A model generated the notes under the pieces. It worked only from the letters and a program-made list of their open reading frames with translations, was not told the DNA's origin and made no database searches. Positions 1 to 48,256 of a stretch of DNA of 48,256 bases are shown here, in pieces (position 1 is the stretch's first letter; the number at the start of each line of letters is the position of its first letter). A program made the position numbers and the translations under genes. The stretch comes from a virus. The stretch covers positions 1 to 48,256 of IMG/VR virus record IMGVR_UViG_3300020020_000051; one strand, given 5' to 3'.

Positions 1-276
1 GCCAGCCAGACGGGTCACGAACGGCACCAGCAATTCCTGTCTTAGATCATCCGGCATGAGGTCATTTAACCTCAATGCATAGGCAGCGATCGACCGCGAG
101 AAACACGACGGGCAGTCGCTGGCGCGATTGACCCTGCGGTACTCGAAGCCGGCGACCACAATCGCCGCCTCGTTGATACAAGTTCCGCCGTCAGGTCCAG
201 GAAAATCATGGCCCCCTACGAGCAGGCGCCAGTTCAGTACGCGAGATATTTCTTTCAAGTCATATCGCTGTGTCAT
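1..276 (-). CDS. Conserved hypothetical protein, 3' end outside window
   Basis: Leftward gene with 92 codons visible and no stop before the window edge. The ATG lies one base after the TGA of the preceding gene (TGACATG), with GGGAG 7 bases upstream, so it is probably translated by coupling. The visible product contains GGHDFPGPDGGTCINEAA and a CPSCFSRSIAAYAL stretch. I recall this as an uncharacterised family in phages and rhizobial genomes; no function is known to me. The two Cys in CPSC could bind metal, but no second pair is visible. At the sister locus on the right a different gene (45985-46173) takes this place behind an almost identical ribosome binding site. Confidence 0.75.
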   Translation of the reverse strand, partial: MTQRYDLKEISRVLNWRLLVGGHDFPGPDGGTCINEAAIVVAGFEYRRVNRASDCPSCFSRSIAAYALRLNDLMPDDLRQELLVPFVTRLAG

Positions 277-277
277 G

Positions 278-529
278 TCATATCTCCCTTATCTTATCTG
301 TTGCACGCCAGATGGTTGTATCGGTGCCCTGATTGGATGTACCGAAGTTGGATTTGATAAACTTATCGACCTTGCGCTGTGATTGTAAGTGCTCTAGATA
401 CGCTACACATTCAACCGCTTTAACTTTTATGCAGACCCGTCCTGTAATCTTCATCTGCTTAACACCCTTCGGTCCCGCCTTGATCAACATCTGGACCACT
501 TCTTCCTGCCAATCTCTGTATTGCCACAC
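278..529 (-). CDS. Small winged-helix-like protein (copy 1)
   Basis: An 83-residue protein starting with GTG, preceded by AAGGA 8 bases upstream, directly after the polymerase stop. Helix-like segments (EEVVQMLIKAGPKGV, then KAVECVAYLEHLQSQRKV) followed by a polar wing-like stretch (GTSNQGTDTTIW) fit a winged helix-turn-helix of the kind that begins with a LL..AGPKGV pattern. That assignment is by eye only. A copy differing at two residues lies at 46175-46426. Its position next to the DNA polymerase, and its survival in both loci, make it a candidate DNA-binding regulator, possibly of the genome-wide palindrome. This is inference. Confidence 0.8.
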   Translation of the reverse strand: MWQYRDWQEEVVQMLIKAGPKGVKQMKITGRVCIKVKAVECVAYLEHLQSQRKVDKFIKSNFGTSNQGTDTTIWRATDKIREI

Positions 530-541
530 CGTCGTAGTCCT

Positions 542-3088
542 TCATAATTCCATCTTTATCATGTGTGCCCATCTATGTAATCCTTTCTTTTGATCCAATA
601 CAAACGCTCCTGGTGATTTTACTTTCTTGCCACTCCAATCTACTGTAGCTTTCTCGTTCCAGATTGTGGGAACTGAAATCTTCAATTCCGCTGGAATGCT
701 TAGCGGTTCCGCTAGCCTTCTTTTCCATACGTCTTGTATCCATATAGGTTCCTCTGCATACTTCTTTAGAATTGCACCCACTGTCTTAGCGACACGAGGC
801 GTGGAAATCGCGACAAGATTGTCATGCACATCAATAGCGATCCGAGCCCTGCCCTTCGGCCAATCGTCATCTTCCATGGATTGATACCAAGTCCTTGTAA
901 CCTTGTCACCAATAGTCGATTGCGGGTAAAACGCAATAATGGATTCCAGTACTGAGTCGTCGAGTTGCTGAACGACTTTAAGTCTACGGCCAAAGGCGTT
1001 CGATATGGATTTCGTCGTACGAAACTGCCTTTCTTCTTGCGTCCACCACCGCTTAATCTCTGGAGTGATTTGATGATAGATGATGAATGATCGTTGGGCT
1101 TGGAAATATGGAAGACCTGTGACTTCCGCGAGCTTCTCCATCTGCATACGATAGTTAAGTCCATGTCTGCACCTTTTCGCTATGTACCTGATTGTTGGTT
1201 TATTGTCTTCGTCCCAATCTGTCTTTGGTACTTGATCATATGGCACCTTAAACATTTCGCTGGCCAACGCTCTGTGTGAGTCATACAGACCGTCGATCCT
1301 AGCCTGAGCATACTGGTCTTTCCATTTCTGAATGTCTGCACGAAAAGAAACAACTTGTGCCTCTGCTTGGGATAGATCAAAATATACAAACACACAACCG
1401 TCGTCGGCGACGTATTGGACACGAGCACGAACCGGTTGATTTTGCATGTTTCCACCGTCACCGTCGAGCAGTTTAGTACTCGAAAGGCGGCCTGGAGCCT
1501 TTGCAACCCCATATTGTTTGTAGTCGCAGCGAAATCTGCCATCTGATGACACTCTAGACTTTGCATACGTCGAGAAGAACTTGTGTTCTTCCTTAAACTT
1601 GTTGAGCGCAACGATCATCTCCTTTGCCAGTGGAGTCGTAGACGGGTCTTTGAGGATAATATTTCTATTCTCTTCATTGGTCGAACGACCCCGTCCTTTG
1701 AGTTTAAGTATGTCGAAAAATAACACCTGTAACTGTTGCCATGAAGATGGCAACGGGTGGTACTCTTCATCGCCTGTAATCTCATGCACAATCCGATAGA
1801 ATTCATTCTCAAAACTCTTAACATCCTGCTCACACTCTTTGATGACGCGCTGCTTGACCACTTCATCTGATCTAACTCCATGAATCGTAGCCTCGGTTAG
1901 ATGCGGTTGAGCACGCATTACATGATCGAAAAAGAAATCATGCATTCCAGAGATCTTCAATTCCCTTGCTAATCGTTCGTGGACTGCGTAGGTAAGAGCG
2001 GTATCTTTACAATTATACTTCCAGTATGTGTCAATATCTCCACCTTCTTTCCAAATTTGAGCATCATCCTTATAAAAAGGGTGCGTGGTATAACATGATA
2101 CAAGGAAAGCCAAACTGTGTGGCAGTCGCGGCAACAAGGTATGATGCGCGAGTAGCGTGTCGAACCAGAGCTTGATCCTGAGTCTTTCACGCATCCCTGT
2201 CCAGTAAGAGTCAAAACCTCCATTTTGCGCGATGATCTTGTGTGAGTCACACAGAGATTGCAACGCGCACAAGATGTCTGCTTCTTGAGATACTGTGAAT
2301 CGGTTTTGGACAGTATCTCGAAGGCTAATGCACATAGCTTTGTGTGGATCGTTACTGAGTCCGTAGCAAGCCGTGTATCCATTAATGGCTTCGATGTCAA
2401 ACGAAACTGGCTTTGTAGATTTCTGTAGATCACGAATAAACGCGAGTACCTCCTTGTACGTCGGATTGATAATCTCCTGGATGTAGTGCATTTTGTAGAC
2501 ATTGCGAATCACCATATCCAGCTTGTGCAGATCGGCTATGAATATTGGCTCAAACCGTGGATCACGTCCATGCATAGCATACGCTGGATTGATCGTACAT
2601 ACGATCCAGCCTTCCTTACCATTCGGTAGAACACTTTCGATAACTGAGCCTCTCCAGTTCAGGATGCCACTCTCGCCAGTCATAGCCCCCAACGCCATGG
2701 AGCCGAGACACACAATGATCTTGGCTTTTGGCAACTGTTCCAATTCCCATTGTAACAGTGACGACCATTGTTCTAACTCGTCTTGGTGGACTTCGTGTCG
2801 TTCGTTGGTCCTTCGACTAAGACTAATTTGTCGTTTGACCACGTTAGTACAATACGCATTGTGTCTTCCAATATGAAATCTTCCAGTGACTCGCCATAAC
2901 ATCTGACCAGAGCCCCCGACAAACGGTCGTCTACTTCTATCGCGAACCTCTGATTCCCCCGGCCCTTCACCAACAAAAACCACTTCGGCATCGATCGGTC
3001 CATCACTAAATACCTCTGTTTTGAGTCCCATCAGATCGGCTTGGTCGCGAAACTCTTGTTCTAGAGTTTCTTTTGTGTGTCGTTTCAT
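542..3088 (-). CDS. DNA polymerase family A with 3'-5' exonuclease and N-terminal UDG-like domain
   Basis: An 848-residue replicative polymerase. Residues 1-195 resemble a family 4 uracil-DNA glycosylase: GEGPGE at 40-45, RPFVGGSGQML around 54-64, and INPAY at 166-170 where the family usually has HPS or HPA. The iron-sulphur cysteines of that family are not visible (KR replaces KCRP near 85), so glycosylase activity is doubtful. The exonuclease motifs are intact: D231-I-E233, N289/D293, and Y358xxxD362. Polymerase motif A is DLSQAE at 571-576, motif B spans about R634 to Y646, and motif C is H755-D756-N757 instead of the usual HDE. UDG-polymerase fusions are known, for example in SPO1. The start overlaps the upstream stop by ATGA. 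Two copies of the 15-bp palindrome lie in frame (LCDSHK 279-284 and LYDSHR 601-606). Confidence 0.96.
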   Translation of the reverse strand: MKRHTKETLEQEFRDQADLMGLKTEVFSDGPIDAEVVFVGEGPGESEVRDRSRRPFVGGSGQMLWRVTGRFHIGRHNAYCTNVVKRQISLSRRTNERHEVHQDELEQWSSLLQWELEQLPKAKIIVCLGSMALGAMTGESGILNWRGSVIESVLPNGKEGWIVCTINPAYAMHGRDPRFEPIFIADLHKLDMVIRNVYKMHYIQEIINPTYKEVLAFIRDLQKSTKPVSFDIEAINGYTACYGLSNDPHKAMCISLRDTVQNRFTVSQEADILCALQSLCDSHKIIAQNGGFDSYWTGMRERLRIKLWFDTLLAHHTLLPRLPHSLAFLVSCYTTHPFYKDDAQIWKEGGDIDTYWKYNCKDTALTYAVHERLARELKISGMHDFFFDHVMRAQPHLTEATIHGVRSDEVVKQRVIKECEQDVKSFENEFYRIVHEITGDEEYHPLPSSWQQLQVLFFDILKLKGRGRSTNEENRNIILKDPSTTPLAKEMIVALNKFKEEHKFFSTYAKSRVSSDGRFRCDYKQYGVAKAPGRLSSTKLLDGDGGNMQNQPVRARVQYVADDGCVFVYFDLSQAEAQVVSFRADIQKWKDQYAQARIDGLYDSHRALASEMFKVPYDQVPKTDWDEDNKPTIRYIAKRCRHGLNYRMQMEKLAEVTGLPYFQAQRSFIIYHQITPEIKRWWTQEERQFRTTKSISNAFGRRLKVVQQLDDSVLESIIAFYPQSTIGDKVTRTWYQSMEDDDWPKGRARIAIDVHDNLVAISTPRVAKTVGAILKKYAEEPIWIQDVWKRRLAEPLSIPAELKISVPTIWNEKATVDWSGKKVKSPGAFVLDQKKGLHRWAHMIKMEL
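1273..1287 (+). repeat. Palindrome copy (exact), in polymerase
   Basis: TGTGTGAGTCATACA. Encodes LYDSHR on the minus strand. Confidence 0.85.
2239..2253 (+). repeat. Palindrome copy (exact), in polymerase
   Basis: TGTGTGAGTCACACA, symmetric. Encodes LCDSHK on the minus strand. Confidence 0.85.
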
Positions 3089-3327
3089 GTTTCGGTTCCT
3101 AGTATAGATTCATTCTCCTGCTCTTTCCAAATCACAAGGCAACCGGGGTGTGCTCGTAGAAACACGACCATTTTCTCAGTACTGGTAAACTCTCGGCTTC
3201 TGCCATTCAGTGGAGTTACAAACCAACACATACTTTGGCGTTCTCTCTTAGCCACGGCGGCACGAGCTAGCCGCCCGCTGTAGATCAGTTGCTTCTTGGA
3301 CGGTTTCATCGTGTCATTCCTTGTCAT
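3085..3327 (-). CDS. Small basic hypothetical protein
   Basis: An 80-residue protein between helicase and polymerase. Both junctions are ATGA overlaps, so the three genes form one translationally coupled unit. The N-terminal 30 residues are Lys/Arg-rich (KPSKKQLIYSGRLARAAVAKRER) and the C-terminal half looks like a small beta-rich fold (WFVTPLNG, VVFLRAHPG, LVIWKEQ). I do not recognise a family. Translation could instead start at Met7. The placement suggests a replisome accessory role, which is inference only. Confidence 0.8.
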   Translation of the reverse strand: MTRNDTMKPSKKQLIYSGRLARAAVAKRERQSMCWFVTPLNGRSREFTSTEKMVVFLRAHPGCLVIWKEQENESILGTET

Positions 3328-4571
3328 ACTTCTGCCCTCCGTAGTGCTAGATACATTGCACGTCTGTCAGCGATTATGATCACATGACCTTTCGCTCTCG
3401 TTATTGCGGTGTAGAAATTTCTACGGTTAAGAAGAAATGCCTGCCCCCTTGAAATGCAATAAATAACAGTCTCAAACTCAGAACCTTGTGCTTTGTGAGT
3501 CGTAATCGCGTACCCCAACTCCAACTGTTTCCTTGGGTCATATTGGATATGCGCTCCATGATACCAACTGAACGTCTTCACTCGCGGGGGTACAATCACA
3601 TGACGATCGCCAAGCAGTAAACCAAATGATCCCTCGTCCTCGTCTACCCAATCAACTGTACCAATCTCACCATTGAACAAATCTAGATTGTAGTCGTTCT
3701 TGATCCAGATAAACTTGTCCTTCGGCTTAATGATAAGCTTGGCTTCCTTTTCGTCATAGCGATCCAATCTAAGACCGCCCTTATACTTATTGAACTTCAA
3801 CTGTAGCGTTGGATTAGTCTTGCTTGTCCCAAAGTTACCACGTCTTGTTGGCATAATGATCTGTCGATTATCTTTTGAGAATTCGGCTGTCGAAAACTCC
3901 GCTAATGTTTTTACTGGCCAATCGCTATACAGTATCTCGAACCTGTCATTCCTAGTAGGAATTGACCCACGTAGTATTCGCATCGCATTGGATACAATGT
4001 GATCCTCACTTCTAAAATTGTGATGTAATTCTATCATCGGTCGCTCTTTTAAAATCTTGATGAAAGGTGGTTCGCCTTCCTCGACCGGAGGCAATTGGTT
4101 GTTGTCACCAAAGAACCTAATCACACCACCATTCGGTAATGCATCTATCAACTGTCTATATAGTGTAGGTGCGACCATGGACGCCTCGTCTATGATTACA
4201 ACTGTTTCATCAAGAGGCTTGAACCTATTTCGCTTAGGTTCGGTTGGATCAATTTGACCGAAATCATCTTCATCCGGCCTTGGAAATTCCAACAATCTAT
4301 GTATCGTCTTGGCTGGTATGCCTGTCAGTTCTTGAATGCGTTTTGCAGCACGTCCGGTCGGAGCGGCCAGGACAACCTTGCGTCCACGTCTGGCAAGTAT
4401 TTCGTATATCTTACCAAGGACCAACGTCTTTCCTGTACCTGCTCCGCCGGTTACGCTTGCGATCAGAGTAGACAAATCACAACATAACATGACGGCGTTC
4501 TCTTGTTCGACACTGAGAATCGTCTCATGCTCCGGCCTTGGAGCCGGTTTGTTCAGCTTAGGTTTGGTCAT
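3324..4571 (-). CDS. SF1 DNA helicase, RecD/Dda-like
   Basis: A 415-residue ATP-dependent DNA helicase of the RecD2/Dda type (superfamily 1B, 5'-3' polarity expected for the family). Visible motifs in order: Walker A TGGAGTGKT (41-49), motif Ia PTGRAAKRI, Walker B VVIIDEAS (about 124-131), motif III FGDNNQLPPV (154-163), motif V ITTHKAQGSEF and motif VI FYTAITRAKGH near the C-terminus. The long N-terminal domain of cellular RecD2 is absent. Start is ATG with AAGGAG upstream. The stop overlaps the next gene (ATGA). Function with the neighbouring polymerase in DNA replication is well supported by context. Confidence 0.95.
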   Translation of the reverse strand: MTKPKLNKPAPRPEHETILSVEQENAVMLCCDLSTLIASVTGGAGTGKTLVLGKIYEILARRGRKVVLAAPTGRAAKRIQELTGIPAKTIHRLLEFPRPDEDDFGQIDPTEPKRNRFKPLDETVVIIDEASMVAPTLYRQLIDALPNGGVIRFFGDNNQLPPVEEGEPPFIKILKERPMIELHHNFRSEDHIVSNAMRILRGSIPTRNDRFEILYSDWPVKTLAEFSTAEFSKDNRQIIMPTRRGNFGTSKTNPTLQLKFNKYKGGLRLDRYDEKEAKLIIKPKDKFIWIKNDYNLDLFNGEIGTVDWVDEDEGSFGLLLGDRHVIVPPRVKTFSWYHGAHIQYDPRKQLELGYAITTHKAQGSEFETVIYCISRGQAFLLNRRNFYTAITRAKGHVIIIADRRAMYLALRRAEV

Positions 4572-4582
4572 GTCTTATCTCC

Positions 4583-4852
4583 TTATACTTCTGACAACTT
4601 AACACGTTTCCCCGGAACGACCATTGGATCGACCTTTGGCTTCGGAACCTCTGGCTCTTCTATCTCCGATAGTATCTGTTCAGCGGCTTGGATCAGTACC
4701 ATTCTGGTGAAGTCTGCCTGGCCTAATCCTAGATGCCGAGCCGCCAAATCGATCTTTCGCTTATCACCAATATACATACGTGTCAGCACAGCGGAACTTC
4801 CGGCACGCCGAAACGAGAACAAGTCTACGGTGATCCGTTGCGGTAACACCAC
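4583..4852 (-). CDS. Small protein with ribbon-helix-helix-like segment
   Basis: An 89-residue protein starting at GTG, with AGGAG 8 bases upstream. Residues about 26-62 (RMYIGDKRKIDLAARHLGL then GQADFTRMVLIQAAEQIL) read like the strand plus two helices of a ribbon-helix-helix or DUF1778-type antitoxin domain. The C-terminal 25 residues are Pro-rich and probably disordered. RHH proteins bind short palindromes as dimers, so this is one candidate for a reader of the repeated palindrome, but nothing direct shows it. There is no toxin partner next to it. Confidence 0.75.
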   Translation of the reverse strand: MVLPQRITVDLFSFRRAGSSAVLTRMYIGDKRKIDLAARHLGLGQADFTRMVLIQAAEQILSEIEEPEVPKPKVDPMVVPGKRVKLSEV

Positions 4853-4873
4853 TTGAGTCTCTCCTATGGTTGT

Positions 4874-4906
4874 GGCGGTGTACGACTGTGCGAGTCGTAC
4901 ACCGCC
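4874..4906. other. Perfect 14-bp hairpin containing the palindrome
   Basis: Arms GGCGGTGTACGACT (4874-4887) and AGTCGTACACCGCC (4893-4906) are perfectly complementary around a 5-base loop. The 15-bp palindrome TGTGCGAGTCGTACA occupies loop plus right arm. It lies in the 62-base gap between two leftward genes. No T-run follows on either strand, so a classical intrinsic terminator is unlikely; a processing site or attenuating structure is possible. Confidence 0.75.
4887..4901 (+). repeat. Palindrome copy (exact), in hairpin
   Basis: TGTGCGAGTCGTACA, within the hairpin at 4874-4906. Confidence 0.85.
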
Positions 4907-4914
4907 AGTCTTAA

Positions 4915-5436
4915 CTACCGCCCACGACGGGAAGCAGCCTTCTTCGGTTCAGCAGCACGAGGCGTCGCAGCACCGCGTCTGGTCTGCGTAGTCTCGTCTT
5001 CGCCAGTCTGTTCGAGCGACTTGATTTCCATTCGACGCTCGCCCTGGTACAGATTGCCTGGACCAACCAGCAACTTCACGCGCCTACCCATCCACTCATT
5101 CGGATCGATAGACGTAGTGTTTGAGTCAAGGCCGAAAGCCTCGATCATCTTACGCAAGTTATACAAAGCCCGACGATCACCCCGTTGCGGGACAATCTGA
5201 CGATTCCACGACATTGTAGCACCGTCCGGGTAATGCTCTCGCAGGTCCGCTGGTATCTGATCGTTGGGAATAACGATCCGAACCGAATAGTACTGGTTTC
5301 CCTTCCCTTGGGATACACCCATTTGGATGTCCTGGACTTCTCCGATGTATCGACCTGCTGGAATGTCCGGCGGGCGCTCTACATCCGCGAGATTGTCTTC
5401 CAATTCCAAAACACCCAAAGGCTCGTCTGCCATCAT
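4915..5436 (-). CDS. Probable single-stranded DNA-binding protein (DUF669-like)
   Basis: A 173-residue protein with an OB-fold-like pattern: GRYIGEVQDIQMG, YYSVRIVIPN, an internal LRKMIEAFGL helix and WMGRRVKLLVG. It has a basic, low-complexity tail ending ASRRGR. The layout matches phage SSB/DUF669 proteins that usually accompany Sak4-type ATPases, and the next gene upstream is such an ATPase. The tail is Arg-rich rather than the acidic tip typical of bacterial SSB. Start could be either of two adjacent ATGs. Family assignment rests on pattern and context. Confidence 0.75.
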   Translation of the reverse strand: MMADEPLGVLELEDNLADVERPPDIPAGRYIGEVQDIQMGVSQGKGNQYYSVRIVIPNDQIPADLREHYPDGATMSWNRQIVPQRGDRRALYNLRKMIEAFGLDSNTTSIDPNEWMGRRVKLLVGPGNLYQGERRMEIKSLEQTGEDETTQTRRGAATPRAAEPKKAASRRGR

Positions 5437-5499
5437 TGTGTTACCTCATTGGGCCTGGACAGTCAGCCCTCGATTTTCCACCTAATCACACACTGTCCC

Positions 5500-5514
5500 T
5501 GTGCGACTCACACG
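5500..5514 (-). repeat. Palindrome copy (one mismatch), intergenic
   Basis: TGTGCGACTCACACG between the SSB-like and ATPase genes; a second overlapping palindrome ACACGACTCGTGT follows. Confidence 0.75.
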
Positions 5515-5542
5515 ACTCGTGTGAACTCTATGACTAGCGTTG

Positions 5543-6406
5543 TCATTTCTTTTTCACCGGCAGTTGCAGCTTCTTTCCACCACCGGCGACCCACTTCTCA
5601 TAAAAGCTTGCAATGGTCATCTGTCCTCTATCCGGCACATCTGCATCATAGCTCAAATAGAACTCCGGTAATCCCTTATCTGTAAACATTCTGGTCTTCA
5701 TGGGCTTTCGCTTTCTTGTCGATCTGAATGCAATGAACCGTTTCTTTTCCGCTGTGGATTCCTGACCCATGAACCATATCTCACTTAGTCGCCATGCTGT
5801 ATTGTTTACAATCTTTCCACCAAGAGACATTCCAATATAGTCAATCACTTCCGATTTGCCGTCCTTGATCCATGTCGGATCATCCTCATGCGCTGTAATG
5901 ATACAATGAACGTTGTGCCTCGCCGTTACTTTCAGAACCTCAGTAAGTATCTGTAGCGTTATCGCATTCCTTCCGCCATACGCAGATATACCAGGAAACT
6001 CCATGGTAGGCTGAAAACCAACGCTCCTACCTATTCCTTTCTCAACAGACTGTTGTAATGCCTTGTACGAAACAGCAGTAGCACTGTCCAAAACAACGCT
6101 CGCAATACCGACATTATTGCGTAGCAAACTATCCAAACCAAAGGGATCGTCGGACTGACCCAATTCACATAGCTGGCGGTGACCAACGCCAGAGTAATCA
6201 GCAACCAAGACATCATCTCTATGCGCCACACTAACATGTTCGTTATCTCCCATTGAAAGCCACAGTTTCTTTCCGGGTGCGGTAGCTGCAAAGGTTGTCT
6301 TGCCGACACCAGATGGTCCCCACATCAGGATCGCCATACGACTGAGCGAACTGAGACCGTGTGTTATGGTTATCGGGCCTAATTTAAGTTCTGGAGCCTT
6401 AGGCAT
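5543..6406 (-). CDS. Sak4-like RecA-fold ATPase (recombination mediator)
   Basis: A 287-residue P-loop ATPase. Walker A is GPSGVGKTT (30-38) and a Walker B-like strand ends at VVLDS (104-108). Further family signs are GGRNAITLQILTEVLK, CIITAHED and a C-terminal FRSTRKRKP segment. Sak4/AAA_24 proteins are phage single-strand annealing or RecA-like recombinases that work with an SSB, which is the next gene. I prefer this ATG over one nine codons upstream because GGAAGG sits 8 bases before it. The ribosome binding site GGAAGGAAAA is complementary over 9 of 10 bases to the loop of the small RNA at 16933-16998. Confidence 0.9.
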   Translation of the reverse strand: MPKAPELKLGPITITHGLSSLSRMAILMWGPSGVGKTTFAATAPGKKLWLSMGDNEHVSVAHRDDVLVADYSGVGHRQLCELGQSDDPFGLDSLLRNNVGIASVVLDSATAVSYKALQQSVEKGIGRSVGFQPTMEFPGISAYGGRNAITLQILTEVLKVTARHNVHCIITAHEDDPTWIKDGKSEVIDYIGMSLGGKIVNNTAWRLSEIWFMGQESTAEKKRFIAFRSTRKRKPMKTRMFTDKGLPEFYLSYDADVPDRGQMTIASFYEKWVAGGGKKLQLPVKKK

Positions 6407-6471
6407 CACATTTTCCTTCCATACAACAACCACAGCACCTGCAACTAAAGATACAACACAAATATGGACAT

Positions 6472-7593
6472 CTAGCCAGACTCACTAACTCCACGTTCGC
6501 TTGGTGTTGGACTGGCGGCGACCATCTGCTTATTGAACGCTTCTTCTCGTCCATCTGGATGATCGCAACAGAATGGCAACAATGAACAGGGACGGAAGTA
6601 TCTGAGACAGGAGTGTGTGTATCTCGGTGCATGTTCCCAGTCCTTCTCATATCTGTCAAATTTTTCACTCATTTCCCGAACCCACTGACCCCATCTATGG
6701 ATCGAATAGGCCGTCCTTTCCTCTGGCTCCAACACACGAATATCATCTGGACCACCAGACGGCTTGATCTTGAGTCCGGTCACTCTAGGTTTCATTACTG
6801 GGAATCCAAACACAGCCGTACTCGCTGCACAATAACCAGTTACTTGGTGCGACATATCAAACGACGCGGCCCATCCGTCACCCAAACGAACACTGGTCTT
6901 GTTCTCGTCGAGATACCACCGATCACGTTCATTCTTTTTCACTAGTCCGTCGATGGTCCCGATGTACCTAACTTGAACTTCATCCTCAAACCGTAGGGTC
7001 ACATCGAAGTGCTGCTCGATCCCGACCTGGCACTTAGGATTGTCCTTGTTCTCCACATACACCGGCCAGTTACTCATTGATCGCAGTCTTTCCTCACAGT
7101 ACTTGATCGCGGCGGATTGCATGTTGCCTAACGTTCTCGTTTGATCACCTGAATCATCGACCCATCCGCTTGTAGCCATGACTGCGAAGCACAACTCTGT
7201 GAGATTTTCAAACTCGTCGTGTGAGTCACACATCTTTAGGCACTGCTGCCACCGCTTCGCTCCGAACAGGCGATTGGCCGTCGCCAGTGCGTGCTGTGGC
7301 AAGTCCTGGATACGAAACAGCTGCCAAATCCTCACTGCCCCAAACACTTCGTGCATCAACTCTCCCGCTTCTAGGGCCATCGACCTTCCCCGTACTGGCC
7401 ACTGTCTCTGCCAACTCACCGTCCCCCACGTCGGACACCGTTCCATCGCCTCCAATCGACTGTTGGAGTTCGGTCGCAGTTTCTTCTGTTGTTCCTTCGT
7501 GGAACTGTCCACCGAAATCAACAGAGGCAAGCTGTGCCTTCCCGGCTGCGCGACGTGCGGTGATGTAATGCTCGATCTCTTTATCGCAGTCAT
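6472..7593 (-). CDS. Cas4/RecB-like PD-(D/E)XK nuclease with Fe-S cysteines
   Basis: A 373-residue exonuclease-type protein. Nuclease signs in order: SRLEAMERC (45-53), GELMH (77-81), GIEQ (191-194), GTIDG (212-216), D229-E230-N-K232, and SHQVTGY with Q250/Y254. Cys53 together with Cys328, Cys335 and Cys341/342 fits the iron-sulphur clamp of AddB and Cas4-like nucleases. It probably resects ends for the neighbouring ATPase/SSB recombination set. The ATG used has GAGG 8 bases upstream but lies inside another reading frame (7226-7741), giving a 368-base overlap; a later start or a frameshift is possible. Residues 121-126 (MCDSHD) are encoded by the palindrome. Confidence 0.88.
   Translation of the reverse strand: MTAIKRSSITSPHVAQPGRHSLPLLISVDSSTKEQQKKLRPNSNSRLEAMERCPTWGTVSWQRQWPVRGRSMALEAGELMHEVFGAVRIWQLFRIQDLPQHALATANRLFGAKRWQQCLKMCDSHDEFENLTELCFAVMATSGWVDDSGDQTRTLGNMQSAAIKYCEERLRSMSNWPVYVENKDNPKCQVGIEQHFDVTLRFEDEVQVRYIGTIDGLVKKNERDRWYLDENKTSVRLGDGWAASFDMSHQVTGYCAASTAVFGFPVMKPRVTGLKIKPSGGPDDIRVLEPEERTAYSIHRWGQWVREMSEKFDRYEKDWEHAPRYTHSCLRYFRPCSLLPFCCDHPDGREEAFNKQMVAASPTPSERGVSESG
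7218..7232 (+). repeat. Palindrome copy (one mismatch), in nuclease
   Basis: CGTGTGAGTCACACA. Encodes MCDSHD in the nuclease and the stop of the overlapping frame. Confidence 0.75.
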
Positions 7594-7741
7594 CGACTAT
7601 CCTCATGAGTTTATCTGGATCAACTCCCATATCCAAAGCTGCAACTGCAAGCTTTAGTATGGCTTCGTGGAGGACGGCTTCCTCTTCCATCTCGAAGAAG
7701 TTGCCGTCCTCCGTCCTGAACCCTTTAACCGGACTTACCAT
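7226..7741 (-). CDS. Hypothetical protein overlapping the nuclease gene
   Basis: A 171-residue reading frame whose first half looks like a real phage protein: KGFRTEDGNFFEMEEEAVL then helical segments to about residue 75. The second half is Gly/Thr/Asp-rich and overlaps the nuclease frame. Its stop is the TGA inside a palindrome copy, giving a C-terminal Val as in many genes here. The start lies within the end of the upstream gene (17-base overlap). Either the two frames genuinely overlap, or the real protein is shorter or fused by a frameshift. Confidence 0.6.
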   Translation of the reverse strand: MVSPVKGFRTEDGNFFEMEEEAVLHEAILKLAVAALDMGVDPDKLMRIVDDCDKEIEHYITARRAAGKAQLASVDFGGQFHEGTTEETATELQQSIGGDGTVSDVGDGELAETVASTGKVDGPRSGRVDARSVWGSEDLAAVSYPGLATARTGDGQSPVRSEAVAAVPKDV

Positions 7742-8192
7742 CTAACTCATCCGTAAACTTATCCTGTTTCAATAGGAACTTCGGGACCTCCGGTTCCTCT
7801 TCTTTTTTCTCAGGCGGTAGGTTCTTCTCCTGCTCTTTAAGAGCCTCGGCTTTTCTGGTATCCACACGTCTAAAGATCGTGGCGATCTGATCCTGTACGT
7901 TTGCTAATGATACAGACAGATCAGCTGCCAGGAGTTCATAGTGTTGACGTACCCGAACCTCGTTGTCGAACATATCTCGCAGCGTGTCGATTTCCAGTCT
8001 CTGTGCACGAATCTCTACATTTGCTTGATTGACCGCAGACTTGTATTGATCGATGGTACGTTCAGCGTTCTCCAACTGGTTATACATCTGCTCGATGCTC
8101 TCGATGTGCTGCTGCACTGCCGGAGCCAATGGCTTACGCTCGATCATTTCCTTGGCCTCCTGCTTACCCCGTAACCTTTGAACCACGTTCAT
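7725..8192 (-). CDS. Coiled-coil hypothetical protein
   Basis: A 155-residue protein with a long predicted coiled coil from about residue 28 to 112 (heptad-like IESIEQMYNQLENAERTI and later DTLRDMF segments) and a charged Lys/Glu/Pro-rich tail. I do not recognise a family. Start ATG is preceded by GAGAAGGAAAC; a palindrome copy (8206-8220) sits just upstream of that site. A structural or regulatory partner role is possible but not shown. Confidence 0.8.
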   Translation of the reverse strand: MNVVQRLRGKQEAKEMIERKPLAPAVQQHIESIEQMYNQLENAERTIDQYKSAVNQANVEIRAQRLEIDTLRDMFDNEVRVRQHYELLAADLSVSLANVQDQIATIFRRVDTRKAEALKEQEKNLPPEKKEEEPEVPKFLLKQDKFTDELDGKSG

Positions 8193-8205
8193 GTTTCCTT
8201 CTCCG

Positions 8206-8220
8206 TGTATGACTCATATT
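8206..8220 (-). repeat. Palindrome copy (mismatched), gene junction
   Basis: TGTATGACTCATATT just upstream of a ribosome binding site on the minus strand. Confidence 0.65.
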
Positions 8221-8230
8221 CATGTACCTG

Positions 8231-8245
8231 TGTACGACTCACACA
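8231..8245 (-). repeat. Palindrome copy (exact), at stop codon
   Basis: TGTACGACTCACACA. Supplies the TGA of the gene at 8239-8490. Eleven bases from the previous copy. Confidence 0.85.
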
Positions 8246-8490
8246 GCTTTAAGTGTCACTTCTATTGTTTGCCCAATCTTTAGATCGTCGGGCTTTTCTT
8301 TTCCAACAAAGATCATCTCATGACTGCCCTCCATCAATACGAACCAACCCAAGTCCTCACGCTGTATCTCCCAAACTGGCGACTTAGACCCATCCATTGC
8401 GATTGTCTCACCGACCTTGACAGAGCGCAATGCTTTCGACCGCCTGGATATGTCTTTGACGGTTGTCGTATATTTACGAACAAAAGTCAT
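8239..8490 (-). CDS. Small beta-rich hypothetical protein
   Basis: An 83-residue protein with alternating hydrophobic strands (VGETIAMDG, GWFVLMEGSHEMIFV, IGQTIEVTLKAV), suggesting a small beta barrel. Start overlaps the upstream stop by ATGA. The stop TGA is inside a palindrome copy, so it ends in Val. Function unknown. Confidence 0.78.
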   Translation of the reverse strand: MTFVRKYTTTVKDISRRSKALRSVKVGETIAMDGSKSPVWEIQREDLGWFVLMEGSHEMIFVGKEKPDDLKIGQTIEVTLKAV

Positions 8491-8672
8491 GTTGATTTGC
8501 TCTTCTCACATATCCAACCAACATCGAACCCAAGCCAAATCTGTGCAAACGGAAGCTGTGTGTATGCACCAATTTCACACTGTACCTCTGACTGGTACTC
8601 CCCGGCGTGTTCACGCCTAAAACTACCATCTGGTTGCTGTACCAGAAAGTAGAGGAACCAAATCTCAATCAT
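8487..8672 (-). CDS. Small Trp-rich hypothetical protein
   Basis: A 61-residue protein linked on both sides by overlapping codons (TAATG upstream, ATGA downstream). This supports it over the alternative frame in the same place. Aromatic-rich (WFLYFLVQQPDGS, IWLGFDVGWIC). It resembles small uncharacterised proteins of other proteobacterial phages. No domain recognised. Confidence 0.75.
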   Translation of the reverse strand: MIEIWFLYFLVQQPDGSFRREHAGEYQSEVQCEIGAYTQLPFAQIWLGFDVGWICEKSKST

Positions 8673-8953
8673 TACTCTGGCTCATTCGCTACAGAATGAA
8701 CGTCAACACCCGGCGTCTTGCCGACCATACCTATTCTTCTCTTGAGTAATTCTAAATCACGCATGTCCATTTCACGTAAATTTACAAATGACTGCATCTG
8801 CTCGGTTAACATAAGAATGGCATTTGCTATTTCCTCTTGGTTGTTTATAGATTCAGCTAAACGTTCATAGACCAACGTAAACATATAGGCGATCGGACCA
8901 TCGATGCCATGCTTCGTTAGTTCCCGTTGAAACTCGTTAAACGTCAAAGACAT
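8672..8953 (-). CDS. Helical hypothetical protein
   Basis: A 93-residue, mostly alpha-helical protein (YERLAESINNQEEIANAIL, MRDLELLKRRIG). Its TAA overlaps the next ATG (TAATG). GGGAG precedes the start and a palindrome copy lies a few bases further upstream. Function unknown. Confidence 0.78.
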   Translation of the reverse strand: MSLTFNEFQRELTKHGIDGPIAYMFTLVYERLAESINNQEEIANAILMLTEQMQSFVNLREMDMRDLELLKRRIGMVGKTPGVDVHSVANEPE

Positions 8954-8969
8954 TTGTGATCTCCCTTTC

Positions 8970-8984
8970 TGTGTGACTCATACA
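8970..8984 (-). repeat. Palindrome copy (exact), at stop codon
   Basis: TGTGTGACTCATACA. Supplies the TGA of the gene at 8978-9316. Confidence 0.85.
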
Positions 8985-9316
8985 TCTTGATCGTCGTCGT
9001 CGGCTCCTAGTGTGACCATCTGATCTGTCAAGACCCCGATGCTCTGTTTAAGTGTTTCGATTTCAACGATGCGCTTATCCACCTTATCAAGCGCACGATC
9101 AACCGATGTAATTTCTTTCGCGAGCATATCGTAGTTCCGTCGTATCCTTTCCTCATACTTGCCTGCCTGATGTGCCAGCTTGGCATTCTTTCCTTGGATC
9201 AATGCAGTCGCGGCTTGCATACGACGAAATCGAAGCGTCTCCAGGATGTTCTCCAATTCATCCCTACTTAGTTCGTGGATTGATCTGACCAATGTTAGTG
9301 TTGGTTCCTTGGTCAT
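8978..9316 (-). CDS. Coiled-coil hypothetical protein
   Basis: A 112-residue protein, basic helical in the middle (LRFRRMQAATALIQGKNAKL, YEERIRRNYDML) with a long C-terminal coiled coil and an acidic tip DDDDQDV. The final Val plus TGA are contributed by a palindrome copy. The start follows the upstream TAA by two bases. No family recognised. Confidence 0.78.
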   Translation of the reverse strand: MTKEPTLTLVRSIHELSRDELENILETLRFRRMQAATALIQGKNAKLAHQAGKYEERIRRNYDMLAKEITSVDRALDKVDKRIVEIETLKQSIGVLTDQMVTLGADDDDQDV

Positions 9317-9318
9317 GA

Positions 9319-9558
9319 TTAAGCATGACCTTCCACATCAGGTTGTCCTTCGAACTTTGCTGTCATTTCTTTCAACAGGACAACTATATCTTTGCGGTCC
9401 GCATTCGATATGTAGTTGAACCGTCCTGGTCCTGTATCGAACGGAAAGACAGCCACGAAGAAGCCCCATTCTTTGGGCTTCTTATTGTTAAGAGTTTTAT
9501 CGATGGCTTTTGCCATACTGCTCAAGAACACAAGCCACTTTTTCTCGATTGCTGTCAT
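9319..9558 (-). CDS. Conserved phage hypothetical protein
   Basis: A 79-residue protein. The pattern FNYISNADRKDIVVLLKEM followed by FEGQP is one I recall from small uncharacterised phage proteins, although no function is attached. Start overlaps the upstream gene by ATGA and the stop is followed directly by the next start, so it belongs to the tightly packed leftward operon. Confidence 0.8.
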   Translation of the reverse strand: MTAIEKKWLVFLSSMAKAIDKTLNNKKPKEWGFFVAVFPFDTGPGRFNYISNADRKDIVVLLKEMTAKFEGQPDVEGHA

Positions 9559-9929
9559 AGTTCGTCTTCCGAGAGATTGAGAGCCGTTCCTTCCATCGCG
9601 CTGGCTACATCCTCGACGGTGCGCTCGGCAGCGTCATTCCATTTCACCATCGACGCTGTTGCTGACATTCCTGATGATGCAAGCTTCATCCAGCAGGCCA
9701 CATGATGCGCTACTGTCTCCGCCTTATTCAGCTGTTTCGCAGGTATTACAATACGCTTCATGGCCACATCATCTGTACCAAGCGCGATGAGGATGGCACC
9801 AAAGAAACACACACCGTCTGGAGTGGCAAAGCTGCCCTTCGCCAGCCCACGACGGCGGATAACATCGGCTGCATCCAGTAGAATGGCCTTGATGTTCGAA
9901 ACACGCCTTTGCTTCTGTCTGTCGCTCAT
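9555..9929 (-). CDS. DUF6197-like hypothetical protein
   Basis: A 124-residue protein. The order IKAILLDAADVIRRRG, GVCFFGAILIALG, then KWNDAAERTVEDVASAME matches the layout of DUF6197 proteins (a helix, a CxxGA core, and a WND..RT.EDV C-terminal motif), found in phages and actinobacterial or proteobacterial genomes. Function of the family is unknown. A palindrome copy lies between its ribosome binding site (GGAG) and the previous stop. Confidence 0.8.
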   Translation of the reverse strand: MSDRQKQRRVSNIKAILLDAADVIRRRGLAKGSFATPDGVCFFGAILIALGTDDVAMKRIVIPAKQLNKAETVAHHVACWMKLASSGMSATASMVKWNDAAERTVEDVASAMEGTALNLSEDEL

Positions 9930-9945
9930 TGTATGTCTCCGTTTG

Positions 9946-9960
9946 TGTACGACTCATACA
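9946..9960 (-). repeat. Palindrome copy (exact), at stop codon
   Basis: TGTACGACTCATACA. Supplies the TGA of the gene at 9954-10376. Confidence 0.85.
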
Positions 9961-10376
9961 CGTTCAGAAATGGCAAGGATCACATTGCTCTTTGTCGGCA
10001 TCTTCGAAGCGTCACAGAACTGTTTGGTAACAGGTTCCGGTACTTTGTACTTGGATGCCTTGAGTAGTCTAGCCAATTGCTCCTGATTGAACCGCTTTAC
10101 AGGCTGCGTCACTGTCGCAATCAACGCAAAACCCTTACTATCCACAAGGGTATGCGTTCCAGGATCAAGGTCGGCCGCATTATAGATACCATTCTTTTCC
10201 GCAGCGTTCCAATACCCATCGCTGTTCTTTTTTGCTGCCCTAGCGATCTCATCCCACACATACATTTCTGCGAGCATCTTGCCCATGTTCGTGGCGTCTG
10301 GTGATTTGTCGATGATTCTACTGACTGTTGAAAGCAACTCTTTCAACACCAGTGCGCTGTATGCCGGCGTTGTCAT
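9954..10376 (-). CDS. Hypothetical protein
   Basis: A 140-residue protein starting at ATG in an ATGA overlap with the upstream gene; an in-frame TTG six codons earlier is a less likely start. Segments: a helical N-terminus, an ERAA-type middle, and a C-terminus with LARLLKASKYKVPEPVTKQF. The last codons SERV and TGA lie in a palindrome copy. I do not recognise the family. Confidence 0.78.
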   Translation of the reverse strand: MTTPAYSALVLKELLSTVSRIIDKSPDATNMGKMLAEMYVWDEIARAAKKNSDGYWNAAEKNGIYNAADLDPGTHTLVDSKGFALIATVTQPVKRFNQEQLARLLKASKYKVPEPVTKQFCDASKMPTKSNVILAISERV

Positions 10377-10627
10377 GTTATACCACCCTGCCAAGTAAAA
10401 TCTTTCTCTTCGATTTTACCGGTCCCATTGAAACTATACCTGTATGGAATGTAGATGCGCTCAGGACTTTTCTTCCACGTTCTAGTCTGACCTCCCCTAC
10501 GCATTTTGTACCACCTGTTACCGCCGGCACGGACCAGCATCAGTCCATCATCGAGTTGCGCGTTGACATTCTCGCGAGTAATCACGTCGCCTTCGATAGA
10601 ACGATACTTCTCTGGATTGAGCATCAT
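10373..10627 (-). CDS. Hypothetical protein
   Basis: An 84-residue, basic, beta-looking protein (LMLVRAGGNRWYKMRRGGQ, RIYIPYRYSFNG). Starts at one of two adjacent ATGs with GGAG about 9 bases upstream, and ends in ATGA overlap with the next gene. Function unknown. Confidence 0.78.
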   Translation of the reverse strand: MMLNPEKYRSIEGDVITRENVNAQLDDGLMLVRAGGNRWYKMRRGGQTRTWKKSPERIYIPYRYSFNGTGKIEEKDFTWQGGIT

Positions 10628-10631
10628 AATC

Positions 10632-10769
10632 TTACTCCTTCACTTCTTCAAGAGCGAACGCAAAGACTTTGGTTACTCGCATCTTAACAAAGTGACCGTT
10701 ACGTAGCACGTATACGTACTTCGGAGTACGGATACGCTTCTTTCTCTTCACTACCTTTTTCGTTTCCAT
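10632..10769 (-). CDS. Small basic protein (45 aa)
   Basis: A 45-residue highly basic protein reading METKKVVKRKKRIRTPKYVY at its start, with AGGA about 9 bases before the ATG. Its TAA lies close to the ribosome binding site of the next gene. The Lys/Arg-rich N-terminus could bind nucleic acid. No family recognised. The palindrome-containing hairpin at 10799-10862 lies upstream. Confidence 0.7.
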   Translation of the reverse strand: METKKVVKRKKRIRTPKYVYVLRNGHFVKMRVTKVFAFALEEVKE

Positions 10770-10798
10770 TGGTTCATTCCTTTCATCATCTCAGAAGC

Positions 10799-10862
10799 GG
10801 GCGGGCTCAGTTGTGTGAGTCACACAGCGGCATGCAACACTTGAACCGCCCTGAACCCGCCC
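10799..10862. other. Hairpin flanking a palindrome copy
   Basis: Arms GGGCGGGCTCAG (10799-10810) and CTGAACCCGCCC (10851-10862) pair over 12 bases with one mismatch. The exact palindrome TGTGTGAGTCACACA sits at the start of the loop. It is in the gap between two leftward genes. No T-run follows on either strand. Confidence 0.55.
10812..10826 (+). repeat. Palindrome copy (exact), in hairpin loop
   Basis: TGTGTGAGTCACACA, symmetric, inside the structure at 10799-10862. Confidence 0.85.
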
Positions 10863-10887
10863 TTTCCAACGACCTGGGAGGGAAGGA

Positions 10888-11175
10888 TCAGGTCGCCGAA
10901 ACTGTTGATGCTAGAATATGCATTCGGTCATTCGCCACTCCGAACGTCGTAGGCTTGGACAAAGACCGCCACGGATCGAATGTGCGAAGATCAGAAATAT
11001 TTTCCAATTCCTCTCTGTCTGGCTTATGATACTTCTGTACCACCCACATCTCGTTCGGACAGGATATGATCCTGAACTCGGATTTCTTCGCATGATACCG
11101 TGGAGCACGAACCGTCGCGTGCTTTCGCAACCTCTTTCGTGCCGTCGTCGTCATCAAAAATCTGTTCTGTCTCAT
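10888..11175 (-). CDS. Hypothetical protein
   Basis: A 95-residue protein with a basic N-terminus (ARKRLRKHATVRAPRYHAKK) and a middle strand (MWVVQKYHKPDREELENI). Ribosome binding site GGAAGGA lies upstream of the ATG; this octamer region is complementary to the loop of the small RNA at 16933-16998. Function unknown. Confidence 0.75.
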   Translation of the reverse strand: MRQNRFLMTTTARKRLRKHATVRAPRYHAKKSEFRIISCPNEMWVVQKYHKPDREELENISDLRTFDPWRSLSKPTTFGVANDRMHILASTVSAT

Positions 11176-11191
11176 TTCTTTGTTCCTTCCG

Positions 11192-11206
11192 TGTATGACT
11201 CTTATG
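11192..11206 (-). repeat. Palindrome copy (mismatched), gene junction
   Basis: TGTATGACTCTTATG, before the ribosome binding site of the gene at 10888-11175. Confidence 0.6.
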
Positions 11207-11215
11207 TTGCGTGCG

Positions 11216-11230
11216 TGTATGACTCACACA
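11216..11230 (-). repeat. Palindrome copy (exact), at stop codon
   Basis: TGTATGACTCACACA. Supplies the TGA of the gene at 11224-11442. Confidence 0.85.
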
Positions 11231-11442
11231 CTGCGATAAACATTGAGGCCGACCTTCACATCGGTTCCTGGAACACCAACGTTCCCATTAGTGGAACCAA
11301 TAACTTCTGATTTGCCCGACTTGCTCTCCGTTCCAGGTTGAGACAAATCAATGCGCAAAACCAGAGTATTCCCTTGCATCTCTCCGTTCACATTGCGCCC
11401 GAGAGACATTCCATTAACCGGCGCCTTCGCTTGCTTAGCCAT
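11224..11442 (-). CDS. Conserved small beta-rich phage protein
   Basis: A 72-residue protein with the pattern NTLVLRIDLSQPG, SGKSEVIGSTNGN and VPGTDVKVGLNVYR, which I recall from many small uncharacterised phage proteins. I chose the inner ATG because GGAGGG lies directly before it; an ATG four codons earlier overlaps that site. The terminal Val and TGA lie within a palindrome copy. It is the first gene after the promoter at 11497-11525. Confidence 0.8.
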   Translation of the reverse strand: MAKQAKAPVNGMSLGRNVNGEMQGNTLVLRIDLSQPGTESKSGKSEVIGSTNGNVGVPGTDVKVGLNVYRSV

Positions 11443-11464
11443 CGTGCCCTCCATTTGGGTTTGC

Positions 11465-11479
11465 TGTATGAGTCACAAT
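11465..11479 (+). repeat. Palindrome copy (mismatched), downstream of promoter
   Basis: TGTATGAGTCACAAT, about 10 bases after the expected start of the promoter at 11497-11525. Confidence 0.7.
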
Positions 11480-11496
11480 CTCACGCTACGGGATAC

Positions 11497-11525
11497 AAGC
11501 TAACACATACGATAACGTCTGTCAA
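11497..11525 (-). promoter_or_regulatory. Leftward sigma-70-type promoter
   Basis: TTGACA (11525-11520), 17-base spacer, TAGCTT (11502-11497). The spacer and -10 region share almost all bases with the promoter at 13112-13140 (GTTATCGnATGTGTTAGCTT), so this is a repeated promoter type. A palindrome-like copy at 11465-11479 lies about 10 bases after the expected start point, as at the rightward promoter. Confidence 0.65.
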
Positions 11526-11593
11526 TACCCTCCTTTCTGCGCTTTCTACACACGCCTTTTCGTTTTTTCAACTTGCGCATTAACCTGCGCCAT

Positions 11594-11941
11594 TCATCCT
11601 CGTCGTCCTGACCTATTGCCCTTCCTGATCCTGCTGTTGAACTTTTCATCCATTTCCCTTTCGTGTTCCAACTTGACATGTGCCTGTAACAACGTCGAGT
11701 CTTTCAACTCACACATTCGCTTAATCGACTTCTTTATGTCCACAGAATACATTAACTGGTAATCGTGAACCTGCCATAGATAGTCCACCGCTCTTATCTC
11801 TTTCGCCGTAGGTATGTGATAAACCTCCGGTTTCAGCCAACACAGATCATCTTGTAAACAGTATCCTTTCTTCAACAGATGCTTGATTGCCTGCTCTGCA
11901 TCCAGACCAAACTCGTCAATCAGTGTGTCAATGTCAGCCAT
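11594..11941 (-). CDS. Hypothetical protein
   Basis: A 115-residue protein. The N-terminal 30 residues are helical (DTLIDEFGLDAEQAIKHLL) and the C-terminus is basic (FNSRIRKGNRSGRRG). The start overlaps the upstream stop by eight bases, with GGGAAT upstream. No family recognised. Last gene of its sub-operon before a new promoter. Confidence 0.75.
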   Translation of the reverse strand: MADIDTLIDEFGLDAEQAIKHLLKKGYCLQDDLCWLKPEVYHIPTAKEIRAVDYLWQVHDYQLMYSVDIKKSIKRMCELKDSTLLQAHVKLEHEREMDEKFNSRIRKGNRSGRRG

Positions 11942-12470
11942 TGCTTATTCCCGCTTCTTCTTTATTCACAAACGCCCTAGCCGCAACAATCAATTCCGCG
12001 AATTCCAACGTCATTTCAGATGTCAATAGTACCTCAGAGAGAAGACGCGCGGAAATCTCGATACCTGCATCGTATCCCCATCTGCTGTCATCATCATCAG
12101 TTACCAAATACTGTTCCTCAACCGCAATCCAAAGTATACGTTTCGCAAGTTCGAATATGTCGAAGCGTCCTTCTAGCATAATCATATGTCCATCAACTTG
12201 TACCTCGTTAAGATATTCCTCTCTGTATGGACAATCTTTGAAATGTTGCGCCAGTGCTTCACACTTACCAGATGTCAATGTCGGCCTACGCATACAATTC
12301 AACAACGCAGCAAGACCGTATTCAATTAATTCATTGTGTGATGCTGCACTGTGCGACTCACACAATTCATCCGCAATCAACTTCAACTTGTATCCAAGTT
12401 CCTTCTTTCTCCGTGCGATTGCACGCTCTCTGATCCTACGCTGTTCCGCATGTTCGCCAACCGGTTTCAT
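11934..12470 (-). CDS. Hypothetical protein
   Basis: A 178-residue, largely helical protein with a basic N-terminus (HAEQRRIRERAIARRKK) and an acidic middle (TDDDDSRWGYD). Residues encoded by an exact palindrome copy read LCESHS. The start overlaps the upstream stop by ATGA. I do not recognise a family. Confidence 0.78.
   Translation of the reverse strand: MKPVGEHAEQRRIRERAIARRKKELGYKLKLIADELCESHSAASHNELIEYGLAALLNCMRRPTLTSGKCEALAQHFKDCPYREEYLNEVQVDGHMIMLEGRFDIFELAKRILWIAVEEQYLVTDDDDSRWGYDAGIEISARLLSEVLLTSEMTLEFAELIVAARAFVNKEEAGISNG
12350..12364 (-). repeat. Palindrome copy (exact), coding
   Basis: TGTGCGACTCACACA. Encodes LCESHS on the minus strand. Confidence 0.85.
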
Positions 12471-12667
12471 ATGTTGCCTCCCATTACCTTTCGATATAAG
12501 TCTTGATTGTCATGATGTACTCGCAACGCTTCACGATACGTTGCATGACGCAACGTCTTCCACTCACGACCTCGAACGTGTTTGAACCTATTCCAGAACT
12601 CACGAACCACTTCTCTATCTGTCTCTGCGACAGACAGTCTGCCGACTATCCAAGTAACAATACTCAT
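12467..12667 (-). CDS. Small basic hypothetical protein
   Basis: A 66-residue protein, Arg/His-rich (REFWNRFKHVRGREWKTLRH), in ATGA overlap with the following gene. GGAGGGCAG precedes the start. Function unknown. Confidence 0.75.
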   Translation of the reverse strand: MSIVTWIVGRLSVAETDREVVREFWNRFKHVRGREWKTLRHATYREALRVHHDNQDLYRKVMGGNI

Positions 12668-12676
12668 TCTGCCCTC

Positions 12677-12877
12677 CTACTCAGCTTTACGCAGCCCAAC
12701 AAGTTGGTCAGGATCGTCGAATGAAATCTGACCAGTCAGGTAATGCCTACCACACGCACAAGTGACCCACAGACCATCTTCGCTCTCACGGACTAAGAGT
12801 CGTTGGCCAACTTTAATACATGTAAATCCACCATCGGAAATGAGAACGTCGCCCTTTTTCACTTGACTAAGTTTCAT
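12677..12877 (-). CDS. Small hypothetical protein with CAC/H motif
   Basis: A 66-residue protein: SQVKKGDVLISDGGFTCIK, then CACGRHYLTGQ. The first part resembles a small beta barrel (KKGDVL..D) and C-x-C plus H could bind metal. It has a strong AGGAGG ribosome binding site, and a palindrome copy lies immediately upstream of it. Confidence 0.78.
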   Translation of the reverse strand: MKLSQVKKGDVLISDGGFTCIKVGQRLLVRESEDGLWVTCACGRHYLTGQISFDDPDQLVGLRKAE

Positions 12878-12894
12878 CGTATCCTCCTATTGCT

Positions 12895-12909
12895 TGTATG
12901 ACTCGCACA
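12895..12909 (-). repeat. Palindrome copy (exact), before ribosome binding site
   Basis: TGTATGACTCGCACA, directly upstream of AGGAGG of the gene at 12677-12877. Confidence 0.85.
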
Positions 12910-12946
12910 GTTCATTTCCAGACGCAGGTTCAGTACTCTCGAAATG

Positions 12947-13084
12947 TCACGGCTCGCATTTGACGTTTGTGATCTCTCCCCAAAACTCAACTCGGCCGAA
13001 AATTATAACTTCGTAGGCGACGCGAAAACGCTGCCACCAGGGGTATGGCCGCAACTCGACTATACATTTTGATACCGTTGGCAT
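12947..13084 (-). CDS. Small hypothetical protein (45 aa)
   Basis: A 45-residue protein (MPTVSKCIVELRPYPWWQRF at the start) with GGGAG about 8 bases before the ATG. It is the first gene downstream of the promoter at 13112-13140. Beta-rich look; no family recognised. Confidence 0.65.
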   Translation of the reverse strand: MPTVSKCIVELRPYPWWQRFRVAYEVIIFGRVEFWGEITNVKCEP

Positions 13085-13111
13085 CTTCGCTCTCCCGCTT
13101 TGTGAATAGGT

Positions 13112-13140
13112 AAGCTAACACATTCGATAACCATTGTCAA
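13112..13140 (-). promoter_or_regulatory. Leftward sigma-70-type promoter
   Basis: TTGACA (13140-13135), 17-base spacer, TAGCTT (13117-13112). It shares nearly its entire spacer with the promoter at 11497-11525. The -35 hexamer overlaps the stop codon of the gene at 13137-13331. Expected start point is about 13105, leading into the 45-residue gene. Confidence 0.65.
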
Positions 13141-13331
13141 GTGCTTACTGTATCTAGATTTGTTACAGCATCTTCAAGTGCATCTGCAATCGTTTCATGC
13201 GAATACTTGTGTCGCAGTGCATCCAATACATCAACAATAATACTACGCAGCAATTCATTCTCATTCCTGATCTTACCCAATTCAACAAGCGCACGTACTG
13301 CCCTGCCGTTCAAACCGCTATTAATTGTCAT
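13137..13331 (-). CDS. Small helical hypothetical protein
   Basis: A 64-residue helical protein (GRAVRALVELGKIRNENELL, SIIVDVLDALRHKY). AGGAGAAAC precedes the ATG, and a palindrome-like copy (13345-13359) lies just upstream of that. The short N-terminal strand plus two helices could fit a ribbon-helix-helix fold, but I cannot confirm it. Confidence 0.72.
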   Translation of the reverse strand: MTINSGLNGRAVRALVELGKIRNENELLRSIIVDVLDALRHKYSHETIADALEDAVTNLDTVST

Positions 13332-13344
13332 TTGTTTCTCCTAT

Positions 13345-13359
13345 CGTATGACTCGCACA
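13345..13359 (-). repeat. Palindrome copy (one mismatch), before ribosome binding site
   Basis: CGTATGACTCGCACA, upstream of the gene at 13137-13331 and start of direct repeat 1. Confidence 0.75.
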
Positions 13360-13376
13360 GGAACCGTCCTGAACCG
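13347..13376 (+). repeat. 30-bp direct repeat, copy 1
   Basis: A stretch made of most of a palindrome copy followed by GAACCGTCCTGAACCG. It recurs at 13488-13517 with a single base change. Both lie in a non-coding gap between leftward genes. Confidence 0.75.
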
Positions 13377-13380
13377 ATGG

Positions 13381-13410
13381 CGGCAGGGTTTAGCCTACCA
13401 TGCCCTGCCG
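13381..13410. other. Hairpin in non-coding gap
   Basis: CGGCAGGG (13381-13388) and CCCTGCCG (13403-13410) pair perfectly across a 14-base loop. The 218-base gap 13335-13552 holds this hairpin, two palindrome copies and the 30-bp direct repeat, and no gene that I can support. Confidence 0.55.
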
Positions 13411-13485
13411 ACTGTACCGTGGTGAACCCTGGTTCCAACCGCCATAGTGGGCTGTAGGCCGGTACAGGTGGGACGTGTGGACCGC

Positions 13486-13500
13486 TGTATGACTCGCACA
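13486..13500 (-). repeat. Palindrome copy (exact), intergenic
   Basis: TGTATGACTCGCACA, start of direct repeat 2. Confidence 0.85.
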
Positions 13501-13517
13501 TGAACCGTCCTGAACCG
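13488..13517 (+). repeat. 30-bp direct repeat, copy 2
   Basis: Second copy of the palindrome plus GAACCGTCCTGAACCG unit, one base different from the copy at 13347-13376. Confidence 0.75.
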
Positions 13518-13552
13518 CCTATGTTGACTTATGCCCTTTCGGGCACAAGCCA

Positions 13553-13693
13553 CTAGTACCGTTGCCAGTAAAAATCCTCATATTCTTCACTTGGATATTC
13601 TGGCAATTTCGGTTGTTCCTGTTCTGAATAGGTCTCAGAGCAAGCCCAATAGCATTTACCTTCCGGTTGTCCGCACAATGGACACTTATTCAT
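13553..13693 (-). CDS. Small zinc-ribbon-like protein (46 aa)
   Basis: A 46-residue protein beginning MNKCPLCGQPEGKCYWAC. Two CxxC/CxxxC-type pairs within the first 18 residues suggest a zinc knuckle. The remainder is acidic and Tyr/Glu-rich. GGAGGG lies about 7 bases before the ATG. Short Cys-knuckle proteins of this type are common phage accessory genes of unknown function. Confidence 0.75.
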   Translation of the reverse strand: MNKCPLCGQPEGKCYWACSETYSEQEQPKLPEYPSEEYEDFYWQRY

Positions 13694-13715
13694 TTTTACA
13701 CCCTCCAATTGTGGT

Positions 13716-13744
13716 GCGGGGCTGTATGACTCATACAGCCCCGC
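13716..13744 (-). terminator. Perfect 29-bp palindrome after the 313-residue gene
   Basis: GCGGGGC, the fully symmetric palindrome TGTATGACTCATACA, and GCCCCGC form a perfect inverted repeat centred on one base. It starts 6 bases after the stop of the leftward gene 13751-14692. The GC-rich arms would give a stable RNA stem, but no T-run follows, so termination is only a possibility. Confidence 0.45.
13723..13737 (-). repeat. Palindrome copy (exact), in perfect inverted repeat
   Basis: TGTATGACTCATACA, fully symmetric apart from its centre. Confidence 0.85.
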
Positions 13745-13750
13745 GCCATG

Positions 13751-14692
13751 TTACGCAAGCTTTGCGTTGCAAGCGGTAACCAACGCACGCAACTTATCTT
13801 TCATCGCGTCCGTCACATCTTTGATTTTCGCCAACGCGGCGATCATCGCATCAGCGCCAGCAATGACAACCTTTTCCGGCGATGCACCTTGGAAACCACC
13901 AGGACCAGCACCACGCGTATTACTGACCCGATTGATAACCTTGCCATGCGCTTCGGCAGCACGTGCGGCAATGGCGGTAAAGGACGGCTTTTCGGTAAGC
14001 TTGGTTTCGGTTCCCTTGCTATCCTTCACCGTCTGCTTTTCGTTCAACAACACGGAACTGGTTCCGAATTGCTTTTTGACCGCCGGACCAGTCAGGCGAA
14101 GAACGCCGCTGGTCTTATCAATTTCCGCTTTGGTCTTATCGGCAATGATGCCATTGGCGACCATGCAACATTGCTTGAGACGGTGTAGGAAACCGCTACG
14201 CGTGGTTTGCTTTTTCTTATATTCCACCGTATCACGATCCTCGCCGGGTGCCGGAAAGTAAGGGTAAACATCTTTCACGTACTGCACTGTAGCCTTCCCA
14301 TTTGGCAACATTGCAGTTTCGCGATACCCTAAGGCAATGCCGAGCTGATTATTCAGCAAGCCTTGCGCCTTTTTGTCATCGCTAAAAGCGTGCGATAAGT
14401 TGATTGACGCTTCATTAGTCGCGGCTTTGACGATTGCCATCGTCAATTTGCTTTGCAAGTCATACCGCTTAGATGCAGCCGCGGCCAACATGGCCTTGCC
14501 TTTATCCGTGTCCGCATCGGTCGCGGCAAGCTCCCGGATTAACGCAACGCCAATGTCTTTTGACATGGCCTTGGCATTGATCTTAGGAACCGCAAGAGCC
14601 GTTCCCAAGCTTTCACCTTCGTCTGTCGTTCCCTTGGCTTTCGCCTTGGGCGCTGGTGTTACCGGAGCAACCGGTTTCGCATTCTTTGCCAT
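13751..14692 (-). CDS. Ala/Lys-rich hypothetical phage protein
   Basis: A 313-residue protein with a Pro/Ala/Lys low-complexity N-terminus (about 1-25) followed by a mostly helical body. It has recognisable segments NNQLGIALGYRETAMLP, YPYFPAPGEDRD and a C-terminal helix-rich domain. I recall similar uncharacterised proteins in podoviruses but cannot name a function. It is the largest gene of the middle part of the leftward arm and is followed by a strong palindromic structure. A DNA-binding or early structural role is possible. Confidence 0.82.
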   Translation of the reverse strand: MAKNAKPVAPVTPAPKAKAKGTTDEGESLGTALAVPKINAKAMSKDIGVALIRELAATDADTDKGKAMLAAAASKRYDLQSKLTMAIVKAATNEASINLSHAFSDDKKAQGLLNNQLGIALGYRETAMLPNGKATVQYVKDVYPYFPAPGEDRDTVEYKKKQTTRSGFLHRLKQCCMVANGIIADKTKAEIDKTSGVLRLTGPAVKKQFGTSSVLLNEKQTVKDSKGTETKLTEKPSFTAIAARAAEAHGKVINRVSNTRGAGPGGFQGASPEKVVIAGADAMIAALAKIKDVTDAMKDKLRALVTACNAKLA

Positions 14693-14741
14693 TACGTTTT
14701 CCTTTCACGCTAGTTAGGCAACGGTATGTCGCCTAATCGAT

Positions 14742-14756
14742 TGTGTGACTCACACA
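14742..14756 (-). repeat. Palindrome copy (exact), leader of 313-residue gene
   Basis: TGTGTGACTCACACA, symmetric, upstream of the gene at 13751-14692. Confidence 0.85.
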
Positions 14757-14775
14757 CAACCGACAGTGCAACACA

Positions 14776-14804
14776 GTGTTACCAGAACGCCACACCCTAG
14801 TCAA
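14776..14804 (-). promoter_or_regulatory. Possible leftward promoter
   Basis: TTGACT (14804-14799), 17-base spacer, TAACAC (14781-14776, three of six consensus bases). It lies after a hairpin that may end the upstream unit and ahead of the gene 13751-14692. The exact palindrome at 14742-14756 is about 15-30 bases after the expected start point. Confidence 0.35.
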
Positions 14805-14846
14805 TAGCTTGTTTTTGTTATCTTTTTCGCTAGCAAATTGACAAAC

Positions 14847-14873
14847 GCCAAGACCGCAACATGCGGCCTTGGC
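14847..14873 (-). terminator. Possible intrinsic terminator
   Basis: On the minus strand GCCAAGGCCGC and GCGGTCTTGGC form an 11-bp stem with one mismatch and a 5-base loop, followed by GTTTGTCAATTT. It starts 23 bases after the stop of the secreted-protein gene. The T-tract is interrupted, so efficiency is uncertain. Confidence 0.5.
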
Positions 14874-14895
14874 AATTTCTCTCAGTATCGCAAGA

Positions 14896-15129
14896 CTAGC
14901 CACGGTTCCGCTTAGACACATAACCAGACTTGGCGATGCATTCCTTGCGAAAGGTCTGCCACGCGACCATGCCCTGACCCTTCTCAACGGTCTTGCGCGA
15001 CTCACTGGCACGCCATTCGACACCGCAAGCCTTTAGGGCAGTGCGATAGTCAACAGGAGTCTGTGCGAGCGCGGCTCCATGCGCCATGCCAGCCAGCACC
15101 ATAGTCAAGACCATAAGAAAACGCTGCAT
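14896..15129 (-). CDS. Small secreted KACG..EWR protein of bacterial type
   Basis: A 77-residue protein with a signal peptide (hydrophobic MQRFLMVLTMVLAGMAHGAA, likely cleaved after ALA) and a mature part with ALKACGVEWRASESRKTV, AWQTFRKECIAKSGY. This KACG.EWR..WQ.FRK.C pattern is common in small periplasmic proteins of Rhizobiales such as Bradyrhizobium. Function unknown. GGAAGGA precedes the ATG. Two Cys could form a disulphide. It looks like a host-derived moron gene, perhaps acting in the host envelope. Confidence 0.78.
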   Translation of the reverse strand: MQRFLMVLTMVLAGMAHGAALAQTPVDYRTALKACGVEWRASESRKTVEKGQGMVAWQTFRKECIAKSGYVSKRNRG

Positions 15130-15215
15130 TGTCTTATCCTTCCGATAATCAAGCCGCTTGATTGCGGCTCGGGCAAATTGCCTAACGCTAGGCGTTCTCT
15201 GACAACGCCTAGCAA

Positions 15216-15440
15216 TCATCCGTGATCCTTCATTCTGTTACCATAGTCCGCAGTAGCGTACAGCCTCAAGCACGCGCCATCGGCAGACCAGTGGAAAATT
15301 GCGGCTCTATGTCCGCCTATCACATACGTTTTCCAGGTCTTGAACGCCTTGTCGAATGCTTGATACTCGAAACGCGCCTCAGTGTATTGTCGCGCGTTCC
15401 TTTCGTGCGGTATCGCGTGGACAACGTATATATCGCGCAT
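15216..15440 (-). CDS. Hypothetical protein
   Basis: A 74-residue protein (MRDIYVVHAIPHERNARQYT at its start, later YVIGGHRAAIFHWSADG). The frame is open further upstream, but that part overlaps the zinc-ribbon gene, so I take the ATG just after its stop. The ribosome binding site is weak, so the start is uncertain. No family recognised. Confidence 0.55.
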   Translation of the reverse strand: MRDIYVVHAIPHERNARQYTEARFEYQAFDKAFKTWKTYVIGGHRAAIFHWSADGACLRLYATADYGNRMKDHG

Positions 15441-15450
15441 CGCCGCACCA

Positions 15451-15654
15451 TTAGGCCAAATACATGAGCAATTCAGCGGCACCATATACCGCTTTTTTGC
15501 CACATGCTTCACACTTGTATCGTTGCGCGTCGGGCTCGCATCCCTCTTGTTCTTCGCCACACGCGACGCAAAAGCCAGGATTATCGAGCGAACACGTTTC
15601 ACGTTGTACAGCTTCACAAACCCGATCCACTGTTATGCTCTTGTGCATTTTCAT
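15451..15654 (-). CDS. Zinc-ribbon protein
   Basis: A 67-residue protein with CVACGEEQEGCEPDA and RYKCEACGKKAVYGAAELL, i.e. two CxxC pairs plus an extra Cys, a four-cysteine zinc ribbon. I recall nearly the same motif in many bacterial and phage small proteins. The start overlaps the stop of the upstream gene (ATGA). Likely nucleic-acid or protein binding; role unknown. Confidence 0.8.
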   Translation of the reverse strand: MKMHKSITVDRVCEAVQRETCSLDNPGFCVACGEEQEGCEPDAQRYKCEACGKKAVYGAAELLMYLA

Positions 15655-15824
15655 TTGCGTCGCCTCTTTTTCGTCTTAGGACAATCGACGCGAAACGGGT
15701 GGTATGTGCCGCAACTTTCGCAAAGCCGGTACCATCCATGCGGTAACGGCCGCGCCTTGCCGCGCATTGCATCGCGTTCGTATTTCGCGAGTTCATGCGC
15801 TTTTCTTTCGTCCTCGTTTGTCAT
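15651..15824 (-). CDS. Small zinc-ribbon-like protein
   Basis: A 57-residue protein: a charged helix (NEDERKAHELAKYERDAMRG), then WYRLCESCGTYHPFRVDCP and a basic tail KTKKRRRK. CxxC plus H and C could bind zinc. I chose the inner ATG because GGAAGG lies 4-9 bases upstream. ATGA overlap with the next gene. Probably nucleic-acid binding; inference from charge and Cys pattern. Confidence 0.72.
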   Translation of the reverse strand: MTNEDERKAHELAKYERDAMRGKARPLPHGWYRLCESCGTYHPFRVDCPKTKKRRRK

Positions 15825-16099
15825 TGTGCCTTCCTTTCGCTTTGCCAAATTGGCAAACGCGCGATCTTTCAAATGATCGCGCAATGAATAAAATATGCTC
15901 TTTCTCTTACCTAGACCTTTCGCGGTGATGGCTGGTCACAAAGGACACGGCATGGTCCGCACACGGTTATCTAGGTTTTGCCTGCTCGGTTAACAGGTCT
16001 TTTGGGTATTACCCTGCTTTGGACGCGAGCCGGTATTCCGGTCACCGCGAAGAGCAGGAAGCCCCATGCGCCGTAGCGCGCGCCTTGTGGCGCCAGCCG
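15825..16099 (-). other. Leader region with two hairpins, no gene seen
   Basis: Just ahead of the zinc-ribbon operon lie a 17-bp palindrome TTTGCCAAATTGGCAAA (15841-15857) and a perfect 8-bp stem GCGCGATC / GATCGCGC (15859-15866 with 15875-15882). Both could fold in the leader RNA. The rest (15890-16099) holds nothing I can support as coding. Confidence 0.45.
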
Positions 16100-16300
16100 T
16101 CAATCCATGCGATTTCCTTTCATGCATTCCAAAATACATTTCCCCATATCCATGTCAACCCGCTGTATGACTTGCACAGCAAATATATTTCTCTTGACAT
16201 TTCGCCTATGTTTTGCCAGCGCACGCGATCCCATGTCGCGACTATATTCCTTCGCCGCAGGCACGGAATATAGCCGCTCTATAGCCGGGTCATCATACAC
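16100..16300 (-). CDS. Possible small hypothetical protein
   Basis: A 66-residue frame (MYDDPAIERLYSVPAAKEYS at its start, ending CILECMKGNRMD). The ribosome binding site AGGA is about 17 bases away, which is poor. It lies directly downstream of a promoter-like sequence at 16336-16365. A palindrome variant with one core change (GACTT) lies inside it. Could be coding or leader. Confidence 0.35.
   Translation of the reverse strand: MYDDPAIERLYSVPAAKEYSRDMGSRALAKHRRNVKRNIFAVQVIQRVDMDMGKCILECMKGNRMD
16164..16178 (-). repeat. Palindrome variant (core change)
   Basis: TGTATGACTTGCACA; the only copy seen with an altered GASTC core. Confidence 0.55.
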
Positions 16301-16317
16301 ACTTACTATATCCTGTT

Positions 16318-16365
16318 ATCATACAGCTATCGGATATATCATCTAACTGTATGATTACAAGTCAA
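16318..16365 (-). promoter_or_regulatory. Possible leftward promoter with everted half-sites
   Basis: TTGACT (16365-16360), 18-base spacer, TGATAT (16341-16336). ATCATACAG (16318-16326) and CTGTATGAT (16348-16356) form a perfect 9-bp inverted repeat that brackets the -10 region. Each arm contains one half of the genome-wide palindrome (TGTATGA). Confidence 0.45.
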
Positions 16366-16413
16366 GGCGCCGCGTAGCGGCTTCGATTGTGTTTATTTTC
16401 TTAATCAATCTTC

Positions 16414-16428
16414 TGTATGACTCGCACA
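16414..16428 (-). repeat. Palindrome copy (exact), control region
   Basis: TGTATGACTCGCACA, about 50 bases upstream of the promoter-like site at 16318-16365. Confidence 0.85.
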
Positions 16429-16744
16429 CTTATCAATGCTCACTGTATACATTGTCCGTGTCGCCACAGGCTCGCTGTATTGCAACTCATGTTGCAACTT
16501 ATTCGTGTCTACACACTAACTGTTCGTGCCTTCCGTCCGTGCTCTATGCGCGCTGTATCTCTAGTTATGCTGTATCTCTAGTCACCCTATATACAGTCCC
16601 CCCGTACTCCCCCCACAATCTAAAATTGTGTACATGCCCCCTGTACTTATCCTTGGGGCGCAGCCTTGGCAAGCCTATGTCGTTGTTGGTATTGGTCCTG
16701 ATGGAATCGCGAGGAACTCGCCTGGATGGAACGCGAGCCATAGG

Positions 16745-16759
16745 ATTGTGAGTCGTACA
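16745..16759 (+). repeat. Palindrome copy (mismatched), control region
   Basis: ATTGTGAGTCGTACA, upstream of the hairpin at 16782-16835. Confidence 0.6.
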
Positions 16760-16781
16760 AACAGAAATAAGAGTAGAGGTA

Positions 16782-16835
16782 GAGGCGAAACAAGGTCGCC
16801 TCTATTCCGTGCCTTCGGCGATGAATAGAGGCGAC
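16782..16835. other. Strong hairpin with an alternative pairing
   Basis: GTCGCCTCTATTC (16795-16807) pairs perfectly with GAATAGAGGCGAC (16823-16835) across 15 bases. The left arm can instead pair upstream: GAGGCGA (16782-16788) with TCGCCTC (16796-16802). The two structures exclude each other, as in attenuators, though no T-run follows. Confidence 0.55.
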
Positions 16836-16882
16836 TGCTGACGAGGTAGAAAAGAATGGGATTTGGAACTACCAGCGGGTGC

Positions 16883-16897
16883 TGTATGACTCACACA
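16883..16897 (-). repeat. Palindrome copy (exact), control region
   Basis: TGTATGACTCACACA, extended to GC-CTGTA... symmetry by flanking GC, downstream of the leftward terminator. Confidence 0.85.
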
Positions 16898-16932
16898 GCA
16901 GAAATAGTCGCGTAAGGATGCGCTCCGCGCAT

Positions 16933-16961
16933 AAAAAAAAGGCCCCGTGATGAGCGGAGCC
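16933..16961 (-). terminator. Leftward intrinsic terminator
   Basis: On the minus strand GGCTCCG and CGGGGCC form a 7-bp stem (one G-T pair) with a 7-base loop followed by eight T. A further small palindrome ATGCGCTCCGCGCAT (16918-16932) comes next. It lies only 40-110 bases after the two leftward promoters, so it would end short transcripts unless read through. Confidence 0.8.
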
Positions 16962-16998
16962 AGTTAAGACGAGTCGTTACGGGAAGGAAAGCGTAACG
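16933..16998 (-). ncRNA. Candidate 66-nt small RNA with anti-Shine-Dalgarno loop
   Basis: The expected start point of the promoter at 17005-17033 is 16998. The RNA would open with a perfect 7-bp hairpin (CGTTACG 16998-16992 with CGTAACG 16981-16975). Its 10-base loop reads CUUUCCUUCC. A short single-stranded stretch and the terminator hairpin with eight U follow. The loop is complementary to GGAAGGA-type ribosome binding sites of leftward genes, 9 of 10 bases at 6406. Alphaproteobacterial cuckoo RNAs use loops of this kind. Promoter, hairpin and terminator are seen; function is inferred. Confidence 0.6.
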
Positions 16999-17004
16999 GT
17001 ATGT

Positions 17005-17033
17005 AGTATATATTGTGTTACTATGTATGTCAA
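17005..17033 (-). promoter_or_regulatory. Strong leftward sigma-70-type promoter
   Basis: TTGACA (17033-17028), 17-base spacer, TATACT (17010-17005, five of six). It is the best promoter in the window. It fires directly into the small RNA and terminator at 16933-16998. Confidence 0.75.
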
Positions 17034-17076
17034 TAGACGTTTGTGCGACGCTATCAGAATGCTGCTGTATGAAAGA

Positions 17077-17105
17077 AAGATACCACATAATAGGAACCTT
17101 GTCAA
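17077..17105 (-). promoter_or_regulatory. Leftward sigma-70-type promoter
   Basis: TTGACA (17105-17100), 17-base spacer, TATCTT (17082-17077). A half-palindrome TGTATGA (17066-17072) covers the expected start point. It lies upstream of the second leftward promoter and would read through it. Confidence 0.65.
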
Positions 17106-17177
17106 GAGACTAAAATCCAGCCTGTGGATAACTCATACATAGTAATACAGGGTTGATAGCATCGCCAAAAAGAGGGG

Positions 17178-17206
17178 TTGACACCAACATAATATAGGAC
17201 TACAGT
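17178..17206 (+). promoter_or_regulatory. Rightward promoter of the late arm
   Basis: TTGACA (17178-17183), 17-base spacer, TACAGT (17201-17206). The expected start is near 17213. Two palindrome copies follow at 17216-17230 and 17241-17255, ideally placed as operators, and the second runs into the ribosome binding site of the first late gene. Confidence 0.7.
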
Positions 17207-17215
17207 GCGGCGAAC

Positions 17216-17230
17216 TGTACGACTCGCACA
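17216..17230 (-). promoter_or_regulatory. Palindrome copy (exact), probable late operator
   Basis: TGTACGACTCGCACA, a few bases after the expected start of the rightward promoter. Confidence 0.8.
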
Positions 17231-17240
17231 AAGAATTCGC

Positions 17241-17255
17241 TGTGTGACTCACATA
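17241..17255 (-). promoter_or_regulatory. Palindrome copy (one mismatch), probable late operator
   Basis: TGTGTGACTCACATA, overlapping the AGGAG region of the first late gene. Confidence 0.75.
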
Positions 17256-17265
17256 GGAGAACAAC

Positions 17266-17655
17266 ATGACAGTCGGTGCAACTGCGACAGTCAAAGGTGG
17301 TTTCTGGCCGGCAAATGGCGTTGGAAGTTTGACGCAAGTCAGTGGAAAAGGTCCACGGCGCCGTGAAATTGCTCAAGCATTTGGAGTGAAAGGACTGCTC
17401 GATCAGCGGGAGTTGCTGGAGACATTGGATGGTGTAGTCGCTGGTTCGACTGCATTGAAGACCAGAGGCAGAGTGCAAGCCGCTGAGGAACTTGGTGGCG
17501 TTCGAATTATCGAGCAAGAATCAATCATCAACAGAGCTTCAACTGCTGCTGATGTGACCGAGTTGAATGCTGATTTTCTGACGCTAGCAACTCGTACTTC
17601 GTTCGGTGCTACACCGCCAGCTAACAAGGACTTGAATCCTCTCGGCACACGTTGA
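17266..17655 (+). CDS. First late gene, hypothetical
   Basis: A 129-residue protein at the head of the rightward operon with AGGAG before the ATG. Segments: VKGGFWPANGVGSLTQVSGK, GPRRREIAQAFGVKGLLDQR and ELGGVRIIEQES. I recall similar uncharacterised proteins in podoviruses just ahead of the terminase genes. Role unknown; packaging or head assembly is a guess from position. Confidence 0.8.
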   Translation: MTVGATATVKGGFWPANGVGSLTQVSGKGPRRREIAQAFGVKGLLDQRELLETLDGVVAGSTALKTRGRVQAAEELGGVRIIEQESIINRASTAADVTELNADFLTLATRTSFGATPPANKDLNPLGTR

Positions 17656-17683
17656 GAGATTTAAGAAAACAACGGAGAAAATT

Positions 17684-17830
17684 ATGGCTAAGACACCTGT
17701 TCATGAAGAAAACCAGGCGCCGTCAGGCTCTCGCGAGGACCGTATCGCTGCGATTCAGAAGCAAATCGATGAGCTTTGCAAGCAACGCGAAGCGGTCATG
17801 AACGAAAATCCTTCGGAAAAGTCTGTGTGA
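17684..17830 (+). CDS. Small coiled-coil protein (48 aa)
   Basis: A 48-residue protein with GGAG before the ATG. A helical stretch SREDRIAAIQKQIDELCKQR looks like a short coiled coil. It ends EKSV with GTG TGA inside an exact palindrome copy, which is followed by six T. Function unknown. Confidence 0.72.
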   Translation: MAKTPVHEENQAPSGSREDRIAAIQKQIDELCKQREAVMNENPSEKSV

Positions 17831-17838
17831 GTCGTACA
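17824..17838 (+). repeat. Palindrome copy (exact), at stop codon
   Basis: TGTGTGAGTCGTACA followed by six T; supplies the TGA of the 48-residue gene. The arm-plus-T layout is terminator-like. Confidence 0.85.
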
Positions 17839-17872
17839 GTTTTTTGGACTGAGACGCGAGGTCAACCTCCCG

Positions 17873-18502
17873 ATGGCTAAAGCTCGCAAAAAGTCCAAGA
17901 ACGGCACCGGGACGAGGGCATTCTTGCCCCGTCCTGGTGACCCGTTGGTAGCTGATGATGGTCAGGTCATTGAGCCGGAAGGCTATAAACAGACCGCGGC
18001 TGAGAGATACAAACTCAAACCGAGAGAGTACCGAGCTACCAGAAAGAGAACGTTGAGAGAATTGCCTGCTGATGCTGGTACTCTCAATGGTGTGGCTTGT
18101 GTTTTATTGTATACACTTTTAGGTGTTCCAGATAAGGAGATTGCGATAGCACTGAATATCAGTACGGCTAACGTTGGAATCATCAAGAAACATGCGGCAT
18201 ATGGTCAATGTTTTGAAATTGTTTGTAACGAATTTGTTAATATGAATAGCGATTTGATTACTTCTAGATTGGCAGCGTACAGTCATACAGCTTTGGATGG
18301 TGTCTATGATATTGCTGTCGCTGGAAAGAAAGAAAATAATCGCTTGAAAGCGAATATAGATATTCTCAATCGCGGTGGCTTTACTGCGAAAGAACAGAGT
18401 ACTAAAGCGGCGATGGGCAAACACGAGTTGCGCATCACGGTTTTAGAAGGCGAAACCCAGGTCGATGTGAGTCATACAATAGGAGGACATAATGGCCAGT
18501 AA
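17873..18502 (+). CDS. terS: Probable terminase small subunit
   Basis: A 209-residue protein with a basic N-terminus, then a helix-turn-helix of the phage terminase small-subunit type: YTLLGVPDKEIAIALNISTA then VGIIKKHAAYG. The C-terminal half is helical and could form the oligomerisation ring. Its position shortly upstream of the large terminase supports recognition of the packaging site. The end overlaps the start of the next gene, and a palindrome variant (18464-18478) lies in its last codons directly before that gene's AGGAGG. Confidence 0.75.
   Translation: MAKARKKSKNGTGTRAFLPRPGDPLVADDGQVIEPEGYKQTAAERYKLKPREYRATRKRTLRELPADAGTLNGVACVLLYTLLGVPDKEIAIALNISTANVGIIKKHAAYGQCFEIVCNEFVNMNSDLITSRLAAYSHTALDGVYDIAVAGKKENNRLKANIDILNRGGFTAKEQSTKAAMGKHELRITVLEGETQVDVSHTIGGHNGQ
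18464..18478 (+). repeat. Palindrome copy (mismatched), before ribosome binding site
   Basis: GATGTGAGTCATACA, followed by AGGAGG of the gene at 18492. Confidence 0.65.
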
Positions 18503-18743
18503 GCGAAAAAATCGTGCGAAGGATGACAACGACAGCGACGCTCTGGAAGAATTTGTAGAGGCCGCTGGTGAAGATCAGAAGGGCGTCGCCGAGGAAGACA
18601 AAGCGGAGCTACGCAACTATAAGGTAGCAGTTGCCGCACAAGAAATCGATGGAGTGATGCGTCAGGTTGGTGACGAGCTGTCACTTTCGGCTGAACGTGC
18701 CGAGCAGTTGCGAACCGCTGGTTATCACCTCGACGAGGTGTGA
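18492..18743 (+). CDS. Small acidic hypothetical protein
   Basis: An 83-residue protein with an acidic, charged N-terminus (KDDNDSDALEEFVEAAGED) and a short helical C-terminus (LSLSAERAEQLRTAGYHLDE). AGGAGG precedes the ATG. The C-terminal piece resembles head-completion or gp-like small domains with a RAEQLRTAGY turn, but the family is not certain. Confidence 0.75.
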   Translation: MASKRKNRAKDDNDSDALEEFVEAAGEDQKGVAEEDKAELRNYKVAVAAQEIDGVMRQVGDELSLSAERAEQLRTAGYHLDEV

Positions 18744-18744
18744 T

Positions 18745-18945
18745 ATGCCAAAGGGTGGCGGTCGTGAAACCGTTAAGGAAGTCATGGGAAAATACAAACG
18801 TGGCAACCTTCATAGCGGTTCTTCCGAGGGTCCAACGGTTGACAGTAGGGATCAAGCGATCGCTATCGCTCTAAAGGAAGCAGGTATAGAGCGAAGACCA
18901 GAGAAACCACCGAAGAGGCGTAAGCGACCAGCGTTTGGTATTTGA
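18745..18945 (+). CDS. DUF6496-like small basic protein
   Basis: A 66-residue protein: GGRETVKEVMGKYKRGNLHS, SRDQAIAIALKEAGIER and a basic Pro/Arg tail. This matches the DUF6496 layout (VMHE.K.G.LHSGS then QAIAIALSEAG) seen in many bacteria and phages, function unknown. The ATG follows the upstream TGA by one base, with GAGG just before. Confidence 0.82.
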   Translation: MPKGGGRETVKEVMGKYKRGNLHSGSSEGPTVDSRDQAIAIALKEAGIERRPEKPPKRRKRPAFGI

Positions 18946-19004
18946 AGCTGCCTGCTGAGCCGTCCTGAGCATGACGTTAAACTGCTCACAAATAGGAGAT
19001 GACG

Positions 19005-19217
19005 ATGGCAGTTGTCGCAGATAAAAGCTTGGTCAATCCTACAGATCGAAAGTACAGTTCAGCGAACAGAACCGCTGCGAATACTGCGGCGGTCATGGCG
19101 TTGACTCCAGGCTATCCTGGTGAGATTGTCCGCGCCCTGGATACAGGTCAACAGTATATGGCAACTGGTCCACTGTCCACCAATTGGGCATTGCTGTCTG
19201 AATTGGCAACGGAGTAA
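19005..19217 (+). CDS. Small hypothetical protein
   Basis: A 70-residue protein with AGGAG six bases ahead of the chosen ATG; another ATG two codons earlier overlaps that site. Sequence segments MALTPGYPGEIVRALDTGQQ and STNWALLSELA suggest a small beta-rich virion protein. No family certain. Confidence 0.75.
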   Translation: MAVVADKSLVNPTDRKYSSANRTAANTAAVMALTPGYPGEIVRALDTGQQYMATGPLSTNWALLSELATE

Positions 19218-19222
19218 AGACG

Positions 19223-19489
19223 ATGCCAGACATTAGGCCAAGAAGTGGTCTTGAAGATTACCTCGATCAGATAATGAACGAGGAATTCGGTGCACAGGAG
19301 TCTTCGGAAGGATTTATACCAGAAGGTTCGGCCAGTTTCGATCAAAGGTTTCAAGGAACCTCGCCCGAAGAAATGCTCAGGCAAAGATTTATTGAAGACT
19401 TATTGCGACGAAATGATGATCCTGTTGTGTACGAAGAAGTTGCGCCGGAGAATCGCAGTAGAAGCATAAGGGGCGCACATCGCGTGTGA
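19223..19489 (+). CDS. Hypothetical protein before terminase
   Basis: An 88-residue acidic protein (LEDYLDQIMNEEFGAQE, EEMLRQRFIEDLLRRND). It ends AHRV with GTG TGA in a palindrome-like copy, ten bases before the terminase start. Probably helical. Role unknown. Confidence 0.75.
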   Translation: MPDIRPRSGLEDYLDQIMNEEFGAQESSEGFIPEGSASFDQRFQGTSPEEMLRQRFIEDLLRRNDDPVVYEEVAPENRSRSIRGAHRV

Positions 19490-19497
19490 GTCATACA
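19483..19497 (+). repeat. Palindrome copy (one mismatch), at stop codon
   Basis: CGTGTGAGTCATACA between the hypothetical gene and large terminase. Confidence 0.75.
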
Positions 19498-19499
19498 GC

Positions 19500-21017
19500 A
19501 TGAAAGATTATAAACTAAGAAAGGGTACGACCCAATGGCGGTTCAATAAGAGCCGCCAGAAAATCCAGATATTTGCTGGAGGGTTCGGTAATGGAAAGAC
19601 CACAAGCGTTGTTATCAAGGGATTGCAGATCGCGAAAGATTATCCGTACAGTTCTGGATTGGTTGCACGAGAGACGTATCCAAAACTGAATGATACTATC
19701 AGGAAAGAGTTTTATAAGTGGACGCCCCCTGATTGGGTCAAGAAGTGGCCTACGCAGGAAGACAATTCGATGCATTTGATTAATGGAACAACTATACATT
19801 TTAGGTACATTGCGCAGAGAGGAAAGAATCAGGAGGATGGTAGCACGACAAGTAATTTGCTCAGTGCTGTATACGATTGGATTATTGTGGATCAAATTGA
19901 AGACCCAGGAATTGGGTACAAGGACTTTTTAGATTTGTTGGGTAGGTTAAGAGGCGATGCAGCATATCAAGGTGATGATGAAACCATGCCCGATACAGGG
20001 CCGCGGTTTTTCATGATCACACTTAATCCAAGCAGGACGTGGATTTATAAGAAAGTTGTGTGGCCGTATATTCAATGGAAAGAGCATGGCATATTCTTGC
20101 CTGATCTGATTGTCGATCCTGATACGAAAGAACCAATGCTGGATGTATTCCAGGGACCGACTAGGGAGAACGCAGAGAATTTGGCACCAGATTTTATTAA
20201 GACTATGGAGGCCGCATACAAGGGACAAATGCGAGAGAGGTTCCTTGAAGGTAAGTGGGTTGCTTTTGAAGGACTAGTGCATCCACACTTTGATGCTCGC
20301 GTACACGGAATATCTCGAAAGCAAGCGGAGGATCATCTCAATGATTGCCTTGCACGTCATGTTAAGGTCAGGGCTATCGAGAGCTATGATTTCGGTGTTG
20401 TTTCCCCTTCTTGTTATATGCTTGGGTTTGTTGATGATCACGGTCGCGTGGTTATTCTTGATGGTTTTTATAGTGCTGAGTTCGATTACAGCGTTCAGCC
20501 TAGTGCTATTCGTGAAATTAGGAACAGGTATATCGGAAGGCTTGAAATTAAGAGGCGTATTATCGCTGATCCAGCGATTTTCAGGAAACAAGTAGTTGCC
20601 CAATATAAAGGTGGAACATCAGTTGCCGAATTGATGAATAAATTGGGCATTTTTATGGAGCCTGGAGGTAATGATGTACTTGCAGGTATTGCAAAGGTGA
20701 ATTCATATCTTAGTGAGCATCCAAAAGTGCCTCATATAGTGACCGGAAAAGCTCCTGGACCGCTTTTGTATGTTGTGAATGATCTTGGATGGTTTGAAGA
20801 CGAGATTGGAAGTTATTATTGGAAGAAAAATCCGCTTGGAATAGCTATTGACGAGCCTACGGATCACAATGATCACGCAATGAATGCAACAAAGTATATG
20901 TTGTCACATCTTCCAGATGCAAGCAAGATAGTTTTGCCTACGGATGAACGCCCTAAGCCGTATTTGTTGTGGCATGAAATGGAAGTGAAGGATTACCGTA
21001 AGTCGATAGGTGTGTGA
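19500..21017 (+). CDS. terL: Terminase large subunit
   Basis: A 505-residue packaging motor. ATPase domain: Walker A GGFGNGKTT (27-35), Walker B IIVDQIED (128-135), then a coupling motif ITLNPSRTW. Nuclease domain: an acidic residue at about 297 in SYDFGV and a C-terminal DHNDHAMNATKY. It moves DNA into the prohead through the portal and cuts it. Stop TGA and the next ATG both lie in a palindrome copy (21011-21025). Codons are noticeably AT-rich compared with the capsid gene. Confidence 0.95.
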   Translation: MKDYKLRKGTTQWRFNKSRQKIQIFAGGFGNGKTTSVVIKGLQIAKDYPYSSGLVARETYPKLNDTIRKEFYKWTPPDWVKKWPTQEDNSMHLINGTTIHFRYIAQRGKNQEDGSTTSNLLSAVYDWIIVDQIEDPGIGYKDFLDLLGRLRGDAAYQGDDETMPDTGPRFFMITLNPSRTWIYKKVVWPYIQWKEHGIFLPDLIVDPDTKEPMLDVFQGPTRENAENLAPDFIKTMEAAYKGQMRERFLEGKWVAFEGLVHPHFDARVHGISRKQAEDHLNDCLARHVKVRAIESYDFGVVSPSCYMLGFVDDHGRVVILDGFYSAEFDYSVQPSAIREIRNRYIGRLEIKRRIIADPAIFRKQVVAQYKGGTSVAELMNKLGIFMEPGGNDVLAGIAKVNSYLSEHPKVPHIVTGKAPGPLLYVVNDLGWFEDEIGSYYWKKNPLGIAIDEPTDHNDHAMNATKYMLSHLPDASKIVLPTDERPKPYLLWHEMEVKDYRKSIGV

Positions 21018-21025
21018 GTCATGCA
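21011..21025 (+). repeat. Palindrome copy (one mismatch), stop and start
   Basis: TGTGTGAGTCATGCA; contains the terminase TGA and the ATG of the next gene. Confidence 0.75.
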
Positions 21026-21362
21026 AAAGGTCTTGATACGAGAGGCTGTTAATTCTGCGATTCGTGAATTGCGATCCGTAGCTATCGCTTTGCGTGCAGC
21101 CGCTGATCAGATTGAGGATGCGCTTGATTCGAGACCGAGATTGCCGCTTAGTCTAAAGACTTTCGAAGTACAACTTCCGCAGTGGGAGGTTGTGCGATGG
21201 GGACCGTACAAGATGGGCCTCGCCTTGCGTGTACAGTGGGCGTCAGAGGTTCTTGAAAGTGCAGCGTTTGCTTTAGAGATGGCGCCTAAGGCTGAGGACT
21301 ATGCATCTGATTTGCGAGCGATGGCTGAAACATCCGAAGGTATCAGTTTACCAAGAGTGTAA
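21021..21362 (+). CDS. Hypothetical protein
   Basis: A 113-residue protein, mainly helical (AVNSAIRELRSVAIALRAAA, QWASEVLESAAFALEMA). Its ATG sits inside the palindrome copy that holds the terminase stop. No family recognised. Position between terminase and lysis genes. Confidence 0.75.
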   Translation: MQKVLIREAVNSAIRELRSVAIALRAAADQIEDALDSRPRLPLSLKTFEVQLPQWEVVRWGPYKMGLALRVQWASEVLESAAFALEMAPKAEDYASDLRAMAETSEGISLPRV

Positions 21363-21366
21363 CAAA

Positions 21367-21951
21367 ATGGCTGTACCAACTTACAGATCGATGTGGCCAA
21401 TATACGCAAGGTATTGGAACACCATGTCACTGTCTCATTCGAATGCGCCTAGAGTGATTTCGGCGTGTAAAAAGATTGTGAGTCATAAATCGCGCTATGA
21501 AGCCGCGCAAAGAGGTACAGGTGTTCCGTGGTATATGATTGGTTGTTTACATATGCGGGAATCGTCACTGAATTTTACAACACAGCTTGCTCAAGGTGAT
21601 CCACTGAATAGAGTCAGTACACATGTGCCGGCAGGACGAGGACCATTTGCGACGTGGGAGGCTGGTGCTCGTGATGCGTTGGTTGTATTGAAAGGGTATA
21701 ATAGAATTATCGATTGGCGTCTTGAGAAAATTCTATATTATTGCGAAAATTATAACGGTTGGGGGTATTGGAACTATCATAATAAGATTCCTAGTCCCTA
21801 TGTGTGGGGGGCAACGAGTATCCAAAGACCAGGTAAGTACATAGCCGACGGTCAATGGAGTTCTACTGCGTGGGATACGCAGATCGGCTGTGCGGTCATG
21901 ATTCGTGTGATCTCGCAGATGGAAAAGTTCACTCTAACGCGGGAGACGTGA
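21367..21951 (+). CDS. Endolysin, lysozyme-like
   Basis: A 194-residue probable peptidoglycan hydrolase. The segment VPWYMIGCLHMRESSLNF with its Glu, then LAQGDPLNRVSTHVPAGRG and FATWEAGARDAL, follows the pattern of a lysozyme-like family (VPWY.IA.IH..E.S..F..HL.NGDPL) found in phages and bacteria. The N-terminus has no signal peptide, so release depends on the holin that follows. I took the ATG after the upstream stop; the ribosome binding site is weak. Confidence 0.85.
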   Translation: MAVPTYRSMWPIYARYWNTMSLSHSNAPRVISACKKIVSHKSRYEAAQRGTGVPWYMIGCLHMRESSLNFTTQLAQGDPLNRVSTHVPAGRGPFATWEAGARDALVVLKGYNRIIDWRLEKILYYCENYNGWGYWNYHNKIPSPYVWGATSIQRPGKYIADGQWSSTAWDTQIGCAVMIRVISQMEKFTLTRET

Positions 21952-21952
21952 T

Positions 21953-22294
21953 ATGATTACTCCTAATGTCGAACAAATCAAGTCAGCCATTCGGTGGGTG
22001 ATCGCGACTTTTGGCGGTGGTTTTATTGGCTGGGGAACTGCGAAGGGATGGGACATTTCTGGACTCCTATCGATGTTCAATACGGAGGCAGTGGTAGGTG
22101 TCGTCGCTTCTCTTATCATGCTTGCTTGGGGAGTGATTGCCAAGACCAAGACTGGTCTTGTAGCCGCTGCTTCTGCTGTGCCAGAAGTCACGAAAATTGA
22201 GATTTCGCCTGTATCGACCAGTAAGGATTCTGTACAGGCCGCCAGTGCAATCGTGAAGGGTACATCTCCGATCGTTGTAGCCTCTTCGAGGTAG
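21953..22294 (+). CDS. Holin-like membrane protein
   Basis: A 113-residue protein with two hydrophobic segments (about residues 14-33, IRWVIATFGGGFIGWGTA region, and 45-66, AVVGVVASLIMLAWGVIA), then a soluble tail. Size, two-pass topology and place between endolysin and spanin-like genes fit a class II holin that would permeabilise the inner membrane. Assignment is by topology and context. Confidence 0.75.
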   Translation: MITPNVEQIKSAIRWVIATFGGGFIGWGTAKGWDISGLLSMFNTEAVVGVVASLIMLAWGVIAKTKTGLVAAASAVPEVTKIEISPVSTSKDSVQAASAIVKGTSPIVVASSR

Positions 22295-22296
22295 TC

Positions 22297-22536
22297 ATGA
22301 AGTGGTTTGTGATCTTGCTCGCTCTCTGTGCGAGTCATACAGTCAATGCGGCGCCGAGAAAAGCGCCGCCAATTTCTTGCGAGTATGTTCGACGTGGTGT
22401 AGGTGCTCCGTGCTTCTTGATAAGGGCGTACTCGTACATATATGAGGGTTACACACCTGATCAGAAACGCCAGGCGAGAAGGTGCCTAACTCCACAAGAA
22501 AGGGCAGCCATTCAAGCTTGCTTCAAGGGACTATGA
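22297..22536 (+). CDS. Small secreted protein, possible spanin partner
   Basis: A 79-residue protein with a signal peptide (MKWFVILLALCASHTVNA) and a mature part with four Cys (SCEYVRRG, APCF, RRCL, QACF). The Cys in LLALC could act as a lipobox, but the following residues do not fit well. An exact palindrome copy encodes CASHT within the signal peptide. The lysis context suggests an envelope role. Confidence 0.7.
   Translation: MKWFVILLALCASHTVNAAPRKAPPISCEYVRRGVGAPCFLIRAYSYIYEGYTPDQKRQARRCLTPQERAAIQACFKGL
22327..22341 (+). repeat. Palindrome copy (exact), in signal peptide
   Basis: TGTGCGAGTCATACA. Encodes LCASHT. Confidence 0.85.
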
Positions 22537-22539
22537 ACT

Positions 22540-22839
22540 ATGAGCGCAGATGTAATAACAGCCTATGCGACACTTTTAGCAGCTTTCGGTAGTATGATTG
22601 TTGCTATTGTTGGTGCTATTATATCACTTAGGGCAAGTCATAAGGTTCAAGCCCTTCAACCAACAATAATTGCAGCGGAGAGCAAACTGGAGAGCATTGA
22701 GAAGAAACAAGACGAGCAGCATTCTAATACAAACAGTCGATTGGACGAGTTGTTGAAAGTTACTGGTGAGAGAGAACGTGCTGCCGGTCGTCAAGAGGTA
22801 CATGATGAACGGTTAGCAGAAGAAAAAGCGAAGGAATGA
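22540..22839 (+). CDS. Membrane-anchored coiled-coil protein, possible inner spanin
   Basis: A 99-residue protein with one N-terminal transmembrane helix (about 9-29, YATLLAAFGSMIVAIVGA) followed by a coiled coil to the end (AAESKLESIEKKQDEQ, RLDELLKV). This topology and the lysis-gene neighbourhood match Rz-type inner-membrane spanins, which join the two membranes at lysis. Confidence 0.7.
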   Translation: MSADVITAYATLLAAFGSMIVAIVGAIISLRASHKVQALQPTIIAAESKLESIEKKQDEQHSNTNSRLDELLKVTGERERAAGRQEVHDERLAEEKAKE

Positions 22840-22843
22840 ACCA

Positions 22844-25018
22844 ATGGCAGACGATGACACCGACGTTTTTGAGGTTCCAGAGGCTGTCGATGAATTGGCA
22901 GCAAAAAAGAAGCCGCAACCACTATATCAGATTTTTGAGGGTAGTAGAATTGCGATCAGTCGCTCTGTTGGCAAAATGTGGCAGAAGAAATTCGAGGCCG
23001 CAACCAAAGCCATGGAGGAAGTGCGTAAAGTTCATGATGACGTTTTCAGATACTATAATAATAATCAATCGAAAGATTTAGAGTCACCGCGCGGTATGTT
23101 CAAGCGTGGTGATGGTACTGAGAATATTGTTTTCAGTAATATGAACGTGATGCTGCCTGCGGTCTATGGTAAAGACCCAAACATTACATGTTCGACAACT
23201 GATAAAGGGGATCAACCTCTTTGCGATGCCATGCAATCGCTACTCAATACTGTTTTTAGGAGGAAATCGGCTCCTGGAATTAACGCCAAGCCGAAAATCA
23301 AGCGTGCTGCTGGATTAGGTCTGCTTACGAATACTGGTCTGTTGAAGCTGGACTACACACAGAAAGACGACTCGCGTGAGATGGCACTGCAACAGATGTC
23401 ACAGCTTACCGATGAACTCGGGAAGGCTAAGGATTTGGATAAAGTTGAACATCTGTATGGACAGCTTGAGGCACTCGAACAAAATATGGAAGTGCTGCAA
23501 GCTAGCGGTCCACAGTTAAATGTGGTACTTCCACACTGTTTGACAATCGATCCATACGCTGAAAGCGCAGATGGAATGGATGCGCAGTGGATGATCGAAG
23601 AAGTTTATATTAGCACAGCATCATTGATGGCGAGATACACGAAAGAGAATCCAGAAGATGAGGAAGACAATGAGACTCGGGTGCTTGTCTACAAGCCGAC
23701 GCACAAGGCGAAGTTCGCTGAGGGAGGTAATCGCGATAATAATCTTGGCTTTGTTTTGGAGGCAGCTGAACCGTCGGTCACGGAGGTTGTGAGTCATACA
23801 GACGAACAACGTCGTGCGTACCTGAATTTGTATTATACGCAATGCTATTACGTGTGGGACGCAGCAATGCGTCGTGTTATGCTGTTTCATAAGGATGATT
23901 GGACTTGGCCGCTTTGGGTGTGGGATGATCCTCTCGGCTTAAGTAGGTTCTTTCCATACTTCTTGATTAGTTTTGCATTCAGTACTGGTGGGACTATCTC
24001 TGTTGGCGAAACGGCATACTATCTCGATCAGCAGGATAACATCAATGATATTAATCGTCAGATCAATAAGATCAGGCGATCCGTATTCGACTTCTTTTTC
24101 TACAATTCAGATAAGGTAGACGAGACGGAGGTTGAGCAATTCCTAAAGACGTTGCGTGGTGATGGGCAATGGAATAAGAAGATATTAGGTGTTCGTGCTG
24201 GAGAGCAGAAGATTTCTGACATGATCCAAGCGTTTGCTCCACCTTCTCTTGAATACGAACAGTTGTTCAATAAGCAGACCGAAATGGAGGCTATCAATCG
24301 CTTGACGAATACTAGTGATGCGCTTCGTGGTGTTCAATTCAAGACGAATACGAATACATCTGCTGTCAATACATATCAGGAAGCTATGAGATTGAGTGTA
24401 GGCGCTAAAGTCGATGTGGTCGAAGACACAGTTGGTGATATTGCGCAAGCACTTGCAGAACTATGTGTCAAGAATATGTCAGTGGAAGAGGTAGCAGGTC
24501 TTATTGGTCCTGTGCTTGCGCAGGGCTTTAGGAATATGACTGTTCAAGAATTCAATTCTCAGTACTCGGTACAACTTGTTGCTGGGAGCATGGAGAAACC
24601 GAATAGTGCCTTTAAGAAGAAGGAAGCGATCGAGTTAACGCAAGCTGTGGGACAATTCGCCAAAGCAGCTCCTGGATCAACTCTCAGGATCATGCTCAAG
24701 GTGTTACAGCAAGCGTTTACCGAAATCGTAATGAGAAAAGAGGATTGGGCCGCGATAGATCAAGAGATACAGGCCAATCTGTCTAGAGGCGTGAGTGATG
24801 GTTCTGGTGGTGGCGGTGGAGGACAAGATTTACAACAAGCAGCGCAACAGCTACCAGAGGAAATAAAGGCCCAAGTTGTTCAGATGAAGCAGCAAGGGGC
24901 TTCGGATCAGGAAATCTTAACATTTATACAGGAGCAGGTGAACAATGGCACCCAACGACAGGCAGCAGGACAGCAACAGCGACAACCGACAAATGGTGTT
25001 CGACAACCTAGGGCTTGA
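22844..25018 (+). CDS. Portal protein
   Basis: A 724-residue dodecameric portal expected at the packaging vertex. The N-terminal part (RVGK..W to FRYYNNNQ, then IVFSNMNVMLPAVYGKDP), a large helical body and a Gln-rich C-terminal tail (DLQQAAQQLPEEIKAQVVQM) fit short-tailed phage portals of the P22/N4-like kind. An in-frame palindrome copy encodes VSHT near residue 315. The last 74 bases overlap the scaffold gene in another frame. Confidence 0.88.
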   Translation: MADDDTDVFEVPEAVDELAAKKKPQPLYQIFEGSRIAISRSVGKMWQKKFEAATKAMEEVRKVHDDVFRYYNNNQSKDLESPRGMFKRGDGTENIVFSNMNVMLPAVYGKDPNITCSTTDKGDQPLCDAMQSLLNTVFRRKSAPGINAKPKIKRAAGLGLLTNTGLLKLDYTQKDDSREMALQQMSQLTDELGKAKDLDKVEHLYGQLEALEQNMEVLQASGPQLNVVLPHCLTIDPYAESADGMDAQWMIEEVYISTASLMARYTKENPEDEEDNETRVLVYKPTHKAKFAEGGNRDNNLGFVLEAAEPSVTEVVSHTDEQRRAYLNLYYTQCYYVWDAAMRRVMLFHKDDWTWPLWVWDDPLGLSRFFPYFLISFAFSTGGTISVGETAYYLDQQDNINDINRQINKIRRSVFDFFFYNSDKVDETEVEQFLKTLRGDGQWNKKILGVRAGEQKISDMIQAFAPPSLEYEQLFNKQTEMEAINRLTNTSDALRGVQFKTNTNTSAVNTYQEAMRLSVGAKVDVVEDTVGDIAQALAELCVKNMSVEEVAGLIGPVLAQGFRNMTVQEFNSQYSVQLVAGSMEKPNSAFKKKEAIELTQAVGQFAKAAPGSTLRIMLKVLQQAFTEIVMRKEDWAAIDQEIQANLSRGVSDGSGGGGGGQDLQQAAQQLPEEIKAQVVQMKQQGASDQEILTFIQEQVNNGTQRQAAGQQQRQPTNGVRQPRA
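23786..23800 (+). repeat. Palindrome copy (mismatched), in portal
   Basis: GTTGTGAGTCATACA. Encodes VVSHT. Confidence 0.65.
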
Positions 25019-26048
25019 TAACGACGAAATTGGTGCTGGCGATCTTGGTGATGATCTGGAATCCGGTTCTGACGATGGTCAGGATGGTAGCGATGATGGT
25101 GCACCGGACCATAGAGAAAGGCAATCACTCGACGATCTGAGTGTGAGTCGTACACCGGATCGACGACAGCAGCGACAGCAAGGGGAGGCGGCGCCTCGAC
25201 CGTTTGCGCGTAGTGCGGAAGTGCAACCTGATGGTAATGGTAATCTGGTCGATCCACATACCGGTCAGGTTGTAGCCAAAGCAGGTCGGGAGGCTGCGCT
25301 TTACCAACGCGGTTTCAAAAGTGGAGAGGGAGCGAAGGTAGGCGGTTTGACATACCGTTTGCAGCAACGTGAGAATCAATTGCGTCAAGTCATAGAAGCG
25401 GGACGGCAATTGAATACAGAAGTTCAACAGCTTCGCAGTCACAGTGAAGCGTTGAAGCAGTTTAATTTACAGCCGAATGATATGCTAGCGGCTGCAAAGC
25501 TGTATAACGATCTAAAAACAAAGCCCGCTGAGGCTCTGCGTGCGCTATTGACAAGGGCCGCCGCAAGTGGTACAAATGTAGCTGAATTGGGAATACAAGG
25601 TGTGAATGGTGCAGATGCCAAGTCATTGATCGATTTGGTCCGAGAGGAAATCCAGAAGGCCACACAGCCTATTTCTGAGCAGAACCAGAAAACCCAAGAA
25701 TCTGAACGGCAGCGTCAGCAGCAGCAAGAACAAGAGCGTAGGGCGCAAGAAGAAGTAGAATCGTTCTTTGCTGAAAATCAGGATGCACAAAAATATATGC
25801 CCGTGTTCCAACGGGTATTGCAGAACCCCGATTTTAGGGGAATGTCGCTCGGTGAAATCTGGGCGCGTATTCAACTGAACCTGCTGCGAAACGGCGACCG
25901 TCAACAGAAAGGGAGTCCTCGCGGTGCTTCACGTCCGATTGGTCGTGGACAACCACCAAGAGGGGATGACAGAAACCGTCCTGCTCCAGCAAATGCGACA
26001 TACGACAATATCTTGAAGGATGTTCTGGACCAGCACGGTGTTGTGTGA
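24945..26048 (+). CDS. Scaffold protein
   Basis: A 367-residue protein with a highly acidic, Asp-rich N-terminus (DNDEIGAGDLGDDLESGSD), a long Gln/Glu/Arg coiled coil in the centre (REEIQKATQPIS, RQQQQEQERRAQEE) and a basic Pro/Arg tail. This composition plus its place between portal and capsid marks the assembly scaffold. It starts inside the portal gene with AGGTG upstream. Ends VV with GTG TGA in a palindrome-like copy. A second copy in frame encodes SVSRT. Confidence 0.85.
   Translation: MAPNDRQQDSNSDNRQMVFDNLGLDNDEIGAGDLGDDLESGSDDGQDGSDDGAPDHRERQSLDDLSVSRTPDRRQQRQQGEAAPRPFARSAEVQPDGNGNLVDPHTGQVVAKAGREAALYQRGFKSGEGAKVGGLTYRLQQRENQLRQVIEAGRQLNTEVQQLRSHSEALKQFNLQPNDMLAAAKLYNDLKTKPAEALRALLTRAAASGTNVAELGIQGVNGADAKSLIDLVREEIQKATQPISEQNQKTQESERQRQQQQEQERRAQEEVESFFAENQDAQKYMPVFQRVLQNPDFRGMSLGEIWARIQLNLLRNGDRQQKGSPRGASRPIGRGQPPRGDDRNRPAPANATYDNILKDVLDQHGVV
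25140..25154 (+). repeat. Palindrome copy (one mismatch), in scaffold
   Basis: AGTGTGAGTCGTACA. Encodes SVSRT. Confidence 0.7.
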
Positions 26049-26056
26049 GTCATAAT
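26042..26056 (+). repeat. Palindrome copy (mismatched), at stop codon
   Basis: TGTGTGAGTCATAAT at the end of the scaffold gene, ahead of the capsid gene. Confidence 0.7.
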
Positions 26057-26080
26057 CGGATCAACCACTAGGAGAGATCA

Positions 26081-27058
26081 ATGCCTGCCCTAGATACCGT
26101 AATCCACTCCATGCTCACTCGCAGTCGTGCGAAGCTGATCATGGCGTCGGCGATTTCGGGCACCGTTTCCGCGTATCTCCACGCCAAGAAGCGCGTGGTG
26201 GTCGAGGATGGCGGACCGAGCATCACCAATCCGATCATTGTCGGGTTAAACCCAAACGTTACATCGATGCAGTACTATGATACAGTACCCATCGATCAGA
26301 CCAACGAATTCACGACCGTTTCTTACAGTATGGCGAGAGTCGTGGGTTCCCTGATCATCTCCGATCAGGAAGAAGACGAGAACCAAGGTCGTGCTCAAAT
26401 CTTCAAGATCATCAAAGGCAAGATCATGGCGCTCGACGAGAGTATTTCTCGTCAGTTCGCGACTTACCATACGGCAGTTGGTGCCGGGACTGATCCCAAT
26501 GGGTTGGGCAATCTCATTCCGGCCGATCCGACTACCGGCTCGGTGGGTGGCATCAGTCTTGCGTCGGAACCGCAGTGGCGGTCCTCGTCGTATGACTTTG
26601 CTGGTACGCTGTCGCCGGAAAACATCGAGGAAGCGTTCGACGACATTCTTGAACTCGATTTGAATCGTGGCGATACGTCTTCGGACGATTCAGCCGAGTC
26701 CAAGCCGAGTGTTATTTTTGCCGGACGCAATATCTACCGTATGCACAAGGCAGCGGCTCGCGATAAGCAAACCATTGCTCTTGATGCATCCGGTACCGGC
26801 AAGAAACTGGTGAACCTTGGTATTGTCGGTACGACACACAACGGTACACCGTTGCTTTTCGATGAGAAGCTCGGAGCCAATGTCGCGTACTTTGTCAACG
26901 ACAAGTTTCTCACGCTCCACATCCTCCGTGGTGTCAATATGCGCATCAAGCAATTGGTCGCACCTTGGAACATGGATGCTTCCGGTCGTCGTATTGTGTG
27001 GGAGGGGCAACTTTGTTCCTGGCGTCAGTATAGGACGCACGCCTATCTCACCAACTAG
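26081..27058 (+). CDS. Major capsid protein
   Basis: A 325-residue protein of HK97-like fold by context and pattern. It has an N-terminal arm, MQYYDTVPIDQTNEFTTVSY (E-loop-like), a spine helix QIFKIIKGKIMALDESISRQ, and a C-terminal beta part with IRGVNMRIKQLVAPW. Codons are richer in G and C and more biased than those of neighbouring genes, as expected for the most abundant virion protein. AGGAG precedes the ATG. Confidence 0.9.
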   Translation: MPALDTVIHSMLTRSRAKLIMASAISGTVSAYLHAKKRVVVEDGGPSITNPIIVGLNPNVTSMQYYDTVPIDQTNEFTTVSYSMARVVGSLIISDQEEDENQGRAQIFKIIKGKIMALDESISRQFATYHTAVGAGTDPNGLGNLIPADPTTGSVGGISLASEPQWRSSSYDFAGTLSPENIEEAFDDILELDLNRGDTSSDDSAESKPSVIFAGRNIYRMHKAAARDKQTIALDASGTGKKLVNLGIVGTTHNGTPLLFDEKLGANVAYFVNDKFLTLHILRGVNMRIKQLVAPWNMDASGRRIVWEGQLCSWRQYRTHAYLTN

Positions 27059-27059
27059 A

Positions 27060-27074
27060 TGTGCGAGTCGCACA
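27060..27074 (+). repeat. Palindrome copy (exact), after capsid gene
   Basis: TGTGCGAGTCGCACA, symmetric, just after the TAG and before AGGAG. Confidence 0.85.
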
Positions 27075-27094
27075 CAAACTAGGAGTATCGCATC

Positions 27095-27517
27095 GTGTTT
27101 CAAATCGCAATGAGTGGCACGAGACTGTCGTATGTCGTGCGGCAGCTTGATGGACAAGTCGAACGGGAAATCACTCCGTTCGATACGAAGAAGCGTGAGA
27201 TCGTGCGCAAGACGCAAAAGCAGGACGCTGGATACATCGTCTACTTTCCGCGTGGGCACGTTCTTCGTTTCAAGAACATGGAGGAATTGAAGCGGTACAA
27301 GCTTCACGTTCGCCCTCGGATGATCAACTTACAAGGTTTGGAAGACCCAAACAGCCCAATCGGCAAGCTGATCGCCGCACAAGACCAAAACGAACGCGAC
27401 ACCGCGTTCGAGGCCCTTGAGAATCAAGTCATCGCTATGGCTACAGCCCGAACGGGACGAGTGGTCATGCCGGAGCAGTTGGCATCGCAGCCGGCTGCCC
27501 CTGGTACGGCGGTTTGA
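27095..27517 (+). CDS. Hypothetical head protein
   Basis: A 140-residue protein, GTG start with AGGAG nine bases upstream (an ATG five codons later is possible). Contains ITPFDTKKREIVRKTQKQD, YFPRGHVLRFKNMEELKRY and an Ala/Pro tail. It follows the capsid with an exact symmetric palindrome between. A minor head or completion protein is likely from position. Confidence 0.8.
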   Translation: MFQIAMSGTRLSYVVRQLDGQVEREITPFDTKKREIVRKTQKQDAGYIVYFPRGHVLRFKNMEELKRYKLHVRPRMINLQGLEDPNSPIGKLIAAQDQNERDTAFEALENQVIAMATARTGRVVMPEQLASQPAAPGTAV

Positions 27518-27546
27518 TTTTCGCAACTTAACGGAGGATCAGTCAA

Positions 27547-28257
27547 ATGTCTGCTAAAGAGCGACTGTTTGCCGGATTGACTGGCACCAATAACTATGTG
27601 CCAGCGATGGGATACTCTGCGAATCTCGTCCATGGGCAGCCGACGGCCTTCTCTCTTGGAACGCCTGCTGTTGCTTCTCTTACAGCACTTAGTGCCAACG
27701 TTGGCGGCGCAAATGCGGTAGCCCTTACGTTCTTTCCGCTCAATCTTACGACGGACAGTCCGTATGGTCGTGTGTTGCGTGTTGACCTTAGCGGTGTTCC
27801 CGGCAACGCGCCGGTGATCGAGATACAAGGCGTTGATTATCTCGGTCAGCCGGTTGCGAAGCGGTTCACAGGTTCTGCTGCGGCGACGACGATGACTGCT
27901 GGCGGTGCTGCGGCGATCAAGCGCGTTACTGGTGCGAAGATCATTACGGCGGCAACCAATGCCGTGACGTTCTCCATCGGTACAACTGGTATCCTCGGCC
28001 TTCCGTACAAGTGCAACATCGGATGGGCGAAGGAAGGAACTCCGCCCGTGTTCATTGATCCGGCTGGCATCTTCGCCAAATGGGTCAAGCCTGTATTGGT
28101 CGATCCCCAATCGTTGACCACTGGCGATCCTCGTGGAACTTATGCGCCAACGACGCTCGATGGCGTAATGGAGACCATTCTCGGACTTGAAGGTGACAAC
28201 TCCGTGAATGCCGCAGGCAATGGTGGACTGCACGGCATCAGACACTTCTTCGCATAG
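27547..28257 (+). CDS. Probable head decoration or fibre protein
   Basis: A 236-residue beta-rich protein: AVALTFFPLNLTTDSPYGRV, IEIQGVDYLGQPVAKRFTG and Ala/Gly/Thr repeats typical of surface-exposed virion proteins. It shares the GC-rich, biased codon choice of the capsid gene, suggesting high copy number. Capsid-neighbour position suggests decoration. No exact family identified. Confidence 0.78.
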   Translation: MSAKERLFAGLTGTNNYVPAMGYSANLVHGQPTAFSLGTPAVASLTALSANVGGANAVALTFFPLNLTTDSPYGRVLRVDLSGVPGNAPVIEIQGVDYLGQPVAKRFTGSAAATTMTAGGAAAIKRVTGAKIITAATNAVTFSIGTTGILGLPYKCNIGWAKEGTPPVFIDPAGIFAKWVKPVLVDPQSLTTGDPRGTYAPTTLDGVMETILGLEGDNSVNAAGNGGLHGIRHFFA

Positions 28258-28272
28258 TGTGTGAGTCATACA
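28258..28272 (+). repeat. Palindrome copy (exact), gene junction
   Basis: TGTGTGAGTCATACA between TAG and the ATG of the connector gene. Confidence 0.85.
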
Positions 28273-28273
28273 C

Positions 28274-28963
28274 ATGTCAGCTACTGTTCGCCAAGTAGTA
28301 GACGACGCACTGGAACTGGTCGGTGAAGTGGCCGGTTCCGGTGTTCAGATGTACGGGGACGACCGGATGCGCAGCAATGCCATTCGGGCGTTCGATATGC
28401 TGTTCAAGAAGTATCCGTGGCACCAATACCGCAAGTGGTATCGACTACAACTTGATGGTATCCTTGGCGTGGTGACCACGGACGCATTTGGTCAGGTTAG
28501 GGACTTTGAGGACTTTATCAAAGTCTGTCGAGATGCAGAGTCTGAGCCTATTCCTATGTGGTCGCGTGATGCTAATCCGTATTCGTCTGCGATCACAAGT
28601 GGTGGTACGCGTCTTCGATACTGGTCTAGTCTACATGTGACAGACGCTAACTATGCATTGCGTAGATTACAGTTCTATCCTGTGACGGCTACTGGCTTTG
28701 TTAATATTCAGGCGTTGTTGTATCCACTTGTACCTCCAGCGGCACAATGGGATTGGGAAGATGTGTGGTATCTGGATCGAGCGTTACTATCGTATGCAAC
28801 GGCATTCATGACACTCATTGGTGATGATCTGAATGCTAATGCTGCCAACGTCGTAAAGGCTATGATGAACGACAAGTTTAGTGACATTAAGAATGCGCTG
28901 TCTCGCATTCCAAAAGCGATCGATCCATCTTCTGGTGTTCCTACTGAATGGCAAGAAGTGTGA
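28274..28963 (+). CDS. Head-tail connector / tail tubular A-like protein
   Basis: A 229-residue protein reading VRQVVDDALELVGEVAGSG, RAFDMLFKKYPWHQYRK, and later LYPLVPPAAQWDWEDVWYLD. The pattern of an N-terminal helix and YPW..YRKW fits tail tubular protein A / gp4-like connectors of podoviruses. Stop is embedded in a palindrome-like copy (QEV TGA), and the start is also just after one. Confidence 0.78.
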   Translation: MSATVRQVVDDALELVGEVAGSGVQMYGDDRMRSNAIRAFDMLFKKYPWHQYRKWYRLQLDGILGVVTTDAFGQVRDFEDFIKVCRDAESEPIPMWSRDANPYSSAITSGGTRLRYWSSLHVTDANYALRRLQFYPVTATGFVNIQALLYPLVPPAAQWDWEDVWYLDRALLSYATAFMTLIGDDLNANAANVVKAMMNDKFSDIKNALSRIPKAIDPSSGVPTEWQEV

Positions 28964-28971
28964 GTCGCACA
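28957..28971 (+). repeat. Palindrome copy (one mismatch), at stop codon
   Basis: AGTGTGAGTCGCACA; holds the connector TGA, three bases before the next ATG. Confidence 0.75.
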
Positions 28972-28973
28972 GC

Positions 28974-30797
28974 ATGGGACGCGATCTACTTTCAGTTGAA
29001 ATTAAAGCGAATAAGCCAAGCAAGCTTCTGCCGCTTATTGTTCGTGGTTTTCCTGGCGGCTTGAACGCAGTCGAGAACGATATTCTTATGAGTCCTTCCG
29101 ATCAAGTCGCGCTGAATAATATGCGGCGCACACCAGCTGGTGGCCAGAAGGTGCGTTATGGCTCGAATTGGTTTGAGGATGTATCAGATACCGTTACTGG
29201 TACGATTGTTGACATGGAGTATTTCGCGAACACCATCATTTCAGTCACAACAACGGGACAGATATGTGCGACAGATAACGATGGAGTCAGTGTCGTTATC
29301 TGGAATAGTGCTATTGCTGCGCTTCTTCCTGGTTCTCCATCAGGTTGGTCCGGAGGCATCACCAATGTCGATTTCATCCCGTTCAGGAATCAACTTATCG
29401 TTCACAATGGAATAGATAAACCGGTTACGATCAGTGCAAATTTAGTCGTGACATACTTACAGGACTTGGGGAGCGGTAGTAATACTAATACGCCAATAGG
29501 CAAGTACGGTTGTGTTGTGTCAAACTATCATTGTGTTGCAGGCATAGCCGGTCTACCGAATACGATTTATATATCTGCAAAAAGTACCGCTGGAACATTT
29601 CCTGGTGATCCCGCTCCGAATGATTCAATTAGTATTGACGTAGGCGCGTATGCTCCAGAGGGTGCTGCCGAGATTCGCGGCATCGCAGGATTTCGTACAT
29701 TCCTGATCGTATTCTTTCTCGGTCAGTCGCTCGTCGTTCAGCTTGGTGTGTATAATACCGAAACTACTCCTGAGCATGTTCCAGCATTTCCTGATTCGAT
29801 GCCAGATTTTGGTATTCTTGGTCACCGATGTATTAAGCAAGTAGAGAACGATATGCTGTTTGCTGGTCTTGATGGTTTGGCGAGTGCCTCTCGTAACCTA
29901 TTCGGTAATCTAGATACGTTGGCTCTCAGTGAAAAGATCGAACCATTTTATCGCGCTACAATTGCTGTTTTGACAGATGACCAGATTAGGCTTGGTTGTT
30001 TTATGGTTTATGATTCGTTGGCGCACGATTTGATCTTGTCTGTTCCGTCTGGTCCATCGTTCGTGTATAGTTTTAATGATCGTTTGCGTTATCGAAGTTG
30101 GTCAACGTTCTCAGGTCAGGGAATGATTGCAGCGTGTACGTCGTTTCTAGGGCGTGTGTTCTATTCTATTGGAACCCGTATCTTTCAGTATGGTAATGGC
30201 GCGTATCCTGGTGAGAATTATGCATCAGATAGACTTAATGATCGTGACGGCAATTGGGCGCCTGTTACCGCTTATAGTGTTGGAGCTGTTTTACGAGATG
30301 TTCCTAGCAATTCGAGTTGGGTTGCTATTGGTAACAATGTCAGCGGTTCAGTTTCATTCGCTCAGGATAGGGCCGATCAAGTACTGAACCCAAAGTGGGA
30401 AGAATATGAAGGCGAAGCGATTACGTTTGAAATGGAACTACCTTGGCTAGATAGTAAGGACCCAACACAAACCAAGATTTTAAGATTTGCATCAGTTGGT
30501 TCAAAGGGAACCGGAGAGTTCACGCTCAAAGTCTATGTAGATAATCTATACAAGGATGTTGATGGAGTTATACAGTATGACCCAGCGGTTACTGTTAACT
30601 TTATTGGTAATGATGCTCCTGGTTTCGGTTATGACGCTGGTCCTTACGGCGGTGGTCGTAGAAGTGACGACCCGCGTCTTTGGAATGTTCCAGTAAAGTT
30701 CAAGACTCTAAAGTGTATCTATACCGGATCAGTACGTAAACCACTTGAGTTAATCAGCCAAAAGTTTGTTTACGCTCGCGGCAGCCGTCAACGATGA
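28974..30797 (+). CDS. Tail nozzle / stabilisation protein (P22 gp10-like)
   Basis: A 607-residue beta-rich protein: LIVRGFPGGLNAVENDILMS, DGLASASRNLFGNLDTLALS, FGYDAGPYGGGRRSDD near the end. The repeated strand pattern and the position between connector and tail fibres fit the podovirus nozzle or tail stabilisation protein. The ATG used lies three bases after a palindrome copy; an upstream open extension overlaps the previous gene and lacks start signals. Confidence 0.82.
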   Translation: MGRDLLSVEIKANKPSKLLPLIVRGFPGGLNAVENDILMSPSDQVALNNMRRTPAGGQKVRYGSNWFEDVSDTVTGTIVDMEYFANTIISVTTTGQICATDNDGVSVVIWNSAIAALLPGSPSGWSGGITNVDFIPFRNQLIVHNGIDKPVTISANLVVTYLQDLGSGSNTNTPIGKYGCVVSNYHCVAGIAGLPNTIYISAKSTAGTFPGDPAPNDSISIDVGAYAPEGAAEIRGIAGFRTFLIVFFLGQSLVVQLGVYNTETTPEHVPAFPDSMPDFGILGHRCIKQVENDMLFAGLDGLASASRNLFGNLDTLALSEKIEPFYRATIAVLTDDQIRLGCFMVYDSLAHDLILSVPSGPSFVYSFNDRLRYRSWSTFSGQGMIAACTSFLGRVFYSIGTRIFQYGNGAYPGENYASDRLNDRDGNWAPVTAYSVGAVLRDVPSNSSWVAIGNNVSGSVSFAQDRADQVLNPKWEEYEGEAITFEMELPWLDSKDPTQTKILRFASVGSKGTGEFTLKVYVDNLYKDVDGVIQYDPAVTVNFIGNDAPGFGYDAGPYGGGRRSDDPRLWNVPVKFKTLKCIYTGSVRKPLELISQKFVYARGSRQR

Positions 30798-30811
30798 TTG
30801 TGAGTCATACA
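30797..30811 (+). repeat. Palindrome copy (mismatched), gene junction
   Basis: ATTGTGAGTCATACA between nozzle and first fibre. Confidence 0.7.
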
Positions 30812-30813
30812 CC

Positions 30814-32139
30814 ATGACCCAATATTCTGCACACTTCCGAATTCCAATTCCTGACTTTGAGCAGGAGCCTTGGCATGATGAATTGGAAACATCACTTCGT
30901 CAGGTGGATCAAGCCATCTACGAAGCACTATTCGCAGCCGGTGCAGCTTTATGGGAGAACGATCATGAGTACTTTGTTGGTGATATTGCTCTCGATGATA
31001 TTGATGGTCAGCTTTATGTGTGCGCTATTAATCACACTAGTCCATCTACGCCTGTTACGTTCACAACGTTCAGAGGTGCTAATCCAACTTTTTGGAACGC
31101 TATTGTTACCATCCCACAGTTTCGTGGCACGTGGGCTACCGCAACATCGTACATCAAGGGCGATTTTGTTATCGATAATCAGCGTTACGCTGTTGCTGTT
31201 ATTTCTCACGTCTCAACTGTTTTCAATACCGATCTAGGCAATGGTAAGTGGGCCGTCCTGATCGATTTAACTTCAATTCAAGCAGGATTTAATGAGAATG
31301 CGGAAGGTTCTATTGCTTCTGCATCTACGACGGACATTGGTGCAGAGACGCCATCAAGATTAGCGATTACAGGCTCGGCTACAATCACAAGTTTTGGGAC
31401 TGTTGCGAACAAGTATAAAATGCTACGCTACACTGGCGCAGCGATTGTGACTCACAATGCTACGACACTGATTTTGCTTGGTGGTGCGAATCGTACCATG
31501 AGGGCTGGTGATGTACAAATCCTTACATCAAATGCTTCTGGTCAATGGCGTGAAATCGCATTCTTTCGAGCAGATGGCAATCCTGCTACTGAGACAGAGC
31601 GTGGTGTTGTAGAGCTTGCGACCGTTGCAGAGGTTCAGGCTGGTATCGATACGGAAAGAGCTATTACTGCTGCCGGTTTCCGTGGTGGATTTGATAATAG
31701 GTTCTTTCCTGCTGGAACAAAGATGCTGTTCCAGCAGACTAATGCTCCGGTTGGTTGGACTAAGGATGTTGTACATAATGACAAAGCATTGCGAGTCGTG
31801 TCTGGCGCTGCTAGTTCAGGCGGTACGCTTCCATTCTCAACAGTCTTTGCAAGAACTGCAACCGATGCACATACATTAACAGTTTTTGAACTACCTTCAC
31901 ACGCCCATACCATTACGGACCCAGGACACTTTCACAATGTTACCTGTTTGGATGGCAGTACCAACAATCCAGGTGGACAAGGTACTTCCTTTCTAAACGC
32001 TGGCGCAAATAATCATACAACTGAACCAGCTTTTACTGGTATCAACCAAGCGAATGCTTTTGGTGGTGGTGGTTCGCATACACACGCTATAGACATCCGT
32101 GTTCAATACGTTGATCTGATCATCGCAACAAAGGACTAG
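30814..32139 (+). CDS. Tail fibre with collar-type C-terminus
   Basis: A 441-residue tail fibre. Residues 1-95 form a virion anchor shared with the second fibre (FRIPIPDFEQEPWHDELE, SLRQVDQAIYEAL, ANPTFW). The C-terminus has a collar-type domain: FPAGTKMLFQQTNAPVGWTK, LPSHAHTI and GGGGSHTHAIDIRVQYVDLI. Fibres of this kind bind host surface sugars or proteins and set host range. Confidence 0.88.
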   Translation: MTQYSAHFRIPIPDFEQEPWHDELETSLRQVDQAIYEALFAAGAALWENDHEYFVGDIALDDIDGQLYVCAINHTSPSTPVTFTTFRGANPTFWNAIVTIPQFRGTWATATSYIKGDFVIDNQRYAVAVISHVSTVFNTDLGNGKWAVLIDLTSIQAGFNENAEGSIASASTTDIGAETPSRLAITGSATITSFGTVANKYKMLRYTGAAIVTHNATTLILLGGANRTMRAGDVQILTSNASGQWREIAFFRADGNPATETERGVVELATVAEVQAGIDTERAITAAGFRGGFDNRFFPAGTKMLFQQTNAPVGWTKDVVHNDKALRVVSGAASSGGTLPFSTVFARTATDAHTLTVFELPSHAHTITDPGHFHNVTCLDGSTNNPGGQGTSFLNAGANNHTTEPAFTGINQANAFGGGGSHTHAIDIRVQYVDLIIATKD

Positions 32140-32142
32140 GCC

Positions 32143-32496
32143 ATGAAGCTATCAGTTATCAGGGAAGACAACACAGTCATAGTGGACGGCGTAGCTCATA
32201 GTATTGACTGTTCCGAACTACCGACGTTTATCCACGCAATCCAATTCGATAATGGTGTTGGCCATGTCGAATTTAAAGCGGATGGGAATGGACGGAGGAT
32301 GGGAAACATCAACATCATGGATACTACATTCGTCAACTACCTGTTAGATCGTCACAAGATGGAGGACGATCGTGTGAAGAAAGAGAAGAAAGAAGCGGAA
32401 GAGAAATTGAAACATGCCGATGAGGAACGCGAAGCCAGGTTGAAAGAACTCATGAAGAAGAAGATCGATCCAAATGCTGGAGCCAATCGCGAATGA
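32143..32496 (+). CDS. Hypothetical protein, possible fibre chaperone
   Basis: A 117-residue protein with a beta N-terminal part (NTVIVDGVAHSIDCSELP, IHAIQFDNGVGHVEFK) and a charged coiled coil (KKEKKEAEEKLKHADEERE). The DG..H.IDCS.LP..IHA.Q motif is one I recall from small phage proteins next to tail fibres, often guessed to be tail chaperones. Ends in ATGA overlap with the next gene. Confidence 0.75.
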   Translation: MKLSVIREDNTVIVDGVAHSIDCSELPTFIHAIQFDNGVGHVEFKADGNGRRMGNINIMDTTFVNYLLDRHKMEDDRVKKEKKEAEEKLKHADEEREARLKELMKKKIDPNAGANRE

Positions 32497-32822
32497 GCCT
32501 TCCTGATCCAAAAGTTGGTTGTCACAAAACCGGCTTTACGAAGAAGTGTCGTAAGCTGGTTTCGGACGGCATCTGTGATAGATGGATGCACATCATTGGA
32601 ATGAATCCGAATACAGGAGTACAAGTTGATCAGTATCGGTGTATCGACGATTGGGTACCGCTACTGTTAATCGAGAATTCGAAGCTGCAGCGTGAAACTG
32701 GTGCTGCTGTAGAAAGTTTCCGAAACCTTATGGTCAAGCAGAACGAAGAAGCCTACAAACAGATAACGGACGCAGGAAATGACTACAACATTCACAGAGC
32801 ACTTCCGGTTCGGAGTCCCTGA
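32493..32822 (+). CDS. Conserved phage hypothetical protein
   Basis: A 109-residue protein: PDPKVGCHKTGFTKKCRKLV, CDRWMHIIGMNPNTGV, YRCIDDWVPLLLIENSKLQ. Four Cys (C-x8-C, C, C) look conserved and may bind metal. I recall the CDRW.H..G.NP.TGE and CID.W.P.LL motifs from small proteins in many phages; function unknown. It overlaps the start of the second fibre gene by 44 bases. Confidence 0.82.
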   Translation: MSLPDPKVGCHKTGFTKKCRKLVSDGICDRWMHIIGMNPNTGVQVDQYRCIDDWVPLLLIENSKLQRETGAAVESFRNLMVKQNEEAYKQITDAGNDYNIHRALPVRSP

Positions 32823-34533
32823 TTTTCTGTCCACTCCGTGGCATCAGACGGTTCAGGATACTCTACACCAAGTTGATAAGGCATTGTATCAAACACTGCT
32901 TGCGGCTGATGCAGAGCCGTGGGAAAATTCTACAATTTATGCACAAGGTGATATTGTTCTCGATACGGTGAACGGTATTGTTTACATTGCGCGTGTGAGT
33001 CATACATCAGCAGCAACACCGACAACGTTTGATCAGGATCGTATTGCCAATCCAACTTTTTGGGCCGAATTCTCTATAATAACTTTAGACTTATCAGCAA
33101 ATAATCGTTTCCTTGGACGTGTTAGTGGTGGTCCTGGTCCTGTTGAAGAACTATCTGGTACGCAAGCTACATCTCTACTTGATACATTTACTAATACACT
33201 CAAGGGAGTTGCGCCTCCTTCTGGTGGTGGTGCTGTTAACTTTTTAAGAGCCGATGGTTCGTGGACAGTACCGCCAGGGCTAGGTGATGTTGTTGGTCCT
33301 TCTCCGGCAACTAGTAATGCAGTTACGCGTTTTGATGGTCCATCAGGTAAGTTGCTAAAAAATTCAAGTATGACGGTGGATGACAATGGATTAGTAGCCA
33401 TTAATGCTTTAGGTACTTCCAATATAGCATTAACGATTAATCTACCTAATACATTTGCACACGGTGTGGGACAACAACACAATGTTGTCGGTCCTATTGG
33501 ACTTCTTGATTACTTTATAAACTATCATATTGTGAGCGACACTGCTGATGCTGGCGCCAATGCTATTGCGGGAATCTACGGACAGTATATAAAATATATT
33601 GTGGGAGGTTCGACAGTAAAAGGTGCACGTTCTGCTCTTACAGCAGAAATGATACTGGATGGACCAACTAATACGGTTGGTAATCCCAATCGTTTTTATC
33701 TTGGCGCATTTATTACGTCTGCTGCTGCAACAGGTGATGGTGGTGGGCTCGGAACCGAATTGGGATATATTGGCGGTTTGAACGTAGGAGCACTAGCTAC
33801 TTCGGCACTAGCGCAAAATCTTGAGAGTCTTGTTGGTATTGAAGTCAATGTCAATATGGTGACTGGATCATCGACGCGAAGTCGTCTTGGTGTTGCTATT
33901 GGTCCCAATCTATCCGGTGGATTTGGTCAGGGGTCTTTTGTAGATTCTGGATTATATTTCTTTAACAATAACGGTTCTGGATGGGTTGATGGCATTATGT
34001 TCGATAGCGTGGTTGGGGCTCCAATAGACCCTGCTGGTAAAATTCTCAGTACGAGAGGCTCGTTTCCAATTGGAACGGCGATTGATTTTAGCAGTCTTCA
34101 CGTTCTGGGTGTTAGTACCATAGCCGATTATATAATTCGAGGACCAGACGATAATTTTACTGTAACAGGAACTGGTGAAGTACGCCCAAAGCGTCTCACC
34201 GATACCGTAGTTAGCTTAACTGATGGTCCATCAGTAACAATTGATGCGTCGCTTGGAGGTACCTTCAAATTGGCAGCATTCGGAAATCGAACTGTTCTTG
34301 CTCCAACTAATTCACCGATAACTGGGAAGTCACATAGGTTGGTTATTGCTCACGAGGCATCTGGAGCAAATCGTACATTGGCACTATCGACTGGTGCTGC
34401 CGGATCATTCAGGTTCGGAACTGACATTACAGGTCTAACAGTTACGCTGAACGGAACAATCGATTATATCGGCTGTTTGTGGAATCAAGCTGATGATCGG
34501 TGGGATGTAGTCTCATACGTGAAAGGGTTCTGA
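32779..34533 (+). CDS. Second tail fibre, shared N-terminal anchor
   Basis: A 584-residue fibre. Residues 1-100 are paralogous to the first fibre (HFRFGVPDFLSTPWHQTVQD, LHQVDKALYQTLL, ANPTFW). Residues from about 150 have a long beta-rich shaft (PGLGDVVGPSPATSNAVTRF, many Gly/Asn turns) and a C-terminus unlike the first fibre. A palindrome copy encodes RVSHTS exactly where the first fibre reads AINHTS. Confidence 0.85.
   Translation: MTTTFTEHFRFGVPDFLSTPWHQTVQDTLHQVDKALYQTLLAADAEPWENSTIYAQGDIVLDTVNGIVYIARVSHTSAATPTTFDQDRIANPTFWAEFSIITLDLSANNRFLGRVSGGPGPVEELSGTQATSLLDTFTNTLKGVAPPSGGGAVNFLRADGSWTVPPGLGDVVGPSPATSNAVTRFDGPSGKLLKNSSMTVDDNGLVAINALGTSNIALTINLPNTFAHGVGQQHNVVGPIGLLDYFINYHIVSDTADAGANAIAGIYGQYIKYIVGGSTVKGARSALTAEMILDGPTNTVGNPNRFYLGAFITSAAATGDGGGLGTELGYIGGLNVGALATSALAQNLESLVGIEVNVNMVTGSSTRSRLGVAIGPNLSGGFGQGSFVDSGLYFFNNNGSGWVDGIMFDSVVGAPIDPAGKILSTRGSFPIGTAIDFSSLHVLGVSTIADYIIRGPDDNFTVTGTGEVRPKRLTDTVVSLTDGPSVTIDASLGGTFKLAAFGNRTVLAPTNSPITGKSHRLVIAHEASGANRTLALSTGAAGSFRFGTDITGLTVTLNGTIDYIGCLWNQADDRWDVVSYVKGF
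32992..33006 (+). repeat. Palindrome copy (one mismatch), in second fibre
   Basis: CGTGTGAGTCATACA. Encodes RVSHT; absent from the paralogous site in the first fibre. Confidence 0.75.
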
Positions 34534-34534
34534 G

Positions 34535-34894
34535 ATGAAGAAAGAAGGCGAAGTGATGATCGATCATCGTGCTAGTCCTGGTCTTACAGCCGATGAAGCT
34601 GTCAAATTTGGCTATCATCCTGATCAAGTCAAAGAAGGTGCTTTGTTTGAAGCAGCTACTATGACTTGCGCACACTGTAACACAATAGTTATTCGTAACC
34701 CAATGCGGGTGCGCGAACGGGCTACGTGTTTGCAGTGCAATCAGTACATTTGTGATCTTTGTGATGGTGCGCGTCGTCATCCCGACTATGTACACCGTCC
34801 GTGGAAAGCCATCGCAGACTTGGTTCAGAGCGGCAAGTTTACGATGGCTGGAACCTCTGTCAACCCCGTTCTGATACCAAGAAAGGGTGATTGA
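34535..34894 (+). CDS. Zinc-finger-like hypothetical protein
   Basis: A 119-residue protein with CAHCNTI, CLQCNQYICDLC and a His-rich segment (ARRHPDYVHRPW), i.e. three CxxC pairs forming a probable zinc knuckle. The first ATG follows the upstream TGA closely; a start at Met8 with AAGG upstream is also possible. Similar CxxC proteins lie among tail genes of other phages. Function unknown. Confidence 0.78.
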   Translation: MKKEGEVMIDHRASPGLTADEAVKFGYHPDQVKEGALFEAATMTCAHCNTIVIRNPMRVRERATCLQCNQYICDLCDGARRHPDYVHRPWKAIADLVQSGKFTMAGTSVNPVLIPRKGD

Positions 34895-34895
34895 G

Positions 34896-35414
34896 ATGGC
34901 TAAATGGTCATTCAAATCTGCTGCTCTAACGTTCACTGCCGCTGCTGCCGGTTCTGCGATCGGTTCGGCGTCTACCTATATGGCCCTCAAAGGAGGTTCG
35001 GGTACACAGGTAGTCGATGTTCTCGAGTTGTCGGTTTCCGGTAAAGCAACTGCCTCAACTGTAGCAGCCATGGAGTTGTCAAGAGCATCCACGTTGGAAA
35101 CGACTCCTACAACGCTTGCGGCGCCGCATAGTGCCGGTCCGCTGCATCCCGCTACTGCGGCTTTGGCTGCTCCGCCGGTACCATTCGTTGCGGCTGGTAC
35201 TCAACCGACACCATCAAACACAGTAACAGATGCGAAACTCAATCTCGCACTGAACTTGTTTGGTGGCATCTATCGATGGAATGCCAGTCCGACGCAGCAG
35301 TGGACTATCGTTGGCAATACTGCTCCTGGCGGCGAAAGTGTACTGTGGAACAACTCTAGTGCTGGTGGTTCCTCAGGGCTCGCCGACGCTCACATTCTCT
35401 ATGAGCCGTACTGA
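34896..35414 (+). CDS. Ala/Thr-rich virion-type hypothetical protein
   Basis: A 172-residue protein with a short hydrophobic N-terminal stretch (about 8-29, AALTFTAAAAGSAIGSASTY), low-complexity Ala/Thr/Pro middle and a C-terminal beta part (YRWNASPTQQWTIVGNTAPG). It is probably a tail-associated surface protein. I chose the inner ATG; an alternative start three codons earlier overlaps the previous gene. Confidence 0.72.
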   Translation: MAKWSFKSAALTFTAAAAGSAIGSASTYMALKGGSGTQVVDVLELSVSGKATASTVAAMELSRASTLETTPTTLAAPHSAGPLHPATAALAAPPVPFVAAGTQPTPSNTVTDAKLNLALNLFGGIYRWNASPTQQWTIVGNTAPGGESVLWNNSSAGGSSGLADAHILYEPY

Positions 35415-35417
35415 GTC

Positions 35418-35432
35418 TGTGTGAGTCATACA
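35418..35432 (+). repeat. Palindrome copy (exact), intergenic
   Basis: TGTGTGAGTCATACA, six bases before the hairpin at 35438-35465. Confidence 0.85.
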
Positions 35433-35437
35433 TCAGT

Positions 35438-35465
35438 GCGGATACGGGGTACGCTCCGTATCCGC
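35438..35465 (+). terminator. Possible intrinsic terminator
   Basis: GCGGATACGG and CCGTATCCGC form a perfect 10-bp stem with an 8-base loop, followed by ATCATTT. It lies in the gap after the Ala/Thr-rich gene, six bases after an exact palindrome copy. The short T-tract makes strong termination uncertain. Confidence 0.5.
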
Positions 35466-35485
35466 ATCATTTAGAGGAATAGCCG

Positions 35486-36316
35486 ATGATGTCCGGCGGT
35501 TATATGAGCGGCTGCCTGGGTAGCGTCCGTCCATACGATGGTCCTGGGGATATTGTTCCTGGGGCTATTAGTTGGTGGGGCTTGCGTGCCTATAGTTTTG
35601 CGAAAATTGGTCTACCTGCTATACGATTACGTGAGGATGGAGGTAATACCGAGCAAGACTTCGTAACAGTTCCTGGAGTGCCACCAGATAATCTCTGGGG
35701 AGGACTGGACCAATCTGCCATATTGGCATTTGCTGGTGGTGCAAATCTATTTGTAGTAACTTTGTATGATCAGATAGGTACCAAACACTTGACGCAAGCA
35801 ACGCAAGCGAATCAGCCTGCGTTCATAACTGGTGGAATAGGTTCGCTTCCAGTTATAAGGCTCTCGATTGCAAGTGCAACCGGATTAGCGACAGCAGCGT
35901 CTTTTCCAGTAATTAATCAACCGTATAGCCTTTCGTGGGTCGGGAAGCGTACTGGTTCATTTACAACTGTACAAAGTCTATATGCAACTACGAGTATTGC
36001 CGCTGGATGGAACAGTGCTGCTGACACAGCATTTATCTTTGCCGGTAGTTTACCAACAGCAACAGCGATTGATAATGTTTGGCACGCATTTGCCAACGTT
36101 TACAATAGTACAAACTCGATAATTGGAGTCGATGGTGTATCTACTATAGTTGATGCGCTCACCAATGGTGTGAACAGTGCATTGGAAGTTCCTGATCTCG
36201 GAGGAAATTTGGCAGATGCTGATTTCGTCGAACTTGGATTCTGGTCAACAACTACATACACGGCGGACAACATTAGACATTTAAGCGGCAACCAACAAAC
36301 GTACTATAAGTACTAG
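35486..36316 (+). CDS. Lectin / arabinofuranosidase-like tail protein
   Basis: A 276-residue protein. The segments RAYSFAKIGLPAIRLREDGG, NTEQDF, LYDQIGTKHLTQATQANQPA and NVYNSTNS follow the layout of concanavalin A-like folds related to the arabinofuranosidase B family that occur in phage tail proteins and bind surface polysaccharide. I do not see clear catalytic residues, so binding is more likely than cleavage. GAGG precedes one of two adjacent ATGs. Confidence 0.78.
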   Translation: MMSGGYMSGCLGSVRPYDGPGDIVPGAISWWGLRAYSFAKIGLPAIRLREDGGNTEQDFVTVPGVPPDNLWGGLDQSAILAFAGGANLFVVTLYDQIGTKHLTQATQANQPAFITGGIGSLPVIRLSIASATGLATAASFPVINQPYSLSWVGKRTGSFTTVQSLYATTSIAAGWNSAADTAFIFAGSLPTATAIDNVWHAFANVYNSTNSIIGVDGVSTIVDALTNGVNSALEVPDLGGNLADADFVELGFWSTTTYTADNIRHLSGNQQTYYKY

Positions 36317-36328
36317 TGGTCCGATGTT

Positions 36329-39145
36329 ATGGCATTCGGCAGTCTTAAAGGTACACTTACTGCCTCCGTTAACTCGGTAACCAATCCGACTAACGCAACG
36401 GGATCGGTTTTTGTCCAGCCTGGTGATTTGATCTGGGTTACCTTTGGACAACAAACAACTCTTACTGCAACTGGCGTTACTGATAACCTTGGTAATACTT
36501 ATTCTGCGGTCAATGCTGGAACAGACATTGGAACAGTAACGCAGCGTTGCTTTTATTCTAGAGTTACTGTTCCTGGTACTCTAACTACCGTTTCTGTTGC
36601 GGCTGCGGCATCGACCAACGATGCCAGTTGCTCTGTAGATGTAATCCAGGGACCATTCCTTGTCAATCCGCTCGATGCTAATCCTGCCAATACAAGTGAT
36701 GCTACGACGCCATTTACTTGTCCAGCTACTGGAACGCTGGCGCAGGCCGATGAAGTCGTTATGGCAGGCATTTCCAATGCTGCTACTCAAACATTTGCAG
36801 CTACCTCTCCAAGTCTTATTGGTGCTACTGTTTCTAGAGCTAACATCTCAACAGGCAACAGTCGTCGTGTAGTTTCAGCAACAACTACGGTTACTCCGGA
36901 GTTCACAGGAACTTCCGCTGTCGCGGTGCAAACTACGGCTAGCTTTAAGGCGGATACAACACCTGCACGTAAACAACATGATTGGCCAAATCCGAAAGGA
37001 CCGCAACGGGCAATAGACCTTAGAAGCTGGACGTACAATCTTACAGTAGGTCTTCCTGTTACTGTTCAATACACAGGCGTTCCTAGTTCTGATTGGCAGC
37101 GGGCACCAGAACCTGGACGAGCTATCGATCTCAGAACTTGGATTCATTACAACATTAATTTGTACGGTCCTCGTGTTTATGGTAATCTTCCTAATTCTGA
37201 TTGGCAGCGAGCGCCAGAGCCTGATAGACCGATTGATCTTCGGACTTGGATACATTTCAGTATTAATCTGTTTACTCCTGCTGCTCCTACGAATCTACCG
37301 GATGGAGTACGATTTACCGATTTGCCTCCGAAGGCATATCCAGAGCCTTCGACTCGCACTTGGCTTTGGGGCTACAATCTTAATCTGACTGGTCAAGATC
37401 GTCTTCCTACGGGAGAGAGAGTAACCAATCTCTCTCCTAAAGACTTTGATAGAAATCAACAACTTCGCACTTGGCTTTGGCATTACAATCTCAATCTAAT
37501 AGGCCAGGACGAATTTTCGTCAGGCAAACAATTTACTGAACTATCACCACTAGCTTATCCAGAACCTGCTACACGAACCTGGACGTTTTCATACAATCTA
37601 AATCTGATTGGTCAAGATCGTATGACGGTAGGCAACCGTTATACTGAACTGACTGATCGCGGACCGCTGCAACCGCTTCATGGTTGGACCTGGAGCTACA
37701 ATCTTAATCTTATTGCGCAAGACGAAATGGTGGCTGGTGCGACTCGCACAGAGCTACCTCCGATCGGTCCGCTACAGCCACTGCGGTCGTGGATACTTTC
37801 ATTACAACAGACAACACTTACACCAATTGAGTACACTGTCGGTGTTCAACGCTATGAGCGATTGGACCTAGGTGCTCTACAGCCTCCGCGTTCTTGGACA
37901 CTTTCGCTTCAACAGACGACGCTCGCACCGGAAGCACCAGCGCCGGTTAATCAACTCGATTGGCCAAATCCACGCGGTCCGTTACAGCCTTTACGATCTT
38001 GGACGTTCTCATACAATCTCAATTTGATTGGTCAGGATTTCGTTCCAGGACGACAGCATATCGATCTGTCGCCGAGTGGACCATTGCAGCCACTGCGTAG
38101 TTGGACGTTCTCATACAATCTGAACCTGATCGGTCAGGATGAGTTACCAGTCGGTAAGACAGTATTTGATCTTTCTCCAATTGGGTACAGGTATCCAGAT
38201 CAATTACGGACTTGGATTGTATATAGCAGCTTAGCATTATCAACACCACCGCAACCTCTACCTCTCAATCAATTTGATTGGCCGACTCCAAGAGGCCATC
38301 TACAACCACCGCGATCGTGGACCGCATTCTATAATGTGAATTTGATTGGTCAGGATCAGCTTCCGATCGGTGAGACGGTATCTGATCTTTCTCCAATTGG
38401 ACACAAGTATTCAAATCAATTACGAACTTGGATTGCCTATAGCAGCTTGGCGCTGTCAACACCGCCACAACCGTTGCCGCTCAATCAATTTGATTGGCCA
38501 AATCCTCGTGGTTATTTACAGCCGCCTAGATTGTGGACAGCGTTCTACAATGTAAACCTTATCGGTCAAGATCAACTTCCGGTCGGAGATCATACTACTA
38601 CATTGCCGCCGCGTGGCCATATCCATCCTAATAGTATTCGAACGTGGATACAGACGGTCAATCTAGCACTTGTCACAGAAGCGTCTGCTCTGCCACGCAA
38701 TCAATACGATTGGCCAAATCCGCAGCAGGTACGACAGCCAATAAGATCGTGGACTGCTTTCTACAATCGCAATCTTATCGGTCAGGATCAATTACCGACA
38801 GGTGATCATTTATACACATTACCATCGCGTGGACATACACATCCAAGCGATCTTCGCACTTGGGTCGGGAGAACGATTCGGCTTCTTGCATCTACACAAC
38901 CGATAGGCGGTCGGATAACGGACCTTCCATTACCTACCGGATATAGACAACCGGTTCGCGTATGGATCAGTGCTCCAAACCCAAGTCCAGCCGTTGTGCA
39001 GCCTCTACCAGTAGGTGCAATTTGGACGAAACTGCCTATGGGTGCATTTCCGTTGGATAGAGGAAATCGTGCCTGGAACAGTCAAGTACAACCAGAACCA
39101 CCGACAGGATTCAATCGTAACAGTACGTTCTTTGCTGTAATGTAG
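36329..39145 (+). CDS. Giant repeat tail protein (about 20 units)
   Basis: A 938-residue protein. Residues 1-210 form a Thr/Ala-rich beta domain. From about residue 215 to the end run roughly 20 tandem units of 33-39 residues built on LRTWxxxYNLNLIGQDxLPxG and DWPNPRGxLQPLRSW. Units alternate between a NLNLIGQD type and a LSLQQTTL or SSLALS type. Similar DWP.PRG..P.DLRTW repeats occur in uncharacterised bacterial and phage proteins, but I know no function. A palindrome-like copy encodes GATRTE within the array. It may form a fibre rod or adhesin. Confidence 0.85.
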   Translation: MAFGSLKGTLTASVNSVTNPTNATGSVFVQPGDLIWVTFGQQTTLTATGVTDNLGNTYSAVNAGTDIGTVTQRCFYSRVTVPGTLTTVSVAAAASTNDASCSVDVIQGPFLVNPLDANPANTSDATTPFTCPATGTLAQADEVVMAGISNAATQTFAATSPSLIGATVSRANISTGNSRRVVSATTTVTPEFTGTSAVAVQTTASFKADTTPARKQHDWPNPKGPQRAIDLRSWTYNLTVGLPVTVQYTGVPSSDWQRAPEPGRAIDLRTWIHYNINLYGPRVYGNLPNSDWQRAPEPDRPIDLRTWIHFSINLFTPAAPTNLPDGVRFTDLPPKAYPEPSTRTWLWGYNLNLTGQDRLPTGERVTNLSPKDFDRNQQLRTWLWHYNLNLIGQDEFSSGKQFTELSPLAYPEPATRTWTFSYNLNLIGQDRMTVGNRYTELTDRGPLQPLHGWTWSYNLNLIAQDEMVAGATRTELPPIGPLQPLRSWILSLQQTTLTPIEYTVGVQRYERLDLGALQPPRSWTLSLQQTTLAPEAPAPVNQLDWPNPRGPLQPLRSWTFSYNLNLIGQDFVPGRQHIDLSPSGPLQPLRSWTFSYNLNLIGQDELPVGKTVFDLSPIGYRYPDQLRTWIVYSSLALSTPPQPLPLNQFDWPTPRGHLQPPRSWTAFYNVNLIGQDQLPIGETVSDLSPIGHKYSNQLRTWIAYSSLALSTPPQPLPLNQFDWPNPRGYLQPPRLWTAFYNVNLIGQDQLPVGDHTTTLPPRGHIHPNSIRTWIQTVNLALVTEASALPRNQYDWPNPQQVRQPIRSWTAFYNRNLIGQDQLPTGDHLYTLPSRGHTHPSDLRTWVGRTIRLLASTQPIGGRITDLPLPTGYRQPVRVWISAPNPSPAVVQPLPVGAIWTKLPMGAFPLDRGNRAWNSQVQPEPPTGFNRNSTFFAVM
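36974..39142 (+). repeat. Tandem protein-repeat array
   Basis: The DNA encoding about 20 related units of 33-39 residues. Units are diverged enough not to be recent copies, except 12-15, where SPIG..Y..QLRTWI..SSLALS and the following PRG unit recur almost unchanged. That suggests a local duplication of a two-unit block. Confidence 0.8.
37736..37750 (-). repeat. Palindrome copy (one mismatch), in repeat protein
   Basis: GGTGCGACTCGCACA. Encodes GATRTE. Confidence 0.65.
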
Positions 39146-39160
39146 TATACGACTCACACA
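39146..39160 (-). repeat. Palindrome copy (mismatched), gene junction
   Basis: TATACGACTCACACA right after the TAG of the repeat protein, before GGAG. Confidence 0.7.
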
Positions 39161-39172
39161 CGGAGATGAAAA

Positions 39173-39568
39173 ATGACGGAAGCGATCGACTTCACTACCG
39201 CGCTGAAAGGTTTGGATGGAAAGACTGATATGTTCCAGAACGTAGCCGGTGATCAAGCAGGACAACCTCGGCGTGACGAAAGTGGTGCCATATTGACAGA
39301 GACAATTACACTTGGTAAGATAGTAACTAATGCGCTATGTGCTGGTGGACAGAACATTAGTGGTGATGAACACGTCAAGCGGTTCATTCTAGCCACTAGA
39401 ATACGTGAACAACAAACTGTCATACTAAGTACGGCGGAAATAGAATTGATTAAGCAGTGCATCCAGAAGACCTATCCTGCGACACTGATTGTGGCGCAAT
39501 GCTGGTTACTGCTTGATCCAGCACTTTCACCTGAGACACACGTCAAGTCAAAATCCAAGGCTGTGTGA
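39173..39568 (+). CDS. Hypothetical protein
   Basis: A 131-residue protein reading TDMFQNVAGDQAGQPRRDES, ETITLGKIVTNALCAGG, SGDEHVKRFILATRIREQ. Start has GGAG upstream right after a palindrome-like copy, and the stop sits in an exact copy (SKAV TGA). I recall similar uncharacterised proteins in tailed phages. Function unknown. Confidence 0.78.
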   Translation: MTEAIDFTTALKGLDGKTDMFQNVAGDQAGQPRRDESGAILTETITLGKIVTNALCAGGQNISGDEHVKRFILATRIREQQTVILSTAEIELIKQCIQKTYPATLIVAQCWLLLDPALSPETHVKSKSKAV

Positions 39569-39576
39569 CTCACACA
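39562..39576 (-). repeat. Palindrome copy (exact), at stop codon
   Basis: TGTGTGACTCACACA, symmetric; supplies the TGA of the gene at 39173-39568. Confidence 0.85.
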
Positions 39577-39593
39577 CGAAATGGGAGGCTCAG

Positions 39594-40523
39594 ATGGGCT
39601 TTTGGGATTTTCAGGACTGGTTCGGCGGCTACGATGAAGGCGCAGCCAATACGGCTGAGCAACGCAGACGTGAAGAGGAAGACCGGCGGAGAACACAAGC
39701 GCAGACGGCTAGTGATGAAGCTGCGCGTATAGAGGACGCCAGATTGGCTGGTCTTCGAACTACGGCTGCTAATACAGCTAGGACAGGTGCTCAGAGATAT
39801 TTTTCCGAGCGCGGTCTTGATCCGACGGCATATAGTAGTAACATCGACGAAGAGATCAATAACATTCTAGGTACGATTGGTTCTAAAGACCCGACTCCTG
39901 GTATGTATTTCAAGGACTTCGGTGCGAATGTGTTTGGTCGATCACAAGACGCTGCGAGAGATAGGGCTTTGCGTAGTGTGGATTCGCGGTTTAGTCCTGA
40001 CTATGAATTCAGTAGAATTGCCAATACGGCTGACGATCCATTTATTTCACAGATCGATACTGAGCAGCGCGGCAAGGCGAATGAATATATCGATCGGCTG
40101 TTAAAGCGTGGTGTCATAACGGATACCGGTGCGACTGGTGCTTACAAAGATTTAGATGATCAAGGTGCTGGTGTTCGATCACAATTGAACGATATTGGTA
40201 GCGATCTCTTGTCTGGTGGAAGAGATAGCCTCGGTGCGATTTTGGGGCGTGCCCGCGGTGCAGCAGGTGGGCTCTCACTTGGTAATAATTTTGATATTGG
40301 AGGTTATCAAGGTGAACTTGATCAGACCTTTAACGATTTTATAGGTGGTCTTGGTGAAAGATTTCGCGGATCAATTACTGAACCACTCTATGATACGTCC
40401 GGTCTAGCTGCAACTGCCGGCTCTGCTTCTGGTGCACAAAACACAAAGTTTGATCCATTTGCACTAGCGGGTCAAGACGACCCAGCGGCTGAGGAAGACA
40501 AAAAGAAAAAGACATTCTTCTAG
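39594..40523 (+). CDS. Probable ejection (internal virion) protein
   Basis: A 309-residue protein. The N-terminal helix is rich in Glu/Arg (NTAEQRRREEEDRRRTQAQT), followed by Gly/Asp-rich helical segments (ARGAAGGLSLGNNFDIGGYQ) and a Lys-rich end KKKKTFF. Composition and place before the largest late gene suggest an internal core or ejection protein. GGGAGG precedes the ATG. Confidence 0.72.
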   Translation: MGFWDFQDWFGGYDEGAANTAEQRRREEEDRRRTQAQTASDEAARIEDARLAGLRTTAANTARTGAQRYFSERGLDPTAYSSNIDEEINNILGTIGSKDPTPGMYFKDFGANVFGRSQDAARDRALRSVDSRFSPDYEFSRIANTADDPFISQIDTEQRGKANEYIDRLLKRGVITDTGATGAYKDLDDQGAGVRSQLNDIGSDLLSGGRDSLGAILGRARGAAGGLSLGNNFDIGGYQGELDQTFNDFIGGLGERFRGSITEPLYDTSGLAATAGSASGAQNTKFDPFALAGQDDPAAEEDKKKKTFF

Positions 40524-40546
40524 GCTGTATAACTCAGGAGGCTGTT

Positions 40547-41551
40547 ATGGTATTCGATCCAATTAGTGCGGCGATCACTGGCGGTCTTGCTCTACTTGAT
40601 ATGCAAGGCAAGAAGGAATCGTCCAAAGCCGCTCAGGCACAACTCGCTGAAACAAAGCGAATGAATGCCGAAATGCTTCGTATGGCACGGGCTGGCCAAA
40701 CGGATGCTTTTGGCAATCGTTTCACTTTCGATGAAGCCCTAAATGAATGGCTCACAAAACTCACACCGGAGCAGCAATCATTAATCAGTGCCGGTGAACG
40801 CGAGCAACGTCTGGGACTGACAGAAGATGCTGGCCGTAACCGTCGCATTCGAGAGATGCAAGCTGGTACCGGTCGTCAGGCTAACGATCTACTTAGTCAG
40901 GCATTGACACGCTATGCATCCGGTGGTTCGTCAGAGGAAGGTACACGATCCACGTTAACCAGATTGCTTAGTCAAGCGACTCCAAAAGTTGGCGCTCGTC
41001 ACGATGTGACTCCTGGTGGTGCAATCATTAACGGAGGGCAACAAGGCGAAACACCAATGCAGCGAATGGCTAAGATACTGTTGCAATCCAGACAGGGTGC
41101 GTTAGCAGAAACTGGTCAACGTGTAGGTCAGAAACAACAGCGTGATCTTGGCGGTGTTGGTCAATTAGCCGCCCTAGCGCAAGGTGGCCAAACGGGCATC
41201 AGTATACCAAACACTGGTGAAAGTATTGACGCTAAAAGAAATGCAATGTCCAATAGATTATTACAAATGCAACAGGGAGCGATTGGTAATCTACAGGCAC
41301 CGTATGCCAATGTTACCAAAACAGCAGATACAATGCCAGGATTGAAAGATATTGCATCACTGTATACCGCCCTGAACAGAGGAACGACTGGAAAGAAGCC
41401 AAACTCAGTTCGCAATCTACCAAATCTAACGGAGCCAAGCGGCAATAGTAGCTTTGTTCCTGTACCATCATCACTATCCAGAACGGAACCATTTTCGTCA
41501 TGGATGGACTCAACTAAATACCCGTGGTCGTCGGAAGCGGCTTGGTTCTAA
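40547..41551 (+). CDS. Probable ejection (internal virion) protein
   Basis: A 334-residue protein that is helical and Ala/Gln/Arg-rich in the first 230 residues (MQGKKESSKAAQAQLAETKR, GREQR and MQRMAKILLQSRQGALAETG) with a disordered Ser/Pro C-terminus. It resembles the small internal proteins encoded beside the largest ejection protein in short-tailed phages. AGGAGG lies upstream of the ATG, next to a degenerate palindrome copy. Confidence 0.72.
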   Translation: MVFDPISAAITGGLALLDMQGKKESSKAAQAQLAETKRMNAEMLRMARAGQTDAFGNRFTFDEALNEWLTKLTPEQQSLISAGEREQRLGLTEDAGRNRRIREMQAGTGRQANDLLSQALTRYASGGSSEEGTRSTLTRLLSQATPKVGARHDVTPGGAIINGGQQGETPMQRMAKILLQSRQGALAETGQRVGQKQQRDLGGVGQLAALAQGGQTGISIPNTGESIDAKRNAMSNRLLQMQQGAIGNLQAPYANVTKTADTMPGLKDIASLYTALNRGTTGKKPNSVRNLPNLTEPSGNSSFVPVPSSLSRTEPFSSWMDSTKYPWSSEAAWF

Positions 41552-41574
41552 ACACTTAAAGTAGGAGAATACAA

Positions 41575-41970
41575 ATGGATATGCAAGACCCACGCATAAT
41601 GGCACTAATGCAAATGATGCAAGGTCAAGGCGCTGGTAGTCCGGCAGGAGCTAACGTGGACCCGAGGCTTATGACCATGCAAAGTATGCAACCACGCGCT
41701 CCTGCTCCTGACGCTGCAATGAAAGCGATGGGAGGTATGGCCGACTTCACGAACCCTACTCCTGACGGTCCTCCCAGCGTTACCACAGAACAAGAATTGG
41801 AAGACGTTCATTCACAAATGGATCAAGACGCCGGTGCTCCAATGCTCTCGCAAGCACAGAATGAACTTGTGACAGCACTTGAAGATGTGAATAATGACAG
41901 CGAAAGACAAGAACTTATCGACGAGTTCATTCAAAAGTATGGTGAAGAAAACCTGCCGGATGATGTGTGA
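41575..41970 (+). CDS. Met/Gln-rich hypothetical virion protein
   Basis: A 131-residue protein with a Met/Gln-rich N-terminus (ALMQMMQGQGAGSPAG, TMQSMQPRAPAPDAAM) and an acidic helical C-terminus (NDSERQELIDEFIQKYGEE). The stop TGA is in an exact palindrome copy, two bases before the next ATG. Its place in the ejection cluster suggests a virion role. Confidence 0.75.
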   Translation: MDMQDPRIMALMQMMQGQGAGSPAGANVDPRLMTMQSMQPRAPAPDAAMKAMGGMADFTNPTPDGPPSVTTEQELEDVHSQMDQDAGAPMLSQAQNELVTALEDVNNDSERQELIDEFIQKYGEENLPDDV

Positions 41971-41978
41971 GTCATACA
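41964..41978 (+). repeat. Palindrome copy (exact), at stop codon
   Basis: TGTGTGAGTCATACA, one base before the ATG of the large ejection protein. Confidence 0.85.
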
Positions 41979-41979
41979 C

Positions 41980-44900
41980 ATGACCGATGCCTACTCGACA
42001 ATGTTTGGATTGGCTGACTTCGAGTTTCCTGAAACCGAAGAACAGCGAAAGTTGCGCGAAGAGAAGGCGCTGGCCGAAGCCATTCAAATTGAAGAGGCTC
42101 AAACCGGAGAGCGATCATCGCTTCGCGATCAAGCGATGTTCGCGACCGGCGGTGTCAGACATACAGCCAGTGGTGTCCTTGGCGGTATCGCAGGTGCTCC
42201 GTGGGATATTGGTGCGTTGATCACGGAAGGATCGGCGGCGCTGCCGTCATCTCCAACGTTTGGCGGAGCCTTATTGAAGGCTCCGGCTGCAGCTTTGGGT
42301 GCTGTTGGTATCGATCCAAAAGATGCTGTCGATTGGATGCGTAAGCAGGGTAAAGGTGCGCGTTCGTTCTTCGATGCGATTACAGGAACAGAACTCCCGC
42401 CGCAAACTCCTATAGAGAGTGGCGGCCGTATTCTAGGTGAAGCTCTTTCACCAGCAGGAAAGGCAACTATTCCACTTACCGCCGCGGTAGCTGGCGCTAA
42501 ATACTTTTCACAATCGGAACAGCCTGCGATGGACGAACCATCGTTAATGACTGGTCAGCCGCTGCCGCCGCCTGAACGTACCTATTCTTGGCTCGATAGT
42601 GTTTTACCTATTTCATCAGCGCAAGCGCAACCGCAATTACCTCCGCCTACACCGAAAGAGATTACGGTTGAAGCCCAAGGTGGACCAGTAAGTTATAGTT
42701 TAAAGGACTACGCAACGCTCGGCGGAATCGTTGCCGCGACTGGTGCAATGATCTTTGCGCCAAGATTAATTGGGACATTTACGCGTGGTTCAGTTCCACG
42801 TCTCCGTCCTGTTGTTGATGCTGCTCCAGGCACATCTGCGATCAGTACTGTTAAAGATTATATGCGTACACAAGATGACGTTAACGCTGGCCTCGTCGCA
42901 ATATCCAGACGTGCAGGCGCACCAGTTCCTGTTGTAGATGCATTAAAGGATCGCCTTCGCTTTCAGAGTAGAGGCGAAGCGAATGCTCTTGGTGAGTCCG
43001 CTGTTATTGGTGGTCGAGCCGAGACTCCTACTTTTACGTTTCAAACAAATGTACCAATGGCTGATCTTATTAGTGCCAATGTTCCAAACGCATCACGGTA
43101 CATGAACCTTCGGAACGTATTCGATGAAATTGGTATGACCGATGCCAGGATCGCATCTGGTCGCATAAAGAACCCGCCTCCTGGACCTACAACGGTTCAG
43201 GGAATGACGATGCCCGATGTACTGCAAGAAATGAACGCACTCGAACAAGCGCATCCACAACTGCGCCAAATCGCTCAAGGCTATACGCAGAACCTTCGCG
43301 ACCTGCGAAAGTTTGAAAGTACTGGTGAGTATGGAACGCTTAGTAGAAAGGACCGTGCTTGGGAAAATGCGAACCGTCCTAACGATACGGCATTTACAGG
43401 TACACGTGCACTCGATGAAGCGCCTGTAGATGACGTACTACAAAATTCAGCAAGAACGATTTCTAGCAGAGTTAAGTTTCGTATCGAAAATGAGACTAAA
43501 GGTATGTATGTTGATGGGGTCAGAAGAGCAATGCCAGAATTATTTACGCCTGCATCTGCGGAATGGCTTGCTAAGCATCCAAGAGCACAGGCCAATGTTG
43601 TTTCGTTCTATCGTCGCGGTGTATTGGAGCGTTATACAACCGATCCATATATTGCTGATGTGATGAAACTTGATCCGTACTATATGACTGGTGCGGTCCA
43701 ACAAACTCTGTATGGAACCAAGCGACTCTTAGAAATGGGTGCTACTGGTGCTCTGGCTCCGTGGTTTGCTGCAACTAGCTTTCTGCGTAGTGTTCAGATC
43801 AATAGACTTACGGCAGCAGATTCATTCGCCGGGGCCAAAAGCGTTGGATTCACACGATCACTCTACGCCATTCCCCAACAGCTTGTACCACAATTGGTCA
43901 AGGCTGTCAGCAGTTCATTGGAGCGCGGCAGTGCTGGTTGGTTGTCACGAACGCTTGGCGTAGGGAATGCCCAAGCATTAAGCACACGTTTAGCGCATGT
44001 TTACGACAACAGTCTATATCAGCAATTGCGCTCTGTTGGTGGTACTCAAGGAAACATATTAACACAACAAGCGGTTGCTCGCAACCAACTTCACAGTGCA
44101 ATTCAAACCACAACTGGTCCAGCCAAGACCTTGTTGAACGCATACATGCGAACGTTGGAAGCTGTTCACAACGCGCCATCGTTTGCATTTGCCAGTAAAA
44201 ATCTAGGCAGAGCACCACTTCCTAAATTAGCAGGAGCGGCACGACACCTAACAGGCAGTCCTCGTATTGGTGGACAATACTACAGCGGCGGCGGATTATT
44301 TACTGGCGGTACAAAACCAATTCGGTTTGAGGATACACGACAAGGTTTGCGTGGGAGTGTGAGTCGTACAGCACTTAACGTTGTCGCCAAACCGTATGGA
44401 TTTGTAACCGAATTGGGTCGGTCGTCTGTTCCGTGGTTCAACGTTACTACGCAAGGCATCAAACGTATTGGTGAGGCATACCTTAAGAATCCAACAGGAT
44501 TCATGGGCCGCACCTGGCTCTACACAATGTTGCCTGCGGCTGCTGGTTACATGTATACAGCTGGATTGGGCAAAGACCCAAATGGACGCAGCTATATCGA
44601 TCACATGATGAATAGACGCAACGATTACAAAAAGACAATGAACTATTACATTCCTATTCCTGGCCGTCCTGCCGAGGAAGGAATCGAGTTTCCACGCTTT
44701 CACGAATTAGCTCCGGCCGCTCGCATGATGGAAACCGCTTTGCATCATGCAACACATTCCAGTCTATTCTCACAAACCGAAGACTTTACGCGTGTGGCAC
44801 AGAGCTTCTTCAACGTTGCAATCTCTCCACCTGTACCGCCTATATTTGGTGCCGGTGCTGCCACTCTTGGATATACAGCACCGCAAGGTGTGTTTGGTGG

Positions 44901-45894
44901 AGAGATGTATAAACGCCGCTCCGAACCCTATGACCAATCTGGCGGACTACCCGCTAATCTTGAGCTTCTTATTCGTGCTCTTAGCGGTGGGATTGGTGAT
45001 GTTGTAGGGGCCGGAGCGGCGGCATTTACACAAACACCGAAAGGTGTAGACAAGGCATTCAAAAATGCTCTATCAGAAATGGGAACACGGGCTGTCTCCA
45101 AGACACCAATTCTCAGAGACGCGCTTGGTGTTCATGCACCTGCTACTGGTAATACGGATGTTGTCAAGGAAATGTTTGAAAAGAATCGAGCGATCAAGCA
45201 ACTGAGTCAGTATTACAATACATGGACTGTAAAGGAGGGTGCATTGTATGGTAAAAAGCCAGTAACTGAATCTGGTGAGCGAGTCGCACAGGAAAAACTT
45301 GGTTCACGTCCACCGGCAGGAAACCCTGGCATGGGTCAGCCTGAACCGACCAATCCACTTTACATACAATTTGCTCAAGAGATACATGATAAGTTCATGC
45401 GTGATGCAACGTTATCAGCAGGTGGCCAGAAGCGTTGGAAAAATCTAGAAAATCAAAAGGCAAAGTTTGCGAACGATCCATTGAAATTGTCTGAGATTCA
45501 AGCAAAGCAAGAAAAAATAGAACAAGAAGAAAATATAGGAGGCACCGGCTTCAAATCACTGTTTGCGCGTTACGGTATCGCGACTCGTGCAATTCAGCGC
45601 ATCAATAAAGTGAATGCTGGCAATTTCGTAACCTGGCAGGACTATCTTTTGAATGAAGGAGAAGTGACGCAGTATCTACACGAGAACAAAGTGAATATAC
45701 AAGACCCAGTTTCCGTCAAGAACTTCTATGAGCGTCAGCGTCAGGATGCCGCTCGTGTCATTTTGCACACGATTAAATCAGTCGAAAACGATTTCTCGAA
45801 AAGAGTAGGTCAACCAATTAAACTTGAAGATATACAGCCGTATGGTAAAGGTATAGGTGAAGAACTAGACATTACCAGCACTGAGCCTTATTAA
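41980..45894 (+). CDS. Large internal virion / ejection protein
   Basis: A 1304-residue protein, last and largest of the late operon. It has an acidic helical N-terminus (EFPETEEQRKLREEKALAEA), several Gly/Ala-rich amphipathic stretches (ATGGVRHTASGVLGGIAGAP, YATLGGIVAATGAMIFAPRL), and a long helical C-terminus. I see no lytic transglycosylase motif. Its length, order and hydrophobic segments fit proteins expelled into the host to form the DNA conduit. Two palindrome-like copies lie in frame (SVSRT and ERVAQ). Confidence 0.78.
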   Translation: MTDAYSTMFGLADFEFPETEEQRKLREEKALAEAIQIEEAQTGERSSLRDQAMFATGGVRHTASGVLGGIAGAPWDIGALITEGSAALPSSPTFGGALLKAPAAALGAVGIDPKDAVDWMRKQGKGARSFFDAITGTELPPQTPIESGGRILGEALSPAGKATIPLTAAVAGAKYFSQSEQPAMDEPSLMTGQPLPPPERTYSWLDSVLPISSAQAQPQLPPPTPKEITVEAQGGPVSYSLKDYATLGGIVAATGAMIFAPRLIGTFTRGSVPRLRPVVDAAPGTSAISTVKDYMRTQDDVNAGLVAISRRAGAPVPVVDALKDRLRFQSRGEANALGESAVIGGRAETPTFTFQTNVPMADLISANVPNASRYMNLRNVFDEIGMTDARIASGRIKNPPPGPTTVQGMTMPDVLQEMNALEQAHPQLRQIAQGYTQNLRDLRKFESTGEYGTLSRKDRAWENANRPNDTAFTGTRALDEAPVDDVLQNSARTISSRVKFRIENETKGMYVDGVRRAMPELFTPASAEWLAKHPRAQANVVSFYRRGVLERYTTDPYIADVMKLDPYYMTGAVQQTLYGTKRLLEMGATGALAPWFAATSFLRSVQINRLTAADSFAGAKSVGFTRSLYAIPQQLVPQLVKAVSSSLERGSAGWLSRTLGVGNAQALSTRLAHVYDNSLYQQLRSVGGTQGNILTQQAVARNQLHSAIQTTTGPAKTLLNAYMRTLEAVHNAPSFAFASKNLGRAPLPKLAGAARHLTGSPRIGGQYYSGGGLFTGGTKPIRFEDTRQGLRGSVSRTALNVVAKPYGFVTELGRSSVPWFNVTTQGIKRIGEAYLKNPTGFMGRTWLYTMLPAAAGYMYTAGLGKDPNGRSYIDHMMNRRNDYKKTMNYYIPIPGRPAEEGIEFPRFHELAPAARMMETALHHATHSSLFSQTEDFTRVAQSFFNVAISPPVPPIFGAGAATLGYTAPQGVFGGEMYKRRSEPYDQSGGLPANLELLIRALSGGIGDVVGAGAAAFTQTPKGVDKAFKNALSEMGTRAVSKTPILRDALGVHAPATGNTDVVKEMFEKNRAIKQLSQYYNTWTVKEGALYGKKPVTESGERVAQEKLGSRPPAGNPGMGQPEPTNPLYIQFAQEIHDKFMRDATLSAGGQKRWKNLENQKAKFANDPLKLSEIQAKQEKIEQEENIGGTGFKSLFARYGIATRAIQRINKVNAGNFVTWQDYLLNEGEVTQYLHENKVNIQDPVSVKNFYERQRQDAARVILHTIKSVENDFSKRVGQPIKLEDIQPYGKGIGEELDITSTEPY
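44356..44370 (+). repeat. Palindrome copy (one mismatch), in ejection protein
   Basis: AGTGTGAGTCGTACA. Encodes SVSRT. Confidence 0.7.
45276..45290 (+). repeat. Palindrome copy (mismatched), in ejection protein
   Basis: TGAGCGAGTCGCACA. Encodes ERVAQ. Confidence 0.6.
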
Positions 45895-45977
45895 GAAATC
45901 GCGTATGTTATAATAACGGATATAATGATCGTCAGAACAGTACCTAGTATTACTTCGTCTTGTTCGTAAGTGAACAT
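45891..45977 (-). CDS. Possible 28-residue membrane microprotein
   Basis: A tiny frame MFTYEQDEVILGTVLTIIIS, ending ITYAIS, with a single transmembrane-like stretch of about 20 residues. AGGGA lies about 11 bases before the ATG. The stop overlaps the last codon of the convergent late gene. It could be the last gene of the leftward cluster or chance; the hydrophobic run is the main support. Confidence 0.35.
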   Translation of the reverse strand: MFTYEQDEVILGTVLTIIISVIITYAIS

Positions 45978-45984
45978 AGTTTTG

Positions 45985-46173
45985 TCATTCCCTGCGGCGA
46001 TGGGCGTTAGTCGTCTTGAGCCGATGTTCCCATTCCCAGTCATACGCACTCGGTACAGCCCTCCTCTCTAGCGGAGGCGATTCAAGCCAGTAGAGCGTTC
46101 CCTCGTGTGTGAATGGAATCCAAGCAAATGGCACAGGATGCCACTGACTTAAATCCTTGAGTGAAATTTGCAT
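45985..46173 (-). CDS. Small hypothetical protein
   Basis: A 62-residue protein rich in Trp and Arg (WHPVPFAWIPFTHEGTLYWL, YDWEWEHRLK). GGGAG lies upstream of the ATG, just after the stop of the preceding gene. It takes the place held by a different gene (1-276) at the left locus. No family recognised. Confidence 0.75.
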   Translation of the reverse strand: MQISLKDLSQWHPVPFAWIPFTHEGTLYWLESPPLERRAVPSAYDWEWEHRLKTTNAHRRRE

Positions 46174-46174
46174 C

Positions 46175-46426
46175 TCATATCTCCCTTATCTTATCTGTTG
46201 CTCGCCAAATTGTTGTATCAGTACCTTGATTAGATGTACCGAAGTTCGACTTGATGAATTTATCGACCTTGCGCTGTGATTGTAGATGCTCAAGATACGC
46301 TACACACTCAACCGCTTTCACTTTTGTGAAGACCCGTCCTGTAATCTTCATCTGCTTAACACCCTTCGGCCCCGCCTTGATCAACATCTGAACTACTTCC
46401 TCTTGCCAGTCCCTGTATTGCCACAC
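46175..46426 (-). CDS. Small winged-helix-like protein (copy 2)
   Basis: An 83-residue protein differing from the copy at 278-529 at two neighbouring residues (GRVFTKV against GRVCIKV). Same GTG start and AAGGA site. The near-identity of protein and DNA shows that the two loci share recent ancestry. Confidence 0.82.
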   Translation of the reverse strand: MWQYRDWQEEVVQMLIKAGPKGVKQMKITGRVFTKVKAVECVAYLEHLQSQRKVDKFIKSNFGTSNQGTDTTIWRATDKIREI

Positions 46427-46646
46427 GATCGTAGTCCTTCATAACGAATCCCAAACCCATACAATGACAGCATCTTACTTTCGTGTATGTATTATACTGT
46501 AATGTACTATTTTCCGCGTAGTGAATAGATTGTACAGAAAGCGTTTTCTTTCCTCTGCAACAAGGACACTCAATACGAAATTCTTTTGGATAGCGAACGT
46601 CAAGTTTTGTATGACTCACAATTCCATCTTTACCATGTGTGCCCAT
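46356..46646 (-). CDS. Zinc-knuckle protein on an inserted cassette
   Basis: A 96-residue frame with CPCCRGKKTLSVQ and RCCHCMGLGF, two CxxCxG motifs like DnaJ-type zinc knuckles. AAGGA lies before the ATG inside the polymerase end; a GTG start within the palindrome (46619) is also possible. The core is encoded by a 177-base insert absent from the left locus, and the last 29 residues overlap the next gene out of frame, so its own stop was probably lost. Confidence 0.6.
   Translation of the reverse strand: MGTHGKDGIVSHTKLDVRYPKEFRIECPCCRGKKTLSVQSIHYAENSTLQYNTYTKVRCCHCMGLGFVMKDYDRVAIQGLARGSSSDVDQGGAEGC
46443..46619 (-). mobile_element. 177-bp insertion relative to the left locus
   Basis: Aligning both polymerase loci, sequence continues from AATTCC to CCTTCAT directly at 545-537, but is interrupted here by 177 bases (59 codons). 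The insert carries the zinc-knuckle gene and begins with palindrome bases at its upstream edge. No target duplication longer than two bases and no transposase are seen, so it looks like an exchanged gene cassette. Confidence 0.65.
46608..46622 (-). repeat. Palindrome copy (mismatched), cassette edge and stop codon
   Basis: TGTATGACTCACAAT; holds the second polymerase TGA and the edge of the 177-bp insert. Confidence 0.7.
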
Positions 46647-48256
46647 CTATGCAGTCCTTTCTTTTGATCTAGTACAAACGTTCCAGGAGTCTTCACTTTC
46701 TTACCACTCCAATCCACTGTAGCTTTCTCGTTCCAGATTGTGGGAACTGAAATTTTCAATTCCGCTGGAATGCTCAGTGGTTCCGCTGACCTTTTCTTCC
46801 ATGCGTCTTGTATCCATATTGGTTCCTCCGCATACTTCTTTAGAATTGCACCCACTGTCTTAGCGACGCGAGGCGTGGAAATCGCGACAAGATTGTCATG
46901 CACATCAATAGCGATCCTAGCCCTGCCCTTCGGCCAATTGTCATCTTCCATGGATTGATACCAAGACTTTGTAACCTTGTCACCAATAGTCGATTGTGGG
47001 TAAAATGCAATAATGGACTCCAATACTGAGTCGTCGAGTTGCTGAACGACTTTAAGTCTACGGCCAAAGGCGTTCGATATGGATTTCGTCGCACGGAATT
47101 CCCTTTCTTCTTGCGTCCACCACCGCTTAATCTCTGGAGTGATTTGATGATAGATGATGAATGATCGTTGTGCTTGGAAATATGGAAGACCTGTGACTTC
47201 CGCAAGCTTTTCCATCTGCATACGATAGTTAAGTCCATGTCTACACCTTTTCGCTATATATCTGATTGTTGGCTTGTTGTCTTCGTCCCAATCCGTCTTT
47301 GGTACTTGATCATATGGCACCTTAAACATTTCGCTGGCCAAGGCTCTGTGCGAGTCATACAGACCGTCGATCCTAGCCTGAGCATACTGGTCTTTCCATT
47401 TCTGGATGTCTGCGCGAAAAGAAACAACTTGTGCCTCTGCTTGGGATAGATCAAAATATACAAATACACAACCTTCGTCGGCAACGTATTGGACGCGAGC
47501 ACGAACTGGCTGATTTTGCATGTTTCCACCGTCACCGTCGAGCAGCTTAGTACTCGAAAGACGGCCTGGAGCCTTTGCAACCCCGTATTGTTTATAGTCA
47601 CAGCGAAATCTGCCATCTGATGACACTCTAGATTTCGCATACGTTGAAAAGAACTTGTGTTCTTCCTTAAACTTGTTGAGCGCAACGATCATCTCCTTCG
47701 CCAGCGGAGTCGTAGATGGGTCTTTGAGGATGATATTTCTATTCTCTTCATTGGTTGAGCGGCCACGTCCTTTGAGTTTGAGTATGTCAAAAAAGAACAC
47801 CTGTAACTGTTGCCATGAAGACGGCAACGGATAGTATTCTTCATCGCCGGTAATTTCATGGACGATCCTATAGAACTCATTCTCAAAACGTTTAACATCC
47901 TGCTCACACTCTTTGATAACCCGTTGCTTAACCACTTCATCTGATCTAACCCCATGGATTGTGGCTTCGACTAGATGCGATTGAGCACGCATCACATGAC
48001 CAAAAAAGAACTCGTGCATTCCTGATGTTTTCAATTCTCTTGCTAATCGCTCATGGACTGCGTAGGTGAGAGCGGCATCTTTACAGTTATACTTCCAGTA
48101 CGTATCAATATCTCCACCCTCTTTCCAAGTTTGAGCATCATCCTTATAAAAAGGGTGCGTGGTATAACATGATACAAGGAAAGCCAAACTGTGTGGCAGT
48201 CGCGGCAACAAGGTATGATGCGCGAGTAGCGTGTCGAACCAGAGCTTGATCCTGAG
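46616..48256 (-). CDS. DNA polymerase family A, second copy, 5' truncated by window end
   Basis: The frame is open to the window edge and covers the end of the exonuclease domain and the whole polymerase domain. Over the last 531 residues I count about 22 differences from the left copy, all substitutions. Motif A DLSQAE, motif B and HDN are kept. No frameshift or stop interrupts it, so it is not a decayed copy. The stop TGA lies in a palindrome-like copy here, whereas the left copy ends TTA TGA without one. Confidence 0.93.
   Translation of the reverse strand, partial: LRIKLWFDTLLAHHTLLPRLPHSLAFLVSCYTTHPFYKDDAQTWKEGGDIDTYWKYNCKDAALTYAVHERLARELKTSGMHEFFFGHVMRAQSHLVEATIHGVRSDEVVKQRVIKECEQDVKRFENEFYRIVHEITGDEEYYPLPSSWQQLQVFFFDILKLKGRGRSTNEENRNIILKDPSTTPLAKEMIVALNKFKEEHKFFSTYAKSRVSSDGRFRCDYKQYGVAKAPGRLSSTKLLDGDGGNMQNQPVRARVQYVADEGCVFVYFDLSQAEAQVVSFRADIQKWKDQYAQARIDGLYDSHRALASEMFKVPYDQVPKTDWDEDNKPTIRYIAKRCRHGLNYRMQMEKLAEVTGLPYFQAQRSFIIYHQITPEIKRWWTQEEREFRATKSISNAFGRRLKVVQQLDDSVLESIIAFYPQSTIGDKVTKSWYQSMEDDNWPKGRARIAIDVHDNLVAISTPRVAKTVGAILKKYAEEPIWIQDAWKKRSAEPLSIPAELKISVPTIWNEKATVDWSGKKVKTPGTFVLDQKKGLHRWAHMVKMEL
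47347..47361 (+). repeat. Palindrome copy (exact), in second polymerase
   Basis: TGTGCGAGTCATACA. Encodes the same LYDSHR as the left copy despite one silent base change. Confidence 0.85.

Follow-up and report, generated by a model that had tools for sequence, protein, structure and literature searches.

A conserved promoter-terminator unit in a phage genome and its predicted antisense RNA against early gene starts

Between the leftward and rightward gene sets of the virus record IMGVR_UViG_3300020020_000051 lies, on the (-) strand, a small unit that we interpret, with moderate confidence and from sequence evidence, as encoding an independently transcribed phage antisense RNA (sRNA) that would act in trans to block the translation of early leftward genes. 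We call the window the whole stretch of DNA analysed, i.e., the 48,256 bases of this record (GC 48%). Our comparisons support the view that the unit is a separate and conserved small RNA locus with complementarity to the starts of leftward (early/replication) genes. The original prediction for this DNA had proposed an RNA with an anti-Shine-Dalgarno (anti-SD) loop, a reading that turned out to be partly right.

Genomic context

The coordinates of all the features discussed are collected in Table 1, in which gene starts are the output of a simple caller. The record exceeds one genome length, with positions ~591-2182 repeated at 46665-48256 (~86-96% identity) and the polymerase gene present in both copies of this ~1.6-kb terminal repeat. 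Since the end of the record (~1.6 kb) repeats its start, the unit genome is of ~46.07 kb and the overlap comes from a variant. Searches with the terminase and the 313-aa protein retrieved zero relatives among 84,980 species genomes (bacterial genome contigs) and nothing useful among phage records, in which phage terminases matched only distantly. The 313-aa protein gave no family match and no fold match, and its structure model was of low confidence (pLDDT 60).

Table 1. Coordinates of the genes, predicted RNA elements and candidate target sites in the window.
Feature	Position	Strand or direction	Remarks
Family-A DNA polymerase gene	542-3088	leftward	
SF1-type helicase gene	3324-4571	leftward	
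Sak4-like ATPase gene	5543-6406 or 5543-6433	leftward (-)	
Predicted window-only target site GGAAGGAAAAUGUGAUG	6404-6420	(-)	SD to start codon of Sak4-like gene, start 6406
Exonuclease gene	6472-7593	leftward	
TGTRYGASTCRYACA sites, examples	8231, 8970, 9946, 12895, 17824, 28258, 41964		
Predicted target gene, 313 aa	13751-14692	(-)	conserved in phage group
Predicted target site, best conserved, AAGGAAAACGUAAUGG	14689-14704	(-)	from SD to start codon of the 313-aa gene
Predicted target gene, 77 aa	14896-15129	(-)	apparent signal peptide
Predicted second target site UUAUCGGAAGGA	15137-15148	(-)	SD region of gene 14896-15129
Predicted sRNA of 65-68 nt	16933-17000	(-)	fold z and unique promoter-terminator unit
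Terminator T8 (U8) run	16940-16933	(-)	
Intrinsic terminator	16961-16941	(-)	GGCTCCG-CTCATCA-CGGGGCC
Hairpin 3' stem	16981-16975	(-)	CGTAACG
Hairpin loop	16991-16982	(-)	CTTTCCTTCC
Hairpin 5' stem	16998-16992	(-)	CGTTACG
Predicted antisense element, 5' arm and loop	16982-16999	(-)	CCGUUACGCUUUCCUUCC; 16-pair and 15-pair runs at two starts
Promoter P2 of the sRNA	17005-17033	(-)	TTGACA-17-TATACT, sigma-70-type, 11/12 consensus
P2 -10 hexamer	17010-17005	(-)	TATACT
P2 -35 hexamer	17033-17028	(-)	TTGACA, spacer 17
Upstream tandem promoter P1	17077-17105	(-), leftward	TTGACA-17-TATCTT, TG before second hexamer
129-aa protein gene	start 17266	rightward	first of rightward set
Terminase genes	starts 17873, 19500	rightward	after 129-aa gene

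A compact promoter-hairpin-terminator unit

The near-consensus promoter claimed originally was confirmed, with 11 of 12 consensus positions in P2, and the 7-bp hairpin and the terminator with eight U were found as described, on the (-) strand. Upstream of P2 there is another leftward promoter in tandem with it, P1, which the original prediction did not list. The length of 66 nt, for an RNA starting exactly at the hairpin, holds if transcription begins at C16998, while a purine start (A17000 or G16997) gives 65-68 nt. The predicted fold (-19.4 kcal/mol, with z = -3.8 relative to dinucleotide-shuffled sequences) consists of a single hairpin, whose loop carries the pyrimidine motif CUUUCCUUCC, and the terminator. 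When the genome was scanned for units of this class, defined by a promoter with at least 11/12 matches and a strong terminator with at least 7 T within 130 nt, only this one was recovered, and none appeared in 200 simulated genomes (first-order Markov).

A search of Rfam 15 at the gathering score gave zero matches in the window and zero in eight related loci. Sub-threshold Rfam matches had E values of at least 0.56, those overlapping the sRNA being on the opposite strand, and were discarded. Directly after the U run of the terminator there is another hairpin, ATGCGC-GGA-GCGCAT (16912-16932, (-) strand), which is identical in 3/3 close genomes.

Conservation in related phages

The comparison included two close relatives and one distant one, and more distant phages were recruited with a profile of the neighbouring 129-aa protein. 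One of the close relatives is a single contig that appears under four labels (L003, L006, L012 and L039 are one record); it has ~84-88% DNA identity to the window over the region, with a letter-identical promoter and an exact loop. In L007/L008, at 80% amino acid level in the 129-aa neighbour, both hexamers and C-TTCCTTCC are kept. The P2 hexamers are identical in L006 and L007, both of which also conserve P1, and CGTTACGC-TTCCTTCC is kept in 3/3 close genomes.

The most strictly kept helix of the sRNA is the terminator, with 100% of the stem cells paired across the three close genomes; in L007 one of its pairs has changed on both sides, from C-G to U-A, and the loop is shortened. The 5' hairpin of L007 has lost 2/7 pairs by changes located only on the 3' arm, which reads CATAACA, and its 5' arm and loop are the same as in the window except for one U. 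A broken 3' arm next to an intact 5' arm and loop is what would be expected if the antisense sequence, rather than the stem, were selected. The 5' stem is thus less well kept than the terminator.

Farther away, L032 (63% at amino acid level in the neighbour) has, at the equivalent position, tandem promoters (TTGACA-17-TATAGT at the place of P2 and TTGACA-17-TATAAG at that of P1) together with a hairpin and a terminator of the window's type. A single TTGACA promoter is found at the P1 position in L035, L036 and L038, followed in the last two by a short, GC-rich predicted RNA whose end is formed by a hairpin and a U run; in L035 no terminator was seen after the promoter. The scan upstream of the 313-aa gene recovered no such unit in farther relatives (at most ~43% identity in the 313-aa protein). 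Other matches of the pattern scan to the sRNA in viral contigs, with neither promoter nor terminator, were attributed to chance.

Complementarity to gene starts

The loop complementarities that had been quoted (9 at 6406, 8 at 11175 and 7 at 15129) are correct. The loop alone, however, does about as well as other pyrimidine loops of equal composition, and what stands of the proposal is a separate, conserved small RNA unit with complementarity to leftward gene starts. Over 63 starts, permuted C/U loops reach a mean duplex energy that is just as good (P 0.63), and contiguous complements of at least 7 and at least 8 (three starts) have P values of 0.05 and 0.036 against the same permutations. In the window RNA the longest canonical anti-SD piece is 5 nt. 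In L039, which has an identical loop, the Sak4 start reads GTGGAGGCGAGTT-ATG, so the 6406 site is lost, and the 11175 orthologue is also devoid of its site, while the 15129 and 14692 sites are retained. The two lost sites, 6406 and 11175, are those proposed as the best targets.

The significant predicted antisense element is the 5' arm plus the loop, not the loop alone. Together they pair at 16/17 positions with the 6406 start and at 15/16 with the 14692 start, the next-best start reaching 11, and both duplexes extend from the SD through the AUG in a shared register. In tests devised after inspection of the data, shuffling the 5' 33 nt of the sRNA against 60 starts gave P 0.007 for the best start and P 0.003 for the second, with 0/400 shuffles attaining both; when the loop was fixed and only the flanks were shuffled the values were 0.026, 0.000 and 0/500, respectively. 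The site at 14692 is paired at 15/16 positions in the window, 15/16 in L013 and 12/13 in L039, where it can alternatively pair around a 1-nt bulge, and its run summed over the three genomes was attained in 0/400 and 0/500 joint shuffles (P 0.005 for the minimum run). The 15129 site is paired at 11/12 positions in three genomes, and its duplex energy is the lowest among the conserved genes (P 0.013). When only the 5' 20 nt were used, duplex energy again pointed to 14692 as the best conserved gene (P 0.054); over all genes in two genomes duplex energy was not significant. A further long match in L039, GGAAAGGAAAGTGAATG at the 11649 orthologue, suggests that secondary targets turn over. The fold prediction for the window has the 5' arm paired, so it would have to open for the antisense pairing to occur.

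The L032 sRNA differs in sequence from that of the window. Its best match over 11 starts (15/16, loop UAAUUAAGCAUUCCC against GGGAGUGCUUAGCUAU) falls where translation of a 93-aa protein begins, the orthologue of the 15129 gene product (P 0.040 when all starts are considered, 0.003 when only this one is). This RNA also carries CCUCCUUU, a canonical anti-SD piece (P 0.008), and pairs with starts in general better than shuffles do (0/300); the 14692 orthologue shows no special complementarity to it. The P values of the L035 leader against the two targets (0.055 and 0.075) were not taken as support. Among these few genomes, pairing is kept at 14692 in the two close relatives, matched at the 15129 orthologue in L032 and lost at 6406.

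Alternative interpretations

Tandem promoters and a terminator located upstream of ~1.1 kb of non-coding DNA would also fit an attenuator. P1 and P2 could then give a short aborted transcript with a role in transcription (attenuation or antitermination of the leftward transcription, or shielding of the origin-like region downstream) and with no target in trans. The terminator being the best kept helix is consistent with this, and so is the P1 of L035, which runs into leftward ORFs with no terminator seen. A leader or insulator of this kind does not predict, however, matches of the 5' arm and loop to gene starts beyond those of shuffles; there is another promoter-like site for the leftward genes at 16158, and reading of the alignment revealed no conserved alternative antiterminator pairing. 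We consider this explanation unlikely. One candidate antiterminator, pairing the 5' arm of the terminator with the downstream GCGGAGC hairpin, was rejected as it is not kept in L006.

Quite unlikely, we think, is that the loop alone serves as a general anti-SD sequence for many phage or host mRNAs. The sequence CUUUCCUUCC with its complements of at least 8 at three starts, and the L032 RNA with its CCUCCUUU and its general affinity for starts, would speak for it, but the mean duplex energy in the window is like that of permuted loops, the 6406 and 11175 targets are not conserved and the window RNA lacks the canonical anti-SD. An RNA that primes, activates or controls leftward replication beside a putative origin is the explanation to which we give least credit, and we regard it as improbable. 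The neighbourhood does look origin-like, with a DnaA-box-like TTATCCACA and a pair of outward-facing hairpins, and lambda OOP RNA was formerly considered a primer (PMC12197685); yet the strong intrinsic terminator would stop the RNA before these hairpins, the origin is itself putative and the complementarity to the starts would be left unexplained. A trans-acting antisense sRNA would account for this complementarity, and it is the interpretation that we retain.

Other elements near the unit

The DnaA-box-like TTATCCACA (17119-17127, (-) strand) is kept in L003, L007 and L009, and TTGTGGATAAGGGGGG is found in L033 and L035 elsewhere in the region. The outward-facing hairpins, at 16797-16821 (plus sense) and 16252-16276 (minus sense), have a conserved loop core, CCGTGCC(T)xCGGCGA, and different stems; similar pairs exist in L032 and L033, and one or more copies in L035 and L036. 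Paired single-strand initiation sites are found in the RSF1010 origin, and these hairpins may be an equivalent pair in an origin of this phage. A ~180-nt element resembling a non-coding RNA (15903-16081, (-) strand; fold z = -2.9) lies immediately upstream of the leftward genes. Comparison of three genomes shows three base pairs in which both sides have changed, and the element has no Rfam match.

A 15-bp palindrome-like site, TGTRYGASTCRYACA, is scattered over the whole window in 45 copies with up to two mismatches (~1 per 0.9 kb), and a three-mismatch scan gave 103 matches against 13 expected. Of the 45, 28 are within 120 nt upstream of called gene starts, a zone that makes up 16% of the genome, the median distance being 25 nt; in 21 of the 28 it is the coding strand that reads GAGTC. 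The density is of 1.1-1.4 per kb in L039, L012, L032 and L042. This looks like a genome-wide operator/stoperator array, and we know of no phage with as many such sites.

Comparison with known RNAs

Phage regulatory sRNAs are known as a kind (PMC12197685), and that of the window has no match to any Rfam family. Among the features of trans-acting phage antisense sRNAs it has, at the sequence level, its own promoter and terminator, and a complementarity to starts that goes beyond chance by runs and more weakly by duplex energy. VpdS of phage VP882 and PreS of lambda are phage trans-acting sRNAs (reviewed in PMC12197685), and the likeness is one of kind: a short phage-encoded RNA that acts, here as a prediction, in trans on phage and/or host mRNAs. 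Both of them act with Hfq, and PreS acts on the host dnaN, whereas the best predicted targets here are early genes of the phage itself. The sar RNA of P22, which interferes with translation initiation, and OOP of lambda are phage antisense RNAs (PMC12197685) that lower phage gene expression, as the window sRNA would do. They are encoded opposite their targets, whereas those predicted here are ~1.8-10.6 kb away, so the pairing would be imperfect and in trans.

A likeness to the cuckoo RNAs had also been proposed. The alpha-r14/cuckoo family is defined by the anti-SD motif CCUCCUCCC in unpaired regions and by three hairpins, and in its member NfeR1 each of the three hairpins carries CCUCCUCCC (PMC10746234). 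NfeR1 and the window sRNA would have in common a C/U-rich loop for pairing with SD regions and a mode of silencing in which translation initiation is blocked. However, the latter has one hairpin plus the terminator and another motif (CUUUCCUUCC in its loop, CCUCCUCCC being absent), and its significant pairing includes the 5' arm of the stem and the start codon. The absent motif, the different hairpin layout and the lack of an Rfam match led us to discard membership in this family.

Implications for phage biology

The first part of the sRNA mirrors the starts of a few early virus genes, and for this reason it probably switches off their translation. Transcription of the RNA, its binding, the repression and the timing of these events are what we infer. 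Transcription from the unit's strong promoter would give an RNA of 65-68 nt that stops at the intrinsic terminator. The exposed pyrimidine loop would make the first contact with purine-rich SD sequences, after which the duplex would lengthen along the 5' arm to 15-17 nt, over the SD and the start codon. Of the small number of early leftward genes targeted in this way, 14692 (313 aa) and its neighbour 15129 (a small, apparently exported protein) would be the steadiest partners, with Sak4 as an additional one in the phage of the window. Such a duplex would block binding of the 30S subunit, and with it the sRNA would lower the translation of part of the leftward programme.

A more speculative view, about which we are doubtful, is that this is a fast-evolving sRNA locus, kept at one place next to a putative origin, whose antisense element changes across phages in step with the starts of the same two neighbouring early genes, that it acts as a dedicated brake on one early module, and that the L032 RNA now imitates the 3' end of the 16S rRNA.

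Targets are known for few phage sRNAs, and phages of enterobacteria and Vibrio account for most of these. The unit described here is compact and conserved in position, and it predicts a 16-nt duplex over the SD and the AUG of 14692 that could be tested without the natural host.
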